Assembly (NCBI RefSeq): GCF_010367455.1
Contig: NZ_WRPR01000038.1
Location: forward strand, 1 to 64,000
Length of the DNA: 64,000 nucleotides
Origin: Candidatus Laterigemmans baculatus
Lineage (GTDB): Bacteria; Planctomycetota; Planctomycetia; Pirellulales; Pirellulaceae
Direction of reading: 5' to 3'
Below are positions 1 through 64,000 of this stretch, in pieces. Numbering within the stretch: position 1 is the first letter of the stretch; each line of letters opens with the position of its first letter. The position numbers were made by a program, and so were the translations under genes. A model generated the notes under the pieces. That model saw only the letters and a list, made by a program, of their open reading frames with translations. It searched no databases and was not told the DNA's origin.

Positions 1-106
<106 letters not shown>

Positions 107-108
107 AC

Positions 109-1146
109 TTACCGTGCTTCTCCGGTTGCGGGGGCTGCGGCGATGGGGCCGCTGTAGGCGGGAACTTCGAAGCTGCTGAACTGGGCCCAGACCGGTCGAT
201 GGTCGCTGATCAGCGCCGCCTGTTCGGGGCTCAGCTTGAGGTCCTTGACGTAATCGACCACGCCCGCCTTGCGGGTGAACTCGCCGGTCGTCTCGAGGTC
301 GACCAGCACGTGGTCGAGCGTTTTGGTCCCCACCGTGTTCGTCGGATAAGGACCGGCGACCGAGGTCAGTCCGGGAATCTTGGCGAGTCCATACAACTTG
401 TCACTGGGTGCGTTGAGATCGCCGAGCAGGATGAAGTCGTCTTCGCCGTGCCGCGAGTACTCCCAGTTGCGGACGTTGATATAGACGTCGGCGAGCACGT
501 CGAGCTCGTTGTCGCCGGCGGCTCCCGGCGTGACTTCATCCGGATCGGTGTGGGCGTTGATCAGTGTGAAGGTAAAGGGCCGGCGGCCATCGGCGCCGGT
601 GGGAATCGCGGTGAACGAGGCGACCATCGGCTCGCGATGCATCCGGTCCTCCTCGTCGTTCATCACATAGACCCGTTCGGGATCGAGGCGGATCCGTGTG
701 GTGTCGTAGACGAAGGCGTACTGCTCGCGGTGCGTGATTGACGCTTGGCGAAAGATCGGACGGCTGATCGTCGAGGCGTACCGCGAGCCGTCGGCATTGA
801 TCAGACCGACCAGCCGCTCGACCGGGCGGGCATCGGGGGAGCGGACTTCCTGGATCGCGACCACATCGAACAGCTTGCAGATCTTGGCCAGATCGGCCAT
901 CACCTCCGGCTTTTGGGTCTTCGCTTCGCCAAAGACTTGGATGTTGAAGGTCGCGATCGTGATCAGGTTCTCTGGCTTGTTCGACGGCGGAGCGGTGGGG
1001 CCGACGAGCGCTTCGGGAGCCGAGCTGGTGAGGTTTCCGGCGAGCTTGGAGAGATCGAGCCGACCGGTGAGACCAAGATAGCTCAGCGCGAGCAGGCCGA
1101 GTAGCGTGACCGAGGGGCCGAAGAGTCGTGTCAGTGGTAGCCGCAT
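109..1146 (-). CDS. Endonuclease/exonuclease/phosphatase (EEP, DNase I-like) family protein
   Basis: A 345-aa protein of the metal-dependent EEP fold, which cleaves phosphodiester bonds in DNA, RNA or small phosphoesters; the substrate cannot be read from sequence. A hydrophobic N-terminus (about residues 8-27) suggests a signal peptide or membrane anchor, so it probably acts outside the cytoplasm. All core motifs are visible in order: ATFNIQVFG (active-site Asn), VVAIQEVRS (metal-binding Glu), LINAHTDPDE, LLGDLNAPS (Asp/Asn pair), TLDHVLVD and the terminal SDHRPVWAQF (Asp-His). Length is typical of bacterial DNase I-like proteins. It lies 72 bp downstream of the HEAT-repeat gene on the same strand and may be co-transcribed with it. 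The family call is firm; the physiological role is unknown. Confidence 0.88.
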   Translation of the reverse strand: MRLPLTRLFGPSVTLLGLLALSYLGLTGRLDLSKLAGNLTSSAPEALVGPTAPPSNKPENLITIATFNIQVFGEAKTQKPEVMADLAKICKLFDVVAIQEVRSPDARPVERLVGLINADGSRYASTISRPIFRQASITHREQYAFVYDTTRIRLDPERVYVMNDEEDRMHREPMVASFTAIPTGADGRRPFTFTLINAHTDPDEVTPGAAGDNELDVLADVYINVRNWEYSRHGEDDFILLGDLNAPSDKLYGLAKIPGLTSVAGPYPTNTVGTKTLDHVLVDLETTGEFTRKAGVVDYVKDLKLSPEQAALISDHRPVWAQFSSFEVPAYSGPIAAAPATGEAR

Positions 1147-1218
1147 CCCTGGCCTCCTTGCCGGATGTCGAGCGGTTGGATCTGTCGCGGGCGGAGTCGC
1201 GTCGCTACCGCGGAAAAC

Positions 1219-1722
1219 TCAGGCCGCCATTCCGCGAACCGACTCCAGCGCCTGCGTTGCCAGTCGCGTCAGCCGAGGCGGTCCGCCATCGGCGGCCGCT
1301 CGCAGGGCGGCGGCGGCCGACGCGGCTGCGGTCCCGATCCGGGCCAGCGCCCAAGCGGCTCGCTCGCGGACGGGCAGGTAAGGCGACTCGCTCAAGGTGC
1401 GGGTCAGCGACTCGGTGGCCGCGGCTCCTCGCGGCCCCAAGCGGCCGATCAGGGTCACGGCCCAGTAGACCACTTCGCCGTCCTCCGCCGCGTCGAGCAC
1501 CGCCACCAATTCCGGTAGCGCTGCGGCCGGCGGGGGACCGAGCATCTCAAGGGCTTCGGCGGCGAGCATCGCTACCGAGTCGTCCGCGTCTCCGGTGGCG
1601 TGGACTAGGGGGACAGCGAGCCGGCTGCACTGCTCCGGCTGGTGGGCAGCGAATTCGACTGCGGCCCGTCGGTCGGTGCTCTGCGGGGCGGTGAACTGAT
1701 GGCGGTCGGGAATGCGATCCAT
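1219..1722 (-). CDS. HEAT-repeat protein
   Basis: A 167-aa all-helical protein with HEAT/PBS-lyase-like repeats, for example around SVAMLAAEALEMLG, VVYWAVTLIGRLG and VRERAAWALARIG. Each shows the alternating Ala/Leu helices and the buried Gly/Arg spacing of the family. Such repeats are protein-binding scaffolds with no catalytic residues. The start is taken at the ATG at 1722 because an AAGGA sequence lies about 13 nt upstream and the longer reading frame (to 1800) begins with low-complexity Arg/Pro sequence. The gene is transcribed away from the PhyH-like gene and towards the EEP gene, with which it may form a two-gene unit. No specific function can be assigned. Confidence 0.75.
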   Translation of the reverse strand: MDRIPDRHQFTAPQSTDRRAAVEFAAHQPEQCSRLAVPLVHATGDADDSVAMLAAEALEMLGPPPAAALPELVAVLDAAEDGEVVYWAVTLIGRLGPRGAAATESLTRTLSESPYLPVRERAAWALARIGTAAASAAAALRAAADGGPPRLTRLATQALESVRGMAA

Positions 1723-1871
1723 GGCTCTTGGCCGATCCTTCGGCTGCAATAAAAAGTGGAACGCCAGCGGCCGGCGGCGCGGGGATCCCCACGGTAGCAT
1801 GCGGTTATAATTTCAACCGGCTTCTCGCCTGCCGCACAGGTTTCATTCCCGTACCAGAATCTGAGCTCGCC

Positions 1872-2708
1872 GTGCAACAGCAAACCGACTTCGCCATCAT
1901 TCCCGACGCTGAAGAAATCGCGAAGCTCGACCGCCAAATCGGCTTTGTGCCCACGGTCAATCCCGCCCCGCGAACGCTCTCGGCCGAACAAGTCGAGCGG
2001 TGGAACAGCGACGGGTACCTCAGCCCCTTGAGCTTTTTGCCCCGCGACGAAGCCGACTCGCTCCGCGAATATTTCGACGCCCTGCTGGCCGAGACCCTCG
2101 CCTCCGGCCGCGACAGCTACTCGATCAGCAGCGCGCACCTCAAGCATGCTCGGATCTACGACCTGCTGGCCGATCCCCGGATCGTGGCGATCGTCAGCGA
2201 TTTGCTCGGCGAGGACGTGATCGGCTGGGGGTCGCACTTCTTTTGCAAACTGCCGGGCGACGGCAAACGCGTCGACTGGCACCAGGACTGTAGCTATTGG
2301 CCGCTGACGCCGACCAAGACGGTCACGGTGTGGCTGGCGATCGACGATGCCGACGAAGCGAACGGGTGCATGGAAGTCGTCGCCGGATCCCACCGCTATG
2401 GTCTGATTCCCTACGAAGCGAGCGCGGCCGATGGAGGGAATGTCCTCAACCAGACGGTCCGCGATCCCGAGCAGTACGGACGGATCGAGCGGACGCCGGT
2501 CCGCGCCGGCGAGTGCTCGATCCACAGCGATCTGCTGCTGCACGGCTCGCCTCCGAACCAGAGTTCGCGGCGCCGCTGTGGGTTGACCCTGCGGTACTGC
2601 TCGGCCGATGTCCGCGCCCATCTCAATTGGAACCAGAAGGGACGCCTCGTCGCCGGCCGCGCCGACGCCGAAGCATGGCCGGGAGTGCGGCGGCCGACGA
2701 ACATGTGA
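1872..2708 (+). CDS. Phytanoyl-CoA dioxygenase (PhyH) family Fe(II)/2-oxoglutarate oxygenase
   Basis: A PhyH-family non-haem iron oxygenase of about 278 aa. The facial triad is visible: WHQD supplies His137 and Asp139, and the distal His is His224 in LLLHGSPP, followed by the Arg-rich strand RRRCGLTLRY that usually binds 2-oxoglutarate. The region with WLAIDDADEANGCMEVVAGS is characteristic of the family. The start is placed at GTG 1872 (VQQQTDFA), because the upstream part of the open frame from 1728 is Arg/Gly-rich and overlaps the divergent gene's leader; this is an inference. Bacterial members hydroxylate diverse small molecules (ectoine, acyl chains, natural products), so the substrate is open. 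No neighbouring pathway gene narrows it. Confidence 0.85.
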   Translation: MQQQTDFAIIPDAEEIAKLDRQIGFVPTVNPAPRTLSAEQVERWNSDGYLSPLSFLPRDEADSLREYFDALLAETLASGRDSYSISSAHLKHARIYDLLADPRIVAIVSDLLGEDVIGWGSHFFCKLPGDGKRVDWHQDCSYWPLTPTKTVTVWLAIDDADEANGCMEVVAGSHRYGLIPYEASAADGGNVLNQTVRDPEQYGRIERTPVRAGECSIHSDLLLHGSPPNQSSRRRCGLTLRYCSADVRAHLNWNQKGRLVAGRADAEAWPGVRRPTNM

Positions 2709-2718
2709 GCACCCGGCC

Positions 2719-3414
2719 TCAGGGGGCGCTGACGCTCTCGGCCGCAGGCGTCGCAGTAGGCGGGGTTTCGGCGGGCGAATTTTCAGCAGGCGGGTTTTCG
2801 GGGGGGAGGCGGGGCAGCGTCTCGAGGTCGACGTCGCTGGCGAAGGTGTGGACCTGAACGCCGGTGACTTCGACCGTCTGGGGATCGAAACCGAACCCGA
2901 GGCAGATGTGTGCTTCGGCCTTGCCGAACATCTCGTGGACGCGGAACGGGTACTGGTACCGCGTCCATTGGCGGGGGACTTCCCGCTTGATCAAAAACGA
3001 CTTGTCCCACGGTTCCGAGGCGCGCTGGAAATAGACCGCCACTTTCCCGAGCCCCTCGGGGCGACCGGGAACGTCGACCGTTCGGGCCCAAAACCCGAGC
3101 AGCGCCGGTTGACCGCGGCGGACCGGGGCGGAGGTGACGTCGCAGAGCTGAACCTCCCAGACGCTGCGGAGCGGTTTGAGGGTCCGGATGCGGAACGCCC
3201 GCTTGCTGCGGATCGCTTCGCTCCCGCCCCCTTCGACCGGAACCAGCGAGATCTCGCTGCCCGGCGAAGCGTAGTTCTGGACGATCGTCTCGACCACCGG
3301 CAGCTGGGCCACGCGCTGCCCGTTGCGGGGCTCGACCGCCCGCGTTGCCGAGGACGCGGCGAGCATCTGCAGCGCCACCGCGAGGAGGGCCGTAACCAGA
3401 GAGTGCCTGAACAT
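2719..3414 (-). CDS. Secreted protein with a carbohydrate-binding-like beta-sandwich domain
   Basis: A 231-aa exported protein of unknown function. The start is set at ATG 3414, where MFRHSLVTALLAVALQML begins a classical signal peptide; the longer frame to 3513 has no sense as an N-terminus. The mature part resembles galactose-binding/CBM-type sandwiches, such as those attached to planctomycete esterases and xylanases: LLGFWARTVDVPGR, VAVYFQRASEPWDKSF, WTRYQYPFRV and a LGFGFDPQTVEVTGVQV strand pair. No catalytic domain follows; the C-terminus is a Pro/Glu/Ala-rich tail of about 35 residues. A role in binding polysaccharide at the cell surface is inferred only. It converges on the PhyH gene with 10 bp between stops. 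Confidence 0.65.
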   Translation of the reverse strand: MFRHSLVTALLAVALQMLAASSATRAVEPRNGQRVAQLPVVETIVQNYASPGSEISLVPVEGGGSEAIRSKRAFRIRTLKPLRSVWEVQLCDVTSAPVRRGQPALLGFWARTVDVPGRPEGLGKVAVYFQRASEPWDKSFLIKREVPRQWTRYQYPFRVHEMFGKAEAHICLGFGFDPQTVEVTGVQVHTFASDVDLETLPRLPPENPPAENSPAETPPTATPAAESVSAP

Positions 3415-3960
3415 AACGCGGCTCGAAAGACTGTAGGCAGGGGAAGGGGTTCCTCGGTGCCAGCCAATCCAAATCCCCCGCGCGCTCGTCCGCTGCGAAA
3501 AGCCGGTTGCCACACAGGGCTGCCAGCTACAGCAGGGTCGCTAGGCCGCTGCGCGAAGCAGCGATCGCAAACAGGGTGGGCTGCGTAAAGGCAGGTAGGT
3601 CCATGAGCGATGAGGAACGAATCGCCCTTCAACGCGTCAGTATAGGGGACCTGCAACGCCGTCTCCACTGGAACGGCGGTTTTCGGCAGCCCCCTTCCCG
3701 CGGCGAGTTCAAACGGCGTGCCGAGAGCGTTTCCTCAACAGACGCTTCTCCAGGGCCACACCGGATGAGGCGTGAAAGCATCAGCTGACTCCCCGTGCCG
3801 TCGCGGAGGAAATCGTTTGTTTGGGATTAAGTCTTTCACAGTAAAGGACTTGCGAAAACGCTTCGGAGCCTCGGGACGATCCGCGGTATCCCGCTCGCTT
3901 CAACCCCCCATTTGTCCCACGCAACTTTGAGAATCGAACACATGCCGAGAGGGGAGAAGC
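3415..3960. other. Intergenic region upstream of the sigma factor gene
   Basis: These 546 bp separate the start of the minus-strand secreted protein from the start of the sigma factor. They must contain divergent promoters, but I could not identify a convincing -35/-10 pair. An open frame at 3507-3788 has Arg/Ser-rich composition and no recognisable motif, so I do not call it. GGGGAGAAGC immediately before 3961 is the ribosome-binding site of the sigma factor gene. Confidence 0.6.
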
Positions 3961-5544
3961 ATGGCTAAAAAGTATCCGAGCAGCTCGTCGATTCACGACG
4001 ACGCTTTTGGAGCTGACGAGGAGCGAGTGAAGCGGCAAAAGCGAGCCGTCGAGGGTGATGATAATCGCCTCGAGCTCTCTGTCGATGAGGAAGATGAATT
4101 TGGTGACGAGGAAGTCACCCTCGACACGACCGACGATCCGGTGCGGATGTACTTGATGCAGATGGGCCAGATCCCGCTGCTCAGCCGCGACCAGGAAGTG
4201 GCGGCCGCCAAGACGATCGAAGCGACTCGCGAGTCGTATCGGCACATGATGATGGCCACCGACTTCATGCTCCAGGCCGCCTGCAAGTTGCTCGAGCAGG
4301 TCCGCGACGGTCAGCTGCGGCTCGATCGCACGATCGAGGTCAGCGTGACCAACGCCTCGGCGAAAAAGGCGATCATGAAGCGGATCGGGCCGAACGTCAG
4401 CACCCTCCAGCATCTGCTGCGGCAGAATCGCAGCGACTACGTGCGAGCGATCAATCGCCGGCTCCCGATGCGAGAGCGGCGGGCCGCCTGGCGGGAACTC
4501 GTCCGCCGCCGCAACAAGGCGGTCCGGCTGGTCGAGGAGATGGACCTGCGGACAACCAAGCTGCAACCGCTATTCGAACGGGTCGAAGAGATTTCGCGGC
4601 GGATGAGCGAGATCCGCCGGTTGCTTCGTGATCCGGAGCTGCTCCGCAGCCCCGGGATGCCCGCTGCCGACCAACTCCGCAGCGAGCTCCGTTACCTGAT
4701 GCGGCTGACCTTCGAGACGCCGCGGACGCTCGACCGCCGGGTGCGGCGAACGGCCGAACTTCGCGACGTCTACGATGCGGCCAAACGCGTGCTCTCGGCC
4801 GGCAACCTGCGACTGGTCGTTTCGATCGCCAAAAAGTATCGCAACCGCGGGCTGTCGTTCCTCGACCTGATCCAGGAGGGCAACACCGGGCTGATGCGGG
4901 CGGTCGACAAATTCGAGCACGCTCGCGGGTACAAGTTCAGCACCTACGCGACGTGGTGGATTCGCCAAGCGATCACCCGGGCGATCGCCGATCAAAGCCG
5001 CACGATCCGCGTCCCAGTGCACATGATCGACACGATGAACAAGGTTCGCCAGATCACCCGCGACCTGGTGCAGATCTACGGCCGCGAACCGACGGCCGAA
5101 GAGATCGCCGCTCGCGCCGGGCTGTCGCTCGATGACGCTCGCGTGATCCTCAAGATGAGCCGCCAGCCGCTCTCGCTCGATCAGCCGATCGGCGACCACG
5201 AGGAGAGTGTCTTCGGCGAGTTCCTCGAAGACCATCGCGACGACGACCCGCTGATGGAAGCCAATCGCGAGGCGCTCAAATCGCAAATCGATCGAGCCAT
5301 GCAGACGCTCAACTACCGCGAGCGTGAGATCCTGCGGCTCCGCTATGGGCTGGCCGATGGCTACACCTACACGCTCGAAGAAGTCGGGCGGATTTTCCAA
5401 GTCACCCGCGAGCGGGTGCGGCAGATCGAGAGCAAGGCGGTGCGGAAACTTCAGCAACCGTATCGCGCCAAATCCCTGGTCAGCTTCCTCGATGGTGCCG
5501 AACTGATGGTCGGCGATTCGACCGCGGCCAGCGAGAACGTCTGA
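3961..5544 (+). CDS. rpoD: RNA polymerase sigma-70 family factor, principal (RpoD-like)
   Basis: A 527-aa sigma factor that directs RNA polymerase to promoters. Region 1.2 ([19 protein letters not shown], about residue 58) is followed by a roughly 160-residue non-conserved helical stretch. Region 2 follows, with [39 protein letters not shown] and the -10-recognising [10 protein letters not shown]. Region 3 (TMNKVRQI) and region 4 ([12 protein letters not shown]; helix-turn-helix [18 protein letters not shown]) complete it. Region 1.1 is reduced to an acidic N-terminus. The full set of conserved regions and the length fit a housekeeping factor, although planctomycetes can carry several RpoD-like paralogues, so group 2 is possible. 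A strong ribosome-binding site (GGGGAGAAGC) and a downstream hairpin frame it as a single-gene transcript. Confidence 0.92.
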
Positions 5545-5564
5545 GCCGAAGCGATTCTCTCCTC

Positions 5565-5612
5565 CCAGACCGCCGGTCCGTGCGTGGGACAAACCACGGG
5601 CCGGCGGTTTGG
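5565..5612 (+). terminator. Hairpin terminator after the sigma factor gene
   Basis: An 18-nt arm at 5565-5582 pairs with 5595-5612 (two G-T wobbles or mismatches) around a 12-nt loop, 20 bp after the stop codon. The following sequence AGGTTTCTCGTTT is only weakly T-rich, so termination efficiency is uncertain. Confidence 0.6.
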
Positions 5613-5657
5613 AGGTTTCTCGTTTGGTCCGCAGGCGTTGAGCTCGGTTTGCAGGCC

Positions 5658-5791
5658 CTGAGCCGACGGCGCTAGCCGCGGGTTCTGCAGCGGAAAACCG
5701 ACAGTCGCGAGGCCCGAGGCTAGCGCCGACGGCTCAAGGGAGGAACGTTTCGAGGCCCGAGGCTAGCGCCGACGGCTCAAGGGAGGAACGT
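5658..5791. repeat. GCTAGC-centred palindromic repeats, family 2, with a 43-bp tandem duplication
   Basis: One forward unit (GAGCCGACGGCGCTAGCC, 5660-5677) faces two inverted units (GGCTAGCGCCGACGGCTC within 5712-5738 and 5755-5781). The two inverted units lie in a 43-bp direct tandem duplication (about 5708-5750 and 5751-5793) whose end runs into the stop codon of metF. The same family recurs at 26053-26186, 44762-44786 and 54358-54469. Confidence 0.9.
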
Positions 5792-6664
5792 CTAGACGCT
5801 CGCCGTCTCGAGTCCCTCGAGCATCTTCTCGGCCGCCTGGCTGCGGTTCAGCACATACAGGTGCAGCCCTTCGACGCCGTCTTCGATCAGTTCGAGCATC
5901 TGGTTGCGGGCGTGCTCCACGCCGACCTCGAATTGCCACTCGGGCGAATCGTGCTCGCTGAGCCGCGCGACCAGCGTCTCCGGGAGACTGGCCTTGCACA
6001 TCGAGGCGATCTTGCGGGCCTGGGCCAGGTTCGTGATCGGCAGCAAGCCGGGAATGATCGGCACCCCGATTCCGGCCGCCCGCGCCGCATCGCGGAAGCG
6101 GAAGAAGTCTGCGTTGTTGTAGAACAGCTGGGTGATCACGACGTCCGCTCCGGCGTCGACTTTGCGCCTCAAGTTCCGCAGGTCGGTTTCGGCGTCCGGT
6201 GCTTCCTGGTGCACCTCGGGGTAACCGGCCACCGCGATCCCCATCGACGGGTGCTCGTCGCGAATCAGCTCCACCAATTCGTTGGCGTACCGCAGCCCCC
6301 CTTCGACCGCCTGGAACGACTGCTCTCCCTTCGGCGGGTCGCCACGCAAAGCGACGATCGTGTCGACTCCCCGGGCCACTGCCTCCCGCAAGTACTCGCG
6401 GAGTTCTTCGACCGTCGCTCCGACGCAGGTCAGGTGCGAAGCGACGCTCAGCCCGGTCACCCGCTGGACCCGCTCGATCACCTCCAGCGTCCGGTCGCGA
6501 CTCGACCCGCCCGCGCCGTAGGTGCAGGTGAAGAACTCGGGCTGGTAGCGGAGCAGCTTCTGGACGGTCACCTCCAGAGCCTCCATGTCGGCGGCCTGCT
6601 TCGGAGGAAAGAGCTCGAACGAGAGCCCGCGGCGAGGGGGCTGGTAAGCGTCGGAGAGCGGCAT
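5792..6664 (-). CDS. metF: 5,10-methylenetetrahydrofolate reductase
   Basis: A 290-aa FAD-dependent enzyme that reduces 5,10-methylene-THF to 5-methyl-THF, the methyl donor for methionine synthesis. It is a TIM barrel with the family signatures LSFELFPPK near the N-terminus, FFTCTYGAGGSSRDRT, SHLTCVGAT, IVALRGDPPKGE and a later DVVITQLFYNN. Both PGLLPI and the terminal HLYVLNRS are also as expected. ATG 6664 is chosen because the family begins just before the SFEFFPPK-type motif; the open frame to 6859 includes 65 residues of Arg/Gly/Pro-rich leader. Length is normal for bacterial MetF. No other methionine genes are adjacent. The stop codon lies at the edge of a tandem repeat. Confidence 0.95.
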   Translation of the reverse strand: MPLSDAYQPPRRGLSFELFPPKQAADMEALEVTVQKLLRYQPEFFTCTYGAGGSSRDRTLEVIERVQRVTGLSVASHLTCVGATVEELREYLREAVARGVDTIVALRGDPPKGEQSFQAVEGGLRYANELVELIRDEHPSMGIAVAGYPEVHQEAPDAETDLRNLRRKVDAGADVVITQLFYNNADFFRFRDAARAAGIGVPIIPGLLPITNLAQARKIASMCKASLPETLVARLSEHDSPEWQFEVGVEHARNQMLELIEDGVEGLHLYVLNRSQAAEKMLEGLETASV

Positions 6665-6814
6665 CGGTGTGCGGGGACGAAAGGGAGCGAAGTGAGGAGC
6701 GGAGTCAGGGAGTGGGGGCGAACGCCCGGATCCCAGTATGCCCGAAACCGACCCTCGCTGCCGAGACCGTTCCCGCGCCGGCTCGCCGCCCCCGTCCGCG
6801 AGCCGCCCCACAAC

Positions 6815-6857
6815 GCTAGCAAAAAAATTCGCGTTCTCGAAAAAAAACATTGCTAGC
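6815..6857. promoter_or_regulatory. Inverted repeat with A-tracts upstream of metF
   Basis: GCTAGCAA (6815-6822) and TTGCTAGC (6850-6857) are perfect 8-bp arms. They flank an AT-rich 27-bp centre containing two A-runs, in otherwise GC-rich DNA about 150 bp upstream of metF. It could be an operator or bent-DNA promoter element for metF or for the divergent gene at 7144. The arms also contain GCTAGC, the core of the local palindromic repeats, so it may instead be a diverged repeat. Confidence 0.35.
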
Positions 6858-6930
6858 AAAGGTGGACACCTGGGACTTCGGACACTCGCTTGTGCTTAAT
6901 TTTTAGGCACGCCGGCTGTGTCGCGGATTT

Positions 6931-6963
6931 GCGCAGGCTCGCTGGGGGCCTGCGCGCGTTTTG
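6931..6963 (+). terminator. GC-rich hairpin followed by a short T-run in the metF/7144 gap
   Basis: GCGCAGGC (6931-6938) pairs perfectly with GCCTGCGC (6948-6955) across a 9-nt loop, and GCGTTTTG follows. This resembles an intrinsic terminator, but no plus-strand gene ends upstream of it. It may end a short untranslated transcript or act in the leader of the 7144 gene. The rest of 6665-7143 shows no gene I can support. Confidence 0.35.
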
Positions 6964-7143
6964 TGCATCGGCCGTAAGTCCTTTTGCTTGCAATGGGTTG
7001 CGCATCGAGGTTTGCCGGGGCGGAAAGGATTGGCCGTGTTTCGCCTCCCCGAGCTTCCGATGCGTCGGACCGTCAACGCTCGGCCCGGGAGAGGCGGCGC
7101 CTTGGTCCCCTTCCGCTAGATCGATCGAAAGGACTCGGCAACG

Positions 7144-8055
7144 ATGCCCCACTCGAATTCTGGTTCCGACGCCCCCGCTGACGCTCCCACCGATGTCCCC
7201 GCTTCCGGCGAGGTTCCCGCTCCTGCTGGCGTCCCCGCCCGCCCGGAATCGACCGCCGCATCACCGACCTCCCCCTCCGCAATCCTCGGCCGGACCCCGC
7301 GCGCCCCGCTCGCGGCTCCGGCCGCAGCGAACCGAACGGTCGCCAGCGGTGAGGGGCAGGCCGCCAGCGGCGAGGGGCAGGTCGCTAGCGGTGAGGGGCA
7401 GGTCGCCAGCGGTGAGGGGCAGGTCGCCAGCGGTGAGGGGCAGGCGGGCGATGCCTCCCGCTCGACCCACGCGCTGCGGGTTTCGGGGGGCCAAGTTGTC
7501 GAAGCCGAATCGGGGGGCGATGAATTCCGCGAAGGGAATGGCGGCAAGGGAGTCCACGAGGTTCGCCTCCCGCCGATCGACGTCTCGCTCCCGCTCGAAG
7601 CGCGGCCGGCCGAGGCGATGCGGTTGGCTCAGGAGGCGTTCAATCAAACCGGCTACTGGGTCTCGTTCTACCGCGCGATCCTGGGGGTCGAGGGAGCGGT
7701 GTTCAAGCTGTTCCCGACGGCCGAGGAGATGGCCTTCTTCGAGGAGACCTCCGAGTTCGCCGAGATCCACACGATGCTGACCGCGCTCCGCGCTTCGGAC
7801 CTCGAGAAGATCGATGCGGTCGAGCCGCAGACGATGATCACGATCCGCATGCCGCGGAGTCTGCGAGCGGTGCTGGTCGAGGAGGCCAAGCCGCTGAACG
7901 TCAGCATCAACAAGCTCTGTATCAGCAAGCTGCTGCTGCCGATCAATCCCCGCTTCGTCCCGCCGGAGCGCGGCCGGGTGCGGGGCCGCAAACCGGGCGA
8001 GCAGTCGCGGAGCAATCGCGGCAAGAAAGACGCAAAGGCCAGGAAGGAAGGGTGA
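7144..8055 (+). CDS. Protein with C-terminal ribbon-helix-helix-like domain and repetitive N-terminus
   Basis: A 303-aa protein in two halves. Residues 1-125 are Pro/Ala/Ser/Gly-rich, appear disordered and include five tandem copies of VASGEGQ-type heptapeptides. Residues 135-280 are conserved-looking and globular: a helical stretch around AMRLAQEAFNQTGYWVSFYRA, then TMITIRMPRSLRAVLVEEAK and NVSINKLCISKLL. That last segment has the strand-helix-helix pattern of HicB/Arc-type ribbon-helix-helix antitoxins, so DNA binding is plausible. No partner toxin is adjacent. The C-terminal 25 residues are strongly basic. A GAAAGGA sequence 11-17 nt upstream supports the ATG. Regulator is an inference from the fold pattern only. 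Confidence 0.6.
   Translation: MPHSNSGSDAPADAPTDVPASGEVPAPAGVPARPESTAASPTSPSAILGRTPRAPLAAPAAANRTVASGEGQAASGEGQVASGEGQVASGEGQVASGEGQAGDASRSTHALRVSGGQVVEAESGGDEFREGNGGKGVHEVRLPPIDVSLPLEARPAEAMRLAQEAFNQTGYWVSFYRAILGVEGAVFKLFPTAEEMAFFEETSEFAEIHTMLTALRASDLEKIDAVEPQTMITIRMPRSLRAVLVEEAKPLNVSINKLCISKLLLPINPRFVPPERGRVRGRKPGEQSRSNRGKKDAKARKEG
7339..7443 (+). repeat. In-frame 21-bp minisatellite (5 copies)
   Basis: Five 21-bp units (7339, 7360, 7381, 7402, 7423) encode VASGEGQ or AASGEGQ. Copies are nearly identical at the DNA level, with a few silent or single substitutions, which indicates recent expansion by slippage or unequal recombination within the disordered N-terminus of the host gene. Confidence 0.95.
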
Positions 8056-8155
8056 AAGGTGAAGGGTGAAGGGTGAAGGGTGAAGGGTGAAGGGTGAAGG
8101 GTGAAGGGTGAAGGGTGAAGGGTGAAGGGTGAAGGGTGAAGGGTGAAGGGTGAAG
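8051..8155. repeat. Heptamer tandem repeat tract (GGTGAAG, about 15 copies)
   Basis: About fifteen copies of GGTGAAG fill the gap between two convergent genes. The first unit supplies the TGA stop codon (8053-8055) of the upstream gene, and the tract stops 5 bp before the stop codon of the minus-strand anti-sigma gene. Because 7 is not a multiple of 3, the tract reads as an open 7-residue repeat in several frames, creating large spurious reading frames on the minus strand. Confidence 0.97.
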
Positions 8156-8160
8156 AGTCG

Positions 8161-9528
8161 TTACTCGTCTGCGGCGTTTGGCGAGGGCTCGATCGGGAGG
8201 AGCACGATGACGACGACTTCTTCGATCGCTTCTTCGGCGGGTGCTGCGGGTGAGGGGGGGGCCGCGGGTGAGGGGGGCGTGCGGGTGAGGCCTCGGAACT
8301 CGGGCTCGGCGGGTTGCGAGCCGAGTTCTTGGCGGCCCTGGCCGATCCGCTCGTCGAGCGACTGCAGCAGGCTGGTGAGCCGCTGCGGAGACGCCTCGAC
8401 CAGGACGGCCACCGGAGGCACGCGCGCCCCCAGGGCATCCTGTGCAAACCGGGGCGCCGCATTGTCGCGGCTCCAGGAAAGCTGGCTGTCATTCTCGCCA
8501 CCACCGATCCAGCGGAGGAGCGGCTCGATCTCTCCCGCGGGGACCTCGAAGACGATCCGCGGAGCCGCGGCCAGTCGCCGCGCGGAACTCGGCTCCACGA
8601 GTGCCTCGGCCAACTTCCTCTCCCGCTCATCCTCTGCAGCTTTGGCTTCGCCGCTGGCCCGCTTGCCACTGGCCGCTTCCCCACTGGCCGCTTCCCCACT
8701 GGCCGCTTCCCCACTGGCCGCTTCCGCGCTGGCTGGCGCTTCGAGCGGTTGTAGGCGGAGACGCTCGTCGGCTTGGGACAGCTGGAACAGCTGCGTATTG
8801 GCGGGAAGAGGGGCCTGCGGCTCGCGGCCCGGCCCTGCGCCTCCCATTCCCATCGCTTCGAGGCCTTCCGTGCGGCTAGCGCCTCCCATGCCGCCAGTGC
8901 CCCGCATGCCGCCAGCGGCTCGCATGGTCTCTGGGGCCCGCATGGTCTCTGGGGCCCGCATGGTCTCTGGAGCTCGCATGGTCTCTGGGGCCCGCATGGT
9001 CTCTGGGGCCCGCATGGTCTCCGCGTCTTGGCGGTCTTCGGCAAAGTACGCTTGGCTGCGGCGCAGCGGCGGTTCGCTAAGACGCGTCTCGGCTCCGAGC
9101 ATCGCCTCGGCATCTGGCGCTGCTTCGCTCGCTGCGGGCTGGGGACCGAGCGAGTCCAGCCGAGCCACGTCGTCGCTCTGGCGGAGCGAAGCGAACGAGA
9201 GCATCGCCAGTCCGCTGGCGGCCAGCGCCAAGGGGAGCCAGAGGTGCCAGCCGGGGCGCGACCGTTCGAGCCGCGCGGTGTCTCCGGGGGCGGCGGGAGC
9301 GTCGGCCTGGGCAGCGGTGATGCGGCGGCGGACCTCCATGACGGGATCGGACGAGAACGATTCACGCGGCAGTGTCGCCAGGCGAGTCCGCAGTTCGCCG
9401 AGCTTGCGGAGCGTCTCGCGGTGTTCCTCGTGTTCGGCGAGTTGCCGTTCGACGAGGGCTCGTTCTTCCGCCGTCAACTCGTCGTCGAGGTAGGCGGTCA
9501 GCAGCGATTCATCGAACTCCGTATTCAC
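8161..9528 (-). CDS. Anti-sigma factor-like membrane protein with internal peptide repeats
   Basis: A 455-aa protein encoded directly after an ECF sigma factor. The sigma stop and this GTG start overlap as GTGA, so translation is probably coupled. Residues 1-60 (ESLLTAYLDDELTAEERALVE, then helices with an EHEEHRETLRKL segment) match the N-terminal sigma-binding domain of anti-sigma factors, without the HxxxCxxC zinc motif. One membrane segment lies near residues 94-113. The periplasmic part holds six ETMRAP repeats and four EAASG repeats, low-complexity Gly/Met and Ala-rich stretches, and a more ordered C-terminal domain around RIVFEVPAGEIEPLLRWI and VAVLVEASPQRLTSLLQSL. It likely holds its sigma factor inactive at the membrane until a signal arrives; the signal is unknown. 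Confidence 0.75.
   Translation of the reverse strand: MNTEFDESLLTAYLDDELTAEERALVERQLAEHEEHRETLRKLGELRTRLATLPRESFSSDPVMEVRRRITAAQADAPAAPGDTARLERSRPGWHLWLPLALAASGLAMLSFASLRQSDDVARLDSLGPQPAASEAAPDAEAMLGAETRLSEPPLRRSQAYFAEDRQDAETMRAPETMRAPETMRAPETMRAPETMRAPETMRAAGGMRGTGGMGGASRTEGLEAMGMGGAGPGREPQAPLPANTQLFQLSQADERLRLQPLEAPASAEAASGEAASGEAASGEAASGKRASGEAKAAEDERERKLAEALVEPSSARRLAAAPRIVFEVPAGEIEPLLRWIGGGENDSQLSWSRDNAAPRFAQDALGARVPPVAVLVEASPQRLTSLLQSLDERIGQGRQELGSQPAEPEFRGLTRTPPSPAAPPSPAAPAEEAIEEVVVIVLLPIEPSPNAADE
8666..8725 (-). repeat. In-frame 15-bp minisatellite (4 copies, degenerate flanks)
   Basis: Four exact 15-bp units, with degraded copies on each side (8651-8665 and 8726-8740), encode EAASG repeats in the periplasmic region of the anti-sigma protein. 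Confidence 0.93.
8921..9022 (-). repeat. In-frame 18-bp minisatellite (about 6 copies)
   Basis: Units starting at 8921, 8939, 8957, 8975, 8993 and 9011 encode ETMRAP repeats. Only one full copy (8957) carries substitutions, so the array is young. It lies in the anti-sigma gene just after the membrane segment. Confidence 0.94.
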
Positions 9529-10229
9529 TGTTCCCCTCCTTCAACCGAGAGGTGTGCGCTCGGCGCGTCGTCAGCGATCGCATCGCCGGCCGAGTCCGCT
9601 TCGAGCAATCGGCGGAGGTCGCACCGAGCCCGGTGCAGTCGGCTGCGGACGGTCCCTTTGGGGATGTTGAGGATCTCGGCGATTTCGCCGTAGTCGCGGG
9701 CGTCGACGTCGCGGAGCACGAGCACCTGTTGCCGTTCGGGGTCGAGCTGGGCGATCGCGGTCCGCAGCCGCTCGAGTTGCTCGTCGCGGACCAGCCGCTC
9801 GAGGTTTCCGTCGGTCTTGGAGTCGCTGTGATCGACTGCCGCCGCGTCGCAGAGTGGCTGGCCGCGATGGGTCGATTCAATCCGCCGCTTGCGACGCCGC
9901 GAGATGCTCTTGTTCAGGGCGATGCGGTAGAGCCACGTGAAGAACGAACTGCGACCGGCGAACGAGTCGAGTTTGAAGTAGGCCGCCGCGAGTGTCTCTT
10001 GGGTCACGTCTTCGGCGTCCTCGAGGGTCCCGGTCAAGTTGCGAACCATCCGCAGCAGGCGATCGGCATGGCGGCGGACGAGCGCGTCGAACGCGGCCGC
10101 TTCGCCCTCGCGGGCCAGGCGAATCAGCTCGCCGTCGTCGACCGTCGCATCGCGACCGGGAGGCCCGCCACCGACGGATTGGCCGTCGCGGCTCGGCGAT
10201 TCATCGCTGCTGAAAGACTGGACGCTCAA
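9525..10229 (-). CDS. ECF-type RNA polymerase sigma factor
   Basis: A 234-aa extracytoplasmic-function sigma factor. Region 2 spans about residues 40-110: AAAFDALVRRHADRLLRMVRN, DAEDVTQETLAAAYFKLDSF and FFTWLYRIALNKSISRRRKR. Region 4 spans about residues 165-220: LDPERQQVLVLRDVDARDY and the helix-turn-helix IAEILNIPKGTVRSRLHRAR. Region 3 and region 1.1 are absent, as expected. A 35-residue polar N-terminal extension and a short C-terminal tail are extra. The gene overlaps the downstream anti-sigma gene by 4 bp, the classical sigma/anti-sigma arrangement, so it is presumably controlled post-translationally by that partner. The regulon cannot be read from this window. Confidence 0.93.
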   Translation of the reverse strand: MSVQSFSSDESPSRDGQSVGGGPPGRDATVDDGELIRLAREGEAAAFDALVRRHADRLLRMVRNLTGTLEDAEDVTQETLAAAYFKLDSFAGRSSFFTWLYRIALNKSISRRRKRRIESTHRGQPLCDAAAVDHSDSKTDGNLERLVRDEQLERLRTAIAQLDPERQQVLVLRDVDARDYGEIAEILNIPKGTVRSRLHRARCDLRRLLEADSAGDAIADDAPSAHLSVEGGEQ

Positions 10230-10280
10230 TTCTCCGGCTCGGTTCCCGGCGTGGTGTTCTTCGCTTCGTCCGGATCATCC

Positions 10281-10459
10281 ATCAGCCGCCACGCGCTAGC
10301 CCGGATTATTCATCAGCCGCCGGGCGCTAGCCCCCGGTTCCCCGAAGCGCCGTGGGAACCGGACGCTAGCGCGTGGCGGCTGATTAAAACAAGAACCGGA
10401 CGCTAGCGCGTGGCGGCTGATTAAAACAAAAACCGGACGCTAGCGCGTGGCGGCTGATG
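10281..10459. repeat. GCTAGC-centred palindromic repeats, family 1 cluster
   Basis: Five units share the core CAGCCGCCACGCGCTAGC or its complement. Two forward units (10281-10300, 10311-10331) face three inverted ones (near 10361-10384, 10396-10422, 10431-10459); the last three form a direct tandem of about 35 bp. The cluster fills the gap between the ECF sigma gene and the stop codon of lgt. Related copies lie at 22517-22592, 29003-29107, 32713-32818 and a half copy at 44703-44722. Confidence 0.92.
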
Positions 10460-10502
10460 AAACAAGGTGCCAGCACAACGGCTGCGCGGTCCGCGGCTGG
10501 GT

Positions 10503-11834
10503 TCAGGGTTTCGTGGCCGGGGCCAGCGGGCGGTTGGGCCGGCTCTTATAAATATAGAAGATCAGGAGGGTCGACAGCGCCATCACCAGCAGGCTGACCC
10601 ACTGGGAGATCGTCAGGGCGGTGCCGAATTGTCCCGGCTCATCGCTCCGCACGATCTCCAGCACGAAGCGAACGATGGCGTAGCCGATGAAGCCGATCGC
10701 CATCAGAACGCCATCGCGGAGCGTCGTCGTGTGGGAGATACCCAGCAGCAGAATGCAGCCGATCAGGCCCGTCAGGCTGCTGATGATCTGCGCCGGGAGG
10801 ACCGGCAGCGCCCGCTCGGGAAGCTCGCCGGCGGTCCACCGAATCGGCTGATCGTCGACGACGGCCACGACGCCGAGCTGGCTCGAGTCGTCGATCGGAG
10901 TCGCCGGATCGATCTGCTCTAGAGGAGGCGGAGCGAGCCGAATGCTGCGGAGCGTGCTGCCGACGCGAATGCCCCGGGCTTCGGCCGGGCTGCCCGGCGT
11001 CACCGCCACGATCCGCCGGTCGGTGGCCGCAGCTTCGTCCTCCTTGCCACGTTCTTCGCGCAGGGGTGGATCGGTCGTGATTCCCAGCAGCTCTCCCTCG
11101 GTCAGCTGCCTCGAATAGACGGGGCTGCCCGGCGGGAAGTGCAGCGCGAGCGGCCCTTCCTCGCACCGTCCGCCGTAGCAGCAGCCGTTCATGAGGCAGC
11201 CGATGCGTCCGAAGAACAGGCCGAGAAACAGGCAGGGAATGATCACGTCTCCCATGCGCAGCGGCGAGATCGAGCGGCGGAGGCAATACAGCACCATCGC
11301 CGCAGTGCCGCCGATGATCGAGCCGTAGACGACGAGCCCGCCGCGGGTGAAGTCGAGCATTTGCCGGAGCGTGGCCGCGAAGCCGTCTTCCATAAAATTC
11401 TCGCGATACTCGACGATGTAAAACAGTCGAGCACCGCCGATGCCACCGATGAACAGCCACAAGGCGAGCCCGAAAATGTCATCGGCCGCGATCCCCGCCC
11501 GCCGCGCTCGCAGCAGCGCCAGCCCCACGGCCGAGGCGACACCGAGGAGCAGCAGGACGCCATAGCCGCGGACCGCGATCCCTGCCGGAGGCCCGCCGTA
11601 GGAGTCGATCTCCACCGCCGGGAGAACCACCGCGATCACCGCAGCGGCGATTCCCCAAAGAGCTCCGTTCTGCCGCAGTTCTTCACCCATCGTGGGGCCA
11701 CCGCGGCGAGCGTTCCGCCATACGACCAACATCCACACGACAAACGCCGCTGCCAGCAGCCCCAGCATCCACCCGAAGCCGAATAAGGGGATCCCGAACA
11801 GCGAATGCGGGATGAAAAACAGCGTGCGTTGCAT
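10503..11834 (-). CDS. lgt: Prolipoprotein diacylglyceryl transferase with an inserted PDZ-like domain
   Basis: A 443-aa polytopic membrane enzyme that transfers diacylglycerol from phosphatidylglycerol to the lipobox cysteine of prelipoproteins. The signature GRIGCLMNGCCYGG (about residue 205) matches the Lgt motif containing the essential Arg. GGLVVYGSIIGG occupies the position of the E. coli HGGLIG motif, with Tyr where E. coli has His, a substitution I believe is common in other phyla. Between this core and the final membrane helices, about residues 228-345 form an extra soluble segment with PDZ character (IVAVTPGSPAEARGIRVGS). Normal Lgt proteins are about 260-300 aa, so the insertion and a longer N-terminus explain the size. 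The transferase call is firm; the insert's role is unknown. Confidence 0.88.
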   Translation of the reverse strand: MQRTLFFIPHSLFGIPLFGFGWMLGLLAAAFVVWMLVVWRNARRGGPTMGEELRQNGALWGIAAAVIAVVLPAVEIDSYGGPPAGIAVRGYGVLLLLGVASAVGLALLRARRAGIAADDIFGLALWLFIGGIGGARLFYIVEYRENFMEDGFAATLRQMLDFTRGGLVVYGSIIGGTAAMVLYCLRRSISPLRMGDVIIPCLFLGLFFGRIGCLMNGCCYGGRCEEGPLALHFPPGSPVYSRQLTEGELLGITTDPPLREERGKEDEAAATDRRIVAVTPGSPAEARGIRVGSTLRSIRLAPPPLEQIDPATPIDDSSQLGVVAVVDDQPIRWTAGELPERALPVLPAQIISSLTGLIGCILLLGISHTTTLRDGVLMAIGFIGYAIVRFVLEIVRSDEPGQFGTALTISQWVSLLVMALSTLLIFYIYKSRPNRPLAPATKP

Positions 11835-11893
11835 CGTGGCGGGTATTTCTAATTGGCGGCCTGCCCTTCCTCCGACTCCTCCTCCTCCTCCTC

Positions 11894-12034
11894 GTACTCG
11901 TACTCGTACTCAGCGAAGCGGTACTCGTACTCGTACTCGAATCGAGCGGGGGCGGGGCGAGGCCGAAATGGGAAAGGCAGGTTTGGGCGTTAGGCGGTGG
12001 GGCGGTTGCGAGTACGAGTACGAGTACGAGTACG
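11894..12034. repeat. Hexamer TACTCG tract with conserved core and inverted partner
   Basis: TACTCG units at 11894-11939 surround the core TACTCAGCGAAGCGGTACTC (11907-11926). About 70 bp further on lies an inverted tract of CGAGTA units (12009-12034), so the transcript could fold into a long hairpin. The element sits between the start of lgt and the stop codon of panC, both on the minus strand. The same core recurs at 27222-27241 and 31981-32000. Confidence 0.95.
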
Positions 12035-12045
12035 ATTGGAAGTGG

Positions 12046-12894
12046 CTACGTTGCATCAAACAGTTGGTTGTCGATCAGCCGCGTCGTGCCCACTCTCGCG
12101 GCGATCAGGGCGACGGCGGGGCGATCGATCCGGGGGAGTCGCTCGAGCGTGCGGCGATCGGCGATCACCGCGTATTCGATCGCATCGACCCCCGCTTCGG
12201 TCAGTACGCGGTGCATCCGCTGTTCGATCGCTGCGGATTCGATTTCTCCAGCGGCCACCGCGTCGGCGGCATCGCGAAGAGCCCGGGACAGCCCCAATGC
12301 GCGGCTCCGCTGTTCGCTTGACAGGTAGCGATTTCGCGAGCTGAGGGCTAGTCCATCCGGCTCGCGGACGGTCGGCAAGGCTTCGACCTCGACGTCCATA
12401 TCGAGATCGCGGACCATCGCGGAAATCACCGCCGCTTGCTGAAAATCTTTTTGGCCGAAGAACGCGTGGGTGGTCGGCAGGATGTGCATCAGTTTGAGGA
12501 CGACGGTGGCGACTCCGCGAAAATGGCCTTCGCGGCAAGCCCCTTCGAGCGGCCTGGCGACGGCCGGCGGCTCGATGAACGTCGAATGCCCGGGGGCGTA
12601 CATCGTTCCCTCTTCGGGGACGAACACGGCATCGGCACCACACTCGGCGAGCCCCGCCAGATCTTCCTCGAGGGGGCGCGGATAGCGGCTGAGGTCTTCG
12701 TGGGGGGCGAACTGGGTGGGATTGACAAAGATCGTCGCGATCGTCGAGTCACACCTCTGCAGGCTGTGCCGCACGAGGCTGTAGTGACCTTCGTGGAGCG
12801 CTCCCATAGTCGGCACCAGCCCACTGGTTCGGTCCATCGCGGCTTGGTGTCGGACCCAGCGGCGGGCCTCGTCTTTGGTTTTCAGAATCTGCAT
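12046..12894 (-). CDS. panC: Pantothenate synthetase (pantoate-beta-alanine ligase)
   Basis: A 282-aa cytoplasmic enzyme that condenses pantoate with beta-alanine using ATP in the last step of pantothenate (vitamin B5) synthesis. The HIGH-type motif TMGALHEGHYSLV (about residue 30), FVNPTQFAPHEDL, the conserved FGQKDFQQ, the pantoate-binding stretch around MVRDLDMDVEV and the KMSKS-like SSRNRYLS are all present. Length is typical. It lies 27 bp downstream of folK on the same strand, and the pair may be co-transcribed as a cofactor-biosynthesis unit. No panB or panD is seen nearby. Confidence 0.96.
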   Translation of the reverse strand: MQILKTKDEARRWVRHQAAMDRTSGLVPTMGALHEGHYSLVRHSLQRCDSTIATIFVNPTQFAPHEDLSRYPRPLEEDLAGLAECGADAVFVPEEGTMYAPGHSTFIEPPAVARPLEGACREGHFRGVATVVLKLMHILPTTHAFFGQKDFQQAAVISAMVRDLDMDVEVEALPTVREPDGLALSSRNRYLSSEQRSRALGLSRALRDAADAVAAGEIESAAIEQRMHRVLTEAGVDAIEYAVIADRRTLERLPRIDRPAVALIAARVGTTRLIDNQLFDAT

Positions 12895-12921
12895 CGGGGA
12901 GAACCCTTTTCGGAAGATGCC

Positions 12922-13797
12922 TTACCGCGTCTCGTACCAGCGGCCGTCCTCGGTGACGCAGTGCAGCGGACAGCCGAGCGAGTCGAGGGCGGAAGCCAGT
13001 TCCGAGACGGCCCACTCGGGCGAGTCGACCTCCAGCCGGTACTCGGGCCACTCGCGACCACTCTGCCAGATCTGGTGTGTCGCCGGCCAGCGGCTTTCGG
13101 GCGTCGTCCACTGCAGGTGGGCGACCAACCGCGGGGTCTCGACCGCGCGGGCTTGCGGAGAATCTTTGGCCGGGAGCGGCGGTGTGAAAGAGGAAACCCA
13201 AGGGCGGGGACGGTCGAGGGTGATCGCTTCTCGAGCGTCGGTGAAGGTGAGGATCGAGAAGCGGCGGGTGAGGTCGTGGCACAGTTCGTCGCGGAGTTGT
13301 CGCTCGCCGCCGACCAGGGCGATCGAGGGAACGCCCGCGCTGACGTGGTCGGCCAGTTCGGAAATCGTCCAGCCAAACCTGGGGTCCCGCCACTCACCAG
13401 CGACTTCGGCCGCTGGGATCAGCACGAACCGCCGCGCCGTATAGCGGGGGTGGGGAACCAGCAGCGTGGCCGAGTTGCCCAGCAGATCGCCGTAGAGCAC
13501 GACATCGAGATCGATCGAGCGAGCATCCCAGCGGACCGCCCGCTCGCGGCCGAGCGTCGTCTCCACGCGATGTAGCAGTTCCAAGACGCCGCGGGCCGTC
13601 GCGGTCGTTTCGATTCGGGCGACCCCATTGAGAAACGGCTCTTGGCCGCGGGGGCCTCCGATCGCGGGAGTCTCGAACAAGCGGCTGGCGATGAAGCTCG
13701 TCACCGCCGGATCACGGGCGATCTGCCTGGCTGCTTCGGCGATCCTGCGAAAGCGATCCCCGAGATTTGATCCGAAGCTGATCAGGCAGTGCGGCAT
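12922..13797 (-). CDS. folK: 6-hydroxymethyl-7,8-dihydropterin pyrophosphokinase with C-terminal extension
   Basis: A 291-aa protein. Residues 1-160 are HPPK, which pyrophosphorylates 6-hydroxymethyl-dihydropterin in folate synthesis: LISFGSNLGDRF at the N-terminus, FIASRLFETPAIGG, EPFLNGVARIET and the metal/ATP-binding ARSIDLDVVLYGDLL and VPHPRYTARRFVLIPAAE. Residues 165-291 are an extension without a motif I recognise, ending in WAVSELASALDSLGCPLHC. It is not the usual FolB or FolP fusion partner. ATG 13797 is used because the family begins 1-5 residues before the GSNLGD motif; the frame to 13929 is Arg-rich. The gene precedes panC. Confidence 0.9.
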   Translation of the reverse strand: MPHCLISFGSNLGDRFRRIAEAARQIARDPAVTSFIASRLFETPAIGGPRGQEPFLNGVARIETTATARGVLELLHRVETTLGRERAVRWDARSIDLDVVLYGDLLGNSATLLVPHPRYTARRFVLIPAAEVAGEWRDPRFGWTISELADHVSAGVPSIALVGGERQLRDELCHDLTRRFSILTFTDAREAITLDRPRPWVSSFTPPLPAKDSPQARAVETPRLVAHLQWTTPESRWPATHQIWQSGREWPEYRLEVDSPEWAVSELASALDSLGCPLHCVTEDGRWYETR

Positions 13798-14170
13798 CGA
13801 GGTGCTGGGTGGGAAGAAAAAAAGGAGGGACTCCGTTCCACGGTCCATGGGTCCTGACCGTCGGCTTGCTATCCGTCGATGCCGTCTCCTGAGCGATGGG
13901 ACTGCGCGGCGGGGCGCAGCCAGTAGCATAACGAAAGGGTGGTGAAACTCACTTCCAAGAGGATACCGCGAAAGGGGAGTTAGAAGAGGAGCGGACAGAA
14001 GGATCGAAGGGAAGGGAGGTGCCGAACGGTTCCCACGCAGAGCCTCGAAGAGTCGCCGCGGTTAGGGTTCGAGAAAAGGCCTCGCTCAGTTATTCTGTTC
14101 GCTGCTTTGCTGTTCTTTCGCTACTTCAAGCTCCGCGACCGAATCGCGATTGCTCTCGAGGGGCGTGATT

Positions 14171-15082
14171 GTGTCGACTCTGGAAAACTTGTCAAGCAAC
14201 GGGGTGCGTTATTTGAACGATTCGCAGCCGACCGGCGATCCGTCGGGGTGGGGACTCGGGGTCGACGTGTCGCTCGACGCGCGGGAACCGGCCGTCACTT
14301 GGAGTCGGGAATATGTCGCCCGCGTCGAACAGAACCTGGGTCGAGCCACCGCCGAACGGCTGGGGATTTTCGCCCTCCCCGACAACTTCCGCCTGACGGT
14401 GATCGTGCCGGTCTTCAACGAAGCGGCGACGGTCGATCAGGTCGTCGAGCGGTTGCGCCGTACCGGTCTGCCGCTGGAGATGATCCTGGTCGACGACGGG
14501 AGCAACGACGGGACGGGCGAGCGGATCATCGCCCTCGCCGAGCAAGCCACCGATGTCGTCGTGATCCGCCACCCGCACAACCTGGGCAAGGGAGCGGCGA
14601 TCCGCAGCGGGTTGCGGGCGGCCAGCGGAGAGGTGGTCGTCGTGCAAGATGCCGACCTCGAATACAACCCCGACGATCTCCGCTACCTCCTGCAGCCGAT
14701 CGTGGCGGGCGAAGCCGACGTGGTCTACGGAACCCGCTACGGTCACACCGATCGACAGATTTCGCCGTGGTGGCACGAGCAAGTCAACGGGCTGATCACG
14801 ACGCTGGCGAACATCGCCATCGGCCTGCGGCTGAGCGACGTGGAGACCTGCTACAAGATGGTTCGCCGCGAGGTCGTCGAGCAGGTCGCCGGGGAGCTGC
14901 GCGAGAACCGGTTTGGAATCGAGATCGAGCTGACCGCGCGGCTCGCACGGTCCCGCGCTCGCTTTGCCCAGCGACGGATTCGCTACCACCATCGCTGGTA
15001 CGACGAGGGCAAAAAGATCGGCTGGCGGGACGGGGTCAGCGCCCTGTGGTGCATCTTCTACTACGGATTGCTACGGCGGTGA
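14171..15082 (+). CDS. Family 2 glycosyltransferase (dolichyl-phosphate-mannose synthase-like)
   Basis: A roughly 303-aa GT-A fold glycosyltransferase that moves a sugar from a nucleotide donor to a lipid or glycan acceptor. Motifs in order are LTVIVPVFNEAATVD, ILVDDGSNDGTG, HNLGKGAAIRSGL and the metal-binding VVQDADLEYNPDD, then YGTRYG and the SDVETCYKMVRREV segment seen in DPM1/DPG-like enzymes. There is no C-terminal membrane pair; an N-terminal 75-residue extension precedes the domain. GTG 14171 is chosen because GAGGGG lies 8 nt upstream; TTG 14150 is an alternative. The 373-bp gap before it (13798-14170) holds only leader sequence. A hairpin terminator follows. Role in cell-envelope glycan or glycolipid synthesis is inferred. 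Confidence 0.85.
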   Translation: MSTLENLSSNGVRYLNDSQPTGDPSGWGLGVDVSLDAREPAVTWSREYVARVEQNLGRATAERLGIFALPDNFRLTVIVPVFNEAATVDQVVERLRRTGLPLEMILVDDGSNDGTGERIIALAEQATDVVVIRHPHNLGKGAAIRSGLRAASGEVVVVQDADLEYNPDDLRYLLQPIVAGEADVVYGTRYGHTDRQISPWWHEQVNGLITTLANIAIGLRLSDVETCYKMVRREVVEQVAGELRENRFGIEIELTARLARSRARFAQRRIRYHHRWYDEGKKIGWRDGVSALWCIFYYGLLRR

Positions 15083-15143
15083 GCGGGTGCCGGGTGAATC
15101 GGCGCCGGGTGGATCGGGGGCGATTGCAAGCCTAGGCGGCGGG

Positions 15144-15175
15144 GGAGCGAAAAACATCTACGGATGTTTTCGCTC
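15144..15175 (+). terminator. Hairpin terminator after the glycosyltransferase gene
   Basis: GGAGCGAAAAACATC (15144-15158) pairs with GATGTTTTCGCTCC (15162/3-15176) with one bulged A and a short loop, about 60 bp after the stop codon. The downstream TCGTTTTGCCCTCTTT is moderately T-rich. Confidence 0.6.
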
Positions 15176-15319
15176 CACTGCCGGGTCGTTTTGCCCTCTT
15201 TATGGCGTGGTTGGCGGAGCGAGCGTTTGAGGCCGGGAAAATCTGATTGACCGGGCGATTTCTTGACGCTTACGCTGAACCATACGACTTGTCTCGTCCT
15301 ATCACGGAGGCTACTTGTC

Positions 15320-15799
15320 ATGATGGTCCCTACGGCTACGAAGACATTGGGGGTCAACGCAGCGTTCCTGCAGGAGATTAAGGACTCGCATCCCGACCTT
15401 GCCCACGCAGTCCATGCCCTCCGTGCGACGTACCACTCGGACGACGTTCCGGCGCAGACGGCCCGACGCTTGGTCCGGTTGCTCGACGAGCTGCGAGATT
15501 GTCTTGCGTTTCAGTTTGCGCTCGAGGAATCGTACGGGTATATCGAGGGCGCGCAATCGAGTTCCGAGACGCTCGCCGAGATGGCTGAGAAGGCGAGGAA
15601 CCAGCACTGCGGGCTGTACCTCGAACTGAGCAGTCTCTGCGAGCAGGCCGAGGAGCTGCAGTACCGCGGCTTCGCTTGCGACAACGTCCGGCAGTTGATT
15701 CAGGACACCGAGCGCTTCGATGCTCGGCTCATTCAGCACGAGCGGCTCGAAGCGGAATTGATCGAACGGGCCTACTTCGAGCCCCGTCGCGCGTACTAG
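15320..15799 (+). CDS. Hemerythrin-like helical protein
   Basis: A 159-aa all-helical protein with the spacing of hemerythrin/HHE domains: His/Asp residues in HPDLAHAVHALRATYHS, then LLDELRDCLAFQFALEE, a QHCGLYLELSSLCEQAEEL helix and the C-terminal LIQHERLEAELIERAYFE. Those helices would place His and Glu ligands of a di-iron site, but one or two canonical ligands are not obvious, so metal binding is uncertain. ATG 15320 is preferred over the upstream frame (15263) because ACGGAGG lies 9 nt before it. It is 12 bp upstream of a CheY-like gene and very likely co-transcribed, suggesting a joint signalling role, possibly oxygen- or redox-related (inference). Confidence 0.55.
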   Translation: MMVPTATKTLGVNAAFLQEIKDSHPDLAHAVHALRATYHSDDVPAQTARRLVRLLDELRDCLAFQFALEESYGYIEGAQSSSETLAEMAEKARNQHCGLYLELSSLCEQAEELQYRGFACDNVRQLIQDTERFDARLIQHERLEAELIERAYFEPRRAY

Positions 15800-15811
15800 G
15801 AGGGAAGGCAG

Positions 15812-16264
15812 ATGTTGTATGGATCGGCAGTAAAACCGATGGAAATACTGCTCGTCGAAGATGGGCTGCTCGATGCTCGCGTCACGATCCACGCGCTGCG
15901 GCGGTGCGGCATTCATCACCGTCTGACGCTGGTTCGAACCGCCGGGGAGGCCCTGATGTTCGTGCGCCGCGAGGCGGTGTTTGCGCGGGCCCCGCGGCCC
16001 GATCTGGTGTTGCTCGACCTGCTCCTGCCCGATGGCGACGGGATCGATGTCCTGCGGGGGATCCGCGAACTGCCGACGGTGGGCCAGGTGCCAGTCGTCG
16101 TGCTGACCGCTTCGGACGATGAAGCCGATCGACGCTCCTGCGAGTCCTTGTCGATCGACGACTACATTCCGAAGCCGGTGGACGAGGAAAAGTTCTTGCG
16201 GGTGATCCGCGAGCACAAACGGTTACTCGTCTTCGGCGAGAACGTCGTCGCCGCGGGCAACTGA
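15812..16264 (+). CDS. CheY-like single-domain response regulator
   Basis: A 150-aa receiver domain with no output domain. The acidic pocket (VEDG), the phospho-acceptor Asp in LVLLDLLLPDGDG, the Thr/Ser of VVVLTAS and the Lys of DDYIPKPVDEEKF are all present. Such proteins resemble the Rcp1/bacteriophytochrome-associated type and relay phosphate to other proteins. CTAGGAGGGAAGG is a strong ribosome-binding site. It follows the hemerythrin-like gene by 12 bp. No histidine kinase is adjacent, so the partner lies elsewhere. Its last 42 bp overlap the 3' end of the convergent HEAT-like gene. Confidence 0.92.
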   Translation: MLYGSAVKPMEILLVEDGLLDARVTIHALRRCGIHHRLTLVRTAGEALMFVRREAVFARAPRPDLVLLDLLLPDGDGIDVLRGIRELPTVGQVPVVVLTASDDEADRRSCESLSIDDYIPKPVDEEKFLRVIREHKRLLVFGENVVAAGN

Positions 16265-17479
16265 GTCGAGCTCGAGCAGACGCTCGGCCCGCTCGTGAGC
16301 TTGGCGACGCCGCGACTCGTCGTCGAATCCGAGGCTGTAGTCGCGGTAGATGGTTTGGGGATCGGCTTGCAAGCTGTCAAAGCCTACTTCGCGGGGATCG
16401 CGGTCGTCGAGATACAGCAGCAGGGCCAGCGCGACGTCGCCGACCTGGCTGCGGATCGGACCGCGGCGAGTGACGACGATGTGCCACACGCGGACGTCGT
16501 TCACCGCTCGGGGCAGCTCGCGTCGGGCCAGTTCCGGTTCGAGCCTCGCCAGCAGGGTCATCGCCGCCACGAGACTCGCCGGCGTGGCTTGCCGAGATTC
16601 CATTGTCTGCATCGCGAGCCGCGTTGCCACGTCGCCGCACTCGTAGGCGAGCGAAATTTTGAGCATCGATTCGTTGATGTACTGCTGGCTCGAAACCTCC
16701 AGCCAGTGGGCGATCAGCTGCCGCAGCGTCGCCTGGTGGGGTGAGGCGAGCAGGCGTTCGCCGACCGCTGGATTGAGCAGGCTGCCCCGCAATCGCGACG
16801 ACAGCACCGGGGCGGCCCGCAGCTCCGGCTGCGAAGCGGCCAGCAGGAGCAAACCCCACTGGTCGGGATCGCCCTGGCTGAGCCCGGCGATCTCGATCGG
16901 CAGGAAGGAATTCATCTCCGAGAGCAGCGTGTCTTGATCGCTGCCGGCGGTTCCCGAGTCGAGTTGGTCGAGCCACGCGAGCGACGCGGCGTGCGTGCGG
17001 ACAATCCGAACGAACAGGGCCCGGTGCTGCGGTGCTTCTCCGACCGCTTCGCTGAATCGCTTCCAGCCGGGGAGTTCGACCGCCTCGGGGGACTTGGGAC
17101 CGGAAAGCAGCCGCGCGATCTGTCGCTCCTGCTCGGTTTCGGCCAAGCTCAGCAGCAACTCGCGGCTGGCCGCACGGACCTCCAGGTCCGCCGAGGCGAG
17201 ACCGGCGGCGAGCGCCGCCTCGGCCGCTCGGCCTCCGGCGAGCAGACGCTGGCGGGCCACCTCGCGGCGGCGATACGAATCGCTCGCCAGAGCCTGCACT
17301 TCGTTCGGAGCGTCCAGGGCCGCACCGGCCACCGTGTCTGGCGGAGCGTGAGCGGGTACGGCCGCAGCATTGGCCGCAGCGTTAGTCGCAGCATTGATTG
17401 CTGCGGTGGGGGTGAGCGAGGCGAGGCTGCAGGCGAGAGCGGGGAGGAGCAAGCGGTGCTGCATGAGATCTCGGATCAT
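16223..17479 (-). CDS. Exported HEAT-like helical repeat protein
   Basis: A 418-aa protein starting at ATG 17479 or 17464, each followed by a signal peptide (LLLPALACSLASLTPTAA) and an Ala/Asn-rich linker. The mature part is helical: RREVARQRLLAGGRAAEAAL and VRAASRELLLSLAE resemble HEAT-type repeats, and later segments list counts-like helices (LPRAVNDVRVWHIVV, QVGDVALALLLYLDDRD). The C-terminal QTIYRDYSLGFDDESRRRQA pattern is typical of planctomycete secreted HEAT proteins, which I know only as hypothetical. No enzymatic motif is visible. The 3' end overlaps the response regulator gene by 42 bp tail to tail. Confidence 0.65.
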   Translation of the reverse strand: MIRDLMQHRLLLPALACSLASLTPTAAINAATNAAANAAAVPAHAPPDTVAGAALDAPNEVQALASDSYRRREVARQRLLAGGRAAEAALAAGLASADLEVRAASRELLLSLAETEQERQIARLLSGPKSPEAVELPGWKRFSEAVGEAPQHRALFVRIVRTHAASLAWLDQLDSGTAGSDQDTLLSEMNSFLPIEIAGLSQGDPDQWGLLLLAASQPELRAAPVLSSRLRGSLLNPAVGERLLASPHQATLRQLIAHWLEVSSQQYINESMLKISLAYECGDVATRLAMQTMESRQATPASLVAAMTLLARLEPELARRELPRAVNDVRVWHIVVTRRGPIRSQVGDVALALLLYLDDRDPREVGFDSLQADPQTIYRDYSLGFDDESRRRQAHERAERLLELDSVARGDDVLAEDE

Positions 17480-17783
17480 CCGAAAATTGCGGTGCGTCGA
17501 GAATGTCCGTTCGTCGAGCGTGGCGGGGCGGAGGGAATCGGTCCTTCGCGAATTTCGCTTCTTCGTGAATGGCTGCGGGGGGGGACGGTCGGGGAAAACT
17601 ACTTCAAGTCTGGCATGGAAAGCCGCCGGGGCGATCGTGAGACCACCGCGGCCGGCGGAAATCGGTAACGATTGCGACGCGTCGTACGCATCAGGCAAAA
17701 GAACCGGATGCCGCTTTGCGATTCCTAGCTGCTCCAGTATGGTTCACTGCCGATCTTATTCCTCCCCCTTTGGCGGGTTTCTC

Positions 17784-19100
17784 ATGAAGTTGGTGGTCTT
17801 CGAAGATGAGGCGGTGGCCGCTCTCAGCCCGGTTATAACCGCACGCCCGGCGTACGCGATCACATGTGCCAGCTATCGTTTGATCGATTGGCTCCGCACG
17901 CTCGACCTGCCGCTGGCCGGTCTGGTTCGCCCCCATCTGCGGACCCTGCAGACGCTCGATTTCGGAGTCGAAGCGGCGACCGAAACGATGCTCGCCGATG
18001 CCCCTCTGCTGGCGGTCAATGCGCGGGTCGTTCCTAGTCGCGCGGTTGCCGAAGTGCTGCGGAAGATGCTTGCGGCCCGAGCCCCGGGAGTGATCTATCA
18101 CGGGGGGCACGTTGCGGCGGCCTACCTCGCTGCCCCTCCCACGAAACGGGATCCCGCCACGGAATCGGATCCCCCGGCAGCGCCGTCTGCGGCCGAATGG
18201 AGTCGTTCGGCGGCGGATCGAGTCGAGGGGGGCGGAGAGCCGCGTCGAGAAGTGGCGCGGCTCTTGGCGGCTGCGGCCGAGCTTCCCCGGATCGAAGCGG
18301 AGTTGCCACTGTTCGACTGGCCGCACAGGATCGTCGCCGAGAACCTGAGGCTCATGAACGAGAGCCTGGAGGCGCGGTTGGCCAGCGGCCAGTACCGCGA
18401 ACTGCAGGACGGCGTGTTTGTAGCTGCCGGAGCGACGCTCGGCGACTACCCGGTGATCGACACCTCGCACGGTCCGATTCTGCTCGACGAGACCGTCCGG
18501 GTCGGGCCGTTCTGTTATCTGTCGGGGCCGGTCTACGCGGGACCGCGGACGCGGGTCATCGAACACGCGGCGCTAAAAGACGCGGTCAGCCTCGGGCACA
18601 CGGTCAAGATTGGTGGCGAGGTCGAAGCCTCGGTGATCGAACCTTACTCGAACAAGCAGCACCACGGCTTTCTGGGGCACAGCTACCTGGGCAGCTGGAT
18701 CAACCTCGGCGCCGGCACCTGCAACAGCGACCTGAAGAACACCTACGGCGCGATCAACATGCAGTATGGTTCGCAGCGGATCGCCACCGAGATGCAGTTC
18801 ATGGGGTGCATCATGGGGGATTACACCAAGACGGCGATCAACACCGGAATCTTCACCGGCAAAGTAGTCGGCGTCTGCGGGATGCTCTACGGGTTCGTAA
18901 CCAGCAACGTGCCGAGCTTCGTGAACTACGCTCGACTGTTTGGCCAGACCGCCGAACTCCCGCCGGAAGTGATGATCGCCACGCAGCAACGGATGTTCGC
19001 CCGCCGCAATGTCGAGCAGCGGGAGTGCGATCAACAGCTGATTCGCGACATGCACCAGCTGACCGAACACGAGCGCGAAGGCCAGCTAGGAGCCTTGTGA
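17784..19100 (+). CDS. GlmU-like putative sugar nucleotidyltransferase / left-handed beta-helix acyltransferase
   Basis: A 438-aa protein of the putative sugar nucleotidyltransferase type (degenerate GlmU N-terminal domain plus hexapeptide-repeat helix). It starts MKLVVFEDEAVAALSP at ATG 17784; the longer frame from 17370 covers unrelated leader sequence, and the 304-bp gap 17480-17783 holds the divergent promoters. Residues 1-200 include LAGLVRPHLRTLQ and an Ala/Pro/Ser-rich insert near residues 110-155. Residues 205-400 are hexapeptide repeats (GPILLDETVRVGPFCYLSGPVYAG, VKIGGEVEASVIEPYSNKQH, INLGAGTCNSDLKNTYG). Related proteins are thought to make UDP-GlcNAc-like nucleotide sugars; acetyl- versus uridylyl-transfer cannot be decided here. 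A strong terminator follows. Confidence 0.85.
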   Translation: MKLVVFEDEAVAALSPVITARPAYAITCASYRLIDWLRTLDLPLAGLVRPHLRTLQTLDFGVEAATETMLADAPLLAVNARVVPSRAVAEVLRKMLAARAPGVIYHGGHVAAAYLAAPPTKRDPATESDPPAAPSAAEWSRSAADRVEGGGEPRREVARLLAAAAELPRIEAELPLFDWPHRIVAENLRLMNESLEARLASGQYRELQDGVFVAAGATLGDYPVIDTSHGPILLDETVRVGPFCYLSGPVYAGPRTRVIEHAALKDAVSLGHTVKIGGEVEASVIEPYSNKQHHGFLGHSYLGSWINLGAGTCNSDLKNTYGAINMQYGSQRIATEMQFMGCIMGDYTKTAINTGIFTGKVVGVCGMLYGFVTSNVPSFVNYARLFGQTAELPPEVMIATQQRMFARRNVEQRECDQQLIRDMHQLTEHEREGQLGAL

Positions 19101-19117
19101 TCGCTATCACAAAGGCA

Positions 19118-19163
19118 CCCTCCCCCCGGGAGGGTCGGCCTCTCAGGGCCGGGGAGGGTTTTC
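19118..19163 (+). terminator. Intrinsic terminator after the GlmU-like gene
   Basis: CCCTCCCC (19118-19125) pairs with GGGGAGGG (19151-19158), with an inner GGCC/GGCC pairing, followed directly by TTTTCTT. This is the best-formed intrinsic terminator in the window. Confidence 0.8.
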
Positions 19164-19211
19164 TTCGAGTGACCTCCCGCTGCAGGAATCAGCTTTGACT
19201 CTAGAGCCGAT

Positions 19212-19254
19212 CGCCCTCCCCGCTCGTTCCTCGCGACCCTCCCGGGGGGAGGGT
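19212..19254 (-). terminator. Repeat-type hairpin after the DUF3500 gene
   Basis: On the minus strand this reads CCCTCCCC...GGGGAGGG with an internal CGAGGAACG segment. It lies 30 bp past the stop of the DUF3500 gene, mirroring the terminator of the convergent gene. About 42 nt are identical to 44630-44671 inside a MITE-like element, so the hairpin is a dispersed sequence rather than a locus-specific terminator. It lacks a good T-run. Confidence 0.6.
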
Positions 19255-19283
19255 GATGGTGGTGCGCCACCTTCCGAGCGGGA

Positions 19284-20297
19284 CTACGCGTTCAGCGGAA
19301 CGTCGGGGGAGTCGGCGACGTTGACCCACACGTGGACGTGCGGGGCGCCGCGGAAGTGCCACACGAACGACGGGCCCTCGAGTCGCCAGTTATCCCAGAC
19401 GCCATCCTTGCCGATGTCGTGGTCTTGATAGAAGGCCAGATGGCAAGCGTCGATTCCGCCCTGGGTTTTGAGGCACTGGATGACCTCGTCCCGGTCGCTC
19501 TTGCGGTACGGATCGAGCAATTTTTGTAACACCAGCTGGACGTGTTCCCGCTGGTCTTTGCTCAGCTCGCTGACCGGGATTCCCGGGATCGGCTGTTTCT
19601 TGCCGCGGAAGCCGACCGCTTGCTCACGAGGCGTCGTGGCGATCAGGGCCGACTCCCGCTGTTTGCCTCCGAGCATTTTGTAGAGCCCGTTGGCGGCGAG
19701 AGCCTGATCCCAGAAAACGTTCCCCGTGTGGTTCGCCCCTTCGTTGAATTCGGGAGCGTGTCCGTAGAAGATCGGCCCGCCGAAAGCGACGTGGTCGGTG
19801 GAGTTGCCATCGCACCGCAGCGTCATGTGGCGACCGGTCATCACCATCTCGAACTTGTCGCTCTCGGGATCACCGAAGATCGCGATCGATTGTTCGTGCC
19901 CGAACCCGCCGGCGTCATCCTCGAGCTGTTGGTAGTACCGCTCGTGCCAGTCGGCATCAATCATCGCTTCGAAGATCGCCTGGATCCGCTCACGCTGCTC
20001 ATCGCTGTAGAAGTCACCGATGATTTCGTGCGGCGTGATGTTCCAGTTGTTGGCGACGAAGGTGCGGAGCAATCCCCGCTTGGGATCCTGATGATTCCAG
20101 TCGAAACAGATCGCCTTCCGCTGTTGCTCATCGAGCGTCTTGTAGAGCTCTTTGACCAGCGACTCGGCAGTCGGTTGCGCCGGCTCGGCCGCGAGCAAAC
20201 GGGGACCGAGGCCCGTTGCCATGCTACCGGCGGCGACCGTACCAGCCGCCACCGCACCCAAGAATGCTCGCCGATCCACCTGGTGATTCGATTGCAT
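19284..20297 (-). CDS. Tat-exported DUF3500 family protein
   Basis: A 337-aa protein with a twin-arginine signal (DRRAFLGAVAAGTVAAGSMA), so it is exported folded. The body follows DUF3500: LDEQQRKAICFDWNHQ near residue 60, NNWNITPHEIIGDFYSDEQRE, then a GNSTDHVAFGGPIFYGH segment and late His residues in HLAFYQDHD and FVWHFRGAPHVHVWVN. The clustered His/Asp hints at metal binding, which is inference; no activity is established for the family to my knowledge. A single gene, flanked by hairpins and transcribed towards the GlmU-like gene, with acs 72 bp upstream on the same strand. Confidence 0.82.
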   Translation of the reverse strand: MQSNHQVDRRAFLGAVAAGTVAAGSMATGLGPRLLAAEPAQPTAESLVKELYKTLDEQQRKAICFDWNHQDPKRGLLRTFVANNWNITPHEIIGDFYSDEQRERIQAIFEAMIDADWHERYYQQLEDDAGGFGHEQSIAIFGDPESDKFEMVMTGRHMTLRCDGNSTDHVAFGGPIFYGHAPEFNEGANHTGNVFWDQALAANGLYKMLGGKQRESALIATTPREQAVGFRGKKQPIPGIPVSELSKDQREHVQLVLQKLLDPYRKSDRDEVIQCLKTQGGIDACHLAFYQDHDIGKDGVWDNWRLEGPSFVWHFRGAPHVHVWVNVADSPDVPLNA

Positions 20298-20369
20298 CGC
20301 GGTCGTTCCTGTAGGAGTGGAGAAAGTGCCCGGACCCCTAGCGTAACGCAGCCGCGACCTCGCTTGCCA

Positions 20370-22331
20370 CTATTCTTCGTCGTTGCGAAGTTTGGCGATC
20401 ACCGAGTAGTCCTCGAGCGTCGAGGTATCGCCGGAGGTCTCTTCGCCCGCGGCGATATCGCGGAGCAGCCGCCGCATGATCTTGCCGCTGCGAGTCTTCG
20501 GCAGGCTGGCCGTGAAGCGAACGTCGTCGGGCTGGGCGAGAGCGCCGATCTCCTTGCGAACGTGCTGCCGCAGCGCATCGCGGAGCTTCTCGTCCGGCTC
20601 GGCGTCGCGGATCGTAACGAACGCCGCGATCCCTTGCCCCTTGATCTCGTGGGGCCGTCCGACGACCGCCGCTTCGCAGACCGAGGGATGGCTGACCAGA
20701 GCACTCTCGACTTCGATCGTGCTCAAGCGGTGTCCGGCGACGTTGATCACGTCGTCGATGCGACCCATGATCCAGTAGTACCCGTCCTTGTCGCAGCGGG
20801 CGTTGTCGCCCGTCAGGTACATTCCGGGAACGGTCGACCAGTACTGTTCGACGTACCGCTGTTCATCGCCCCAGATGCCGCGAAGCATTCCCGGCCAGGG
20901 CTGGGCGATGCACAGCATGCCCCCTTCATCGACGCCCATTTCGTGGCCCGACTCGTCGACGACCTTGGGAATCACGCCGGGTAGCGGCTGGGTGCAGGAA
21001 CCCGGCTTGGTGGCGGTAATCCCCGGCAGCGGGCTCATCATGATTCCGCCCGTTTCGGTTTGCCACCAGGTGTCGACGATCGGACACCGCCCGCCGCCGA
21101 TCTTCTCGCGGTACCACATCCAGGCCTTGGGGTTGATCCCTTCGCCGACCGAGCCGAGCAAGCGGAGCGTGCTCAGGTCGTGCTTGTCGACGTGTTCGTC
21201 ACCCCAGCTGATGAACGCTCGCACGGCAGTCGGAGCGGTGTAGAGGATCGTCACGCCGTGGCGTTCGACGATATCCCAAAAGCGGTCCGGACCCGGCTGG
21301 TTGGGAGCTCCCTCGTAGATCAAGCACGTCGCCCCGGCAGCCAGAGGTCCGTAGACCACATAGCTATGGCCGGTGATCCAGCCGCAATCGGCGGTGCACC
21401 AGTAGACGTCGTTCGGGCGATGGTCAAACACCCACTGGAACGTTCGCTTGGCCCACAGGTTGTATCCGGCCGTGGTGTGCAGGATGCCCTTCGGTTTTCC
21501 CGTGCTGCCCGAGGTGTAGAGGATGAACAGCGGCGTTTCGCTGTCGAGCGGTTCGGCCGGCATGTCGTCCGACTGGGTTTCGACCAGCTCGTCCCACCAC
21601 AGGTCGCGGCCCTCGGTCATCGGAGTCGGTTGATCGGCGATGCGGCGAAGCACCAGGCAGTTTTTGACCGAGGGCGATTTCTCCAGAGCCTCGTCGACCG
21701 TTTCCTTCAGCGGGAGGATTTTGCCGCGGCGGTACAGCCCGTTGGCCGTGATGACCAGTTTGGCTTGTGCGTCGTTGTTGCGGTCGGCGATCGCTTCGGA
21801 GCTGAAGCCGGCGAAGATCACCGAGTGGATCGCGCCGATGCGAGCACAGGCGAGCATCGAGACCACCAACTCGGGGGTCATCGGCATGTAGATGCTGACC
21901 ACGTCCCCTTGGGTGATCCCCAATTGGCGAAGCGCTCCGGCGGCCCGGCAGACTTCGCGGTGCAGGTCGTTGTAGGTCAGCTTCCGCTGTTCGCCCGGCT
22001 CCCCTTCCCAGATCAGGGCCACCCGGTCGCCGTGTCCCGAAGCGATCTGCAGATCGAGGCAGTTGTAGCTGGCGTTGGTCTTGCCGCCGACAAACCATTC
22101 GACATGCGGGGTGTTCCAGTTGCAGACCTGCTCGAACGGCTGGAACCAATGCAGGTGCTCTCGAGCTTCCGCCCCCCAGAATTCATCCGGGGTCTCAGCC
22201 GCGCGGCGGTAGAGGTCCTCGTACTGCTCTCGGGAACCGATCACCGCTTGCTGGGTGAACTCGGCCGAGGGGGGGAAGAGACGTTCTTCGTTGAGGACGT
22301 GGTCGAGGTGGCCGCTGGAGGTCTGCGACAT
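20370..22331 (-). CDS. acs: Acetyl-coenzyme A synthetase (AMP-forming)
   Basis: A 653-aa enzyme, essentially the length of the E. coli protein, that activates acetate to acetyl-CoA through acetyl-AMP. Family motifs are complete: [18 protein letters not shown] (P-loop-like A3), TWWQTETGG (A5), [18 protein letters not shown] (A7), [13 protein letters not shown] (A8) and the C-terminal [11 protein letters not shown] with the Lys normally controlled by acetylation. The N-terminal ACS domain ([13 protein letters not shown]) is also present. It probably feeds acetate carbon into the TCA cycle. The 297-bp upstream gap contains a palindromic repeat (22517-22592) but no recognised promoter. Confidence 0.97.
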
Positions 22332-22516
22332 ATTTAGGGGTTCCCTTCGCTAATTGCGGGCGCGTGCCCTGCGCTGAATGAGGACGCATGTACGTGCGGA
22401 TTGTAAGAATCCAGAGTCTAAAACGTCAACGAAGGGCAGAATCGGCTCCTGCACCCCCCGGAAGAGCTGGTCGGGCCCCGGAGGAGCTTGTCGGGCCGTC
22501 ACGGAACCGTTTGTCA

Positions 22517-22592
22517 AATCAGCCGCCACGCGCTAGCATCCGGTTATCACGGCGTTCTCGGGAACCGGGGGCTAGCGCCCGGCGGCTGATGA
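22517..22592. repeat. GCTAGC-centred palindromic repeat, family 1
   Basis: A forward unit CAGCCGCCACGCGCTAGC and an inverted unit GCTAGCGCCCGGCGGCTG flank a short centre containing ACGGCGTT. The element sits between the divergent-like start of acs and the stop codon of the minus-strand hypothetical gene (22628). Confidence 0.92.
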
Positions 22593-22627
22593 ATCGTTCG
22601 GGCTCGCCCGAGGCTGGCGTCTGCAGC

Positions 22628-23179
22628 TCAGGATGTCAGCAGCCGTCGGTCGTGGGGATCCTCCCCGTCACGCTCTTCCCAGGCCCGGCGGACCTCTCGC
22701 AATCCGTACGCGCACAGATCGAACTGATCGCTCAGCCGCTCGAGGAGCTCGCTCGACGGCCGCCCTTCGCCCCCTTCGATCTCGGCGGCGATCCGGTACG
22801 ACTGCTTGCCCTGCCGACAATAATCCAAAACCGCGTCGACCGAGTTCCGGTTGTGCGGACTCCGCAAACTTTCCGGATAGACGCCGCTCCAAAAGAGCGT
22901 GAAGTCGCCGATGTGGCGGTGGACTTCGCGACGGGCCAGGCCGATCCGCTGCTGCCCTTCGAGCAACATCTGATAGACCTCGGTCGCCGGCTGGCCGGTG
23001 CTCCGGCGGACCCGGTGGATCCCATCCATGCGGACGAAGCGGAGCAGCATATCGCTGATGTAATCGACCAATTGGATGTCAGCCACGCCGAGCCGGCCGA
23101 AAAAGATGGACTCCGAAATTCCCGCGAGGAACCGGTCGAGCGCCGAGCGTTTCGGCTGGGCTGGAGAGTCTTCAGGCAT
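22628..23179 (-). CDS. Conserved-looking hypothetical protein
   Basis: A 183-aa soluble protein I do not recognise. It starts at ATG 23179 (MPEDSPAQPKRS); the frame to 23374 is Pro/Arg-rich and translates a tandem repeat, so it is not used. Predicted content is mostly helical: FLAGISESIFFGRLGVADIQLVDYI, MLLRFVRMD, then a basic region RREVHRHIGDFTLFWSGVYPE and a C-terminal amphipathic helix SSELLERLSDQFDLCAYGLREV. There is no signal peptide or membrane segment. Balanced composition and well-formed amphipathic helices support real coding. Neighbours give no clue to function. Confidence 0.65.
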   Translation of the reverse strand: MPEDSPAQPKRSALDRFLAGISESIFFGRLGVADIQLVDYISDMLLRFVRMDGIHRVRRSTGQPATEVYQMLLEGQQRIGLARREVHRHIGDFTLFWSGVYPESLRSPHNRNSVDAVLDYCRQGKQSYRIAAEIEGGEGRPSSELLERLSDQFDLCAYGLREVRRAWEERDGEDPHDRRLLTS

Positions 23180-23250
23180 TGCGAGCCTCCGTCGGCAGAA
23201 GCCATTCGAGAGGAGAAACAGAAGCGCCTGAAATCCACGATTAGTTGCCC

Positions 23251-23305
23251 AGCCGAGCCGGGTCAAGCCGAGCCGAGCCGGGTCAAGCCGAGCCGGGGCC
23301 GAGCC
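23251..23305. repeat. 20-bp tandem repeat
   Basis: Two full copies and one partial copy of AGCCGAGCCGGGTCAAGCCG, lying just upstream of the hypothetical gene that starts at 23179 and downstream of the BBP7-like gene's terminator. Confidence 0.9.
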
Positions 23306-23335
23306 TCCCCAGAGCTCTGGCAGCGTGGGCGAATA

Positions 23336-23390
23336 CGAAAAGCCCCGGCCGAGGGGCGAAGTCGGCGACTTCACTCCCCCGGTCGGGGCT
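23336..23390 (-). terminator. Intrinsic terminator after the BBP7-like gene
   Basis: On the minus strand AGCCCCGACCGGGG pairs with a matching arm at 23341-23355, enclosing a second small hairpin (GAAGTC/GACTTC), and is followed by CTTTTCG. It lies about 60 bp past the stop at 23453. Confidence 0.75.
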
Positions 23391-23452
23391 CACGCTTCTC
23401 GGTCGCGACAAGCTACAGCAAGCGTCACAGCCGAGTCATCGAGCGGGATCGG

Positions 23453-25102
23453 TTACCAGTTGTACTGGACGCCGAGGTATCCGCCGTGGATCAGCAGGCT
23501 GTCGTTGGCCGAAACCAAGACGCCGTCTTCGAGCCCCTCCGGATCAGCGGTGATGGCGGTCACTGAGGTGGCGACGTTGGTCGCCCCGATCAGCCGATAG
23601 CCGCCGGTCACGCTCCAGCAATCGGTCAGCCGCACGCCGATCCCCAGGTCGAGTTCGCCGAGCGTCGCCAGAACCGTGTCGTCGTCGCCGACGCGGAAGT
23701 TGTCGGCGGGCATGCTGGTATCAATCCAGCCGTAGTCGTAGTCGACGTGGTTGCCGTAGATCCCGAACTTGCCGCCGGCATACAGATTCACTCGCCGGCT
23801 GATGCAGTAGTCGGCGCGGCTGCCGAGCTGGTAACCGAGCAGATCGTTCTGCGTTTCCACGTCGTAGAAGTAGTCGTCGTCGCCCGCGTCGTAGCCGTTG
23901 GCCGCCATGCTCGCCGCCAACTGCATCGAGTCGCGGAACTGCAGCCACCGCAAACCGTGCGAGAACTGCCACTGGAAGCGGTTGTCGCAGGCCGGAATCA
24001 TCGGGCGGCACATCCCGCCGCATCCGGCGACACCACAGCTGCCACAGTCGCCGACGATCCCGCCTCGCGAGGCTCCGCCGATCCCGAAGCTGATGAAGTT
24101 GAACTCCAGGCCGTGGATGTCGATGTCCCGGCGAACTCGGTAGGCGGCCGCGTTGTCGAGCGGCATGTGGATCGCCTCGACCGGCATCATCGGGTTGATG
24201 ATCCGCTCTTCCTCGTCCGGGTTGAAGTGGAAGTAGCTCGCCGTGGCGGCGTACTTTCCACAGCCAAAGTAGCGGCCGATGAAGGTTTCGAAGCCGACGT
24301 CGCTGCTCGGCGACACGTCGTCCGCGTCGAGCAGCGTCACCGGAGGCATGCCGTCTTCAATCACCAGCGGCAGACTGCCTTCGTCCTGGAAATCGAGGAA
24401 CAGCAAGCTGCCGCCGGCAAACCAGCTCTTGATCGGTCCGGCCACGTCGAGCGCGTCGCCGTGATGCCCCCCGAGCCCGTGCCCCCCGAAGCCGTGTCCC
24501 CCGAGCCCATGTCTCCCGAAGCCGTGCCCGCCGAGCCCGTGCCCGCCGCGATGGAACAGACCCCCCCCGTGGAGCGAGTCACCGGCATGCAGGTGGCCAT
24601 TGGCATGCAGGGGGCCGGAACCGACCCAGGGAGCCGCTGCCGCTTCGTGATAGACTTCGCCCACCGCCGAGGAGTGGCCGTGGTTGGGATAGGGCTGGAC
24701 CGGAGCCGGCGGATACGTTCCTTCGGCGGGCGTGGGAACGCCGCGGAGGGTGCCCGGGGTTGCGTGTTGGGTGCCCGAGCCGACCGGAGCCGGCAGAGCC
24801 TCGGGCGGGGCTCCCGCTTGGGCACCCGCAGAGGTCAACCGGTACGGGGCGCTCTGCGGAGCGGGCAGGCGGTAGGGATCGCGGCTCGGGGCCGGAACTT
24901 GGGCCCCCTGCGGCTGGATGGATTGCGACTGGGCGGCCGCTCGCAAGCTTGGGTGCACCGCTGCAGCGCTGGCCGCATAGGCGGGTGGATCTGCCGGGCG
25001 GTAGGTAGGCTGGGGAGCATACCCGCCGTATTGCGCCTGGGCGACGCCGCAGGTGCAAAATCCGAGCGACAGGGCGACGCTGCGGAGGATATTGGTTCTC
25101 AC
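23453..25102 (-). CDS. BBP7-like outer-membrane beta-barrel protein
   Basis: A 549-aa exported protein. A signal peptide ending at AQAQ (residue 23) is followed by a 140-residue Pro/Gln/Tyr/Ala-rich linker and a Gly-His-rich tract (residues about 165-215, GGHGLGGHGFG-type repeats). Residues 220-549 show alternating amphipathic strands (WFAGGSLLFLDFQD, GFETFIGRYFG, FQWQFSHGLRWLQFRDSM, RRVNLYAGGKFGIYGN, CWSVTGGYRLIGA) and end in aromatic GGYLGVQYNW, the classic C-terminal barrel signature. A Cys/Gly-rich loop (VGDCGSCGVAGCGGM) could form disulfides. Planctomycete BBP7 proteins share this layout. Transport or adhesion roles are speculative; the His-rich tract could bind metal. Confidence 0.8.
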   Translation of the reverse strand: MRTNILRSVALSLGFCTCGVAQAQYGGYAPQPTYRPADPPAYAASAAAVHPSLRAAAQSQSIQPQGAQVPAPSRDPYRLPAPQSAPYRLTSAGAQAGAPPEALPAPVGSGTQHATPGTLRGVPTPAEGTYPPAPVQPYPNHGHSSAVGEVYHEAAAAPWVGSGPLHANGHLHAGDSLHGGGLFHRGGHGLGGHGFGRHGLGGHGFGGHGLGGHHGDALDVAGPIKSWFAGGSLLFLDFQDEGSLPLVIEDGMPPVTLLDADDVSPSSDVGFETFIGRYFGCGKYAATASYFHFNPDEEERIINPMMPVEAIHMPLDNAAAYRVRRDIDIHGLEFNFISFGIGGASRGGIVGDCGSCGVAGCGGMCRPMIPACDNRFQWQFSHGLRWLQFRDSMQLAASMAANGYDAGDDDYFYDVETQNDLLGYQLGSRADYCISRRVNLYAGGKFGIYGNHVDYDYGWIDTSMPADNFRVGDDDTVLATLGELDLGIGVRLTDCWSVTGGYRLIGATNVATSVTAITADPEGLEDGVLVSANDSLLIHGGYLGVQYNW

Positions 25103-25486
25103 TGCTCAACTCCTTTTCTGATTTGTGCGTCGCTTCCTTCGACGGTATTCCGTTACAGCAACAGACCGTAGAGAGTGACGACGTGGGAACCTGAGGGCGG
25201 GCTTCCATTCCCAAGAGGTTCGAATCCGTTCGCTACGAGCCAGTCCAGGCTCGCATGCCTTCTTCTGCGATTGGGAATCGACCGCCGGAGCGAACGAGCA
25301 GCGTGAGAAACCGCTGTACGAAGAAATTTTTGCTCAAGGCGGGGGCTACAGCCCACACGCCGAGCGGAACCGGCGGCATCGCGTCGGACCCCGCAGTCGG
25401 AACAGTTTCCGCTGGTCGCTATAATCCGAGACGGTCACGCCCCATACTGACCCGAATGTCCCCTCTTCCGCATGTAGCGCACCGCG
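25103..25486. other. Intergenic region between divergent genes
   Basis: These 384 bp between the BBP7-like gene and the Uma2 gene contain both promoters by necessity. I found no convincing -35/-10 pair and no repeat. GGTTCGAATCC at 25207-25217 mimics a tRNA T-loop, but no cloverleaf can be built around it. Confidence 0.6.
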
Positions 25487-26023
25487 ATGTCCTCGGCACC
25501 CCGTTACGTTCCGCACTACACGGTGGAGGACTACCTGCAGTGGCAGGGAGATTGGGAGCTGATCGACGGAGTGGCGATCGCCATGACGCCCTCTCCCTTC
25601 GGTCGACACGAGCGGATCGTGGCCAACCTGGTGTATGAGTTGATGGCCTGCGTGGAGCGGGAGGGATGCGACTGCCGAGCCTATGCGGGCCTTGATTGGA
25701 TCGTCAGCTCCGATACGGTCGTCCGCCCCGACGTGATGCTCGTCTGCGGACCTCAGCCAGAGCGGCACTTGGAGAAGCCGCCGGAGCTGGTCGTGGAAGT
25801 GCTTTCGCCGTCGACTCAGTTGCGGGATCAAGTGACCAAGCGGCAGCTCTATCACCAGCACGGCGTCGAGTTCTACATGCTGGTCGACCCCGAGACGAAC
25901 TCGATCGAGCTCTTGCAGCAGGGCGAAGCGGCGTATGAGCCGCTCGACTCGGCCGAGCGGCTCGAGTGCCGCTTAGCGTCGGGCTGCCGGATCACCCTCG
26001 CCAAGGACCGAGTCCTGCGATAG
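25487..26023 (+). CDS. Uma2 family endonuclease-like protein (DUF820)
   Basis: A 178-aa protein of the Uma2/DUF820 family, a PD-(D/E)XK nuclease fold very expanded in cyanobacteria and planctomycetes. Expected landmarks are present: YTVEDYLQWQGDWELIDGVAIAM at the N-terminus, TVVRPDVMLVCG with the catalytic Asp, and PELVVEVLSPSTQLRDQVTKR with the Glu and the downstream Lys. The length matches the family. Activity has rarely been demonstrated, so nuclease is a fold-based label. It is a lone gene, flanked downstream by palindromic repeats. Confidence 0.9.
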   Translation: MSSAPRYVPHYTVEDYLQWQGDWELIDGVAIAMTPSPFGRHERIVANLVYELMACVEREGCDCRAYAGLDWIVSSDTVVRPDVMLVCGPQPERHLEKPPELVVEVLSPSTQLRDQVTKRQLYHQHGVEFYMLVDPETNSIELLQQGEAAYEPLDSAERLECRLASGCRITLAKDRVLR

Positions 26024-26052
26024 ACGCTGGTCGCCTTTCGCGACTCCCTCCC

Positions 26053-26186
26053 TTGAGCCGTAGGCGCTAGCCTCGGGCCCAGTCCGGTCCGCGTCATGGG
26101 CAAGCGATGCATCGCGGGGGCGATTACTCGCGGGCGCGATCCATTCGGCAGCGCGACGGAACCCGCGGCTAGCGCCGTCGGCTCAA
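26053..26186. repeat. GCTAGC-centred palindromic repeat pair, family 2
   Basis: A forward unit near 26053-26076 (GAGCCGTAGGCGCTAGCC) and an inverted unit near 26162-26185 (GGCTAGCGCCGTCGGCTC) lie about 85 bp apart between the convergent Uma2 and ParA genes. Confidence 0.88.
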
Positions 26187-26199
26187 AAGTAATCGACTC

Positions 26200-27057
26200 T
26201 CAGGCGGCCATCCGCTGCGGTGCGGCGGGCAGCGACGCTTCGCCGCTCGACTCGCCCGGAGCTTCGTGCCCCAGTTCCTGATGCAGCACCTCTTCGGCCA
26301 GCGCGCGGTAGTCGTCCGCACCGTTGCTCTGCGGAGCGTATTCGAAGATCGATTGACCGAAGCTCGGAGCCTCGGCCAGTCGCACGTTGCGGCGGATTCG
26401 CGTCTCGAAAAATTTGGCCCCGTTCATGACCCCTTCGAGGGTCTGGTTGGAGCGGAAGAAATCGTCGACGTCGCTGCTGACTTCGGCCGCCAAGCGGGTC
26501 GTCGAGTCGTACATGCAGAGCATCGTGCCAGAGATCCGCAGCCGGTTGTTCATCCGTCGCGAAACGATCTCGACCGTTCGCAGCAGCTTGCTGAGTCCAT
26601 GCAGGGCGAGGAAATGAGGCTGCAGCGGCAGGAAGACTTCCTCGACCGCGACGAGCGCATTGACCGTCAAAACGCCGAGCGACGGAGGGCAATCGAGAAT
26701 CAGATAATCGTAGTCGTTGCCATCGACGGCCAACTTGTCGCGGAGAATCATCTCGCGGCCGACTTCACCGGCCAACTCCATCTCGGCCGCTGCCAGATCG
26801 AGGTTTGAGGGGACGATCGCCAAATTCTCGCTGTGTTGCTGCCGCGCATCGGCAATCGAAGCCCGCCCGCAGAGCACCTCGTACATGCTCCGCTCGTCGA
26901 TCACCGACAACCCGAGGTGCAGCGAGGCATGGGCTTGCGGGTCGAGGTCGATCAAACAAACCTTCCGCCCCGCTTCGGCCAAGGCCGCCGAGAGATTGAC
27001 TGCCGAGGTCGTCTTTCCGACGCCACCCTTCTGGTTGATAACCGCGATCGACCGCAT
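26200..27057 (-). CDS. ParA/Soj-like partition ATPase
   Basis: A 285-aa P-loop ATPase of the ParA/MinD superfamily. The deviant Walker A motif INQKGGVGKTTSAVNL is at residue 7, VCLIDLDPQAHAS is the A' motif and YLILDCPPSLG is Walker B. LSKLLRTVEIV and the RRNVRLAEAPSFGQSI segment are as in Soj proteins. ATG 27057 is chosen because the family starts 5-10 residues before Walker A; the frame to 27201 adds a non-family leader. No parB gene or recognisable parS site is adjacent, so it is either an orphan or partnered by the small protein at 27334-27651, which lies upstream on the same strand. Roles could include chromosome or protein-cluster positioning. Confidence 0.9.
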   Translation of the reverse strand: MRSIAVINQKGGVGKTTSAVNLSAALAEAGRKVCLIDLDPQAHASLHLGLSVIDERSMYEVLCGRASIADARQQHSENLAIVPSNLDLAAAEMELAGEVGREMILRDKLAVDGNDYDYLILDCPPSLGVLTVNALVAVEEVFLPLQPHFLALHGLSKLLRTVEIVSRRMNNRLRISGTMLCMYDSTTRLAAEVSSDVDDFFRSNQTLEGVMNGAKFFETRIRRNVRLAEAPSFGQSIFEYAPQSNGADDYRALAEEVLHQELGHEAPGESSGEASLPAAPQRMAA

Positions 27058-27201
27058 CAGATTTTCGCCCGTTGGCTGGTACCAGATTGAGCCCCGCCCA
27101 TCGGGACTTGCCTTCGGCCCGAGAAGTACCAAAACCGCCAGGGGCGAATCCAGATCGATCATTGTTCGCCTGCCAACCCGTGGCGAGCGGTGACCATCCA
27201 C

Positions 27202-27249
27202 CGTACTCGTACTCGTACTCGTACTCAGCGAAGCGGTACTCGTACTCGA
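27202..27249. repeat. Hexamer TACTCG tract with conserved core
   Basis: TACTCG units surround the core TACTCAGCGAAGCGGTACTC (27222-27241). Here no inverted partner tract follows, unlike the other two loci. It lies about 145 bp upstream of the parA-like start codon. Confidence 0.94.
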
Positions 27250-27287
27250 ATCCTGCTCGCTGCTCTCGCAATCTGAGATTTCAAATT

Positions 27288-27333
<46 letters not shown>

Positions 27334-27651
27334 CTATGCGGCGTCGCAGCGGCGGAGTTGCTGGTAGGCGAGCAACACATCGTACAGATCGGGAGTGACC
27401 TGAATGCTCTCGCGCTCAAAATCCTTCAGCCACGTCCGATCGGTCTGAAACGCGTCGACGAGCAACGGAACCAGATCGCGGATCGCGACCGGCATCGTCG
27501 GTTGTTCCGGGCGCGGTTGCGGATCGCTGCTCTGTGGATCCGTCTGGCTGGTCGCAGGCGAGCTAGAGACGCCCTGGGGGGTGGACGGAGCGCCTTGAGG
27601 CGAACGGTTTTCAGCAGAGGGTGAAAACAATTTCAACTTCGGCGCATCCAT
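27334..27651 (-). CDS. Small hypothetical protein upstream of the ParA-like gene
   Basis: A 105-aa protein starting at ATG 27651 (MDAPKLKLFSP). Residues 1-55 are Ser/Pro/Gln-rich and probably disordered. Residues 56-105 look helical and conserved (TMPVAIRDLVPLLVDAFQTD, RTWLKDFERESIQVTPDLYDV, LLAYQQLRR). I do not recognise the family. It lies on the same strand about 275 bp upstream of the ParA-like gene, which makes it a candidate partner only by position. The 317-bp gap to the divergent hemH contains no identified site. Confidence 0.55.
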   Translation of the reverse strand: MDAPKLKLFSPSAENRSPQGAPSTPQGVSSSPATSQTDPQSSDPQPRPEQPTMPVAIRDLVPLLVDAFQTDRTWLKDFERESIQVTPDLYDVLLAYQQLRRCDAA

Positions 27652-27968
27652 ACAGTGGGTTCCTCGAATGGCGACGCGGCGTGAATAGTTCACAAGCAGG
27701 GGCGGTGCCAAGTCGGATCTGGCGAGTTGTCCGGAGAACTTCCCCCTGCGTATCGGTAACCATCGGGCGGCTGCCCGCCGGAGGTGAAGCCAATCTTGAA
27801 GCTTTCTTGAAAATTCCGGTCGTAACGCTTCTGCCGATCGTCGGGGCTGGCGGTGGAGCCCCGCGCCGCAGCCTCGCGGGTGATTGACCGGCTGCCCTTG
27901 CGGGCGATTGTGGTGGATAATACTTCGCCTGACGAACCGACTTCACTCCCACGCCGATCCGAAACGCC

Positions 27969-29003
27969 GTGTCCGACGCCACCGCCCCCTACGATTCGTT
28001 CCTGCTCGTCTCCTTTGGCGGACCCGAAGGCCCGGACGAGGTGATCCCCTTTTTGGAGAACGTTCTGCGGGGCAAGAACGTGCCCCGCGAGCGGATGATG
28101 GAGGTCGCCGAGCACTACCAGAGCTTTGGCGGGGTCAGCCCGATCAATCAGCAGAACCGAGAGTTGATCGAGGCGATCCGCGGCGAGTTCGACCGCAGCG
28201 GAATCGAATTGCCGATCTACTGGGGCAACCGGAATTGGCATCCGACGTTGCCCGAGACGCTGCGGCAGATGCGCGACGATGGCCGACGTCGTGCACTCGC
28301 CTTTTTCACCAACATGTTCAGCAGCTACAGCGGCTGCCGGCAGTACCGCGAGAACATTGCCGCCGCTCAGGAGGAAGTTGGGGAGGGGGCTCCGGTCGTC
28401 GAGAAGGTTCGCTTCGGGTTCAACCACCCCGGGTTCATCGAAGCGAGCCGAGAGCGGGTGCGGACCGCGCTGGCCGAGCTCGAAGGCGTCTCCCCCGAGC
28501 AGGTCACGATTCTGTTCACCGCCCACAGCATTCCGATGGCGATGGCCGCCAACTGTGACTACGAAATGCAGCTTCGCGAGAGCTGCCGGTTGGTCGCCGA
28601 TGGCGTCGAGGCTGGACCCTGGCGGTTGGTTTTCCAAAGCCGCAGCGGACCGCCGCAGCAACCCTGGCTCGAACCCGACGTGTGCGATGCGATTCGCCAG
28701 GGGCACGCCGAAGGCCAGCTCAAGGCGCTCGTGATCGTGCCGATTGGCTTCGTCAGCGACCACATGGAAGTGCTGTACGATCTCGATGAGGAAGCCGCGA
28801 CGCTCTGCCGCGAGCTCGGCCTGCCGATGCGGCGAGCCGGCGCGGTGGGGACGCATCCCGAGTTCGTGCGGATGATCGGCAGCCTGGTCCTCGAGCGGCT
28901 GGACCCGACCGGCCAGCGGCCGGCGCTCGGAGAACTCCCCGCGTGGCACGATGTCTGCCCGACCAACTGCTGCCTGTACACACCCCAGCGACCGAGTCGC
29001 TGA
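27969..29003 (+). CDS. hemH: Ferrochelatase
   Basis: A 344-aa enzyme inserting Fe2+ into a porphyrin in the last or penultimate step of haem synthesis. It begins at GTG 27969. The N-terminal SFLLVSFGGPEGPDEV, the metal-site His in TILFTAHSIPMAMA and the GFVSDHMEVLYDLDEE segment with its catalytic Glu are diagnostic. CPTNCCLYTP near the end contributes three Cys residues, possibly a [2Fe-2S]-like or structural site. Whether it uses protoporphyrin IX or coproporphyrin III cannot be settled by eye. No other haem gene is adjacent. Family-1 palindromic repeats begin at its stop codon. Confidence 0.94.
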   Translation: MSDATAPYDSFLLVSFGGPEGPDEVIPFLENVLRGKNVPRERMMEVAEHYQSFGGVSPINQQNRELIEAIRGEFDRSGIELPIYWGNRNWHPTLPETLRQMRDDGRRRALAFFTNMFSSYSGCRQYRENIAAAQEEVGEGAPVVEKVRFGFNHPGFIEASRERVRTALAELEGVSPEQVTILFTAHSIPMAMAANCDYEMQLRESCRLVADGVEAGPWRLVFQSRSGPPQQPWLEPDVCDAIRQGHAEGQLKALVIVPIGFVSDHMEVLYDLDEEAATLCRELGLPMRRAGAVGTHPEFVRMIGSLVLERLDPTGQRPALGELPAWHDVCPTNCCLYTPQRPSR

Positions 29004-29107
29004 TCCGCCGCCGGGCGATAGGCCGGATTATTCATCAGCCGCCGGGCGCTAGCCCCCGGTTTCTAAAAAACGCCGTGACAACCGGACGCTAGCGCGTGGC
29101 GGCTGAT
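29003..29107. repeat. GCTAGC-centred palindromic repeats, family 1
   Basis: A degraded forward unit (29003-29027), a good forward unit (29034-29052) and an inverted unit (29089-29107) around AACGCCGT. The array starts at the hemH stop codon and ends 18 bp before the stop codon of the convergent TPR gene. Confidence 0.9.
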
Positions 29108-29125
29108 TCGGACCTTGCCCCCCCC

Positions 29126-30370
29126 TCAGCCCAGTCGCTCTCTCGCTTCGTCGGCCCAGGGGCTGTCGGGACTCAGTTTGAGGAACTGCTGCCAGTGCTG
29201 CTCGGCTTCCTCGCTGCGGCCGAGTTCATCGAGCGTGCGAGCCAGGTTGTAGTGCACGTCGGGGTACTCGTCGTGCAATCGCAAAGCGCCTTCGAAAGCG
29301 GCGACAGCCAGCTCCGGATGTCCGGTCTCGGCCAACACACTCCCCAAGCTGGCGCGGGCTTCGACAAAGGTTTCATCGAGCTCGATCGCCATGTAGTAGC
29401 GCTCGCGGGCCGCATCGATTTGGCCGATGCGGTAGAGCAGCTCGGCCAACTGGAAGCAGATGTCGGCCCGAGCTCCATCGCGGCCGAGAATCGCGTGGTA
29501 GCAGTCGACGGCGATCTCCAGTTCGCCCTGGTCTTCGGCGGCATAGGCGTGCTGGAGGAGCGGATCCTCGTCGGGCTGTGGTTCTTGCTCGATCGGAAAC
29601 GCGGTGCTCACGCGCGATTCGATCGACACGACGGGCGGCGGCGGTTCGTGGGAGAGCCCCAGCGGCGATTCGTTGAGCGCGTCAAAATCGATCCGCAGTT
29701 GTCCTCCCGGTTCGATCAGCCCCTCTCCCTGGCGGAGCAGAATCTGCTTGCCCTCGATCAGCACCGAGAGCTGGGCGAGCGGCCGCTCGACATCGGGAAG
29801 GACCGCCGACAGCTCATCCAGCCGTCGCTCGATCGCTTCGGGGCTGGCACCGGCGGCGACCAACTCGGCCAGCCGCCGCGCGGTCGCCACTTCGGTAAAG
29901 TCGAAGTAGGGAAGTTTGTGCACGGTCCGGGCGGGGACGATCAACCCGCGGCGATGCCACCGGCGAATCACCCCAACCGGCACACCCAGCAGATGCGCGA
30001 GCATGGCCGGCGTGTGCAGCCGCCGAATCGCCTGCTCCGCTTCGACCATCCCCAGGCGTTGCCAGAAGTCGGTTTCGTGGATCACCTCCAACTCGCCGCG
30101 GGCGGCTTGGCTCCGCCACCGCTCGCCGAGCAATTCGGCTTCGGCCAGCGGTGACTCCTCCGCGCCGATCACGACCAGATCGACGTCGCTGTCGTGCGAT
30201 TCGACGGCGACCGCACCCTGCTGGCGGACCAGCACCATCGCTTCGCGACGCGAGACGCCGCCGAGCTTGCCCACGAACGCCACCCGCTTGCCGCTCAGCA
30301 GTTCGAGAGGCGAGTCCGCATCGCCGCTCTCGGTTTCCAACTCGTCTAAATCAGTCACGTCGTCCTGCAC
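29126..30370 (-). CDS. BRCT-MerR-TPR multidomain protein
   Basis: A protein of about 414 aa with an unusual order of domains. Residues 20-95 resemble a BRCT domain (LSGKRVAFVGKLGGVSRREA, then DLVVIGAEESPLAEAELL). Residues 115-165 resemble a MerR-type winged helix (MLAHLLGVPVGVIRRWHRRG, YFDFTEVATARRLAELV). Residues 290-414 are TPR units (ELEIAVDCYHAILGRDG, AARERYYMAIELDE, ELAVAAFEGALRLHDEYPD). The start is set at GTG 30370 because the longer frame to 30658 runs antiparallel into the neighbouring DUF1501 gene; GTG 30355 is possible. BRCT suggests DNA-damage or replication links, MerR suggests DNA binding, and TPR suggests partner binding. The overall role is unknown. Confidence 0.75.
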   Translation of the reverse strand: MQDDVTDLDELETESGDADSPLELLSGKRVAFVGKLGGVSRREAMVLVRQQGAVAVESHDSDVDLVVIGAEESPLAEAELLGERWRSQAARGELEVIHETDFWQRLGMVEAEQAIRRLHTPAMLAHLLGVPVGVIRRWHRRGLIVPARTVHKLPYFDFTEVATARRLAELVAAGASPEAIERRLDELSAVLPDVERPLAQLSVLIEGKQILLRQGEGLIEPGGQLRIDFDALNESPLGLSHEPPPPVVSIESRVSTAFPIEQEPQPDEDPLLQHAYAAEDQGELEIAVDCYHAILGRDGARADICFQLAELLYRIGQIDAARERYYMAIELDETFVEARASLGSVLAETGHPELAVAAFEGALRLHDEYPDVHYNLARTLDELGRSEEAEQHWQQFLKLSPDSPWADEARERLG

Positions 30371-30438
30371 AGCGACTCGTACCGGTTCGAAGGATCTGGG
30401 AACGCAAAGGAAGGGAGAGGGAAGAGAGCGCCGTGCGG

Positions 30439-31914
<1,476 letters not shown>

Positions 31915-31972
31915 GAGCAGTTTGAATCAGCGTAAGAGGCATCAAACGCGAGGAGTATTTCGTAGTGGTAGT

Positions 31973-32087
31973 CGTACTCGTACTCAGCGAAGCGGTACTC
32001 GTACTCGTACTCGAATCGTGCGGACCCGCAAAACGCCTCGCGTCCGCTGAAGCGAGTACGAGTACGAGTACGAGTACGAGTACGAGT
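31973..32087. repeat. Hexamer TACTCG tract with core and inverted CGAGTA partner
   Basis: TACTCG units with the core TACTCAGCGAAGCGGTACTC (31981-32000) end at about 32016. After a 38-bp spacer an inverted tract of CGAGTA units runs 32053-32087. It sits between the divergent DUF1501 gene and rnpB, 73 bp before the RNase P RNA. Confidence 0.95.
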
Positions 32088-32159
32088 GAAAGGGGCTTTT
32101 TATTATCGCCAAATCGGCCGGCCTCGGCCACCGCTACCGAATCCGATACAATTGTGCAG

Positions 32160-32670
<511 letters not shown>

Positions 32671-32712
32671 TTTCGGCAACACCCCAACGTTCACTGCGTC
32701 AATTCTCACATA

Positions 32713-32818
32713 ATCAGCCGCCACGCGCTAGCGTCCGGTTTCCAAAAACGCTGTAAAAACCGGACGCTAGCGCGTGGCGGCTGATGATTAATCCAGGCTA
32801 GCGGCCGGCGGCTGATGG
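32713..32818. repeat. GCTAGC-centred palindromic repeats, family 1
   Basis: A forward unit (32713-32733), an inverted unit (32764-32785) and a diverged inverted unit (32797-32817) lie between rnpB and the stop codon of the next minus-strand gene. The last unit ends 2 bp before that stop codon (32820-32822). Confidence 0.9.
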
Positions 32819-32819
32819 C

Positions 32820-33275
32820 TCAGTGATTCGCGGGAACGCCGCTGCCGAGCTGGGCGAGGACTTGCAGGACCCCGTTGAGGTGGGCCATCCGCGGCCCAAA
32901 CCGGTCGACGAACTCGTTGAGCATGAACTCGCCGTCGAGCAGGCACTCTTCGTTGTCGGTGATCTCGTCGGTCATCGTCTCGAGAAACTGCGTTTGCACG
33001 CGGCTGAGCGTCTCGGCCGCTCGCCGGCACGAACGCGCGAGCCTCGGATTAGCGTCTTTCCACTGCTGCAATTCACTCATCCGCTGCTTCTGCAGCGCGG
33101 CGGTGCTCTCCGCCAAACTTTCCAGCAACTGATTTTGGCGTTCTTGACCGGCAACCAGCTCGCGAAGCAAAGCGATGACGGTGGCGTTGCTCGCCGCCGC
33201 AGAATCCGAAGTGGCCGAGTCGGCCGAGACGTCGATACGAAAAACCGGTGAGACTTGGCCGGGGTCATTCGACAT
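32820..33275 (-). CDS. Hypothetical helical protein
   Basis: A 151-aa soluble protein I do not recognise. A Ser/Ala-rich N-terminus is followed by a long helix with coiled-coil character (about residues 35-75, LLRELVAGQERQNQLLESLA, STAALQKQRMSELQQW). A Cys-containing basic segment (LARSCRRAAETLSRVQ) and an acidic helical C-terminus (LETMTDEITDNEECLLDGEF) come next. No signal peptide is present. It resembles small planctomycete proteins annotated as hypothetical. The heptad-like helix suggests oligomerisation. Confidence 0.65.
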   Translation of the reverse strand: MSNDPGQVSPVFRIDVSADSATSDSAAASNATVIALLRELVAGQERQNQLLESLAESTAALQKQRMSELQQWKDANPRLARSCRRAAETLSRVQTQFLETMTDEITDNEECLLDGEFMLNEFVDRFGPRMAHLNGVLQVLAQLGSGVPANH

Positions 33276-33594
33276 AGCGGGCTACTCAGAGCGAAGGAAC
33301 GAATGAGAGATGAGCGACTGATTCGTCCGAGTATAACCACCGCAAATTTTGGATGTCGAGCGCTTAATCTGGACTTCCCTTCTTGCCCGTTTCGCCCAAC
33401 CGTCACGGTCCCCGCAGCGTCAAGATCGCTCCCGCCGGGCGCTCCTCCGGGGCGGTGCCAACGGCCGCCCGGAGGACAACCGGCAGGACCGCTAAAGTCG
33501 ACCGTCTCCACGGACCGAAACTGACCGGGTTGACCGATCCCCGGTCAGATTTCCCCCCCAAGCGGTACCTCGACCGACAAGGCACCGGAGACGC
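33276..33594. other. Divergent intergenic region with a short inverted repeat
   Basis: These 319 bp separate two divergently transcribed hypothetical genes. CTGACCGG (33521-33528) and CCGGTCAG (33541-33548) form a perfect 8-bp inverted repeat 47 bp upstream of the ATG at 33595, enclosing GTTGACCG, a possible operator. No promoter is convincingly recognisable. Confidence 0.3.
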
Positions 33595-34119
33595 ATGGCG
33601 CAGACGTCCCAATCGGAATTATCGATCGGCTTCTACACCGTCGAGCAATCGGACACGCTCGGGTGGACCGGGGGATATTTGGTGCTGAACCACGGGGGCC
33701 GCCCGCTGGAGTTTCACTGCACGTTGCCGGTCCGGCCGACGCGGGCGCACGAGATCCTCTACGGCTCCACCCTGCGGGCGCACCTGATTGGCGAGCGGAT
33801 CGGCGGAATTTTGATCAAGCAGGCGCGGGTGCAGCCGCTGTTGATCTGCAGCGACCAGCCCGAGGCGCTCCGGCTGGCCGATCACCTCGACACCCCGGTC
33901 GCCCTGGTCGGCGACCCAGCCGGCCGGCTCGAGACGCACGTGCCGACGATCGCAGCCGAGCACCCCAAACATGCGCTGCGGATCGAGGCGCGGTTCGCCA
34001 CCCGCGTCCGCCAATCGCTCGAGCAGATGGCGGACCTGCCCGACTTCGACGAGCCCTTCACGCGGATTCGCGAAGCCATCCGCGAAGCCCAGCAAGGAGC
34101 CACGGCACGAGCCGCCTAG
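33595..34119 (+). CDS. Hypothetical protein upstream of the SNF2 helicase
   Basis: A 174-aa protein I cannot assign. Residues 1-75 are strand-rich (LSIGFYTVEQSDTLGWTGGYLVLNHGGRPLEF); residues 80-120 look alpha/beta (VQPLLICSDQPEALRLAD, DTPVALVGDPAGRLE); the C-terminus is a charged helix. No signal peptide is seen. It lies 142 bp upstream of the SNF2 gene on the same strand, but the gap contains a long palindrome that probably ends its transcript, so co-transcription is doubtful. The stop codon TAG overlaps the edge of that dispersed element. Confidence 0.65.
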   Translation: MAQTSQSELSIGFYTVEQSDTLGWTGGYLVLNHGGRPLEFHCTLPVRPTRAHEILYGSTLRAHLIGERIGGILIKQARVQPLLICSDQPEALRLADHLDTPVALVGDPAGRLETHVPTIAAEHPKHALRIEARFATRVRQSLEQMADLPDFDEPFTRIREAIREAQQGATARAA

Positions 34120-34240
34120 CCGGACGGCGCCACTTCGGATTGGTTCGGAGCAAGACGGCTCGCGGAAAAATCGTTTAACGGCAAGCCGAAGGCGACTGCT
34201 TTTTAAAACACAGTCGCCTTCGGCTTGCCGTTAAACGACT
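34120..34240. repeat. Long palindromic element, copy A
   Basis: Perfect 27-bp arms (34172-34198 and 34211-34237) surround a 12-bp AT-rich loop CTTTTTAAAACA. About 50 bp of left flank (from about 34120) is also shared with copy B at 44483-44604, which lies in the opposite orientation. The element starts at the stop codon of the upstream gene and ends 21 bp before the SNF2 start. The stem should act as a very strong transcriptional hairpin on either strand. Confidence 0.95.
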
Positions 34241-34260
34241 AGGTAGCCAACTGCTGGTCA

Positions 34261-36207
34261 ATGCTGACGTTATCTATTCCCTCCACCAGCCCCTCCTCCA
34301 GGCGAGCCCCGGCGATGGACTTCCTCCGCACCGCGACGCACTTCACCCGCCGCCCCAAGCCGATCGCGGCGACCGACGGCGACTCCGTCCCCGGCGTCCA
34401 AGTTGCGGAACGGGCTGCCAGCGAACCATCGCTCGCCGGCGAAGCCAGCCCGCCGCTGGAGATCGTGGCGGGGCCTTCTTGGTTCGCCGGCGAGGATCGG
34501 GCGCTGCGGGTCGACGTCGAGACGCTCGAGGTCGCACTCCCCGAATTCCGGGCGATTCCGGTGCGGCTCCGCGACATCCCCGTCAAAACGACCGGCTTTC
34601 AGTTTCCCGAGTCGCCGGCATGGGGGCTGCGAAAGAAAAAGGATGACAACGAACGGTCGGACGGAGAACACGCTCGCACTGGAGAGGCAACCGCCGAGTG
34701 CGACCCGGCGCGGGCCGCGGAGCAGGCCGCCGCACGGCAAGCGGTTCGCAAGAAACTGACGCGGCTGCGGCCGCCACGCGACATCGTCAAACTGCAGGAC
34801 CGTTTGTACTACTTGCTCCAGCCGCCGCTGGAACAGTTGGTCGGCAGCGGCGAACTGACCTTTCCCTTCGAGCCGTTCCCGTATCAGTTCGATGGGATTG
34901 CCTTTCTCTTTCCCCGCTACGCCGCGGTCCTGGCCGACGAGATGGGGTTGGGCAAGACGATGCAGGCGATCAGCACGATGCGGATGCTGCTGTTCAGCGG
35001 CGAAGTCAGCAGCATTCTGTTGGTCTGCCCCAAACCGCTGGTGACCAACTGGCAGCGCGAGCTCCGCGTCTGGGCTCCGGAGGTTCCGGTCGCGATCATC
35101 GAAGGGGATGCCAACCGCCGCGAGTGGTTGTGGCGGAATCCAGCCGCCCCGGTGAAGATCGCTAACTACGAACTGTTGATGCGCGACCGGGAACTGATCC
35201 TCGAAGGCGGTTTGCACTTCGATTTAGTCGCGCTCGACGAAGCCCAGCGGATTAAGAACCGCAATAGCACGACCAGCGAAATCGCTCGCGCGATTCCCAG
35301 AACTCGCTCCTGGGCGCTGACCGGAACTCCGGTCGAAAACAGCCCCGAGGATCTGGTGGGGATCTTTGAGTTTTTGTCGCCAGGTTATCTCACTCCCGAT
35401 ATGAATCTCCGCACGATCGCCCAAGCGGCGGGAGATTATATTTTGCGGCGGACCAAAGATATGGTCCTCGATGATATGCCGCCAAAAATGTATCGCGATG
35501 CCGATCTGGATCTCACCCCCGAGCAGTGGGCGACTTATGAGAAAGCGGAGAAAGAGGGTGTCGTCGATCTCCAGGAGATGGAGCAAGAGCTGACGATCCA
35601 ACACGTCTTTGAACTCGTGCTGCGGTTAAAACAGATCTGCAACTTCGATCCGGTCACCGGCGCCAGCAGCAAACTCGAACGCTTGGTCGCCGACATGGAA
35701 GAGATCGCGGCGAGTGGTCACAAAGCAATTGTATTCAGCCAGTGGGTCAACAGTATCGATCAAATGCGGCCGGCGCTCGAACGCTTCAACCCGGTCGAGT
35801 ATCACGGGCGGATTCCGCACAAGAAACGCGACGGCGTGATCGATCGCTTTAAGAACGATCCGGAGTGCAGCATGATCCTGATGAGCTATGGCGCGGGGAG
35901 CGTGGGGCTGAATCTGCAGTTCTGCCAGTATGTCTTTCTGTTCGACCGCTGGTGGAATCCGGCAATCGAAGATCAAGCGATCAACCGTGCCCACCGGATC
36001 GGCGCCGCGGGACCAGTGACCGTCACGCGGATGCTGGCGATGAACACGATCGAGCAGCGGATCGCCGATGTGCTGGACATGAAGCGACAGATGTTCGATG
36101 CGATTTTCTCCGATGCCGACGGTCCCAAAGCGGCTGGAGGTTTGACCCGTGAGGAGATCTTCAGCCTGTTCAATCTGAAGACCCGCAGCGGTAAGAAGAT
36201 CGGCTAA
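34261..36207 (+). CDS. SNF2 family DEAD/DEAH-box helicase-like ATPase
   Basis: A 648-aa Swi2/Snf2 ATPase that remodels protein-DNA complexes rather than unwinding strands. Walker A lies in VLADEMGLGKTMQAISTM, the DEAH-like motif II is LVALDEAQRIKN, motif III is WALTGTPVENSPEDL, and RRTKDMVLDDMPPKM follows. The C-terminal RecA lobe carries HKAIVFSQWVNSID, YHGRIPHKKRDGVIDRF, LMSYGAGSVGLNLQFC and DRWWNPAIEDQAINRAHRIG. The N-terminal 200 residues are a lineage-specific domain with no metal-binding SWIM cysteines. The start could be ATG 34261 or 34315 (MDFLRTATHF). Bacterial members act in transcription or DNA repair. Confidence 0.92.
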   Translation: MLTLSIPSTSPSSRRAPAMDFLRTATHFTRRPKPIAATDGDSVPGVQVAERAASEPSLAGEASPPLEIVAGPSWFAGEDRALRVDVETLEVALPEFRAIPVRLRDIPVKTTGFQFPESPAWGLRKKKDDNERSDGEHARTGEATAECDPARAAEQAAARQAVRKKLTRLRPPRDIVKLQDRLYYLLQPPLEQLVGSGELTFPFEPFPYQFDGIAFLFPRYAAVLADEMGLGKTMQAISTMRMLLFSGEVSSILLVCPKPLVTNWQRELRVWAPEVPVAIIEGDANRREWLWRNPAAPVKIANYELLMRDRELILEGGLHFDLVALDEAQRIKNRNSTTSEIARAIPRTRSWALTGTPVENSPEDLVGIFEFLSPGYLTPDMNLRTIAQAAGDYILRRTKDMVLDDMPPKMYRDADLDLTPEQWATYEKAEKEGVVDLQEMEQELTIQHVFELVLRLKQICNFDPVTGASSKLERLVADMEEIAASGHKAIVFSQWVNSIDQMRPALERFNPVEYHGRIPHKKRDGVIDRFKNDPECSMILMSYGAGSVGLNLQFCQYVFLFDRWWNPAIEDQAINRAHRIGAAGPVTVTRMLAMNTIEQRIADVLDMKRQMFDAIFSDADGPKAAGGLTREEIFSLFNLKTRSGKKIG

Positions 36208-36274
36208 GATAGGCGGCTCCGGATGGAGTACTCAGTACTCCGGACTCAGTCGCCCGCACCCTAGGAGCCGCACT

Positions 36275-37159
36275 TTGACCGCCGCTGTTGAACCATCGCG
36301 TCCCGATTTCTTCCGGGCCTTCGCCGTGCTGCGGAAGTTCGCCCTCCTCTGCCTCGCTGCGCTACCGCTCTCGGCTCACGCGGCGGATGAACAGGACGCG
36401 GATCCCACCGCCCTGGCGGCGCGGATCCTCGACGCCGAGCGACCTGCGGCGGAACGCCAGGCGATCATCACCGAGCACCCGGAGTTAGCCGATGAGCTGC
36501 TCGCTGCGATGCTGGTCGGAATCGAGCCGGGGACACCGCAAGAGTACCAGCGGATTCCCTACCTGTGGCGCGTTGCAGTGGCCGCCGGAGAACGCAACGA
36601 GACCGCTCAACTGCGGAAGATTCTGGAACTCTCGTTGCCCCGCGACGGTGCTCCGCTGCACGACTGGCAAGCGGTCGTGATCGGTGGAGGCGTCGTCGGT
36701 GGGACCAGCAACGTCGGAGCGTGGCCGCGCGATCGCGTCGCTGAACTCTTGAAGGGGCACGCCGAGTTGATCCGCCGCTGGGAACGCTCGCTGGAGTTGG
36801 CCGCAGCGATGGCCGACAATCCGCAAATCCGCAATCCGACGCGCTACGATGCGCTGCGGATGCTCGGCGCGACCGAATGGGACGAGGCTGGTGAGAGCTT
36901 GCTCAAGTACCTCGGTGAAGGTGTCGAGCATGAGTTGCAGATGGGAGCGGTCAGCGGATTAGCCGACATGCAGTCGCCGCACGCGATCGAGCCGCTCGTT
37001 GAGGCGCTGTCGCATCTCGCTGGGCGGAACCGCGAGCTGGCGATCGCAGGACTGCTGCGAAGCGACGCCCGCAAGGCCGCTCTCCGCGAAGCGATCGAGG
37101 CGGGCAAACTCGCCGCCACCGAACTCACTCCCGAACAGCGGCAAAAGCTTAGGCTTTGA
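36275..37159 (+). CDS. Exported HEAT-repeat-like protein
   Basis: A 294-aa protein that begins at TTG 36275, supported by AGGAG 7 nt upstream. After a polar N-terminus, FALLCLAALPLSAHAADEQD forms a signal peptide. The rest is helical with HEAT-like units, best seen near the C-terminus (YDALRMLGATEWDEAGESLL, LQMGAVSGLADMQSPHAIEP, ELAIAGLLRSDARKAALREA). Planctomycete membrane-bound dehydrogenase proteins carry similar units, but no catalytic domain is present. The stop overlaps the convergent gene's 3' end by 11 bp. Confidence 0.65.
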   Translation: MTAAVEPSRPDFFRAFAVLRKFALLCLAALPLSAHAADEQDADPTALAARILDAERPAAERQAIITEHPELADELLAAMLVGIEPGTPQEYQRIPYLWRVAVAAGERNETAQLRKILELSLPRDGAPLHDWQAVVIGGGVVGGTSNVGAWPRDRVAELLKGHAELIRRWERSLELAAAMADNPQIRNPTRYDALRMLGATEWDEAGESLLKYLGEGVEHELQMGAVSGLADMQSPHAIEPLVEALSHLAGRNRELAIAGLLRSDARKAALREAIEAGKLAATELTPEQRQKLRL

Positions 37160-38717
37160 GCAGTTCTCTGGCTTGCTCGGCCCCGGGGGCGGGAAAGCCA
37201 AACTCGCTGGCCGTGACCCGACCGAGGGCGACCAGATAACTCCAGCGGAAGGCGGGGCGGGCGGTGGCGAATTCTTCGCTGACCGTGCGGAAGTACTTTT
37301 CGGCGTGCAGGGCCCCGTCCTCGCTCGTCGCGTACCGCCGCAGCAGGTCGAACACGGGGCGCGGATCGCCTCCCTGCTCGCCGTACCGCTGGATCGCAGC
37401 ACAGGCCCCCTGCTGGTTGTTCTCGCGGATCGCCTCATCGGTTTTGCGGAGCAGCGAGCCGGTATCGCTGTCGCCGGCTAACTGGTCGAGATGCTCGGCA
37501 TGGGGCAGGGGCCCGGGCAGCGCGCGGCTGTTTTGGCCGGCGGTATGGAACGCGCCCACGATCAGACTGGCGATGGTGTTGCGGGGGCCGCTGACGCGGG
37601 CGATGTGCCGCCAAGCGTTCGCGGCATCCGAGGCGTGCACGCCGGTCGACGCTCCGTGGACGCTGCCGGCCGGCCTTCCCGAGCTCGCTTTTTCCTGTCC
37701 TGGATCGTGCAGCACCAACAGGTTGGCCGCTTGCGACATCGCTTGCCCCACCGCTTCGGGATCGACTCCGTCGGCCAGCGCCGCAGCGACCGCGTCGGCC
37801 GCTTCGCTGCGGCTCGAAGCAAAGATCGTCTCGGCCATGCTCGTCAGCCAAGCGTCGTCGACTTTGCGACGTTTCGCCGGGAGGCTGGTCAGCTGGTACT
37901 GGTCGAGCAACCTCGGCAGCACGCGGCGGATCTCCGGTTCGGCGTAGCCTCGCTGACGCCGTTCCGCTTCATTCTTCAAGCAGTACCGCAGCGATTGCCG
38001 CAGTAGCGTGTGAGCTTGCTCTTGCCCGGTCAGGTCGAGCGCTTCCCAGGCCCGCCAGGCGAGCACGACGCGGTGCACGTCGACTTCATCCTGCACGGTG
38101 AACTGAAGCTGGTCGTAGGCTTGCTCGGCCGGTCCCTCGTTGACGGCGGCCGCAAACCGGCGTTCGGCCTCCTCGGCTTGGAGCTTGCGGACCAGCTCGC
38201 GGAGCTCCTTGCCGTTACCGCCGCTCGATGCGGCCGAGATCGGCTGCAAAACCTCCCGCTCACCGCCGCCAAAATCCTGGATGCGGGCGGAATTGCGATA
38301 CAACACTTTCAGGATCGGGAGCGGACGCTCGGCTGCCGGGAGTTCAAGAGCCATCTGCAGCGCTGGCGGGAGAGCCATGAAGGTGTGGAAGCCGACGTAA
38401 TCCTCACCGCCAAAAGTCCGCGCGTTGGCCAGCAAGCCGGCGGCGGTCAGTTGCTGCAAGTCGACCTCCCCTGCGCTGAGCTTGCTGACCAGAATTGGCT
38501 GCAAGCGGTCGGGCGGCGTTTCCTGCAACAGCGAGACGAGCGGCTCGAGCGGACCGAACGTGAGCCGCTCGAGGCCCTCTTCGGCCAGCGCCGTCGAGAC
38601 CCCGAGGTCGCAGGCGAGGGTGGACCCCAGTCCGGCGACCAGCATCCCTTGACCGACTTCTTGCAGAAACGCGCGGCGGTTGTACGCGTCACGCTGACTC
38701 TGGCTGGCACGGGTCAT
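37149..38717 (-). CDS. Tat-exported hypothetical protein
   Basis: A 522-aa protein with a twin-arginine signal (NRRAFLQEVGQGMLVAGLGS) and possibly a lipobox-like Cys soon after (TLACDLG). The mature part is mainly helical with several Leu/Ala/Glu-rich segments, conserved-looking His residues (VGFHTFMALPPAL, LLVLHDPGQEK, VHGASTGVHASDAANAWRHI, GPLPHAEHLDQLAGD) and aromatic motifs near the end. The His pairs suggest a metal or haem role, but I recognise no family. TAGGAGCTCTCGC before the ATG is a good ribosome-binding site. It converges with the HEAT-like gene, overlapping by 11 bp. Confidence 0.72.
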   Translation of the reverse strand: MTRASQSQRDAYNRRAFLQEVGQGMLVAGLGSTLACDLGVSTALAEEGLERLTFGPLEPLVSLLQETPPDRLQPILVSKLSAGEVDLQQLTAAGLLANARTFGGEDYVGFHTFMALPPALQMALELPAAERPLPILKVLYRNSARIQDFGGGEREVLQPISAASSGGNGKELRELVRKLQAEEAERRFAAAVNEGPAEQAYDQLQFTVQDEVDVHRVVLAWRAWEALDLTGQEQAHTLLRQSLRYCLKNEAERRQRGYAEPEIRRVLPRLLDQYQLTSLPAKRRKVDDAWLTSMAETIFASSRSEAADAVAAALADGVDPEAVGQAMSQAANLLVLHDPGQEKASSGRPAGSVHGASTGVHASDAANAWRHIARVSGPRNTIASLIVGAFHTAGQNSRALPGPLPHAEHLDQLAGDSDTGSLLRKTDEAIRENNQQGACAAIQRYGEQGGDPRPVFDLLRRYATSEDGALHAEKYFRTVSEEFATARPAFRWSYLVALGRVTASEFGFPAPGAEQARELLKA

Positions 38718-39049
38718 GGCGAGAGCTCCTAAGACTGAGGCCCTATCAGGGCAGTGGAAACACGCAGCCCTGCGCGGAAATCAACTCCAAACGCCTTCGA
38801 AGAATCGAACGCGCATCGTAACCGATCGTCGCTCGCCCAGTCATTGAAAAAGTCGCGGGCACTCGATTGAGACGACGTCGGCCGGTGCGACGACGGTGAT
38901 CGACGCGAGACACCACGACTCCCGCTGCCGCCGCGTGCCTGGTTCAATAGGGTGGCCCACTCCCCGAATCCACCGCTCGCCTCGGAGATGTCGCCCGTGC
39001 CTCGTGCCTCCTACAGATCAAGACAGACTCTGCTCGGTGGGTGCCGCTG
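38718..39049. other. Intergenic region between divergent genes
   Basis: These 332 bp upstream of the polyketide operon contain no repeat and no gene I can support. They must carry the operon promoter, but no clear -35/-10 pair is visible. Confidence 0.55.
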
Positions 39050-39781
39050 ATGCAGCAGCGGCGCATCGAACCGGAGGCAATGGATGATCCCGAACTGGGA
39101 GCGGAGGAGCATGTCGCGGCGCTTCGCGGGCTGGCGCGGCTGAACTGGTTCAGCGGCGTCTCCCGACAGATGTATCGTCGGCTTCGCCAAATCGCCCTCG
39201 CCTCGCCGCGGCCGCTCCGCGTGCTGGACATCGCCACCGGCTCGGGAGACCTGCCGATCGACTGGCTGTTGCGAAGCCGACTCGAAGGAATTCCGCTGGA
39301 GGTGACCGGCGTCGACGTCAGCTCTCAAGCGATCGCCACGGCACGAGCGCGGGCCGCGGTCGCCGGCTGCAGCTCGAGCGGCGAGGGGTGGACGGCGGAC
39401 TGGTGGGTTGCCAACGCGCTGGAGGATTGCCTGCCGGACGATTTCGACGTCGTCACCTGCTCGTTGTTCCTGCACCATTTGGAGGACGAGGATATCGTGC
39501 GGCTGCTCCGCGCGATGCGAGACGCGACCGAGGCAGGCGGACTCGTGCGGCGGCTGTTGATTTGCGATTTGGTCCGCTCGCGGTGGAATTTGGCGGCCGT
39601 CTCGGTGGCTTCGCGGTTGCTCAGCCGTTCCCCGATCGTGCACGGCGATGCAGCATTGAGCGTCCGGGCGGCGCTCACCCGCGGCGAGTTTGCCGAGTTG
39701 GCGGAAGTCGCCTTGGGAATGGCAGTCCCGGTCAGCTCCCTTTTTCCTTGTCGCTTCATCTCGGAGATCGACCTCCGTTGA
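39050..39781 (+). CDS. Class I SAM-dependent methyltransferase
   Basis: A roughly 243-aa methyltransferase, first gene of a three-gene operon with a flavoprotein and a type III polyketide synthase. The SAM-binding motif I is VLDIATGSGDLPIDWLL, motif II ends in VTGVDVSSQAI, and the post-II region DVVTCSLFLHHLEDED matches motif IV of UbiE/MenG-like and O-methyltransferases. ATG 39050 follows GGTGGG; GTG 39041 is a possible alternative. Its TGA overlaps the next gene's TTG (TTGA), indicating translational coupling. In analogous operons such enzymes methylate alkylresorcinol-type products, which is the inferred substrate. Confidence 0.88.
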   Translation: MQQRRIEPEAMDDPELGAEEHVAALRGLARLNWFSGVSRQMYRRLRQIALASPRPLRVLDIATGSGDLPIDWLLRSRLEGIPLEVTGVDVSSQAIATARARAAVAGCSSSGEGWTADWWVANALEDCLPDDFDVVTCSLFLHHLEDEDIVRLLRAMRDATEAGGLVRRLLICDLVRSRWNLAAVSVASRLLSRSPIVHGDAALSVRAALTRGEFAELAEVALGMAVPVSSLFPCRFISEIDLR

Positions 39782-41130
39782 ACCACCTTCCCACCACCAC
39801 CGAGCGAACGACGCTGCTTGAGCCGACTGCCTCGCAAGACGCTCCCTGGGTGGTCGTGATCGGCGGCGGGCCGGCTGGATCGATCGCCGCGCTGCAACTC
39901 ACGCGGACGCTCTCGGCGCTGGGCGAGCGTCGCGGGGCGGGGGACGAAAGCAGCAGGCGGCCGCGAGTGTTGTTGGTCGATCGCGAAGATTTTCCGCGAG
40001 GCAAAGTCTGCGGGTGTTGTCTCAACGGCGCCGCGATCGCCGCCTTGGATGCGGCAGGCTTGAAAAATCTCCCCGAGGAATTGGCGGCGGTGCCGCTGAC
40101 GCATTGGGAGGGGCAGATCGCTGGCCTTGGCAAACGGCCGCGAGTCGCCCGCGTCCGGCTGCCGAGCGGCTGGGCAGTCTCGCGAGAATCGCTCGATGCA
40201 GCCCTCCTGTCGCGGGCTCGCGCCGCGGGAGCTGTCGTCCGCACGGGAGTCGTCGCCCGCGTTCGCACCGCGACCGACGAGGCGGTCGAGGTGGAACTTA
40301 AGAGTTCGGCCGGAACCGAAACGGTCTTCGCCGCGGCAGTCGTCGTCGCCTCGGGGTTGAGCGGCGGCGGGCTCGAACCGCTCCTTCCGTGGCGGCAGCC
40401 GCCGGCCGGACCCGTGGGACTGGGAACGACGCTGGTCGCTTCCGAAGCGGAATATGTGCCGGGAAAGATCTACATGGCGTGTGATGGCACGGGCTACGCA
40501 GGGCTGGTGCGATTGGAGGACGGGCGGCTCGACATCGCCGCGGCTGTTTACGATCCGAGCGGCCCGGGGCGGAGACGCGGGGCGGGCGAGCGGGTGGCGG
40601 AAATTTTGCAGGCCGCCGGAATGCCTCCGGTCGCGGGAATCGAAACGGCTGCGTGGCGGGGCACGCCGCGGCTGCATCGCCAGCGCCAGCCGGGCCGCGG
40701 TCGCATCGTCGCCGTCGGAGATGCGGCCGGCTACGTCGAGCCGTTTACCGGAGAAGGAATGGCATGGGGAATGCAAACCGGGTTGCTCGCCGCCCGCGTG
40801 ATCGCCGAAGCGCTCGCCCGTCAATCGCTCGCCCGTCAATCGCTCGCCCGTGAATCGCTCGCCCGTGAATCGCTCTCCCCTGAGCCGGCTCACGCGACCG
40901 GTCGCACGCCGACCCCCAGCCGGAAATCACCTCGAGCGGCTGCCGAAATCGGAGTTCGGTACACTTACCAGTACAATCGTCTGCTCTCGCGGCGGCGAAC
41001 CGCGTGCCGGCTGTTGACCGCCGCGCTGCGGCCTCGCTGGTCGCGGCGGATGCTGTTTCAGTCGCTGGCGGTTGCTCCCTGGTTGGCTGCTCCGGTCGTT
41101 CGAATGCTCAATCGCCCTCATTCCCCTTGA
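39778..41130 (+). CDS. FAD-dependent oxidoreductase (geranylgeranyl-reductase/monooxygenase-like)
   Basis: A 450-aa flavoprotein beginning at TTG 39778, which overlaps the preceding stop codon. The Rossmann fingerprint VVVIGGGPAGSIAALQL (about residue 22), DREDFPRGKVCGCCLNGAAI, and the second FAD motif GRGRIVAVGDAAGYVEPFTGEGMAWGMQTGLLAA are typical of the GGR/p-hydroxybenzoate-hydroxylase superfamily. Near residue 350 four in-frame LARQS/LARES repeats interrupt the protein after the FAD domain, an Arg/Pro-rich linker. Its place between a methyltransferase and a type III polyketide synthase suggests hydroxylation or oxidation of a phenolic lipid to a quinone. Reduction of a polyprenyl chain is an alternative. 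Confidence 0.85.
   Translation: MNHLPTTTERTTLLEPTASQDAPWVVVIGGGPAGSIAALQLTRTLSALGERRGAGDESSRRPRVLLVDREDFPRGKVCGCCLNGAAIAALDAAGLKNLPEELAAVPLTHWEGQIAGLGKRPRVARVRLPSGWAVSRESLDAALLSRARAAGAVVRTGVVARVRTATDEAVEVELKSSAGTETVFAAAVVVASGLSGGGLEPLLPWRQPPAGPVGLGTTLVASEAEYVPGKIYMACDGTGYAGLVRLEDGRLDIAAAVYDPSGPGRRRGAGERVAEILQAAGMPPVAGIETAAWRGTPRLHRQRQPGRGRIVAVGDAAGYVEPFTGEGMAWGMQTGLLAARVIAEALARQSLARQSLARESLARESLSPEPAHATGRTPTPSRKSPRAAAEIGVRYTYQYNRLLSRRRTACRLLTAALRPRWSRRMLFQSLAVAPWLAAPVVRMLNRPHSP
40811..40870 (+). repeat. In-frame 15-bp minisatellite (4 copies)
   Basis: Units at 40811, 40826, 40841 and 40856 encode LARQS then LARES, with a single base change (C to G) distinguishing the last two copies. It lies within the flavoprotein gene between the FAD-binding region and the C-terminal helices. 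Confidence 0.93.
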
Positions 41131-41181
41131 ACCGCACTCCCCTTGAATCGCATTCCCCGTGAACCTTAAGAGCCGTCTCGC

Positions 41182-42282
41182 GTGAATCGCCCTTTGCTGC
41201 TCGGGCTTGGCACCGCGGTGCCCCCTTACCAGATCTCCCAATCGAGTTCGGCCACCGTGGCGCGGCGGTTCGTCCACGAAAGCGAAGCGGGGGTGGAACT
41301 GCTGCCGGCCCTGTACCGGATGACCCGCGTGCGTCGCCGCGGCAGCGTGTTGCTCGAGGGACCCTCCGACGGCGAAGTCCACCAGTCGTTCTATCCCCAC
41401 GCCGAAAGCCTCGACGACCGCGGGCCGAGCACGGCCGACCGGATGGAGCGGTATGGGAGCGAAGCGGGGCCGCTGGCGATCCGCAGCGCCGCCGCGGCGT
41501 TGGCCGACGCGGAACTCCCCGCGTCGCGAGTCACTCACCTCGTCACCGTCACTTGCACCGGTTTCTACGCCCCAGGCTTCGACGCGGCGCTGATCGAAGA
41601 GCTGGGGATGTCGCTCGACGTCGAGCGGGTGCAAGTCGGTTTCATGGGCTGCCACGGTGCGATCAACGGATTGCGGGTGGCGCGGGCGATCAGCCGAGCG
41701 GACGCTTCCGCGGTCGTGTTGGTCGTGGCGGTCGAACTGTGCAGCCTGCACTACCAGTACGGCTGGGATACCGATCGGGTCGTCTCCAACGCCCTGTTCG
41801 CCGACGGCAGCAGCGCTTTGGTCGTCGCGGGTTCTGATCTTTCCCCACCCGAGCTTGCCCCACTCGAAATTGCGGCAACCGGCTCGCGGATGGTTCCCGA
41901 CTCGCGGGAGGCGATGACGTGGCGGATCGGCAACCATGGCTTTGAGATGACCCTCAGCGCCACCGTGCCGTCGATCATCGAAGATCAGCTCCGCGACTTT
42001 CTCTGCCGGTGGTTGGCTGCCGAGGGATTCGAATTGGCGTCGATCGGTGGGTGGGCAGTCCACCCGGGCGGGCCGCGAATTTTGCAGGCGGTCGAGGCTG
42101 CGCTGGAACTGCCCCGCGAGGCGCTGCGGATCAGTCGCGAGGTGCTCGCCGAGCACGGCAACATGTCCTCCGCCACGCTGCTGTTCATCCTCGAGCAATT
42201 CCGCCGCGAGCGGATCCCCGGTCCGTGGTTGATGCTCGGCTTCGGCCCCGGGCTGGTGATTGAGGTGGCCCTGCTCCGCTGA
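41182..42282 (+). CDS. Type III polyketide synthase (chalcone/stilbene-synthase-like)
   Basis: A 366-aa thiolase-fold homodimeric enzyme that extends an acyl-CoA starter with malonyl-CoA and cyclises the product. The catalytic triad is visible: Cys157 in VGFMGCHGAINGL, His294 in GGWAVHPGGPRIL and Asn327 in EHGNMSSATLLF. GTG 41182 is the start. The final LMLGFGPGLVIEVALL matches the family GFGPGLT-type motif. The operon partner genes (methyltransferase, flavoprotein) are like those of bacterial alkylresorcinol/alkylpyrone clusters, so the product is probably a methylated, oxidised phenolic lipid; chain length and starter are unknown. A 16-bp imperfect tandem repeat (41125-41170) precedes it. 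Confidence 0.93.
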   Translation: MNRPLLLGLGTAVPPYQISQSSSATVARRFVHESEAGVELLPALYRMTRVRRRGSVLLEGPSDGEVHQSFYPHAESLDDRGPSTADRMERYGSEAGPLAIRSAAAALADAELPASRVTHLVTVTCTGFYAPGFDAALIEELGMSLDVERVQVGFMGCHGAINGLRVARAISRADASAVVLVVAVELCSLHYQYGWDTDRVVSNALFADGSSALVVAGSDLSPPELAPLEIAATGSRMVPDSREAMTWRIGNHGFEMTLSATVPSIIEDQLRDFLCRWLAAEGFELASIGGWAVHPGGPRILQAVEAALELPREALRISREVLAEHGNMSSATLLFILEQFRRERIPGPWLMLGFGPGLVIEVALLR

Positions 42283-42373
42283 CCCCAACGGGCATGCCGA
42301 TTGCAGGTTTTTGGCGGACACTCCCCCCATGGGCACCCCCTGATTTGTCACGCCAACCGCCGGGATTCTCCAG

Positions 42374-44452
42374 ATGAGCGCCAGCCGTTCTGAAGACCTG
42401 ATTCTTTCCCCGCAGGCGAGCCCCGAAGAGCTCGATGCACTCGCCCGCCAGATCCGCGTGTGGGTACTGAAGTCGACCCACGCGGCCGCCTCGGGCCACC
42501 CCACCTCGGCTTTGTCGGCCGTCGAGCTGATGACCGCACTGTGTTTTGGAGGGATCTTGCGGTATGACCCCCACGAGCCGGAGGCCCCCAACAACGACCG
42601 CTTGATTTTCTCCAAAGGGCACGCTTCGCCGCTGCTGTATGCCCTCTGGGCCGCTGCGGGTGAAGTGAGTGAAGAGGAGCTGATGACGTACCGGCAGTTC
42701 GACAGCCGTTTGGAAGGGCACCCCACCTCTCGGTTTTCCTACGCCGAGGCGGCAACCGGCTCGCTCGGCCAAGGGCTTTCGATCGGGTTGGGGATGGCGT
42801 TGGCTGCGAAGAAACTCGATTCGCTCGACTACCGCACCTTTGTGCTGCTCGGCGATAGCGAGATGGCCGAGGGTTCGAACTGGGAAGCGATCCAGCTGGC
42901 GGCCCACTACGGTCTCGATAATCTCATCGGGATCCTCGACGTCAACCGTCTCGGCCAGCGCGGTGAGACGATGTACGGCCATGACCTCGAAGCGTATCGA
43001 AAGCGGGTCGAGCCGTTCGGGTGGCGAACGGTGATGATCGAAAACGGGCATGACCATGCCCAGATCCTCGACGCGCTGCGGCAGGCAACTGCTGCGGATG
43101 GGCGGCCGGTGATGGTGATCGCCCACACGGAAAAAGGACATGGCGTCTCGTTTCTGGCGGACCAGGATGGACGGCACGGCAAAGCGCTCGGCGACGATGA
43201 GCTGGGTAAAGCGTTGGCCGAGCTGGGCAAAGTCGAGCGACGCATTCGAGGCACGCTGGCATCCCCCTCGCAGAGCGAAGCCGCCACGAGTCGGGCTGCA
43301 AACGCCTCTGCCGGAAAATCTCCCCGACGCTCCACCGACGATGGGGCTCCGCGAGCGTCGATTCGCTGGGGAAGCGAGTACAAAATCGGCGAGGAAGTCG
43401 CCACGCGTGCCGCTTACGGTAAGGCGCTCGCACGGCTGGGCGAGCTCTATCCGCAGCTGGTTGCCCTCGACGGCGAGGTCTCCAACTCCACGCACAGCGA
43501 AGAGCTGAAAAAGAAACATCCCGAACGGTTCTTCGAGATGTACATCGCCGAGCAGAACATGGTGGGAACCGCCGTGGGAATGGCTTTGCGAGGCAAGCTG
43601 CCTTTCGTCTCTACGTTCGCCGCCTTCTTCAGCCGCGCGTTCGATCAGATCCGGATGAGCCCCCACAGCGGCGCTAACGTAAAATTCATCGGCTCCCATG
43701 CCGGCGTCTCGATCGGCGAAGACGGGCCCTCGCAGATGGGGCTCGAAGACATCGCCCTGTTCCGCTCCGTCGCCGACAGCGTCGTGCTCTATCCGTGCGA
43801 CGCGGTCTCGACCGAGCATTTGGTCGCGGCGATGGCGGACCATGAAGGCTTGGCCTACCTCCGCACGACGCGCGGAAAGACGCCGGTGATCTACAACCCG
43901 GAGGAGCCGTTCCCGATTGGCGGAGCCAAGGTGCTGCGGTCCAACGATGAAGACCAGATGACGATCGTCGCGGCAGGCATCACGGTGCACGAGGCCCTGA
44001 AGGCCTCCGACCAATTGCTCGATGAGGGAATTCGCGCCCGCGTCATCGACCTGTACTCCATCAAACCGATCAACCACCCCACGCTCGAAGCCGCCGCTCG
44101 CGAGACCGGGCGGATTCTGACGGTCGAAGACCATTATGCGGCAGGCGGGCTCGGTGAAGCGGTCTGCCACGCGCTGAGCGACAATACGGTCGCCATCCGC
44201 TGCCTCGCCGTCGACCGCCGACCACGCAGCGGCACGCCCGAGCGGTTGCTCGAGAGTTCGGGAATTTCCGCTGCACGGATTGTCGAAGCGGCTCGCCGCT
44301 GGCTCCGAGGTTCGCGGGAAGACGCCTCCGCTGACGGTAGTGGAAAGTCGAAGTCGCGGATCGATTTCCGGCGGGACGGCAAAGACGAAGTTGAGATCGC
44401 CTCGGAACAGAGCTTCCCCGCCAGCGATGCCCCCGGCTGGACCGGCACCTAG
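42374..44452 (+). CDS. tkt: Transketolase with a C-terminal SFPASD-type tail
   Basis: A 692-aa thiamine-diphosphate enzyme of the pentose phosphate pathway, transferring two-carbon ketol units. Motifs are SKGHASPLLYALWAAAG, the TPP/Mg motif GDSEMAEGSNWEAIQL to DVNRLGQ, MYIAEQNMVGTAVGMAL with the catalytic Glu, and HAGVSIGEDGPSQMGLEDIA. The sequence is closer to the human-type or split transketolases than to E. coli TktA. Two features are extra: a Ser/Ala/Arg linker at about residues 297-325, between the two halves, and a C-terminal extension ending EIASEQSFPASDAPGW, a motif known mostly as a stand-alone small protein. A 5' gap of 91 bp separates it from the polyketide synthase; co-transcription is possible. 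Confidence 0.93.
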   Translation: MSASRSEDLILSPQASPEELDALARQIRVWVLKSTHAAASGHPTSALSAVELMTALCFGGILRYDPHEPEAPNNDRLIFSKGHASPLLYALWAAAGEVSEEELMTYRQFDSRLEGHPTSRFSYAEAATGSLGQGLSIGLGMALAAKKLDSLDYRTFVLLGDSEMAEGSNWEAIQLAAHYGLDNLIGILDVNRLGQRGETMYGHDLEAYRKRVEPFGWRTVMIENGHDHAQILDALRQATAADGRPVMVIAHTEKGHGVSFLADQDGRHGKALGDDELGKALAELGKVERRIRGTLASPSQSEAATSRAANASAGKSPRRSTDDGAPRASIRWGSEYKIGEEVATRAAYGKALARLGELYPQLVALDGEVSNSTHSEELKKKHPERFFEMYIAEQNMVGTAVGMALRGKLPFVSTFAAFFSRAFDQIRMSPHSGANVKFIGSHAGVSIGEDGPSQMGLEDIALFRSVADSVVLYPCDAVSTEHLVAAMADHEGLAYLRTTRGKTPVIYNPEEPFPIGGAKVLRSNDEDQMTIVAAGITVHEALKASDQLLDEGIRARVIDLYSIKPINHPTLEAAARETGRILTVEDHYAAGGLGEAVCHALSDNTVAIRCLAVDRRPRSGTPERLLESSGISAARIVEAARRWLRGSREDASADGSGKSKSRIDFRRDGKDEVEIASEQSFPASDAPGWTGT

Positions 44453-44482
44453 TCGCCTTTCGCTCCGCGAAAGTAGCGCAAT

Positions 44483-44604
44483 CGTTTAACGGCAAGCCGA
44501 AGGCGACTGCTTTTTAAAACACAGTCGCCTTCGGCTTGCCGTTAAACGATTTTTCCGCGAGCCGTCCTGCTTCGAACCAATCCAAAGTGGCGCTGTCCAG
44601 CTAG
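44483..44604. repeat. Long palindromic element, copy B
   Basis: Perfect 27-bp arms (44483-44509 and 44522-44548) around the loop CTTTTTAAAACA, followed by a flank (44549-44604) matching the reverse complement of copy A's flank at 34120-34171 with about six substitutions. The loop has the same plus-strand orientation in both copies although the flanks are inverted. It begins 30 bp after the transketolase stop and ends at a CTAG used as target by a MITE-like element. Confidence 0.95.
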
Positions 44605-44702
44605 GCTCTGTCAGAAGACCCGTAATGACACCCTCCCCCCGGGAGGGTCGCGAGGAACGAGCGGGGAGGGGGTAATGCCAAAAGGGAGTTTTCTGACAGA
44701 GC
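44605..44702. mobile_element. 98-bp MITE-like element with 12-bp TIRs and CTAG duplication
   Basis: Perfect terminal inverted repeats GCTCTGTCAGAA (44605-44616) and TTCTGACAGAGC (44691-44702) are bounded by CTAG on both sides (44601-44604 and 44703-44706). CTAG target duplications fit the YTAR preference of IS5-type transposases. The interior is non-coding and includes the 42-nt CCCTCCCC/GGGGAGGG hairpin sequence also found at 19212-19254. Deleting it and one CTAG rejoins a family-1 palindromic half repeat. No transposase is in the window. Confidence 0.72.
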
Positions 44703-44786
44703 CTAGCGCGTGGCGGCTGATTCCTCACCTGATTTCGCGACGTTCTGTGCGCGTGGACAATCCGCGGCTAGCGCCGTCGGCTCAAG
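44703..44786. repeat. Half copies of family 1 and family 2 GCTAGC repeats
   Basis: CTAGCGCGTGGCGGCTGATT (44703-44722) is the right half of a family-1 unit, interrupted by the MITE-like element. GGCTAGCGCCGTCGGCTC (44768-44785) is a family-2 half unit. The remaining 44787-44906 has no recognisable feature before the pseudopilin operon. Confidence 0.85.
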
Positions 44787-44906
44787 ATTTTCTGATAGCG
44801 ACTAAACTTCTCGCGCGCCCGTTTCGCGACCTACGCTCTCAGTAGCCGACCGACAGCAAGTGCTCTGTACCCTTCGGTCCGGTGAAGTCCAGCGGCGGGG
44901 GAAGCG

Positions 44907-45413
44907 ATGGGGATGACGCTTGATGATCGAAAGCGACGCGCTCGTGCTCGGCGGTCACGGTCTGCATTCACGCTGATCGATCTCACGCTGACGTTGTTCA
45001 TCATCGGCCTCTTCGCAGCGATCGCCTTTCCTCGCTACGGGCGGCTGATCACGGCGTTTCAAGCCGACGCGACGGCCAATCGCATTGCTGCGGATATCCG
45101 ATTTGCGCGCCAGCAAGCCAGACTTCGAGGAACCAGCCAAGAGATCCAGTTTGACGCAGCCGCCGACCGCTACGAACTCGTGGGCTTGAGCCATCTTGAC
45201 CGGCCAAATCTTCCCTACGTGGTCACCCTCGCGGCGGCCGATCCTGCTGCCGATATCGTCTCGGTCGCATTCGGCAGTACGGGAACCGCGTCCGTTCTCG
45301 CGTTTGATATTTATGGGCGTCTAGACACGAGCGGCAGCGTGTTTATTCGCGTGGGCAGCCAGCAGCGGACGATCCGCGTGGGACGTACCGGCAGCGTGGA
45401 GGTTCAGCCATGA
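44907..45413 (+). CDS. Type II secretion pseudopilin-like protein (GspH type)
   Basis: A 168-aa prepilin-like protein, first of four in an operon. The class III signal is SAFTLIDLTLTLFIIGLFAA: a basic leader of 20 residues, Phe at +1 and a hydrophobic helix. Asp occupies the +5 position normally held by Glu, and the residue before the cleavage site is Ala rather than Gly, so processing by prepilin peptidase may be atypical. After the helix, ANRIAADIRFARQQARLRGTSQEI and a beta-rich C-terminus match GspH/FimT minor pseudopilins. It ends in a 4-bp ATGA overlap with the next gene. Confidence 0.8.
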   Translation: MGMTLDDRKRRARARRSRSAFTLIDLTLTLFIIGLFAAIAFPRYGRLITAFQADATANRIAADIRFARQQARLRGTSQEIQFDAAADRYELVGLSHLDRPNLPYVVTLAAADPAADIVSVAFGSTGTASVLAFDIYGRLDTSGSVFIRVGSQQRTIRVGRTGSVEVQP

Positions 45414-46375
45414 AGTCGGCGGATGTGGCCCTTCGACGCTCAATCCAACCATCGCGGATGCGCCGGACCAGATTGTCGCGCGGCGGCCATACGCTTGTGG
45501 AATTGTTGGTCTGTATGACGGCAGCCACATTCTTGATGGGTGGGCTGGGGTCGTGTCTGATGATCGCCACCCGTGCATTCGACGGAACCCACAACGCCGC
45601 CTCACGTTCTCGGGCCGCCGAGGCGCAGGACGATTTGCTCAGCGATCTTCATCAGGCGAGATCGATTCTCTCGCGGACCTCAGACTCCGTCTCGTTTCGC
45701 GTTCCCGACCGGAACGGCGACGGTCTCGAAGAGACACTGAGCTACACCTGGACCGGCTTGCCTCAAGCAGAACTGCACTACGCGGAAAATGGCAGCCTCC
45801 CAGTCGCGGTGCTCGAGGATGTGCGGCATTTCCAGCTGTCGTATATGCAACGCGTGCTCCCCGGGGCATCCCTCGCACCACTTGCGCCGAACAACTGGGG
45901 AAATCGCGGAGTCTATTCGCAAATCGGATATGACACGGAGTTTGCGTCCTTCGGTTGGGGCTATCCATCAACGGCTGGAATGCGAGTCACTCTGCTCAAG
46001 CGTGGCACGCTGAACAGCATTTCTGCCTGTCTCGTTACTCGCGGAACCTCCGCCATAAGAATGGCCGTCTATGACGTCGATTTGTTTGGGAGGCCCCGCA
46101 GCCTCGTCGCTAGTACCGCCGTCCAACAGGTCTCCGTGGCGGGTTGGCATGAGTTGCCTACGCCCGCCGTCGACCTGTTTCCTGGGTCGTACTACCTGGC
46201 TATATCGATCGCTGACACAAACCAAGTCGCATGTCGGTTTCAGGAGGACTCTCTCTCTCATGTCTATCTGCAATCCCGCGATTCCACGGCGGCCGGATTC
46301 TTACCAGCGTGGGGATCGCCGGGTTCGAGAGTGCCGGCTCGAGGTTCCATCTTTGCCAGCTACTCACCCAATTAA
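45410..46375 (+). CDS. Pseudopilin-like protein with prepilin N-terminus (GspJ/PilW type)
   Basis: A 321-aa protein with a long basic leader and the prepilin signal RGGHTLVELLVCMTAATFLM (Gly at -1, Glu at +5). The following region (AAEAQDDLLSDLHQARSILS, then SDSVSFRVPDRNGDGLEETL) is like GspJ/PilW minor pseudopilins. The C-terminal half (about residues 150-320) is an extra beta-rich domain with SISACLVTRGTSAIRMAVYD and GSYYLAISIAD, reminiscent of carbohydrate- or ligand-binding sandwiches. Such a domain is unusual for GspJ and could mark a binding role at a pilus tip. Its start overlaps the upstream gene's stop. Confidence 0.75.
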   Translation: MKSADVALRRSIQPSRMRRTRLSRGGHTLVELLVCMTAATFLMGGLGSCLMIATRAFDGTHNAASRSRAAEAQDDLLSDLHQARSILSRTSDSVSFRVPDRNGDGLEETLSYTWTGLPQAELHYAENGSLPVAVLEDVRHFQLSYMQRVLPGASLAPLAPNNWGNRGVYSQIGYDTEFASFGWGYPSTAGMRVTLLKRGTLNSISACLVTRGTSAIRMAVYDVDLFGRPRSLVASTAVQQVSVAGWHELPTPAVDLFPGSYYLAISIADTNQVACRFQEDSLSHVYLQSRDSTAAGFLPAWGSPGSRVPARGSIFASYSPN

Positions 46376-46393
46376 ACGAGATTTCCGGACACT

Positions 46394-47074
46394 ATGTACA
46401 AGCCGCAGTTCCGAGACTCCGTAGGGACTTCCAAAAGCTGGCGCGTGGGGCTGAGTCTCGTGGAAGTCATCGTGTCAATGCTACTGGTTGGAATTTTGCT
46501 CGTTGCTTCGGTGAACACGGTTGGGGGCGTCTATCGCGGTTGGCAAGCATCGCAGAGAATCCACGACCGCAACAGCCTTGCCCAACAGCTCATGGCGGAA
46601 ATTCTGCAGCAGCCGTACAGTGATCCCGACACCACACCGCTCTTGGGCGGCGACGGAGATGAAGGAAGTTTACTCGGATTGATCGGCGGTGGAGGCTCCA
46701 CCACCGTCCGAGCAAACTACGACGACATCAACGACTACCATGGATGGTCTTCCGCGCCTGAACTCAAGGATGGGACCCCGCTCGTCGGATACGAAAACTG
46801 GATCCGCGAGGTGAGTGTGGTTTATGTCAGACGATCGGCGCCTGACCAGACAGTGTCCTCCAGTGAAGGACTTAAAAGGATCACCGTCACCGTGACTGAT
46901 CCAGAGGGACGAACGACCCTGCTCACCGCACTCCGCTCGGCGTGGGGCATGTTGCAACAATCGCCCGACATCGAAACCACCGTGCAGAGCTTCGTCGCCA
47001 GCGAGTTGCAGGTGGGGGCGGGAGTTGCATTGCATTCGGGCGGGCACCTGCTGAACGATCTCGGGGAACCATAA
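46394..47074 (+). CDS. Pseudopilin-like protein (GspI/PilV type)
   Basis: A 226-aa protein with the prepilin signal RVGLSLVEVIVSMLLVGILL (Gly at -1, Glu at +5) and a helix ending in the LAQQLMAEILQQPY segment common to GspI/PilV proteins. The remaining domain is acidic and includes a Gly-rich loop GLIGGGGSTTVRANYDD and a VYVRRSAPDQTV strand, with RITVTVTDPEGRTTLLTALR near the end. It lies 18 bp after the previous gene and 4 bp before the next, as part of one operon. Confidence 0.8.
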   Translation: MYKPQFRDSVGTSKSWRVGLSLVEVIVSMLLVGILLVASVNTVGGVYRGWQASQRIHDRNSLAQQLMAEILQQPYSDPDTTPLLGGDGDEGSLLGLIGGGGSTTVRANYDDINDYHGWSSAPELKDGTPLVGYENWIREVSVVYVRRSAPDQTVSSSEGLKRITVTVTDPEGRTTLLTALRSAWGMLQQSPDIETTVQSFVASELQVGAGVALHSGGHLLNDLGEP

Positions 47075-47078
47075 TTCG

Positions 47079-48371
47079 ATGGGTATGCGATCTCTTGTAC
47101 GTTCGGATTCGCGGCGTCGCGGTGCCCTTTACGTCTCCGTCTTGGCGGTCGCTTCGATCGTTTCGATTATCGGTTTCTCAGCCATCTATGTCGTTCGGCT
47201 GCATTTGGCCGCCGCGACGCATCATTCCGATCGCTACAACGCACGACTCCTCGCGATGAGCGCGATTGAGCATGCGCTGACTGAATTCAACAAAAATCCG
47301 AATTGGAAGACGGACTACGTGGCGGGATCCGATTATCCCGTCACGCCACCGGTGATCAGTGGCGGGACGTTCTCCTGGAGGCTCAGCGATATCCAAGGTG
47401 GAGGACGCCAGTTAGTGGGTGTCGGACGCCGCGGAGAATCGCAGGCCGCTTTTCAGGTAACCCTCGGGCCCGATCAAACGTGGCTCGGGTGCGGCTTCTT
47501 GTCTCGCGGAAATCTCATGATCGGCGATGGATCGGATTATGCGGAGATGACGGTTCGCGGGGCCCCGCTGTGCACCAATGCTGCGCTAACGATCTATAAC
47601 GGTTCCGTCTACGCCGATGTGGAAGCGCAGACGATCAACGGCACTGTCAGCGGGTCGGCAACGGCGCCAGCGGCAATCCGGGCAATCCCCGATCCAAATG
47701 AGGTTTTCAGCTTCTATCTGGCGAACGGGACGCCGTTGGGAGATACGAAAATCGCAAAGCAGTTGATCAGCCCAACGAGCAATCCCAATGGGGCGACCAA
47801 TCCCCATGGAATCTATATCATCGACGCACGAGGTGGAAGTGTCGAGATCAAAGAGAGCCGGATCGTAGGCACGATCGTGGTGCTGAACGCATCCAGGGTG
47901 GAGTTGAAAGATCAGTTGCACTGGGAGCCGGCGCGTCCCCATTTTCCAGCGCTGCTCGTTCAAGGAGATATCCGCTGCCAGATGATTCAAGGGAACTTGA
48001 GTGAGTCGGCTGAGAACGTCAACTTCAATCCTTCCGGAACCCCCTTCCGCGCCGCGACCGACGCCGTCCGCGATGACTCGTACCCGCCCATCCTCGCCGG
48101 AATTATCTACTGCACGGGGAATTTAATTTTTGATAAAGACGCCAAATACACCAATACTGGCGATGACGATGATGAAAACTACAGCGGAGTCGCCTATTCC
48201 GCGAAGTTTGATGGGATGGTAATCGTCAATGGTTATTGTGCTTTGACTAAAAAAGCGAAAGTAACCATCAATTACAACGCGGTCCATTCCGAGGACCCAC
48301 CGCCAGGATTCCGTCCGACTTTGCCCCATCAAATACAGCGAAGAAGTTGGCAGCAAGTGCCTGTCGACTGA
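47079..48371 (+). CDS. PilX/GspK-like pilus assembly-type protein
   Basis: A 430-aa protein whose N-terminus (RRRGALYVSVLAVASIVSIIGFSAI) matches the PilX/GspK-type start GxALxxxL rather than the Glu5 prepilins. The helix is followed by AMSAIEHALTEFNKNPNWKT and a large extracellular-type domain that is rich in beta structure and acidic loops (NTGDDDDENYSG). A polybasic C-terminus ends the protein. PilX-type proteins often have such long C-terminal ligand domains. The last 300 bp are richer in A+T than the neighbouring genes (for example 48121-48260). It closes the four-gene operon; no ATPase, platform protein or secretin is present in the window. Confidence 0.7.
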   Translation: MGMRSLVRSDSRRRGALYVSVLAVASIVSIIGFSAIYVVRLHLAAATHHSDRYNARLLAMSAIEHALTEFNKNPNWKTDYVAGSDYPVTPPVISGGTFSWRLSDIQGGGRQLVGVGRRGESQAAFQVTLGPDQTWLGCGFLSRGNLMIGDGSDYAEMTVRGAPLCTNAALTIYNGSVYADVEAQTINGTVSGSATAPAAIRAIPDPNEVFSFYLANGTPLGDTKIAKQLISPTSNPNGATNPHGIYIIDARGGSVEIKESRIVGTIVVLNASRVELKDQLHWEPARPHFPALLVQGDIRCQMIQGNLSESAENVNFNPSGTPFRAATDAVRDDSYPPILAGIIYCTGNLIFDKDAKYTNTGDDDDENYSGVAYSAKFDGMVIVNGYCALTKKAKVTINYNAVHSEDPPPGFRPTLPHQIQRRSWQQVPVD

Positions 48372-48434
48372 GATTGCTCGGCGGCGCCCGTGTGCACAAC
48401 TCCCTCCCCCTGGGAGGGTGTTGTGGCTTTGCTC

Positions 48435-49622
48435 TCACTTGCCGGCCACTGCTGGATTCTCGCCGGTCGCTTGGTTGATGACGACTCGCATTTGCGCTTC
48501 ATCGGTCACGACTTTTTTCGCCAGGACATCTTCCTCGGTGAAGCTCGTCATGTAGATGATCTTTTCTCCGCGGCGATCGAAATCATAGGTCAGAAAAATC
48601 ACACCTTCCTCCGATTCCGCTCCGTCGGGATAGGAGACGCCGGCCCGTTCGTCGAGCAATAAGCCTCCTTTCCATGACTTGCCGTCGTCGTCCGAAAGGT
48701 AGGCAGTCAAATGCGAGCGGCCGGTGCGCTCGTCGAGCGGACCGTGCTTGACCAGCAGCAGGTTGCCCGAGCGAAGCCGGCGGATAAAAAACCGCGCCGC
48801 GGGATGAGCGATATCTGAAGGTGTGACGGGCGACCAGGTTTTGCCATCGTCGGTCGAGACGCTCTCGCCGATCCCGTAGCGGGTGCGGACGAGTTGCCAC
48901 AGCGAGCCATCCTTCCGCTCGACAATCATCGGCTCGTCGCAGTTGCGGTCTTTGGGATCGGGAATGTTCGCCGTGCCTCGCAGCCGCCAGGTTTTGCCTT
49001 GATCGGTCGACGCGATCACTCGGCAGCTGTTTTCGCGGTACCAGATCGCGGTCGGCAGCAGCCAGCTTCCGTCCTTGGTGGCGGTTGGCTTGCACATCAT
49101 CACGCCATCGTGGATCCGTCGCGGCGCGGACCAGCGAGGCTCGGCGTCGTCGGGGTTCTCGGTCGTGATCGCGAACGTGAAGGGATCACCCCCGCCTCCT
49201 TTCGTCGCCTGCGCCCAGAACAACCAGAGCCGGCCGCTCGGATCGATCCAGGGACAGGGGTCGAACGCCCGCACCGGACCGTCGCGATCCGGGTCGATCA
49301 CCAGCGTCGGAGCGGACCACGTTTTTCCATTATCGTCGCTGCTCACGAGCAGGACGTAGTTGTGGCGATCTTCCGTAACGCCGCCGCCATACCAGGTCGC
49401 CCACAATCGCCCGCCGGGAGAGCGTTCGAGCCCCGAGATCCCCTGAAACATCCGCACGTCGTCGCCGTATTCCGGACCGGGCTCAAAATTGACTTCCGGC
49501 GCCACGGCCGCTGCCGTGGGTGCAATCGAGTCGGTCGATTCCGCAGCAGCGGCGGGGATGAGTAGGACGCAGCAGTTCAGCAAGAATCCGCAAGCGGCGG
49601 AAGGCAGATCGAAGCGACGCAT
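48435..49622 (-). CDS. Exo-alpha-sialidase/BNR-repeat glycosidase-like protein
   Basis: A 395-aa secreted six-bladed beta-propeller. The signal peptide ends near AAAAE (residue 28). Four Asp-box (BNR) motifs are clear: SSDDNGKTWSAP, STDQGKTWRLRG, STDDGKTWSPVT and SDDDGKSWKGG. A YPDGAESEEGVIFLTYDFDR segment and FDPCPWIDPSGRLWLFW are as in the sialidase-like superfamily. It lacks an obvious Arg triad, so it may cleave other terminal sugars or be a non-sialidase hydrolase. It sits divergently beside the KDGal kinase gene, suggesting polysaccharide breakdown that supplies a sugar acid. A CCCTCCCC-type hairpin follows its stop codon (48402-48422). Confidence 0.85.
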   Translation of the reverse strand: MRRFDLPSAACGFLLNCCVLLIPAAAAESTDSIAPTAAAVAPEVNFEPGPEYGDDVRMFQGISGLERSPGGRLWATWYGGGVTEDRHNYVLLVSSDDNGKTWSAPTLVIDPDRDGPVRAFDPCPWIDPSGRLWLFWAQATKGGGGDPFTFAITTENPDDAEPRWSAPRRIHDGVMMCKPTATKDGSWLLPTAIWYRENSCRVIASTDQGKTWRLRGTANIPDPKDRNCDEPMIVERKDGSLWQLVRTRYGIGESVSTDDGKTWSPVTPSDIAHPAARFFIRRLRSGNLLLVKHGPLDERTGRSHLTAYLSDDDGKSWKGGLLLDERAGVSYPDGAESEEGVIFLTYDFDRRGEKIIYMTSFTEEDVLAKKVVTDEAQMRVVINQATGENPAVAGK

Positions 49623-49762
49623 ATGGAAAGCACTCCGGAGTGGAAACGGATAGATTCGACGCTCCGATCGTAACAGGCAGACCGCTCGGTTACATTACTC
49701 GGACACCCGCCACTGGTGGAGGTTGCGCGGTGACAAACGCCCTGAATCCCAAGGCGGCGCTC

Positions 49763-50830
49763 ATGAACGACTATTTTTTCAATTGCGACTGGGGGACCAG
49801 CCGGCTGCGGTTGCGGCTGGTCAACCTCCGCAGCGGTGGGATCGTCGCCGCTCGCTCGTCGGATCAAGGGGCAGCAAAACTGGCCGCACAGTCGACCGCC
49901 GAAACCCGCGGCGAGCTGTTCGCCCGCGTGCTCCAGCAGCATCTGGATGAGTTCGCAACGTCTGCCGACGCCAGGTCGGGCGTCGACGCGAGGATCAACG
50001 ATGCCCCGGTGCTGATCTCCGGGATGGCCAGCTCGTCGCTGGGGTGGTGCGAGCTGCCGTATGCTCGGCTTCCGTTCTCGCTCGAGGGTCGCGATCTGGT
50101 TTGGCGGCGGCTCGACGCGAGCGATGAAGGTTCGCGCGAGCCGTCTGCGACGCGTCCGATCTATCTGTGCTCGGGAGTTCGCAGCGACTGTGACGTGATG
50201 CGGGGCGAAGAAACCGAGCTGCTAGGTTTGGGAATATTGCTCCCCGACCTGCTGCGACGCGATCAGACCCTCGTGATTCTGCCGGGGACCCATTCCAAGC
50301 ATGTGGAGATCTCCGCTGGCCGAATCGTCGATTTTCATACGCATATGACGGGCGAGCTGTACGAGCTGCTCGGTTCCTCCAGCTCGCTTCGACATCCGCT
50401 GAAAGCCGCCGCCGAATTGTCGGGTGGAGCCGAGGGGTGTGAGCCGATTTCGGAGGACGATCGGGCTGCGTTTCGCGAGGGCGTGAAACTCTCACGCCAG
50501 TTGGACCTGACCGCGGCACTGTTCCAGGTCCGCGTCCGGCAACTGCTTCACAGCACCCCACCCTCGGCGAGCGCGGCGACTCTTAGTGGGATTTTGATCG
50601 GCAGTGAGCTTGGCTCGCTCGCTAAGCAGCGGCCGGGCAATGCGCGGATCGTGCTCTGTGCCTCGCCGTCGCTTTGCGAGCGATATCGCGCCGCATTTGA
50701 TTCGCTCGGCTGGTTCTCGCGGGTGGAGGTGGTTCCGCCGGGCGACGTGGAGCGGCTATCGGCGCTGGGGCAAATGGTCGCCCTCCGCCATCTGCAACCG
50801 AATGCTTCTCCTCAAGATACCCGGGCATGA
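49763..50830 (+). CDS. dgoK: 2-dehydro-3-deoxygalactonokinase
   Basis: A 355-aa kinase that phosphorylates 2-keto-3-deoxygalactonate in galactonate/galactose catabolism. The ATP-binding FNCDWGTSRLRLRLV is at the N-terminus, and ILPGTHSKHVEI and THMTGELYELL are the family's phosphate and ADP motifs. ATG 49763 is chosen by the family's usual distance to DWGT; GTG 49730 has a better ribosome-binding site (GGAGG, 7 nt spacing), so the protein could be 11 residues longer. It overlaps the aldolase gene by 4 bp (ATGA). The pair is the core of the DeLey-Doudoroff pathway. Confidence 0.9.
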   Translation: MNDYFFNCDWGTSRLRLRLVNLRSGGIVAARSSDQGAAKLAAQSTAETRGELFARVLQQHLDEFATSADARSGVDARINDAPVLISGMASSSLGWCELPYARLPFSLEGRDLVWRRLDASDEGSREPSATRPIYLCSGVRSDCDVMRGEETELLGLGILLPDLLRRDQTLVILPGTHSKHVEISAGRIVDFHTHMTGELYELLGSSSSLRHPLKAAAELSGGAEGCEPISEDDRAAFREGVKLSRQLDLTAALFQVRVRQLLHSTPPSASAATLSGILIGSELGSLAKQRPGNARIVLCASPSLCERYRAAFDSLGWFSRVEVVPPGDVERLSALGQMVALRHLQPNASPQDTRA

Positions 50831-51507
50831 TGCAAGATCGTTTTGATTGGGATCGATTCCAGCGGCTTCCCCTGGTCGGGATCCTCCGCGGTTTCACGGC
50901 ACCACAAGCAAGCCAGGCGGCTCGCGCCGCGGTCGACGGTGGATTGACCACGATCGAGGTGACGCTGAACACCGCCGAGGCGGCCGAACAGATCGAGCGG
51001 CTGCAGTCGGAGCTCGGCAACGCGGCGAACGTCGGGGCGGGCACCGTCTGCAGCGTGGAAGATGTGGAACTCGCCGTTCGCAGTGGAGCCACGTTCATCG
51101 TCACGCCCGTGGTCGATGCCGAAGTCATCGCGGCTGGCCGTTCCGCCGGCTTGCCGGTGTTCGCCGGGGCGATGACGCCGAGCGAGTCGCTCGCGGCCTG
51201 GCGAGCTGGAGCGACGATGGTGAAGGTTTTTCCCGCGGAAATCCTTGGACCCGCTTACATCCGCGCCGTTCGCGGTCCGCTGTCACAGATTCCGCTGATG
51301 CCGACCGGAGGCGTCAGCGTGGAGAATCTCGCCGAGTACCACCGGGCTGGCGCTGTCGCTTTTGGGATCGGCGGACCGCTGTTCGACAAGCAGCGGGTTA
51401 TGGCGGCCGACTGGAGTTGGATCGCCGCGCAGGCGCGTCGTTTCGCCGAAGCCTGGGAAGAGAGTCTCGCAACGCTCGGGGACGCCGCTCCGGCGATGAA
51501 GGTCTAG
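50827..51507 (+). CDS. dgoA: 2-dehydro-3-deoxy-6-phosphogalactonate (KDPGal/KDPG) aldolase
   Basis: A 226-aa class I aldolase that splits the phosphorylated 2-keto-3-deoxy acid into pyruvate and glyceraldehyde-3-phosphate. The Schiff-base Lys is K133 in TMVKVFPAE; LTTIEVTLNT carries the catalytic Glu and LPVFAGAMTPSE, LMPTGGVS and the GIGGPLF loop follow. It overlaps the kinase gene by ATGA, so the two are translationally coupled. KDPG versus KDPGal preference is not decidable by sequence alone; the kinase partner favours galactonate. Four bp separate it from the transporter fusion gene. Confidence 0.9.
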   Translation: MMQDRFDWDRFQRLPLVGILRGFTAPQASQAARAAVDGGLTTIEVTLNTAEAAEQIERLQSELGNAANVGAGTVCSVEDVELAVRSGATFIVTPVVDAEVIAAGRSAGLPVFAGAMTPSESLAAWRAGATMVKVFPAEILGPAYIRAVRGPLSQIPLMPTGGVSVENLAEYHRAGAVAFGIGGPLFDKQRVMAADWSWIAAQARRFAEAWEESLATLGDAAPAMKV

Positions 51508-51511
51508 CATC

Positions 51512-52840
51512 ATGATCGGCAAGTCGCTTCGTTGGCTCACCGCCGTACTGCTGCTTGCGGCCGGTTCCGGTTGCAACCGCGAGCAGACGTATCCGGCGCG
51601 GCCCTTGACAGTGATCTGTCCATGGGCTGCCGGGGGCGGGACCGATCGCGTCTCACGGCAACTGGCGGCCCAACTGGAGCAGCGGTTGGGAGTTCCGGTC
51701 AACGTGATCAACGCCACGGGAGGGGGCGGCGTCACCGGACACACGCGCGGCGCCCAGGCGCGCCCCGATGGTTACACGGTTACGGTGATCACGCCGGAGT
51801 TGAATCTGCTCCATTGGCGCGGCTTGACCAATATCACCTACCGCAACTTTGATCCCTTGGTTTGTGTCAATGGCGACGCCGCCGCGCTATTCGTTGCCGC
51901 CGATTCTCCCTATCAGACGCCGGCGGAAGTCCTCGCTGCCGTTCGCGACGGCGATCAACGCATGCGAGCTTCGGGATCGGCGTTCGGCAGCATTTGGCAT
52001 GTCGCGTTCGCCGGCTGGCTGGATGCCGAGGGAATCGCGCCCGACGAAGTGATCTGGGTCTCGCTCGGTGGCAGTGCACCGGCGATGCAGGAATTGCTGG
52101 CCGGCGGCGTCGATGTGGTCTGTGCGAGTATTCCCGAGGCGGAGAGCTTGTTGAGTGCTGGCAAGGTCCGGTGCTTAGCGGTGATGGGTTCGGAGCGGAT
52201 GCCCGACTACGGGGACGTTCCGACGCTGCGAGAGTTAGGCTCCGATTGGACGCTGACCGGCTGGCGCGGCGTGGCTCTGCCGAACGGAGTTCCGCCGGCA
52301 CGGCGCGACAAGCTGCTCGCGGAGCTGAACGAGATTGTCCAGGGACGGGAATACCAGCAGTTTCTCGAGCAATCGGGATTTGCTCCCTTGCCGCTCGATT
52401 CCGAGGGATTTGCGGCGCTGCTCCGCGATTCTGACGATCAGTATGGCGTCGTCCTTCAAAGCGAAGCATTTCAGGGGGTTCAGCAGCAGCGGTTTGGTCC
52501 GTACCTGTTTCCCACCCTGGTCGCGGGGGCGTTGGCCGTGGTGTTCGCCGTCTTGGCAATCGCTGGCGGATGGAGGCGTCCGAGCGAACTGCCTCAGCCG
52601 ACCGCAAGGGGCATTTTCCGCGTCGCAATGGTGATCGGATCGGTGCTCGTCTACGCGCTGGTTGCCGAGCAAGTCGGCTTCGTCCTGATTGCCGCGGTAC
52701 TGCTGGGCGTCAATCTGCTCATGCTCGGGGCGCCGCTGCGGAGTGTGGTTCTTCTGTCCGTGCTGGTGCCACCGGTGGTTTATCAGATTTTCGCGGGGTT
52801 CATGCGGGTCTCCTTGCCCGCGGGTTGGTTGGGGTGGTGA
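51512..52840 (+). CDS. TctC-TctB fusion of a tripartite tricarboxylate transporter
   Basis: A 442-aa protein that joins two normally separate subunits. Residues 1-22 carry a lipoprotein signal with lipobox LLAAGSGC, so the substrate-binding half would be anchored outside. Residues 25-315 match TctC/BugD-type binding proteins (YPARPLTVICPWAAGGGTDRVSR, NVINATGGGGVTGHTRGA, LNLLHWRGLTNITY). Residues 328-442 are four membrane helices in TctB style (LFPTLVAGALAVVFAVLAIA, VLVYALVAEQVGFVLIAAVLL). The junction is a short FGPYLFP-containing link. It overlaps nothing but is 1 bp from tctA. Cargo is probably a sugar acid or carboxylate of the DgoK pathway (inference). Confidence 0.88.
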   Translation: MIGKSLRWLTAVLLLAAGSGCNREQTYPARPLTVICPWAAGGGTDRVSRQLAAQLEQRLGVPVNVINATGGGGVTGHTRGAQARPDGYTVTVITPELNLLHWRGLTNITYRNFDPLVCVNGDAAALFVAADSPYQTPAEVLAAVRDGDQRMRASGSAFGSIWHVAFAGWLDAEGIAPDEVIWVSLGGSAPAMQELLAGGVDVVCASIPEAESLLSAGKVRCLAVMGSERMPDYGDVPTLRELGSDWTLTGWRGVALPNGVPPARRDKLLAELNEIVQGREYQQFLEQSGFAPLPLDSEGFAALLRDSDDQYGVVLQSEAFQGVQQQRFGPYLFPTLVAGALAVVFAVLAIAGGWRRPSELPQPTARGIFRVAMVIGSVLVYALVAEQVGFVLIAAVLLGVNLLMLGAPLRSVVLLSVLVPPVVYQIFAGFMRVSLPAGWLGW

Positions 52841-52841
52841 C

Positions 52842-54362
52842 ATGGAAATGATACTCACCGCACTCGAGCAAGTTTTTCTCGACCCCCGCGTGTGGATCGT
52901 GTGTCTGCTGAGCGCGGTGTATGGGATTTTTATCGGCGCGGTTCCCGGTCTGACGGCGACGATGGCGGTGGCGTTATTCGTCCCCATGACATTTTGGATG
53001 GACGACCTGTTGTCGATCACGGCGATCGTCACGATGACGGCCTGCGCTATTTTTGCAGGCGATGTGCCCACTGCGCTGTTGCGAATCCCCGGCACGCCCG
53101 CCAGCGCCGCCTACGCAGATCAAATGTACGCTCTGACCCAGCGGGGCCGAGCCAGCAGTGCGCTCTGCGTTTCTTTGGTCCACAGCGTGGTGGGAGGATT
53201 GCTGGGAGCGGTGGTGCTAATTTTTCTAGGACGCAGCTTGGCTGGATATGCGGCCGAGTTCAGCGTCGCGGAATATTTTTGGCTGTATCTGCTGGGGCTC
53301 AGCTCGGCGGTGGTCGTGACACGCGGCCCAGCCCTCAAAGCGTTGTTCGGTCTTCTCGTCGGTCTGATGTTGGCGACCGTGGGGCTGAGCGCTGTGCATG
53401 CCTCGCCGCGATTCACCTTCGGTCAACCCGAGTTGTATCAGGGAATCAATTTCATCCCAGCGATGATCGGCTTGTTCGGTCTCTCGGAGATTCTCGCAAA
53501 CCTTCTCTCGAGCGGCAGGGAAACCGCAGCGGCGACCGGTGCAGCCCCGGCGGCCAGCGACTCGTCGCTCTGGGGAGCCTTGGCCGTGGCGGGGCGTAAG
53601 CTGAAAAGCCGCTTCCTCGGCGTGGGCCGCTCGGGGGCCGTCGGCGCGGCGATTGGGACGCTGCCTGGAGCGGGAGCCGACATCGCCGCCTGGGTCTCGC
53701 TGGCCGCCAGCCGCAGAGGTCCTGACCAGGACTTGGAGGAGCAGGAACTCGCCGACGTGGCGGACGCCGCGACCGCCAATTCGGCGGCGCTGGCTGGAGC
53801 CTGGATTCCGTCCCTGGTATTCGGAATCCCCGGCGATTCGGTGACCGCGATGGTGATCGGCGTGCTGCTGATGAAAAATATCACTCCCGGTCCGACGATC
53901 TATGAAAACAACGGAGCGCTCGTCTACAGCATCTATTTAATGTTCATCCTGGCAAACTTGATGTTGATCCCCGTTGGGCTGCTGGCGATTCGGCTCGGTG
54001 GGCTCGTCGTGCGGATTCCCAAGCGAGTGCTGCTGCCGATCATTTTGCTGTTCTGTCTGATCGGCGCGTTCGCGATCAATGGCAGTTATTTTGACGTCTA
54101 CACGATGCTGGGTTGCGGTGTGCTGGGATTGATTCTCGATCGCCGGCAGATCCCGCTCGGTCCAGTGGTGCTCGGTATCGTGCTTGGAGGGGCCGTCGAA
54201 GAGCGATTCATTCAGGCTGTCACCGCCGCCGATGGATCGCCGCTGGCGCTGGTGAGCCGGCCGGTCTCGGTCGTGCTCGCACTGCTCTGCCTCGGCCTCT
54301 GGAGCTGGCGGATTTTCTCCCACTGGTATCGACCTGGTGTAAACTCGTTTTCCAAACCTTGA
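52842..54362 (+). CDS. tctA: Tripartite tricarboxylate transporter large membrane subunit
   Basis: A 506-aa polytopic permease of the TctA family, about 12 membrane helices. Signatures are FIGAVPGLTATMAVALFVPMT, ALLRIPGTPASAAYADQM, IGTLPGAGADIAAWVSLAAS and VFGIPGDSVTAMVIGVLLMK. ATG 52842 starts 1 bp after the fusion gene's stop codon; the frame from 52689 is a shadow of the TctB part. Together with the upstream fusion it makes a complete two-polypeptide, proton/sodium-driven importer. The TGA stop codon (54360-54362) lies inside the first palindromic repeat unit. Confidence 0.95.
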   Translation: MEMILTALEQVFLDPRVWIVCLLSAVYGIFIGAVPGLTATMAVALFVPMTFWMDDLLSITAIVTMTACAIFAGDVPTALLRIPGTPASAAYADQMYALTQRGRASSALCVSLVHSVVGGLLGAVVLIFLGRSLAGYAAEFSVAEYFWLYLLGLSSAVVVTRGPALKALFGLLVGLMLATVGLSAVHASPRFTFGQPELYQGINFIPAMIGLFGLSEILANLLSSGRETAAATGAAPAASDSSLWGALAVAGRKLKSRFLGVGRSGAVGAAIGTLPGAGADIAAWVSLAASRRGPDQDLEEQELADVADAATANSAALAGAWIPSLVFGIPGDSVTAMVIGVLLMKNITPGPTIYENNGALVYSIYLMFILANLMLIPVGLLAIRLGGLVVRIPKRVLLPIILLFCLIGAFAINGSYFDVYTMLGCGVLGLILDRRQIPLGPVVLGIVLGGAVEERFIQAVTAADGSPLALVSRPVSVVLALLCLGLWSWRIFSHWYRPGVNSFSKP

Positions 54363-54469
54363 GCCGACGGCGCTAGCCGCGGGTGCTGGGGCGGAAAGCC
54401 GGAGGTGCGTGCGAGGCCCGAGGCTAGCGCCTACGGCTCAGGGCCCGAGGCTAGCGCCGACGGCTCAGG
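54358..54469. repeat. GCTAGC-centred palindromic repeats, family 2
   Basis: A forward unit (54360-54384) and two inverted units (54413-54440 and 54441-54469) lie between tctA and the cytochrome gene. The first unit contains the stop codon of tctA. The two inverted units are tandem copies differing by one base in the GCGCCTAC/GCGCCGAC core. Confidence 0.92.
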
Positions 54470-54509
54470 GCATTTTGACGATTCGATCACTTGCGCGCGT
54501 GAGACTGAT

Positions 54510-57014
54510 ATGAACCTACCGAGGATCGTCGGGGGAGCGACTCTGGTCGCTGCCCTGGTCGTCGGCTGGCCGCTGCATGGGGAGACGCCCGACTCGGCGT
54601 TCGTTGCCGGTTTCGAGCGCTTTGCCCGGCATGCGGAGATCGAGCCCGTGCTGGCAGGCCGGCTGCTGCTGACCGAACTGAACTGCACCGCCTGCCATCG
54701 ATCGTCCGAGGCGAGTCTCCAGCCCAGCGGCGGTCCCCGGCTCGATGGTGCGGGCAATCGGCTGCAGACCGCTTGGGTGCGAGAGTTCTTGGCGAACCCT
54801 CAGCGGGTGAAGCCGGGGACGCGGATGCCCGACATGCTTGCGACGCTCGATGGTCCAGAGCGAGCCGAAGCGATCGATGCCTTGGCGGCTTTTCTCGCCA
54901 GCCAACAACGGGCTTACCCCGAGTTCAAGGCGAGCGGTGCCCGACCCTTGCCTCATGAGTTCTGGATGAAAGGCAACGTCGAGCGAGGGCGGGAGCTCTA
55001 CCATCAAGTCGGGTGTGTCGCCTGCCATGCTCCCGATCCCGATTACCGAGGAGGCGGCGGACAGCCTTCGACGATGGCCAAGCTGCTGGCGACGCTCGAT
55101 CCCGAAGAGATCGAGGACCTGGGGCTCGCGGCAGCCGTTCGCCCCGTCCAGTCGGTGCCTCATCCCAAGCTCGCGGAAAAGTACACCCACCGGTCCTTGA
55201 TGGCGTTTCTCGCCGATCCCGAATCGGTCCGCGCTGGGGGACGGATGCCGAACCTCAAACTGGACCTGATCGAAGCGACAGATATCGCGGCTTATCTTCT
55301 CGCAGATTCGCTCCCCGCGTCGGGGGAGCTGCCCGCGTCGGGCGAGCTGCCCGCGGCCAGCGAAGATGCTCTGGTGGCGAAAGGTCGCGAACTCTTTGGC
55401 TCGCTCTCCTGCGTCAACTGTCATGCCACCGCCGATCCTCCGCCCGCGACTCATGCGCGGCCGCTCGAAGCGTTGCAGCCGGACGCCGCAAGCAGCTGCC
55501 TGGCTGAAGCGACCGCAGGAATGCCCCGGTTTTCGCTCGACGCCCTGCAGGTTGAGTCGATGGCCGCAGCGGTGTCCGCATTGCAAGATGCGCCCCGCGT
55601 GACGCCGAGTGGACCCTCCCAAGCAAGCGAATCTGAGACGAACGCCGAGCGGCTGCCACTGACTCTCCTACAGCAGAACTGCCTGGCCTGCCACGAGCGG
55701 GACGGGCTCGGCGGTGTCGGACCGGAACGTCAAAGCTACTTTGAAACCGTCGCCCATACCGATCTGGGGGACGAGGGGAGGTTGCCGCCGCCGCTCGATC
55801 ATGTGGGGCGAAAGCTGAAGCGGGATTGGTTGGCGAAAGTGTTTGCGGGTTCAGGCGATCTGCGGCCCCACATGCAGGCTCGCATGCCCCGCTTTCCCGC
55901 TGCGGTCGTCAAGCATTTGCCGCAGGCATTCCTCGAAGCCGACGCCCCCGATCCGCCGCAGGAGGTTCCCCAGCTCTCCGCCGCCGAGGGACTCGTGGAA
56001 GCGGGCAGGAGGCTGCTCGACACCGGGTGCGTCCAGTGCCATCCGCTCCGAGGCGAGAGTTTGATGGGCGCCGTGGGAGTCGACCTGCTAGGCGTGACCG
56101 ATCGCGTCCAGCCTGAATGGTTTCACGCGTTTCTGCGGAACCCAGCGGCATTAAAAAACCGCACTCGAATGCCATCGTTCTTTCACGAAGGGAAGAGCAC
56201 GAATCCGGACATCCTCGATGGGGATGTGGATGCGCAGATCGCGGCGATCTGGATGTATTTGAAAAATCTTAAAACGGCCCGACTGCCGGACAAAATCGAA
56301 GAGGCCCGCTCGCAACAGTTTGAACTAATTCCCGAGAGTCGGCCAATCTTGATTCGCACCTTCATGCAAACGGCGGGGCCGCATGCGATCGCGGTTGGAT
56401 TCCCCGAGCAAGTTCACTATGCGTTTGACGCTGAAACGCTAAGGCTTGCCGAGGCATGGCGGGGACGTTTCCTGGATGCTTATGGGACTTGGTTCGTGCG
56501 GTCCGCACCCGCCGCGGAGCCGCTCGGTGAGGATTTGGTCTCGATGCCTCCCGGGTTCCCCTTCGCCGTCTTGCCCGATGCCGGTGCGCCGTGGCCAAAA
56601 CCCGATGCGGCCTCGCCCGAATTCCTCGGCTATGAGTTCGACGCCGCGGGCGTGCCAACGTTCCGCTATCGGATCGCGAGCTTCGAAATTGACGACCGAA
56701 TCGAGGCGACCGCAGACCAAGGCTTGAAACGCGTCGTCGCAGTCCGCGCGGTGACTCGAGACACACAGGCGGAGGTGTCGAAGCAGGCTCAAGCACAGGA
56801 GCCGAGCGGCCAACTCTGGTTTCGCGTCCACGCCGGCCGTGCATTGACGGCGAGCGAGACGCGTTGCAGCGAGCCGGGCGGAGTGGCTGTTAGGGTGAGT
56901 CGCGGTGTCCAACGCACCCCGACGCCGCCCGAGCTGCAGGATCACGGGGATCTGCGTGAGTGGCGAATCCGTGTCGGCGCCGGAGAGCGTCTGGAGGTGG
57001 AATATCAATGGTAA
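54510..57014 (+). CDS. Multihaem c-type cytochrome of the planctomycete dehydrogenase type
   Basis: An 834-aa exported protein with five haem-c motifs: CTACH (Cys59), CVACH (Cys169), CVNCH (Cys301), CLACH (Cys391) and CVQCH (Cys507). A signal peptide (NLPRIVGGATLVAALVVGW) starts at ATG 54510. The frame from 54405 runs through the repeats and is not used. Several haem domains carry a distal Met in a GTRMPDML/GGRMPNL-type motif. The C-terminal 250 residues are haem-free, beta-rich (FRYRIASFEIDDRIE, LREWRIRVGAGERLEVEYQW). Two LPASGE-type repeats (55317-55355) interrupt the second/third haem linker. It overlaps the next gene by 7 bp and presumably takes its electrons. Confidence 0.88.
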   Translation: MNLPRIVGGATLVAALVVGWPLHGETPDSAFVAGFERFARHAEIEPVLAGRLLLTELNCTACHRSSEASLQPSGGPRLDGAGNRLQTAWVREFLANPQRVKPGTRMPDMLATLDGPERAEAIDALAAFLASQQRAYPEFKASGARPLPHEFWMKGNVERGRELYHQVGCVACHAPDPDYRGGGGQPSTMAKLLATLDPEEIEDLGLAAAVRPVQSVPHPKLAEKYTHRSLMAFLADPESVRAGGRMPNLKLDLIEATDIAAYLLADSLPASGELPASGELPAASEDALVAKGRELFGSLSCVNCHATADPPPATHARPLEALQPDAASSCLAEATAGMPRFSLDALQVESMAAAVSALQDAPRVTPSGPSQASESETNAERLPLTLLQQNCLACHERDGLGGVGPERQSYFETVAHTDLGDEGRLPPPLDHVGRKLKRDWLAKVFAGSGDLRPHMQARMPRFPAAVVKHLPQAFLEADAPDPPQEVPQLSAAEGLVEAGRRLLDTGCVQCHPLRGESLMGAVGVDLLGVTDRVQPEWFHAFLRNPAALKNRTRMPSFFHEGKSTNPDILDGDVDAQIAAIWMYLKNLKTARLPDKIEEARSQQFELIPESRPILIRTFMQTAGPHAIAVGFPEQVHYAFDAETLRLAEAWRGRFLDAYGTWFVRSAPAAEPLGEDLVSMPPGFPFAVLPDAGAPWPKPDAASPEFLGYEFDAAGVPTFRYRIASFEIDDRIEATADQGLKRVVAVRAVTRDTQAEVSKQAQAQEPSGQLWFRVHAGRALTASETRCSEPGGVAVRVSRGVQRTPTPPELQDHGDLREWRIRVGAGERLEVEYQW

Positions 57015-58570
57015 GTCGAATCGGAACATTCGTGGCGACCTTCGCCCTGTCGCTTGTAACGACTTCCATGGGGTTGGCACGCGATCCGGTGGAAGCGGAT
57101 TTTTATGAGATCGTTTCCATCCAAACCTCCAAGACGCTGCAAAATTCGAGAGATACAAGTTGGAAGCCGGCGCCGAATGATTTGGCGTTGGAGGTCAGCG
57201 GGATTGCGGTGCTCGACGAAGACCGAGTGGCGGTGACGATTCGCAAAGGAGAAATCTGGATTCTCAAAGGTGTTTTTGATGACCCGCCCGAGAACGTGGA
57301 GTATCAGCCGTTCGCCAGTGGATTGCACGAGCCGCTCGGCCTGCTGTGGCATGACGATGCGTTCTACACCGTCCAGCGGAGTGAGCTGACGCGGATTCGC
57401 GATCGCGATCACGATGGGACCGCCGACGAGTATCGGACGGTTGCCAAGGGCTGGGGCGTGACCGGCCACTATCACGAGTACGCCTACGGCCCAAAACTGG
57501 ATCGCGAAGGAAACTTGTGGCTGACATTGAACATCGGGCTCGGGCTAAAGGGAGAGCAGCTGACGCGAACCGTCACCGATCCCACCCTCGGAGTCTCCCA
57601 AGGCCGATGGCGTGGCTGGGGCATGAAGGTGACGCCGGAAGGAACGCTGGTTCCGGTCGCCGCCGGGATGCGCTCGCCGGCTGGAATTGGGATGAATCGC
57701 CAGGGCGATATGTTCTATACCGACCAGCAGGGCAATTGGGTCGCAACCAACACGCTGCATCATTTGCGCGAGGGAGTCTTTTACCATCATCCGGAGGCGC
57801 TCGCTTCGATGGGTCAGCCTCAATCTCCGATTGCGGGAATCACCGCAGTTCCCGACGGGCTTCCCTACCCCGAAGCGCTCAAGCGGCTGCCGCAGATGCG
57901 GCCCCCCGCCGTGTGGTTTCCTTACAAAAAGGCCGGCCAGTCACCAACCGATATCATGCTCGACGCGAGCGGCGGGAAGTTTGGGCCGTTCGACGGTCAG
58001 CTATTCGTGGGCGAGTTCACCCTGGCCTCGATCCAACGCGTTTTTCTCGAACAGGTCGACGGTGAGTATCAAGGTGCGGTCTTTCCATTTCGCCGCGGGC
58101 TCGACTCGGCCGTGCTGCGGCTCGGTCAGGGCGACGATGGAAGCGTGCTGGTTGGGCTGAGCAATCGAGGGTGGAGCAGTCTCGGCACCGCCTCCTACGG
58201 CTTGCAACGCCTCGTCTGGAGCGGACGCACTCCGTTCGAGATCCAGGAAATGCGGGCGACCGCGGAGGGCTTTGAACTGCGGTTCACCGAACCGGTGGAT
58301 CCCGAGTCGGCAAGCGATCCCAATTCTTATCAATTTTCCAGCTACACCTATCTGTACCATGCGAATTATGGAAGTGATGAGATCCAGCGCGAAGGCTTGG
58401 AAATTACCGCGGCCCAAGTCTCGAAGGATCTTCGCCACGTGCGGCTGACCGTTCCCGGGCGGCGGGAACTGTATGTCCATGAACTGGTGGCAAGCGGTGT
58501 GCGGAATTCGCAGGGCACGCCGCTGCTTCATCCAGAGGCCTACTACACCCTGAACAAAATTCCTCGGTGA
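57008..58570 (+). CDS. PVC-type beta-propeller dehydrogenase-like protein
   Basis: A 520-aa exported protein (signal RIGTFVATFALSLVTTSMGLA). The mature part resembles soluble glucose/sorbosone dehydrogenase propellers: LEVSGIAVLDEDRVAVTIRKG, PFASGLHEPLGLLW, RIRDRDHDGTADEYRTVAKG, AAGMRSPAGIGMNRQGDMFYTDQQGNW and GLPYPEALKRLPQ. Conserved HYHEYAYGP and FGPFDGQLFVGEFT segments may hold the active site; PQQ binding is likely only by analogy. Its start codon lies inside the cytochrome gene (7-bp overlap with the TAA), so the two are coupled. The pair would oxidise an extracellular sugar or alcohol and pass electrons to the cytochrome. Confidence 0.8.
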   Translation: MVSRIGTFVATFALSLVTTSMGLARDPVEADFYEIVSIQTSKTLQNSRDTSWKPAPNDLALEVSGIAVLDEDRVAVTIRKGEIWILKGVFDDPPENVEYQPFASGLHEPLGLLWHDDAFYTVQRSELTRIRDRDHDGTADEYRTVAKGWGVTGHYHEYAYGPKLDREGNLWLTLNIGLGLKGEQLTRTVTDPTLGVSQGRWRGWGMKVTPEGTLVPVAAGMRSPAGIGMNRQGDMFYTDQQGNWVATNTLHHLREGVFYHHPEALASMGQPQSPIAGITAVPDGLPYPEALKRLPQMRPPAVWFPYKKAGQSPTDIMLDASGGKFGPFDGQLFVGEFTLASIQRVFLEQVDGEYQGAVFPFRRGLDSAVLRLGQGDDGSVLVGLSNRGWSSLGTASYGLQRLVWSGRTPFEIQEMRATAEGFELRFTEPVDPESASDPNSYQFSSYTYLYHANYGSDEIQREGLEITAAQVSKDLRHVRLTVPGRRELYVHELVASGVRNSQGTPLLHPEAYYTLNKIPR

Positions 58571-58686
58571 GTCGTCGCGCCGACTGTGTTATACTGCGTG
58601 CGGCTGATGAGACGAAAATTCCGGCGAGACGAACGATCGATGCTGCTGCGGTAAACTGACGCCTCCCCCCGCACGACGAGCTGGCC

Positions 58687-61164
58687 ATGATCGGTGGCGC
58701 CACGCGAACTTCGATGCCCAGGTTTTTGCTGCAGTGGCTCTCGCTGCGAGGGCTCTCGAGGTGCCGCGGTGGTTCGATGGCTCTCGGTCTGCTCGCTGTC
58801 GTGCTCTCGAGCTCCGGAGCTGGGGGGCTGAGAGCGGAGGATCCGTCGGCGGGCGGAGAATTTTCCGCCGAAGAGTTGGCTTTTTTTGAAGCGAAGATCC
58901 GTCCGGTGCTCGTCTCGCACTGCTTGGAGTGTCACAGCAGCGAGCTGGAGGTGCCTGACGGCGGACTTGCTCTCGACCTGGCCAGCGGCTGGGAGGTCGG
59001 AGGCGACAGCGGTCCGGCGGTCACGCCAGGGGACAGCGCCGGCAGTCTGCTCGTGGAGGCGATCCGCTACGAATCGTTGGAGATGCCGCCCGAGGGCAAG
59101 TTGCCGGATTCGGTGATCGCCGATTTTGAGCGGTGGGTCGAGATGGGAGCACCGGATCCTCGCGAGGGAGCTCCGGTGGCGATCGCTGCACAAAGTGAAA
59201 TCGATTGGAACGCCGCTCGGCAGTTCTGGGCATTCCGGCCGCCGCGCCCGACTTCGCCGCCAGCGGTTCGCGATTCGATCTGGCCGAGGAGCGAGATCGA
59301 TGCGTATGTGCTGGCGAAACTCGAGGCGGCTGGCCTCCGGCCCGCGCCCGACGCCGATCCGCTGGTCCGCTTGCGTCGCCTGGCCTACGACTTGACCGGG
59401 CTGCCGCCGACGCCTGAGCGCATGGAAGCGTTCGGTGACGACCCGTCGGAAGAGCGTTGGCGTGAGATTGTCGATGAGCTGCTGCACCGTCCCGAGTACG
59501 CCGAACATTGGGGGCGGCATTGGCTCGATGTGGCTCGCTACGCGGATTCCAACGGAAGTGACTTCAATGCCACTTTCCACGATGCTTGGCGGTATCGCGA
59601 TTACGTGATCCGCAGTTTCGCGAACGACAAGCCGTTCGACCAGTTCATCACCGAGCAGATCGCCGGTGATCTGCTCGCAGCATCCGACCCTGAGGTGGCT
59701 GCGGAGAACTTGGTCGCGACCGGCTTTTTAATGCTTGGCACCAAGATGCTCAGCGAGCGCGACAAAGCCAAGCTCGAGATGGATGTGGTCGACGACATGA
59801 TCGATTCGGTCGGGCGAGCTTTCCTCGGGCTGACGCTCGGTTGTGCACGCTGTCACGACCACAAGTTCGATCCGATTCCCACCGAGGACTACTACGCGCT
59901 CGCGGGAATCTTTCGCAGCACACAGGTGCTCGATGGAGAAAGCCAAAAGTATGTCAGCACTTGGCATAAGCGACCGCTCCCGGTCGACCCCGAGCATGCT
60001 GCGGCGGTTGCGGAGTATGAGCAGCAGAAGCAGCAGTGGACCGCCGACCTCAACGCGGCGAAGAAAGAGCTGAACGCGGCCAAGGCGGCGGTGGAGGGGG
60101 CGAAGCAAAAGTTGGTGGCGGCCACCGCAGCGCTCGAGAAGCTCGAGGCGACGCGCCCCCCGCCACTGCCGATGGCAATGGCGGTCCGCGACGCGGCGAC
60201 CATCGGTGACACGTTTGTGTGCGTCCGCGGTGAAGCGAACAACCGGGGACCCGAAGTGGCTCGCGGGTTTTTGCGAATTTGCTCCTCAGGACCGCCAGCC
60301 GAGATTCCCAGCGATCAAAGCGGGCGGGTGCAGTTGGCCGAGTGGCTCTCGAGTCCCCAGAATCCGCTCACCGCGAGAGTTATCGTCAACCGCGTCTGGA
60401 TGCATTTGTTTGGCGAAGGATTGGTGCGGACGGTCGACAATTTTGGAGTCCAGGGAGAACGCCCCACCCACCCGGAATTGCTCGACCGCCTCACGCTCGA
60501 CTTCATTCGCGATGGGTGGTCGGTTCGTCGGCTGGTTCGCCGGTTGGTGCTGACCCGAGCCTACGCGCAGTCGAGCCGGCTCGACGAGACGGCCTTTGCC
60601 ATCGATCCGGAGAATCGGTTGTTGTGGAGAGCCAGTCGACGGAGGCTCCCTGCCGAAGCGATGCGCGACACCTTGCTGAGGGCGAGCGGCCAACTCGACC
60701 GCACCCCCTCGGTCGCACCGATGGCTGGTTTTGGCACGCTGGTGACGCAGAATGTCGCCACGCCGGAAGAGGTGGCCCTGCAGGAGACGCCGCGACGGAC
60801 AGTTTATCTGCCCGTGATTCGCGGCAAGCTCTCTCCCTTTTTGACCAGCTTCGATTTTGCCGATCCCGATCTGATCGTGGGGCGGCGCAGCTCCACCAAT
60901 GTGCCGACTCAGGGGCTGGTCTTGCTGAACAACCCCGAAGTCCGCCAGTGGTGTGAGCAGATTGCTGACCGCTTGCGAACCACCGAGTCCGAACCGCACG
61001 AAAGGCTGCGACGGATGTATCAGTGGTTGCTTCAACGCGAGCCGACGGTGCAAGAACGTCAGTGGCTGCTCGAGTTCGCCGCAGGCCAAGCCGACGAAAC
61101 CGAGGCTTGGGTCAAGCTGGTGCAGACGCTCGTCGCGAGCACCGAGTTTCGCTTCCTGGACTAG
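58687..61164 (+). CDS. DUF1549/DUF1553 protein with N-terminal haem-binding domain
   Basis: An 825-aa exported protein of a family largely confined to the PVC group. A signal-like stretch ([21 protein letters not shown]) precedes a planctomycete cytochrome C domain with one CLECH motif near residue 80 and a [11 protein letters not shown] loop. DUF1549 follows (about residues 190-430, [52 protein letters not shown]), with a [20 protein letters not shown] segment containing a second CXXCH. A helix of about 45 residues has coiled-coil character (residues 440-485). DUF1553 spans about residues 550-800 ([36 protein letters not shown]). It sits 20 bp before its DUF1501 partner. Confidence 0.92.
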
Positions 61165-61184
61165 ACCCGCACGAGTTTCCTGCC

Positions 61185-62645
61185 ATGGACAGCCGGCTTT
61201 CTCTCTCCCCGCGTCGACGGTTCCTAACCCGCTCGGCCTGCGGCTTCGGAATGCTCGCCCTGGCCGACATACTCGCCTCGGCCGATCCTCGCCACCACGC
61301 TCGGGCCGGACAGAACGAGGACGCGGGCGCCGGCCGAGACGCTGGACCAGCAGATCGGGGACTCGAGGCCAAGCCGCCCCACTTTCGGCCGCGAGCCAAG
61401 CGGGTGATCTTCCTGTTCATGCATGGCGGCCCCAGCCACGTCGACACGTTCGACTACAAACCGCTGCTGCAGAAGCACGATGGCGAGTCCTATCCCGGAC
61501 CGATGCCTGCGCTGATCGATGCCAAGCCGGTGCTGATGGGAAGCCCCTGGAAGTTCCGGCAGCGGGGAAACAGCGGACTGTGGGTCAGCGATCTGTTGCC
61601 GCACATGGCTTCGGTGGCCGACGAGTTGTGCGTGGTCCGCTCCGTTCACAGCCGCGGTCAGTCGCACGGCCAAGCGGTCGGGATGGTTAACACCGGCAGC
61701 GACAACTTCGTGCGGCCCAGCGTCGGTGCGTGGATCAGCTATGGACTGGGGACCGAGAACAGCGACTTGCCGAGCTACGTCGCAATCAGTCCCGCAAGCT
61801 CCCACGGCGGCCCTCGCAACTACGGAGCCGCTTTCCTGCCTGCGATTCATCAAGCGACCGTGATCGGAGCCAACGGCCGGCTCGGCAGTGGCAAGATTGC
61901 CGACCTGTTGACAGGGGATGGCGCGGCCACCGATCGTGAGCAGCTCGAACTCCTGCAACGGCTCAACGGCGAGCATCTCCGGCGGAGCGGCGGAGATGCG
62001 CAGATCGAAGGGGTGATCGAGTCATACGAGCTGGCTTTCCGGATGCAGCGGACCGCCCCCGAGGTGCTGCGAATCGAGGACGAGCCGCAGCACGTCCAGC
62101 AGCTCTACGGGATCGGCGAGAAGGCGACCGACAATTTCGGCCGCCAGTGTTTGCTCGCACGACGACTCGCCGAGGCGGGGGTGCGATTCATCCAAGTCTC
62201 CAGCGGCAATGTTTGGGACCAGCACGGAAATCTCCGCGGTGGCCACGAGAAGAATGCGCTGGCGACCGACCAGCCGATCGCGGGACTCATCCGCGACCTC
62301 AAGCAGCGCGGCATGCTCGACGACACGCTTCTTCTCTGGGGAGGCGAGTTCGGACGAACGCCGATCGTGCAAGGCAAGGACGGTCGCGACCACAATCCCC
62401 AGGGGTTCACGATGCTCTTGGCCGGTGGGGGAACTCGCGGCGGCTATGCCCACGGCGAAACCGACGAATTCGGCTACCACGCCGTCGGCGATCGAGTGCA
62501 CATGCACGACCTGCATGCCACGATCCTGCACCTGCTCGGTCTCGATCACCAGCGGCTGGTCTATCCCTACGCCGGCCGCGACTTCCGCCTGACCGACGTC
62601 TATGGGCGCGTCGTCACGCCGGTGCTCGCCGATGCCCCGGCGTAA
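61185..62645 (+). CDS. DUF1501 family Tat-exported protein
   Basis: A 486-aa partner of the DUF1549/DUF1553 protein. The Tat motif is [100 protein letters not shown] and the closing [18 protein letters not shown] follow the family pattern and place metal-type His and Asp residues. It is similar in domain order to the solitary paralogue at 30439-31914. The two-gene module is expanded in planctomycetes; the substrate is not known. Here it follows the cytochrome/dehydrogenase genes, which suggests one surface oxidation or degradation locus. Confidence 0.93.
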
Positions 62646-62669
62646 CTCTCAGGACTTGGCCGCCATGAG

Positions 62670-63344
62670 TCAAAGGGTGTGGGCACTGGGGTTCTGGGTT
62701 CCCGCCGGGCGGGTTCCTGGAGTCCGGGGTGTGCTGCCAACGGCTCCTCGTTCGGCTGGAGTGATTTCGCCGCGAGGGACCAGCTTGCCTTCATAGTCCA
62801 CCCGCTGAGCCGCCATCGGGTCGCGGGCGTGTTCGGTCTCGCGACGGTCGTAGTCGTAGGCGTTGGCATTGTCGAGGATTCGCCGCGCCCGGACCGCGTC
62901 GTCGCCGGTGGCTCGCACCGTGACGATCGTCCGGCCCCGCTCGAGCTCCCCGTGATAGTACTCCGCTTCGTGCTCGGGAATTCCGAGCCCAATCAAGGCG
63001 CCGATCACGCCACCGGCAGCCGCGGTTCCAGCCGCGCTGGCTGCGATCGCCGCCAACGCTCCGCCGGCGATGACCGGCCCGATGGCAGGTAGGGCGCCGG
63101 CGACGATTCCGAGCCCCCACAGGGCCCCGGCACCAAGCCCCACGGCTGCACCAGCGGCAGCACCTTCGCCTGCCTTGGTTCCTTCGTCGTGCTCCTGAAA
63201 CCGACCCTCGCTGTCCTGGGACGCCACTCCGATGTGGTCATCCGCAAATCCCGCGGCCTTGAGGTCCCGCACCGCCTGCTGAGCTTCGGCGTGGGAATGG
63301 AAGGCGGCGACGATCAACTCGCGCTGCGTGGAAGGGGCTGCCAT
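62670..63344 (-). CDS. General stress protein 17M-like membrane-associated protein
   Basis: A 224-aa protein with a stress-protein N-terminus (RELIVAAFHSHAEAQQAVRDLKAAGFADDHIGV). A Gly/Ala-rich hydrophobic middle, about residues 60-130, has an ALWGLGIVAGALPAIGPVIAGG core that could insert in a membrane, then YHGELERGRTIVTVRATGDDA. The arrangement matches DUF3341-like/heat-induced stress proteins known from Bacillus YflT-type families. ATG 63344 is used; the frame to 63443 extends into a Cys/Ser-rich leader. The C-terminal 45 residues are polar and Pro-rich. The 346-bp gap to the next gene (63345-63690) holds no feature I can support. Confidence 0.75.
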   Translation of the reverse strand: MAAPSTQRELIVAAFHSHAEAQQAVRDLKAAGFADDHIGVASQDSEGRFQEHDEGTKAGEGAAAGAAVGLGAGALWGLGIVAGALPAIGPVIAGGALAAIAASAAGTAAAGGVIGALIGLGIPEHEAEYYHGELERGRTIVTVRATGDDAVRARRILDNANAYDYDRRETEHARDPMAAQRVDYEGKLVPRGEITPAERGAVGSTPRTPGTRPAGTQNPSAHTL

Positions 63345-63690
63345 AGCGAATCTCCTCGGCATGAGGTGGGAAAGAGGAGGCGCTGCGGCGTCGGCGCAGC
63401 ACGCTCCGAACACCCCACAAATGCTGCACGGGCTGTGCCGCACGGCCGCTCTGGCCGGTCGGGTCGCTCTGGCCGGTCCATGCGGGGGTCAGCCGCGGAG
63501 CGCCGAACGCCCGATTTTCCTGCAGCCCTCGCCTCCACATGACGAAAACAATCAAAAGATCATTTGACTGTTGGTGCCTGCGGTGGTAGAACTGGATCAG
63601 GTCGCGGCGAGCGGCTTCCTGCGATTGCGGGAGGCGATCGCCGGCCGGACCGATCCGACTTCAGCACTGCTCAAAGGGGAGAGGCGTTCG

Positions 63691-64000
63691 ATGACCACAC
63701 GACGACAGTTTTTGGAGCATGCCGGTGCCCTCGGGCTCGGCACGCTGTTCACACCGATGGCTGCGGGCGTGACCCGCGCTGCCGAAGAAACGGTCGCGGA
63801 GGCTGCAAAGATTCCCGGGCTCGTCTTTGAGAAAATCGAAGCGGGCGGGATCTCGCACTACTCCTACTTTCTGGGCGATGCGGTGACCGGCGTGGCCGCG
63901 GTGATCGACCCGCGCCGGGACGTCGAGGTTTACCTCGAGCTGGCCCGCAAGCACCGGCTGAGGATTACGCACGCGATCGAGACGCACGTGCACGCCGATT
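63691..64000 (+). CDS. Tat-exported metallo-beta-lactamase-fold hydrolase (partial)
   Basis: The first 103 codons of a gene cut by the window's right end. TTRRQFLEHAGALGLGTLFT is a twin-arginine signal followed by a cleavage region (AAGVTRAAEE). VFEKIEAGGISHYSYFLGD is the opening strand of the fold, VTGVAAVIDPRRDVEVYLELA follows, and the last visible residues are ITHAIETHVHAD, the start of the HxHxDH zinc motif. The layout with ETHVHAD is like ETHE1/persulfide dioxygenase and rhodanese-linked MBL proteins, so sulfur metabolism is plausible. AAAGGGGAGAGG 8-19 nt upstream of the ATG is a strong ribosome-binding site. Confidence 0.8.
   Translation, partial: MTTRRQFLEHAGALGLGTLFTPMAAGVTRAAEETVAEAAKIPGLVFEKIEAGGISHYSYFLGDAVTGVAAVIDPRRDVEVYLELARKHRLRITHAIETHVHAD

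Follow-up and report, generated by a model that had tools for sequence, protein, structure and literature searches.

REPINs are already known as doublets of inverted REP palindromes that form a hairpin around a short, less conserved spacer and lie dispersed in the genome (PMC3116915). They are paired with a gene for a tyrosine-transposase-like protein (RAYT) that is flanked by the same repeats (PMC3116915, PMC3733652). A plethora of RAYT-type genes with flanking repeats has been recorded in R. baltica, and RAYT-like genes between terminal repeats lacking GTAG have been termed TIRYT; the same source also notes REP dimers within longer palindromes in A. variabilis and H. neapolitanus (PMC3733652). 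The spread of REP sequences has itself been called poorly understood (PMC8266576). A different kind of mobile DNA is represented by the IS701 family, almost all members of which make a target duplication of exactly 4 bp (PMC2266710). Finally, template switching between the arms of inverted repeats is reported to invert the spacer while homogenising the arms; among yeast genes the arms were already perfect in nine of ten cases and the inversion was repeated in four genes (PMC8604942), and template switching has likewise been described for rRNA hairpins, where Bacteria furnish cases in which only the loop is inverted (PMC8794818). None of the three, whether REPINs, IS701 elements or the inversion of spacers through template switching, is new in itself.

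The locus described here lies in a window of 64,000 nucleotides from Candidatus Laterigemmans baculatus, the whole stretch of DNA that was analysed. The window contains two copies of a nested element, a REPIN inside an IS701-family MITE, and we consider it likely that the loop of this REPIN was inverted by template switching or by orientation-blind exchange through its perfect arms. What is new is the recurrent inversion of the loop in a REPIN family and the repeated nesting of palindromic repeats in one IS701-type MITE. Small inversions recur in chloroplast genomes, where they are compared between species at single loci, in contrast to the multi-copy family within one bacterial genome presented here; the papers on them mention hairpins or stem-loops too. 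Searches of open-licence papers turned up no report of an inverted REPIN loop, and 'invers' at the start of a word has 0 occurrences in two REPIN papers (PMC3116915 and PMC8049555).

The two window copies (34116-34238 and 44480-44604) are inverted relative to each other, with 93% complementarity over 125 nt (34114-34238 against 44482-44606), and their loops read the same on the plus strand, just as the earlier note had observed. Read in direct orientation, their inner 70 nt (34169-34238 and 44480-44549) show 100% identity as well. Since the copies are inverted outside and directly identical inside, the loop must be inverted relative to its flanks in one of them (Table 1). The perfect arms noted previously are present, though they measure 28 bp (copy 1) and 30 bp (copy 2) rather than 27, and the repeated unit exceeds the roughly 120 bp given for the pair, since the full form elsewhere in the genome extends over about 190 bp (TAGCTGGACAGCGCCACTTT ... 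hairpin ... AAAGTGGCGCTGTCCAGCTA in the best-preserved copies). The 12-nt loop and its reverse complement are alike except at 4 of the 12 positions. When up to 3 mismatches are allowed, a 19-nt arm pattern has 4 matches in the window, compared with 0.05 on average in 100 shuffles, and the folding z-scores are -13.9 for copy 1 (as single-strand DNA) and -11.8 for copy 2 (as RNA). No terminator-like match was found near either copy by a scan that takes only loops of 3-8 and is thus blind to a hairpin with a 12-nt loop.

Table 1. Features of the two nested elements, in window coordinates
Feature	Position	Strand	Remarks
MITE left end, copy 1	34116..34136	+	CTAG (YTAR target) and terminal inverted repeat CCGGACGGCGCCACTTC
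MITE left internal flank, copy 1	34137..34170	+	asymmetric; supplies the orientation
Left REP arm of REPIN hairpin, copy 1	34171..34198	+	28 nt; same sequence as the REPs around the RAYT-like gene
Loop, copy 1	34199..34210	+	12 nt, CTTTTTAAAACA; 'C' orientation, the sense of the RAYT unit
Right REP arm, copy 1	34211..34238	-	inverted
MITE right internal flank, copy 1	34239..34273	+	similarity to the full form stops about here, without the right terminal repeat (by eye)
Small separate palindrome	44450..44479	.	TAGTCGCCTTTCGCTCCGCGAAAGTAGCGC; replaces the right flank of copy 2
REP arm, copy 2, low-coordinate side	44480..44509	+	30 nt
Loop, copy 2	44510..44521	-	12 nt, CTTTTTAAAACA on the plus strand; TGTTTTAAAAAG relative to its own flank, i.e. 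'T' orientation, inverted
REP arm, copy 2, high-coordinate side	44522..44551	-	30 nt
MITE left internal flank, copy 2	44552..44583	-	element on the minus strand
MITE left end, copy 2	44584..44604	-	terminal repeat CTGGACAGCGCCACTTT (minus strand) and CTAG

In both window copies a TAG at the end of an element also serves as stop codon for the ORF before it: that at 34117-34119, within the MITE left end of copy 1, terminates ORF 33595-34119, and that at 44450-44452, within the small palindrome beside copy 2, terminates ORF 42374-44452. A similar overlap with stop codons has been observed for GTAG REPs (PMC3733652). Sequence resembling the small palindrome is also present at three other loci (L025, L062 and L094).

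Judged by its ends and target sites, the outer element is an IS701-family MITE of about 190 bp, with terminal repeats of about 17 bp and 4-bp YTAR target duplications. Of 72 distinct end pairs, drawn from the loci of every genome fetched, 50 carry the same 4 nt on either side, in each case YTAR, the designation of the IS701 target. The terminal repeat, with at most one mismatch, is present in 34 of the 396 genomes of the order that were searched, as against one match in each of two genomes for the reversed control. In two genomes (G128 and G375; loci L118 and L119) the same ends bound elements of 1.6-1.8 kb with IS701-type transposase genes. Both genes are split over ORF pieces that score 142.8 and 60.7 bits (L118) and 142.9 and 143.2 bits (L119) against NF033540, each below the cut-off of 150 bits, which holds for the whole protein. 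It is the presence of transposase genes within the same ends, together with the 4-bp YTAR duplications, that places the outer element in the IS701 family; a tentative assignment to IS630/Tc1-mariner was replaced after these results. The element shares with that family the 4-bp duplications and, in full-length relatives with the same ends, an IS701/DDE_5 transposase, and differs from it in being non-autonomous, only about 190 bp long, devoid of a transposase and occupied by a palindromic repeat. No IS701 transposase above the cut-off was found in the genome to which the window belongs (a draft, 96% complete), where the best match reaches 28.5 bits at a locus with no close match to the MITE ends. 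As a MITE can be a relic, a missing autonomous partner is compatible with this membership.

The hairpin inside the MITE looks like a REPIN, and is best read as a doublet of inverted REP palindromes: two inverted REPs are separated by a short spacer, are predicted to fold as a hairpin, and are dispersed and numerous in a single genome, with 69 places. Furthermore, the same REPs flank a RAYT-like gene of this genome, an ORF of 210 aa (G000:C30:41611-42240, locus L166) with three exact direct REP copies (TCGTTTAACGGCAAGCCGAAGGCGACTGCTTTT) upstream and one exact inverted REP, preceded by GAAACA, downstream. Its product scores 49 bits against NF047646, the model of REP-associated tyrosine transposases (cut-off 80, E 5.7e-13), and 21.6 bits against PF01797 (Y1_Tnp; cut-off 23), and a search of solved structures gave 0 matches at E up to 1. 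The REP arm, TCGTTTAACGGCAAGCCGAAGGCGACTG, carries no terminal GTAG tag, and hence the system is REPIN-like with a gene of the terminal-repeat type, rather than a classical GTAG REP. The loop is best read as the left end of the RAYT unit (CTTTTT) joined to its right end (AAAACA), a correspondence that fixes 'C' as the reference orientation. The REPIN is the non-autonomous counterpart of this unit, which in its complete version in this genome carries the RAYT-like gene. In comparison with the REPIN/RAYT systems described so far, the family differs in its REP without GTAG, in a RAYT-like protein below the curated cut-off, in a loop that takes either orientation with respect to a shared flank, and in being carried within an IS701-type MITE.

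Homologues of the RAYT-like protein were found in three other genomes, at 61% (G028), 59% (G042) and 51% (G025) identity, those of G028 and G042 with internal stops, and all three adjoin repeats of their own, of the form CGTTTARC...GCCGNAGGC. A similar arm motif with other loops is present in 6 genomes among 60 relatives (G003, G013, G014, G015, G016 and G024), in G013 as one weak match. A search of these for a RAYT homologue found none in G003, G013, G014, G015 and G024 and only a weak one in G016. The five genomes thus have REP arms (L031 and L033-L036) and no RAYT match, and their transposase may have been lost, left unassembled or diverged.

Across the window's own genome (5.76 Mb in 153 contigs), the arm-loop-arm pattern with a 12-nt loop and up to 3 mismatches marks the 69 places mentioned above, against 0 for the reversed-pattern control. 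From the fetched loci and their flanks we tabulated 60 distinct hairpins, oriented by the flanks where possible and excluding those truncated by contig ends and those where an arm has over 5 mismatches; 54 of these rows match the 69-place pattern, and the other 6 have another loop length or more mismatches. In one of the scans behind the locus retrieval 40 of 213 candidates were scored, so the family may be larger. In a wider collection of genome contigs the hairpin pattern had no match, and the terminal-repeat pattern marked at least 74 stretches. The arms are perfectly complementary in 33 of the 60 copies. In all 47 copies that have both flanks they keep 94-100% similarity to the consensus, even beside flanks that are hardly more alike than chance, although these 47 were found mostly via the hairpin, which favours conserved hairpins and inflates the figure. 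Accordingly, the contention of the earlier note that perfect arms imply a recent origin was rejected: arm conservation beside diverged flanks points instead to constraint, homogenisation or independent mobility. Correction of the arms can be seen in compensated cells, which number 9, all at site 18, versus 32 one-sided cells over all sites, and such compensated pairs may also descend from a single event.

Inversion of the loop is repeated across the assembled genome. At all four diagnostic sites, 59 of the 60 loops fit either the C form (CT...CA) or its reverse complement, the T form (TG...AG), and the remaining loop deviates at a single site. Copies with an orientation margin of at least 20 number 40, comprising 27 C and 13 T, and five loop haplotypes are seen in both orientations among copies with a margin of at least 19. 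The suggestion that the loop had been turned round by an inversion is thereby borne out. For tests on a tree and on haplotypes we used the 30 copies that are oriented with a margin of 19 or more and have 40 nt or more of flank on each side. Orientation requires 10 changes on the flank tree of these 30 rows, versus a mean of 10.0-10.1 for shuffled labels (bootstrap 8-11), on a tree that is poorly resolved, with a short alignment and few well-supported branches, and whose starred branches force only 1 change. Within what this poorly resolved tree can show, loop orientation is hence unrelated to the ancestry of the flanks. Such a missing link had been foreseen as an outcome of drift in a near-palindromic loop; the lack of a link stands, within the resolution of the tree, but its cause is repeated inversion or orientation-blind exchange rather than drift. 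Rare loop haplotypes do not track the flanks either, the mean flank distance being 0.41 against 0.40 when shuffled (7 pairs), and four of the five rare haplotypes with multiple copies occur in both orientations. Exchange between copies accounts for this at least as well as inversion in place does, and the shared haplotypes together with the conserved arms suggest copy exchange or independent movement of the core.

An independent replicate comes from G047, a Pirellulales genome of another family, in which the hairpin is unrelated, spans 67 nt and has a 17-nt loop. One copy (L150) carries, in exactly inverted form, the loop of two others (L145 and L146) with closely similar flanks, and 3 of the 14 copies with a margin of at least 10 are inverted (L046, L150 and L158; 19 tabulated). 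Loop inversion is therefore not peculiar to one hairpin sequence. The loop haplotype here tracks the flank group (6/7 versus 0/12, p 0.0003; among well-oriented copies only, 5/6 versus 0/8, p 0.003), whereas orientation does not, which argues for inversion in place. Compensated arm cells number 12 in this genome, against 10 one-sided. Its RAYT homologue was considered as the source of the hairpin within the MITE and set aside, the gene being flanked by a different hairpin. By eye, no loop flips were found among a handful of comparable MITEs from Rhodopirellula sp. JC639, where the arms are imperfect, and from Aporhodopirellula.

The contents of the MITE vary among genomes. Bounded by the same ends are: 1) the unrelated hairpin of G047; 2) palindromes containing GCTAGC in G333; 3) doublets starting CGTAGCTAC in Rhodopirellula sp. 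JC639 and in G310; and 4) a GTTTAACGGCAAGCCG-type REPIN with a different loop in Neorhodopirellula pilleata (L198). Enclosed repeats were matched to a RAYT gene in the window's own genome only. One IS701-type MITE end, common to Pirellulales genomes, thus encloses different palindromic repeats, which would be spread via a second transposase. A query made by joining the two flanks found no empty-site MITE among the 14 of 124 candidates scored in the window's own genome. Its single full-length match, L038 (G000:C139:21775-21902), is a MITE copy in which most of the hairpin has been deleted between the near-repeats CGGCTCGC and CGGCTTGC.

On the reading we favour, a REPIN core of two inverted REPs (arms of 28-30 bp) around a 12-bp loop would have lodged in an IS701-family MITE, and the spread of the MITE would have carried it round the genome. 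The core may formerly have been mobilised by the RAYT, and the outer MITE by an IS701 transposase. The loop would be inverted when a replication fork changes template within one arm and comes back in the other, or alternatively when the core undergoes exchange with another copy via the palindromic arms; because the arms are perfect inverted copies, either event inverts the loop and leaves the outside sequence unchanged. We infer one or the other to be the cause. As in the spacer inversions of yeast genes and rRNA hairpins, the change is exact, lies between perfect arms and recurs in parallel, while the yeast arms are 10-16 bp with spacers of 2-5 bp (PMC8604942), compared with 25-30 bp and 12-17 nt here, and what sets the present case apart from those studies (PMC8604942, PMC8794818) is also that it involves many paralogous copies of a mobile element. 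Point mutation of a near-palindromic loop could be imagined to reach the opposite reading, as only the 4 diagnostic positions of the 12 need change; this would leave intermediates, but no copy is half-way at the four sites, and the 17-nt loop of G047 inverts exactly. Drift is accordingly rejected, and we are practically certain that it played no such part. An inverton, in which a site-specific recombinase acting on the arms carries out a programmed inversion, would likewise have an invertible segment bounded by perfect inverted repeats. Against this, neither window copy has a promoter-like match nearby, and orientation varies over many loci with unlike flanks as well as in an unrelated hairpin. 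We hold such a system to be highly improbable, and the best explanation of the loop inversion is one without a programmed switch.

Could the inverted loops instead have been created in the computer? A short-read assembly may choose the wrong loop orientation between identical arms, and the many copies at contig ends of the 153-contig draft indicate that the repeat did break the assembly. However, 12 of the 13 well-oriented inverted copies (all except L009) sit within contigs that provide flank on either side, diverged and private loop variants are found inverted, and G047 displays the same inversion in contigs whose names (k99) suggest a final k-mer longer than its 67-nt hairpin; an artefact is decidedly unlikely as the general cause, though some copies may be misassembled. 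We think it very unlikely that REPINs were inserted independently, in both orientations, at the same site of the outer MITE. The same-REP-type REPIN in a different MITE context in N. pilleata would accord with this, but no empty site was seen among the candidates scored, L038 being a deletion, and where the flanks align (by eye) the REPIN-MITE junction is the same in both loop orientations. It is possible, if rather doubtful, that cores are refreshed by other REPIN copies, through ectopic gene conversion or RAYT-mediated replacement via a single-stranded hairpin, the symmetric arms letting a donor pair either way. The consensus-like arms beside flanks of near-chance similarity, the rare haplotypes common to copies with unrelated flanks, and the presence of most of these haplotypes in both orientations are all in favour of such refreshing. 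On the other hand, the haplotypes of G047 speak for in-place inversion, short loops made of A/T runs can gain one variant twice, and the arm conservation is inflated by locating copies through the hairpin. Rather unlikely, and put forward tentatively, is a process in which REPIN cores continually overwrite one another in either orientation, by RAYT-cut hairpins or palindrome-seeded conversion. If true, the loop flips would be the footprint of REPIN persistence without new insertions, and continual overwriting would explain near-identical arms in copies with fully diverged surroundings.

Because both the loop and the outer flanks are asymmetric and the copies run to dozens, the family keeps a record of inversions, so that genome sequences alone suffice to measure how fast in-place template switching and conversion between copies proceed relative to each other. 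The genome is, in this sense, a natural record of the flipping of palindromic DNA.

Several further repeats were observed in the window. Directly past the MITE end of copy 2 lies a palindromic element at 44601-44706 (CTAGGCTCTGTCAGAA...TTCTGACAGAGCCTAG, with an inner CCCTCCCCCCGGGAGGG palindrome), the CTAG being common to both. Ends like those of this element abut several MITE copies in the same genome, and also in G047, G128 and G171, as would be seen if two families sharing a target inserted each at the ends of the other. An Rfam search over the whole window matched only RNase P, a bacterial class A RNA gene at 32235-32662. A second family of palindromic doublets (ATCAGCCGCCACGCGCTAGCGTCCGGTT ... 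inverted) occupies 10281-10466, 22497-22614, 29003-29115 and 32710-32793, and includes a hairpin at 32710-32788 that is almost perfect and, at 10356-10466, a 37-bp tandem. A third palindromic-repeat family (TTGAGCCGACGGCGCTAGCCGCGGGTT and variants) is found at 5643-5793, 26047-26186, 44754-44785 and 54344-54481. Short tandem arrays are present at 1-105, 7338-7465, 8019-8186 and 8865-9026, with copy spacings of 14, 21, 14 and 18, respectively.
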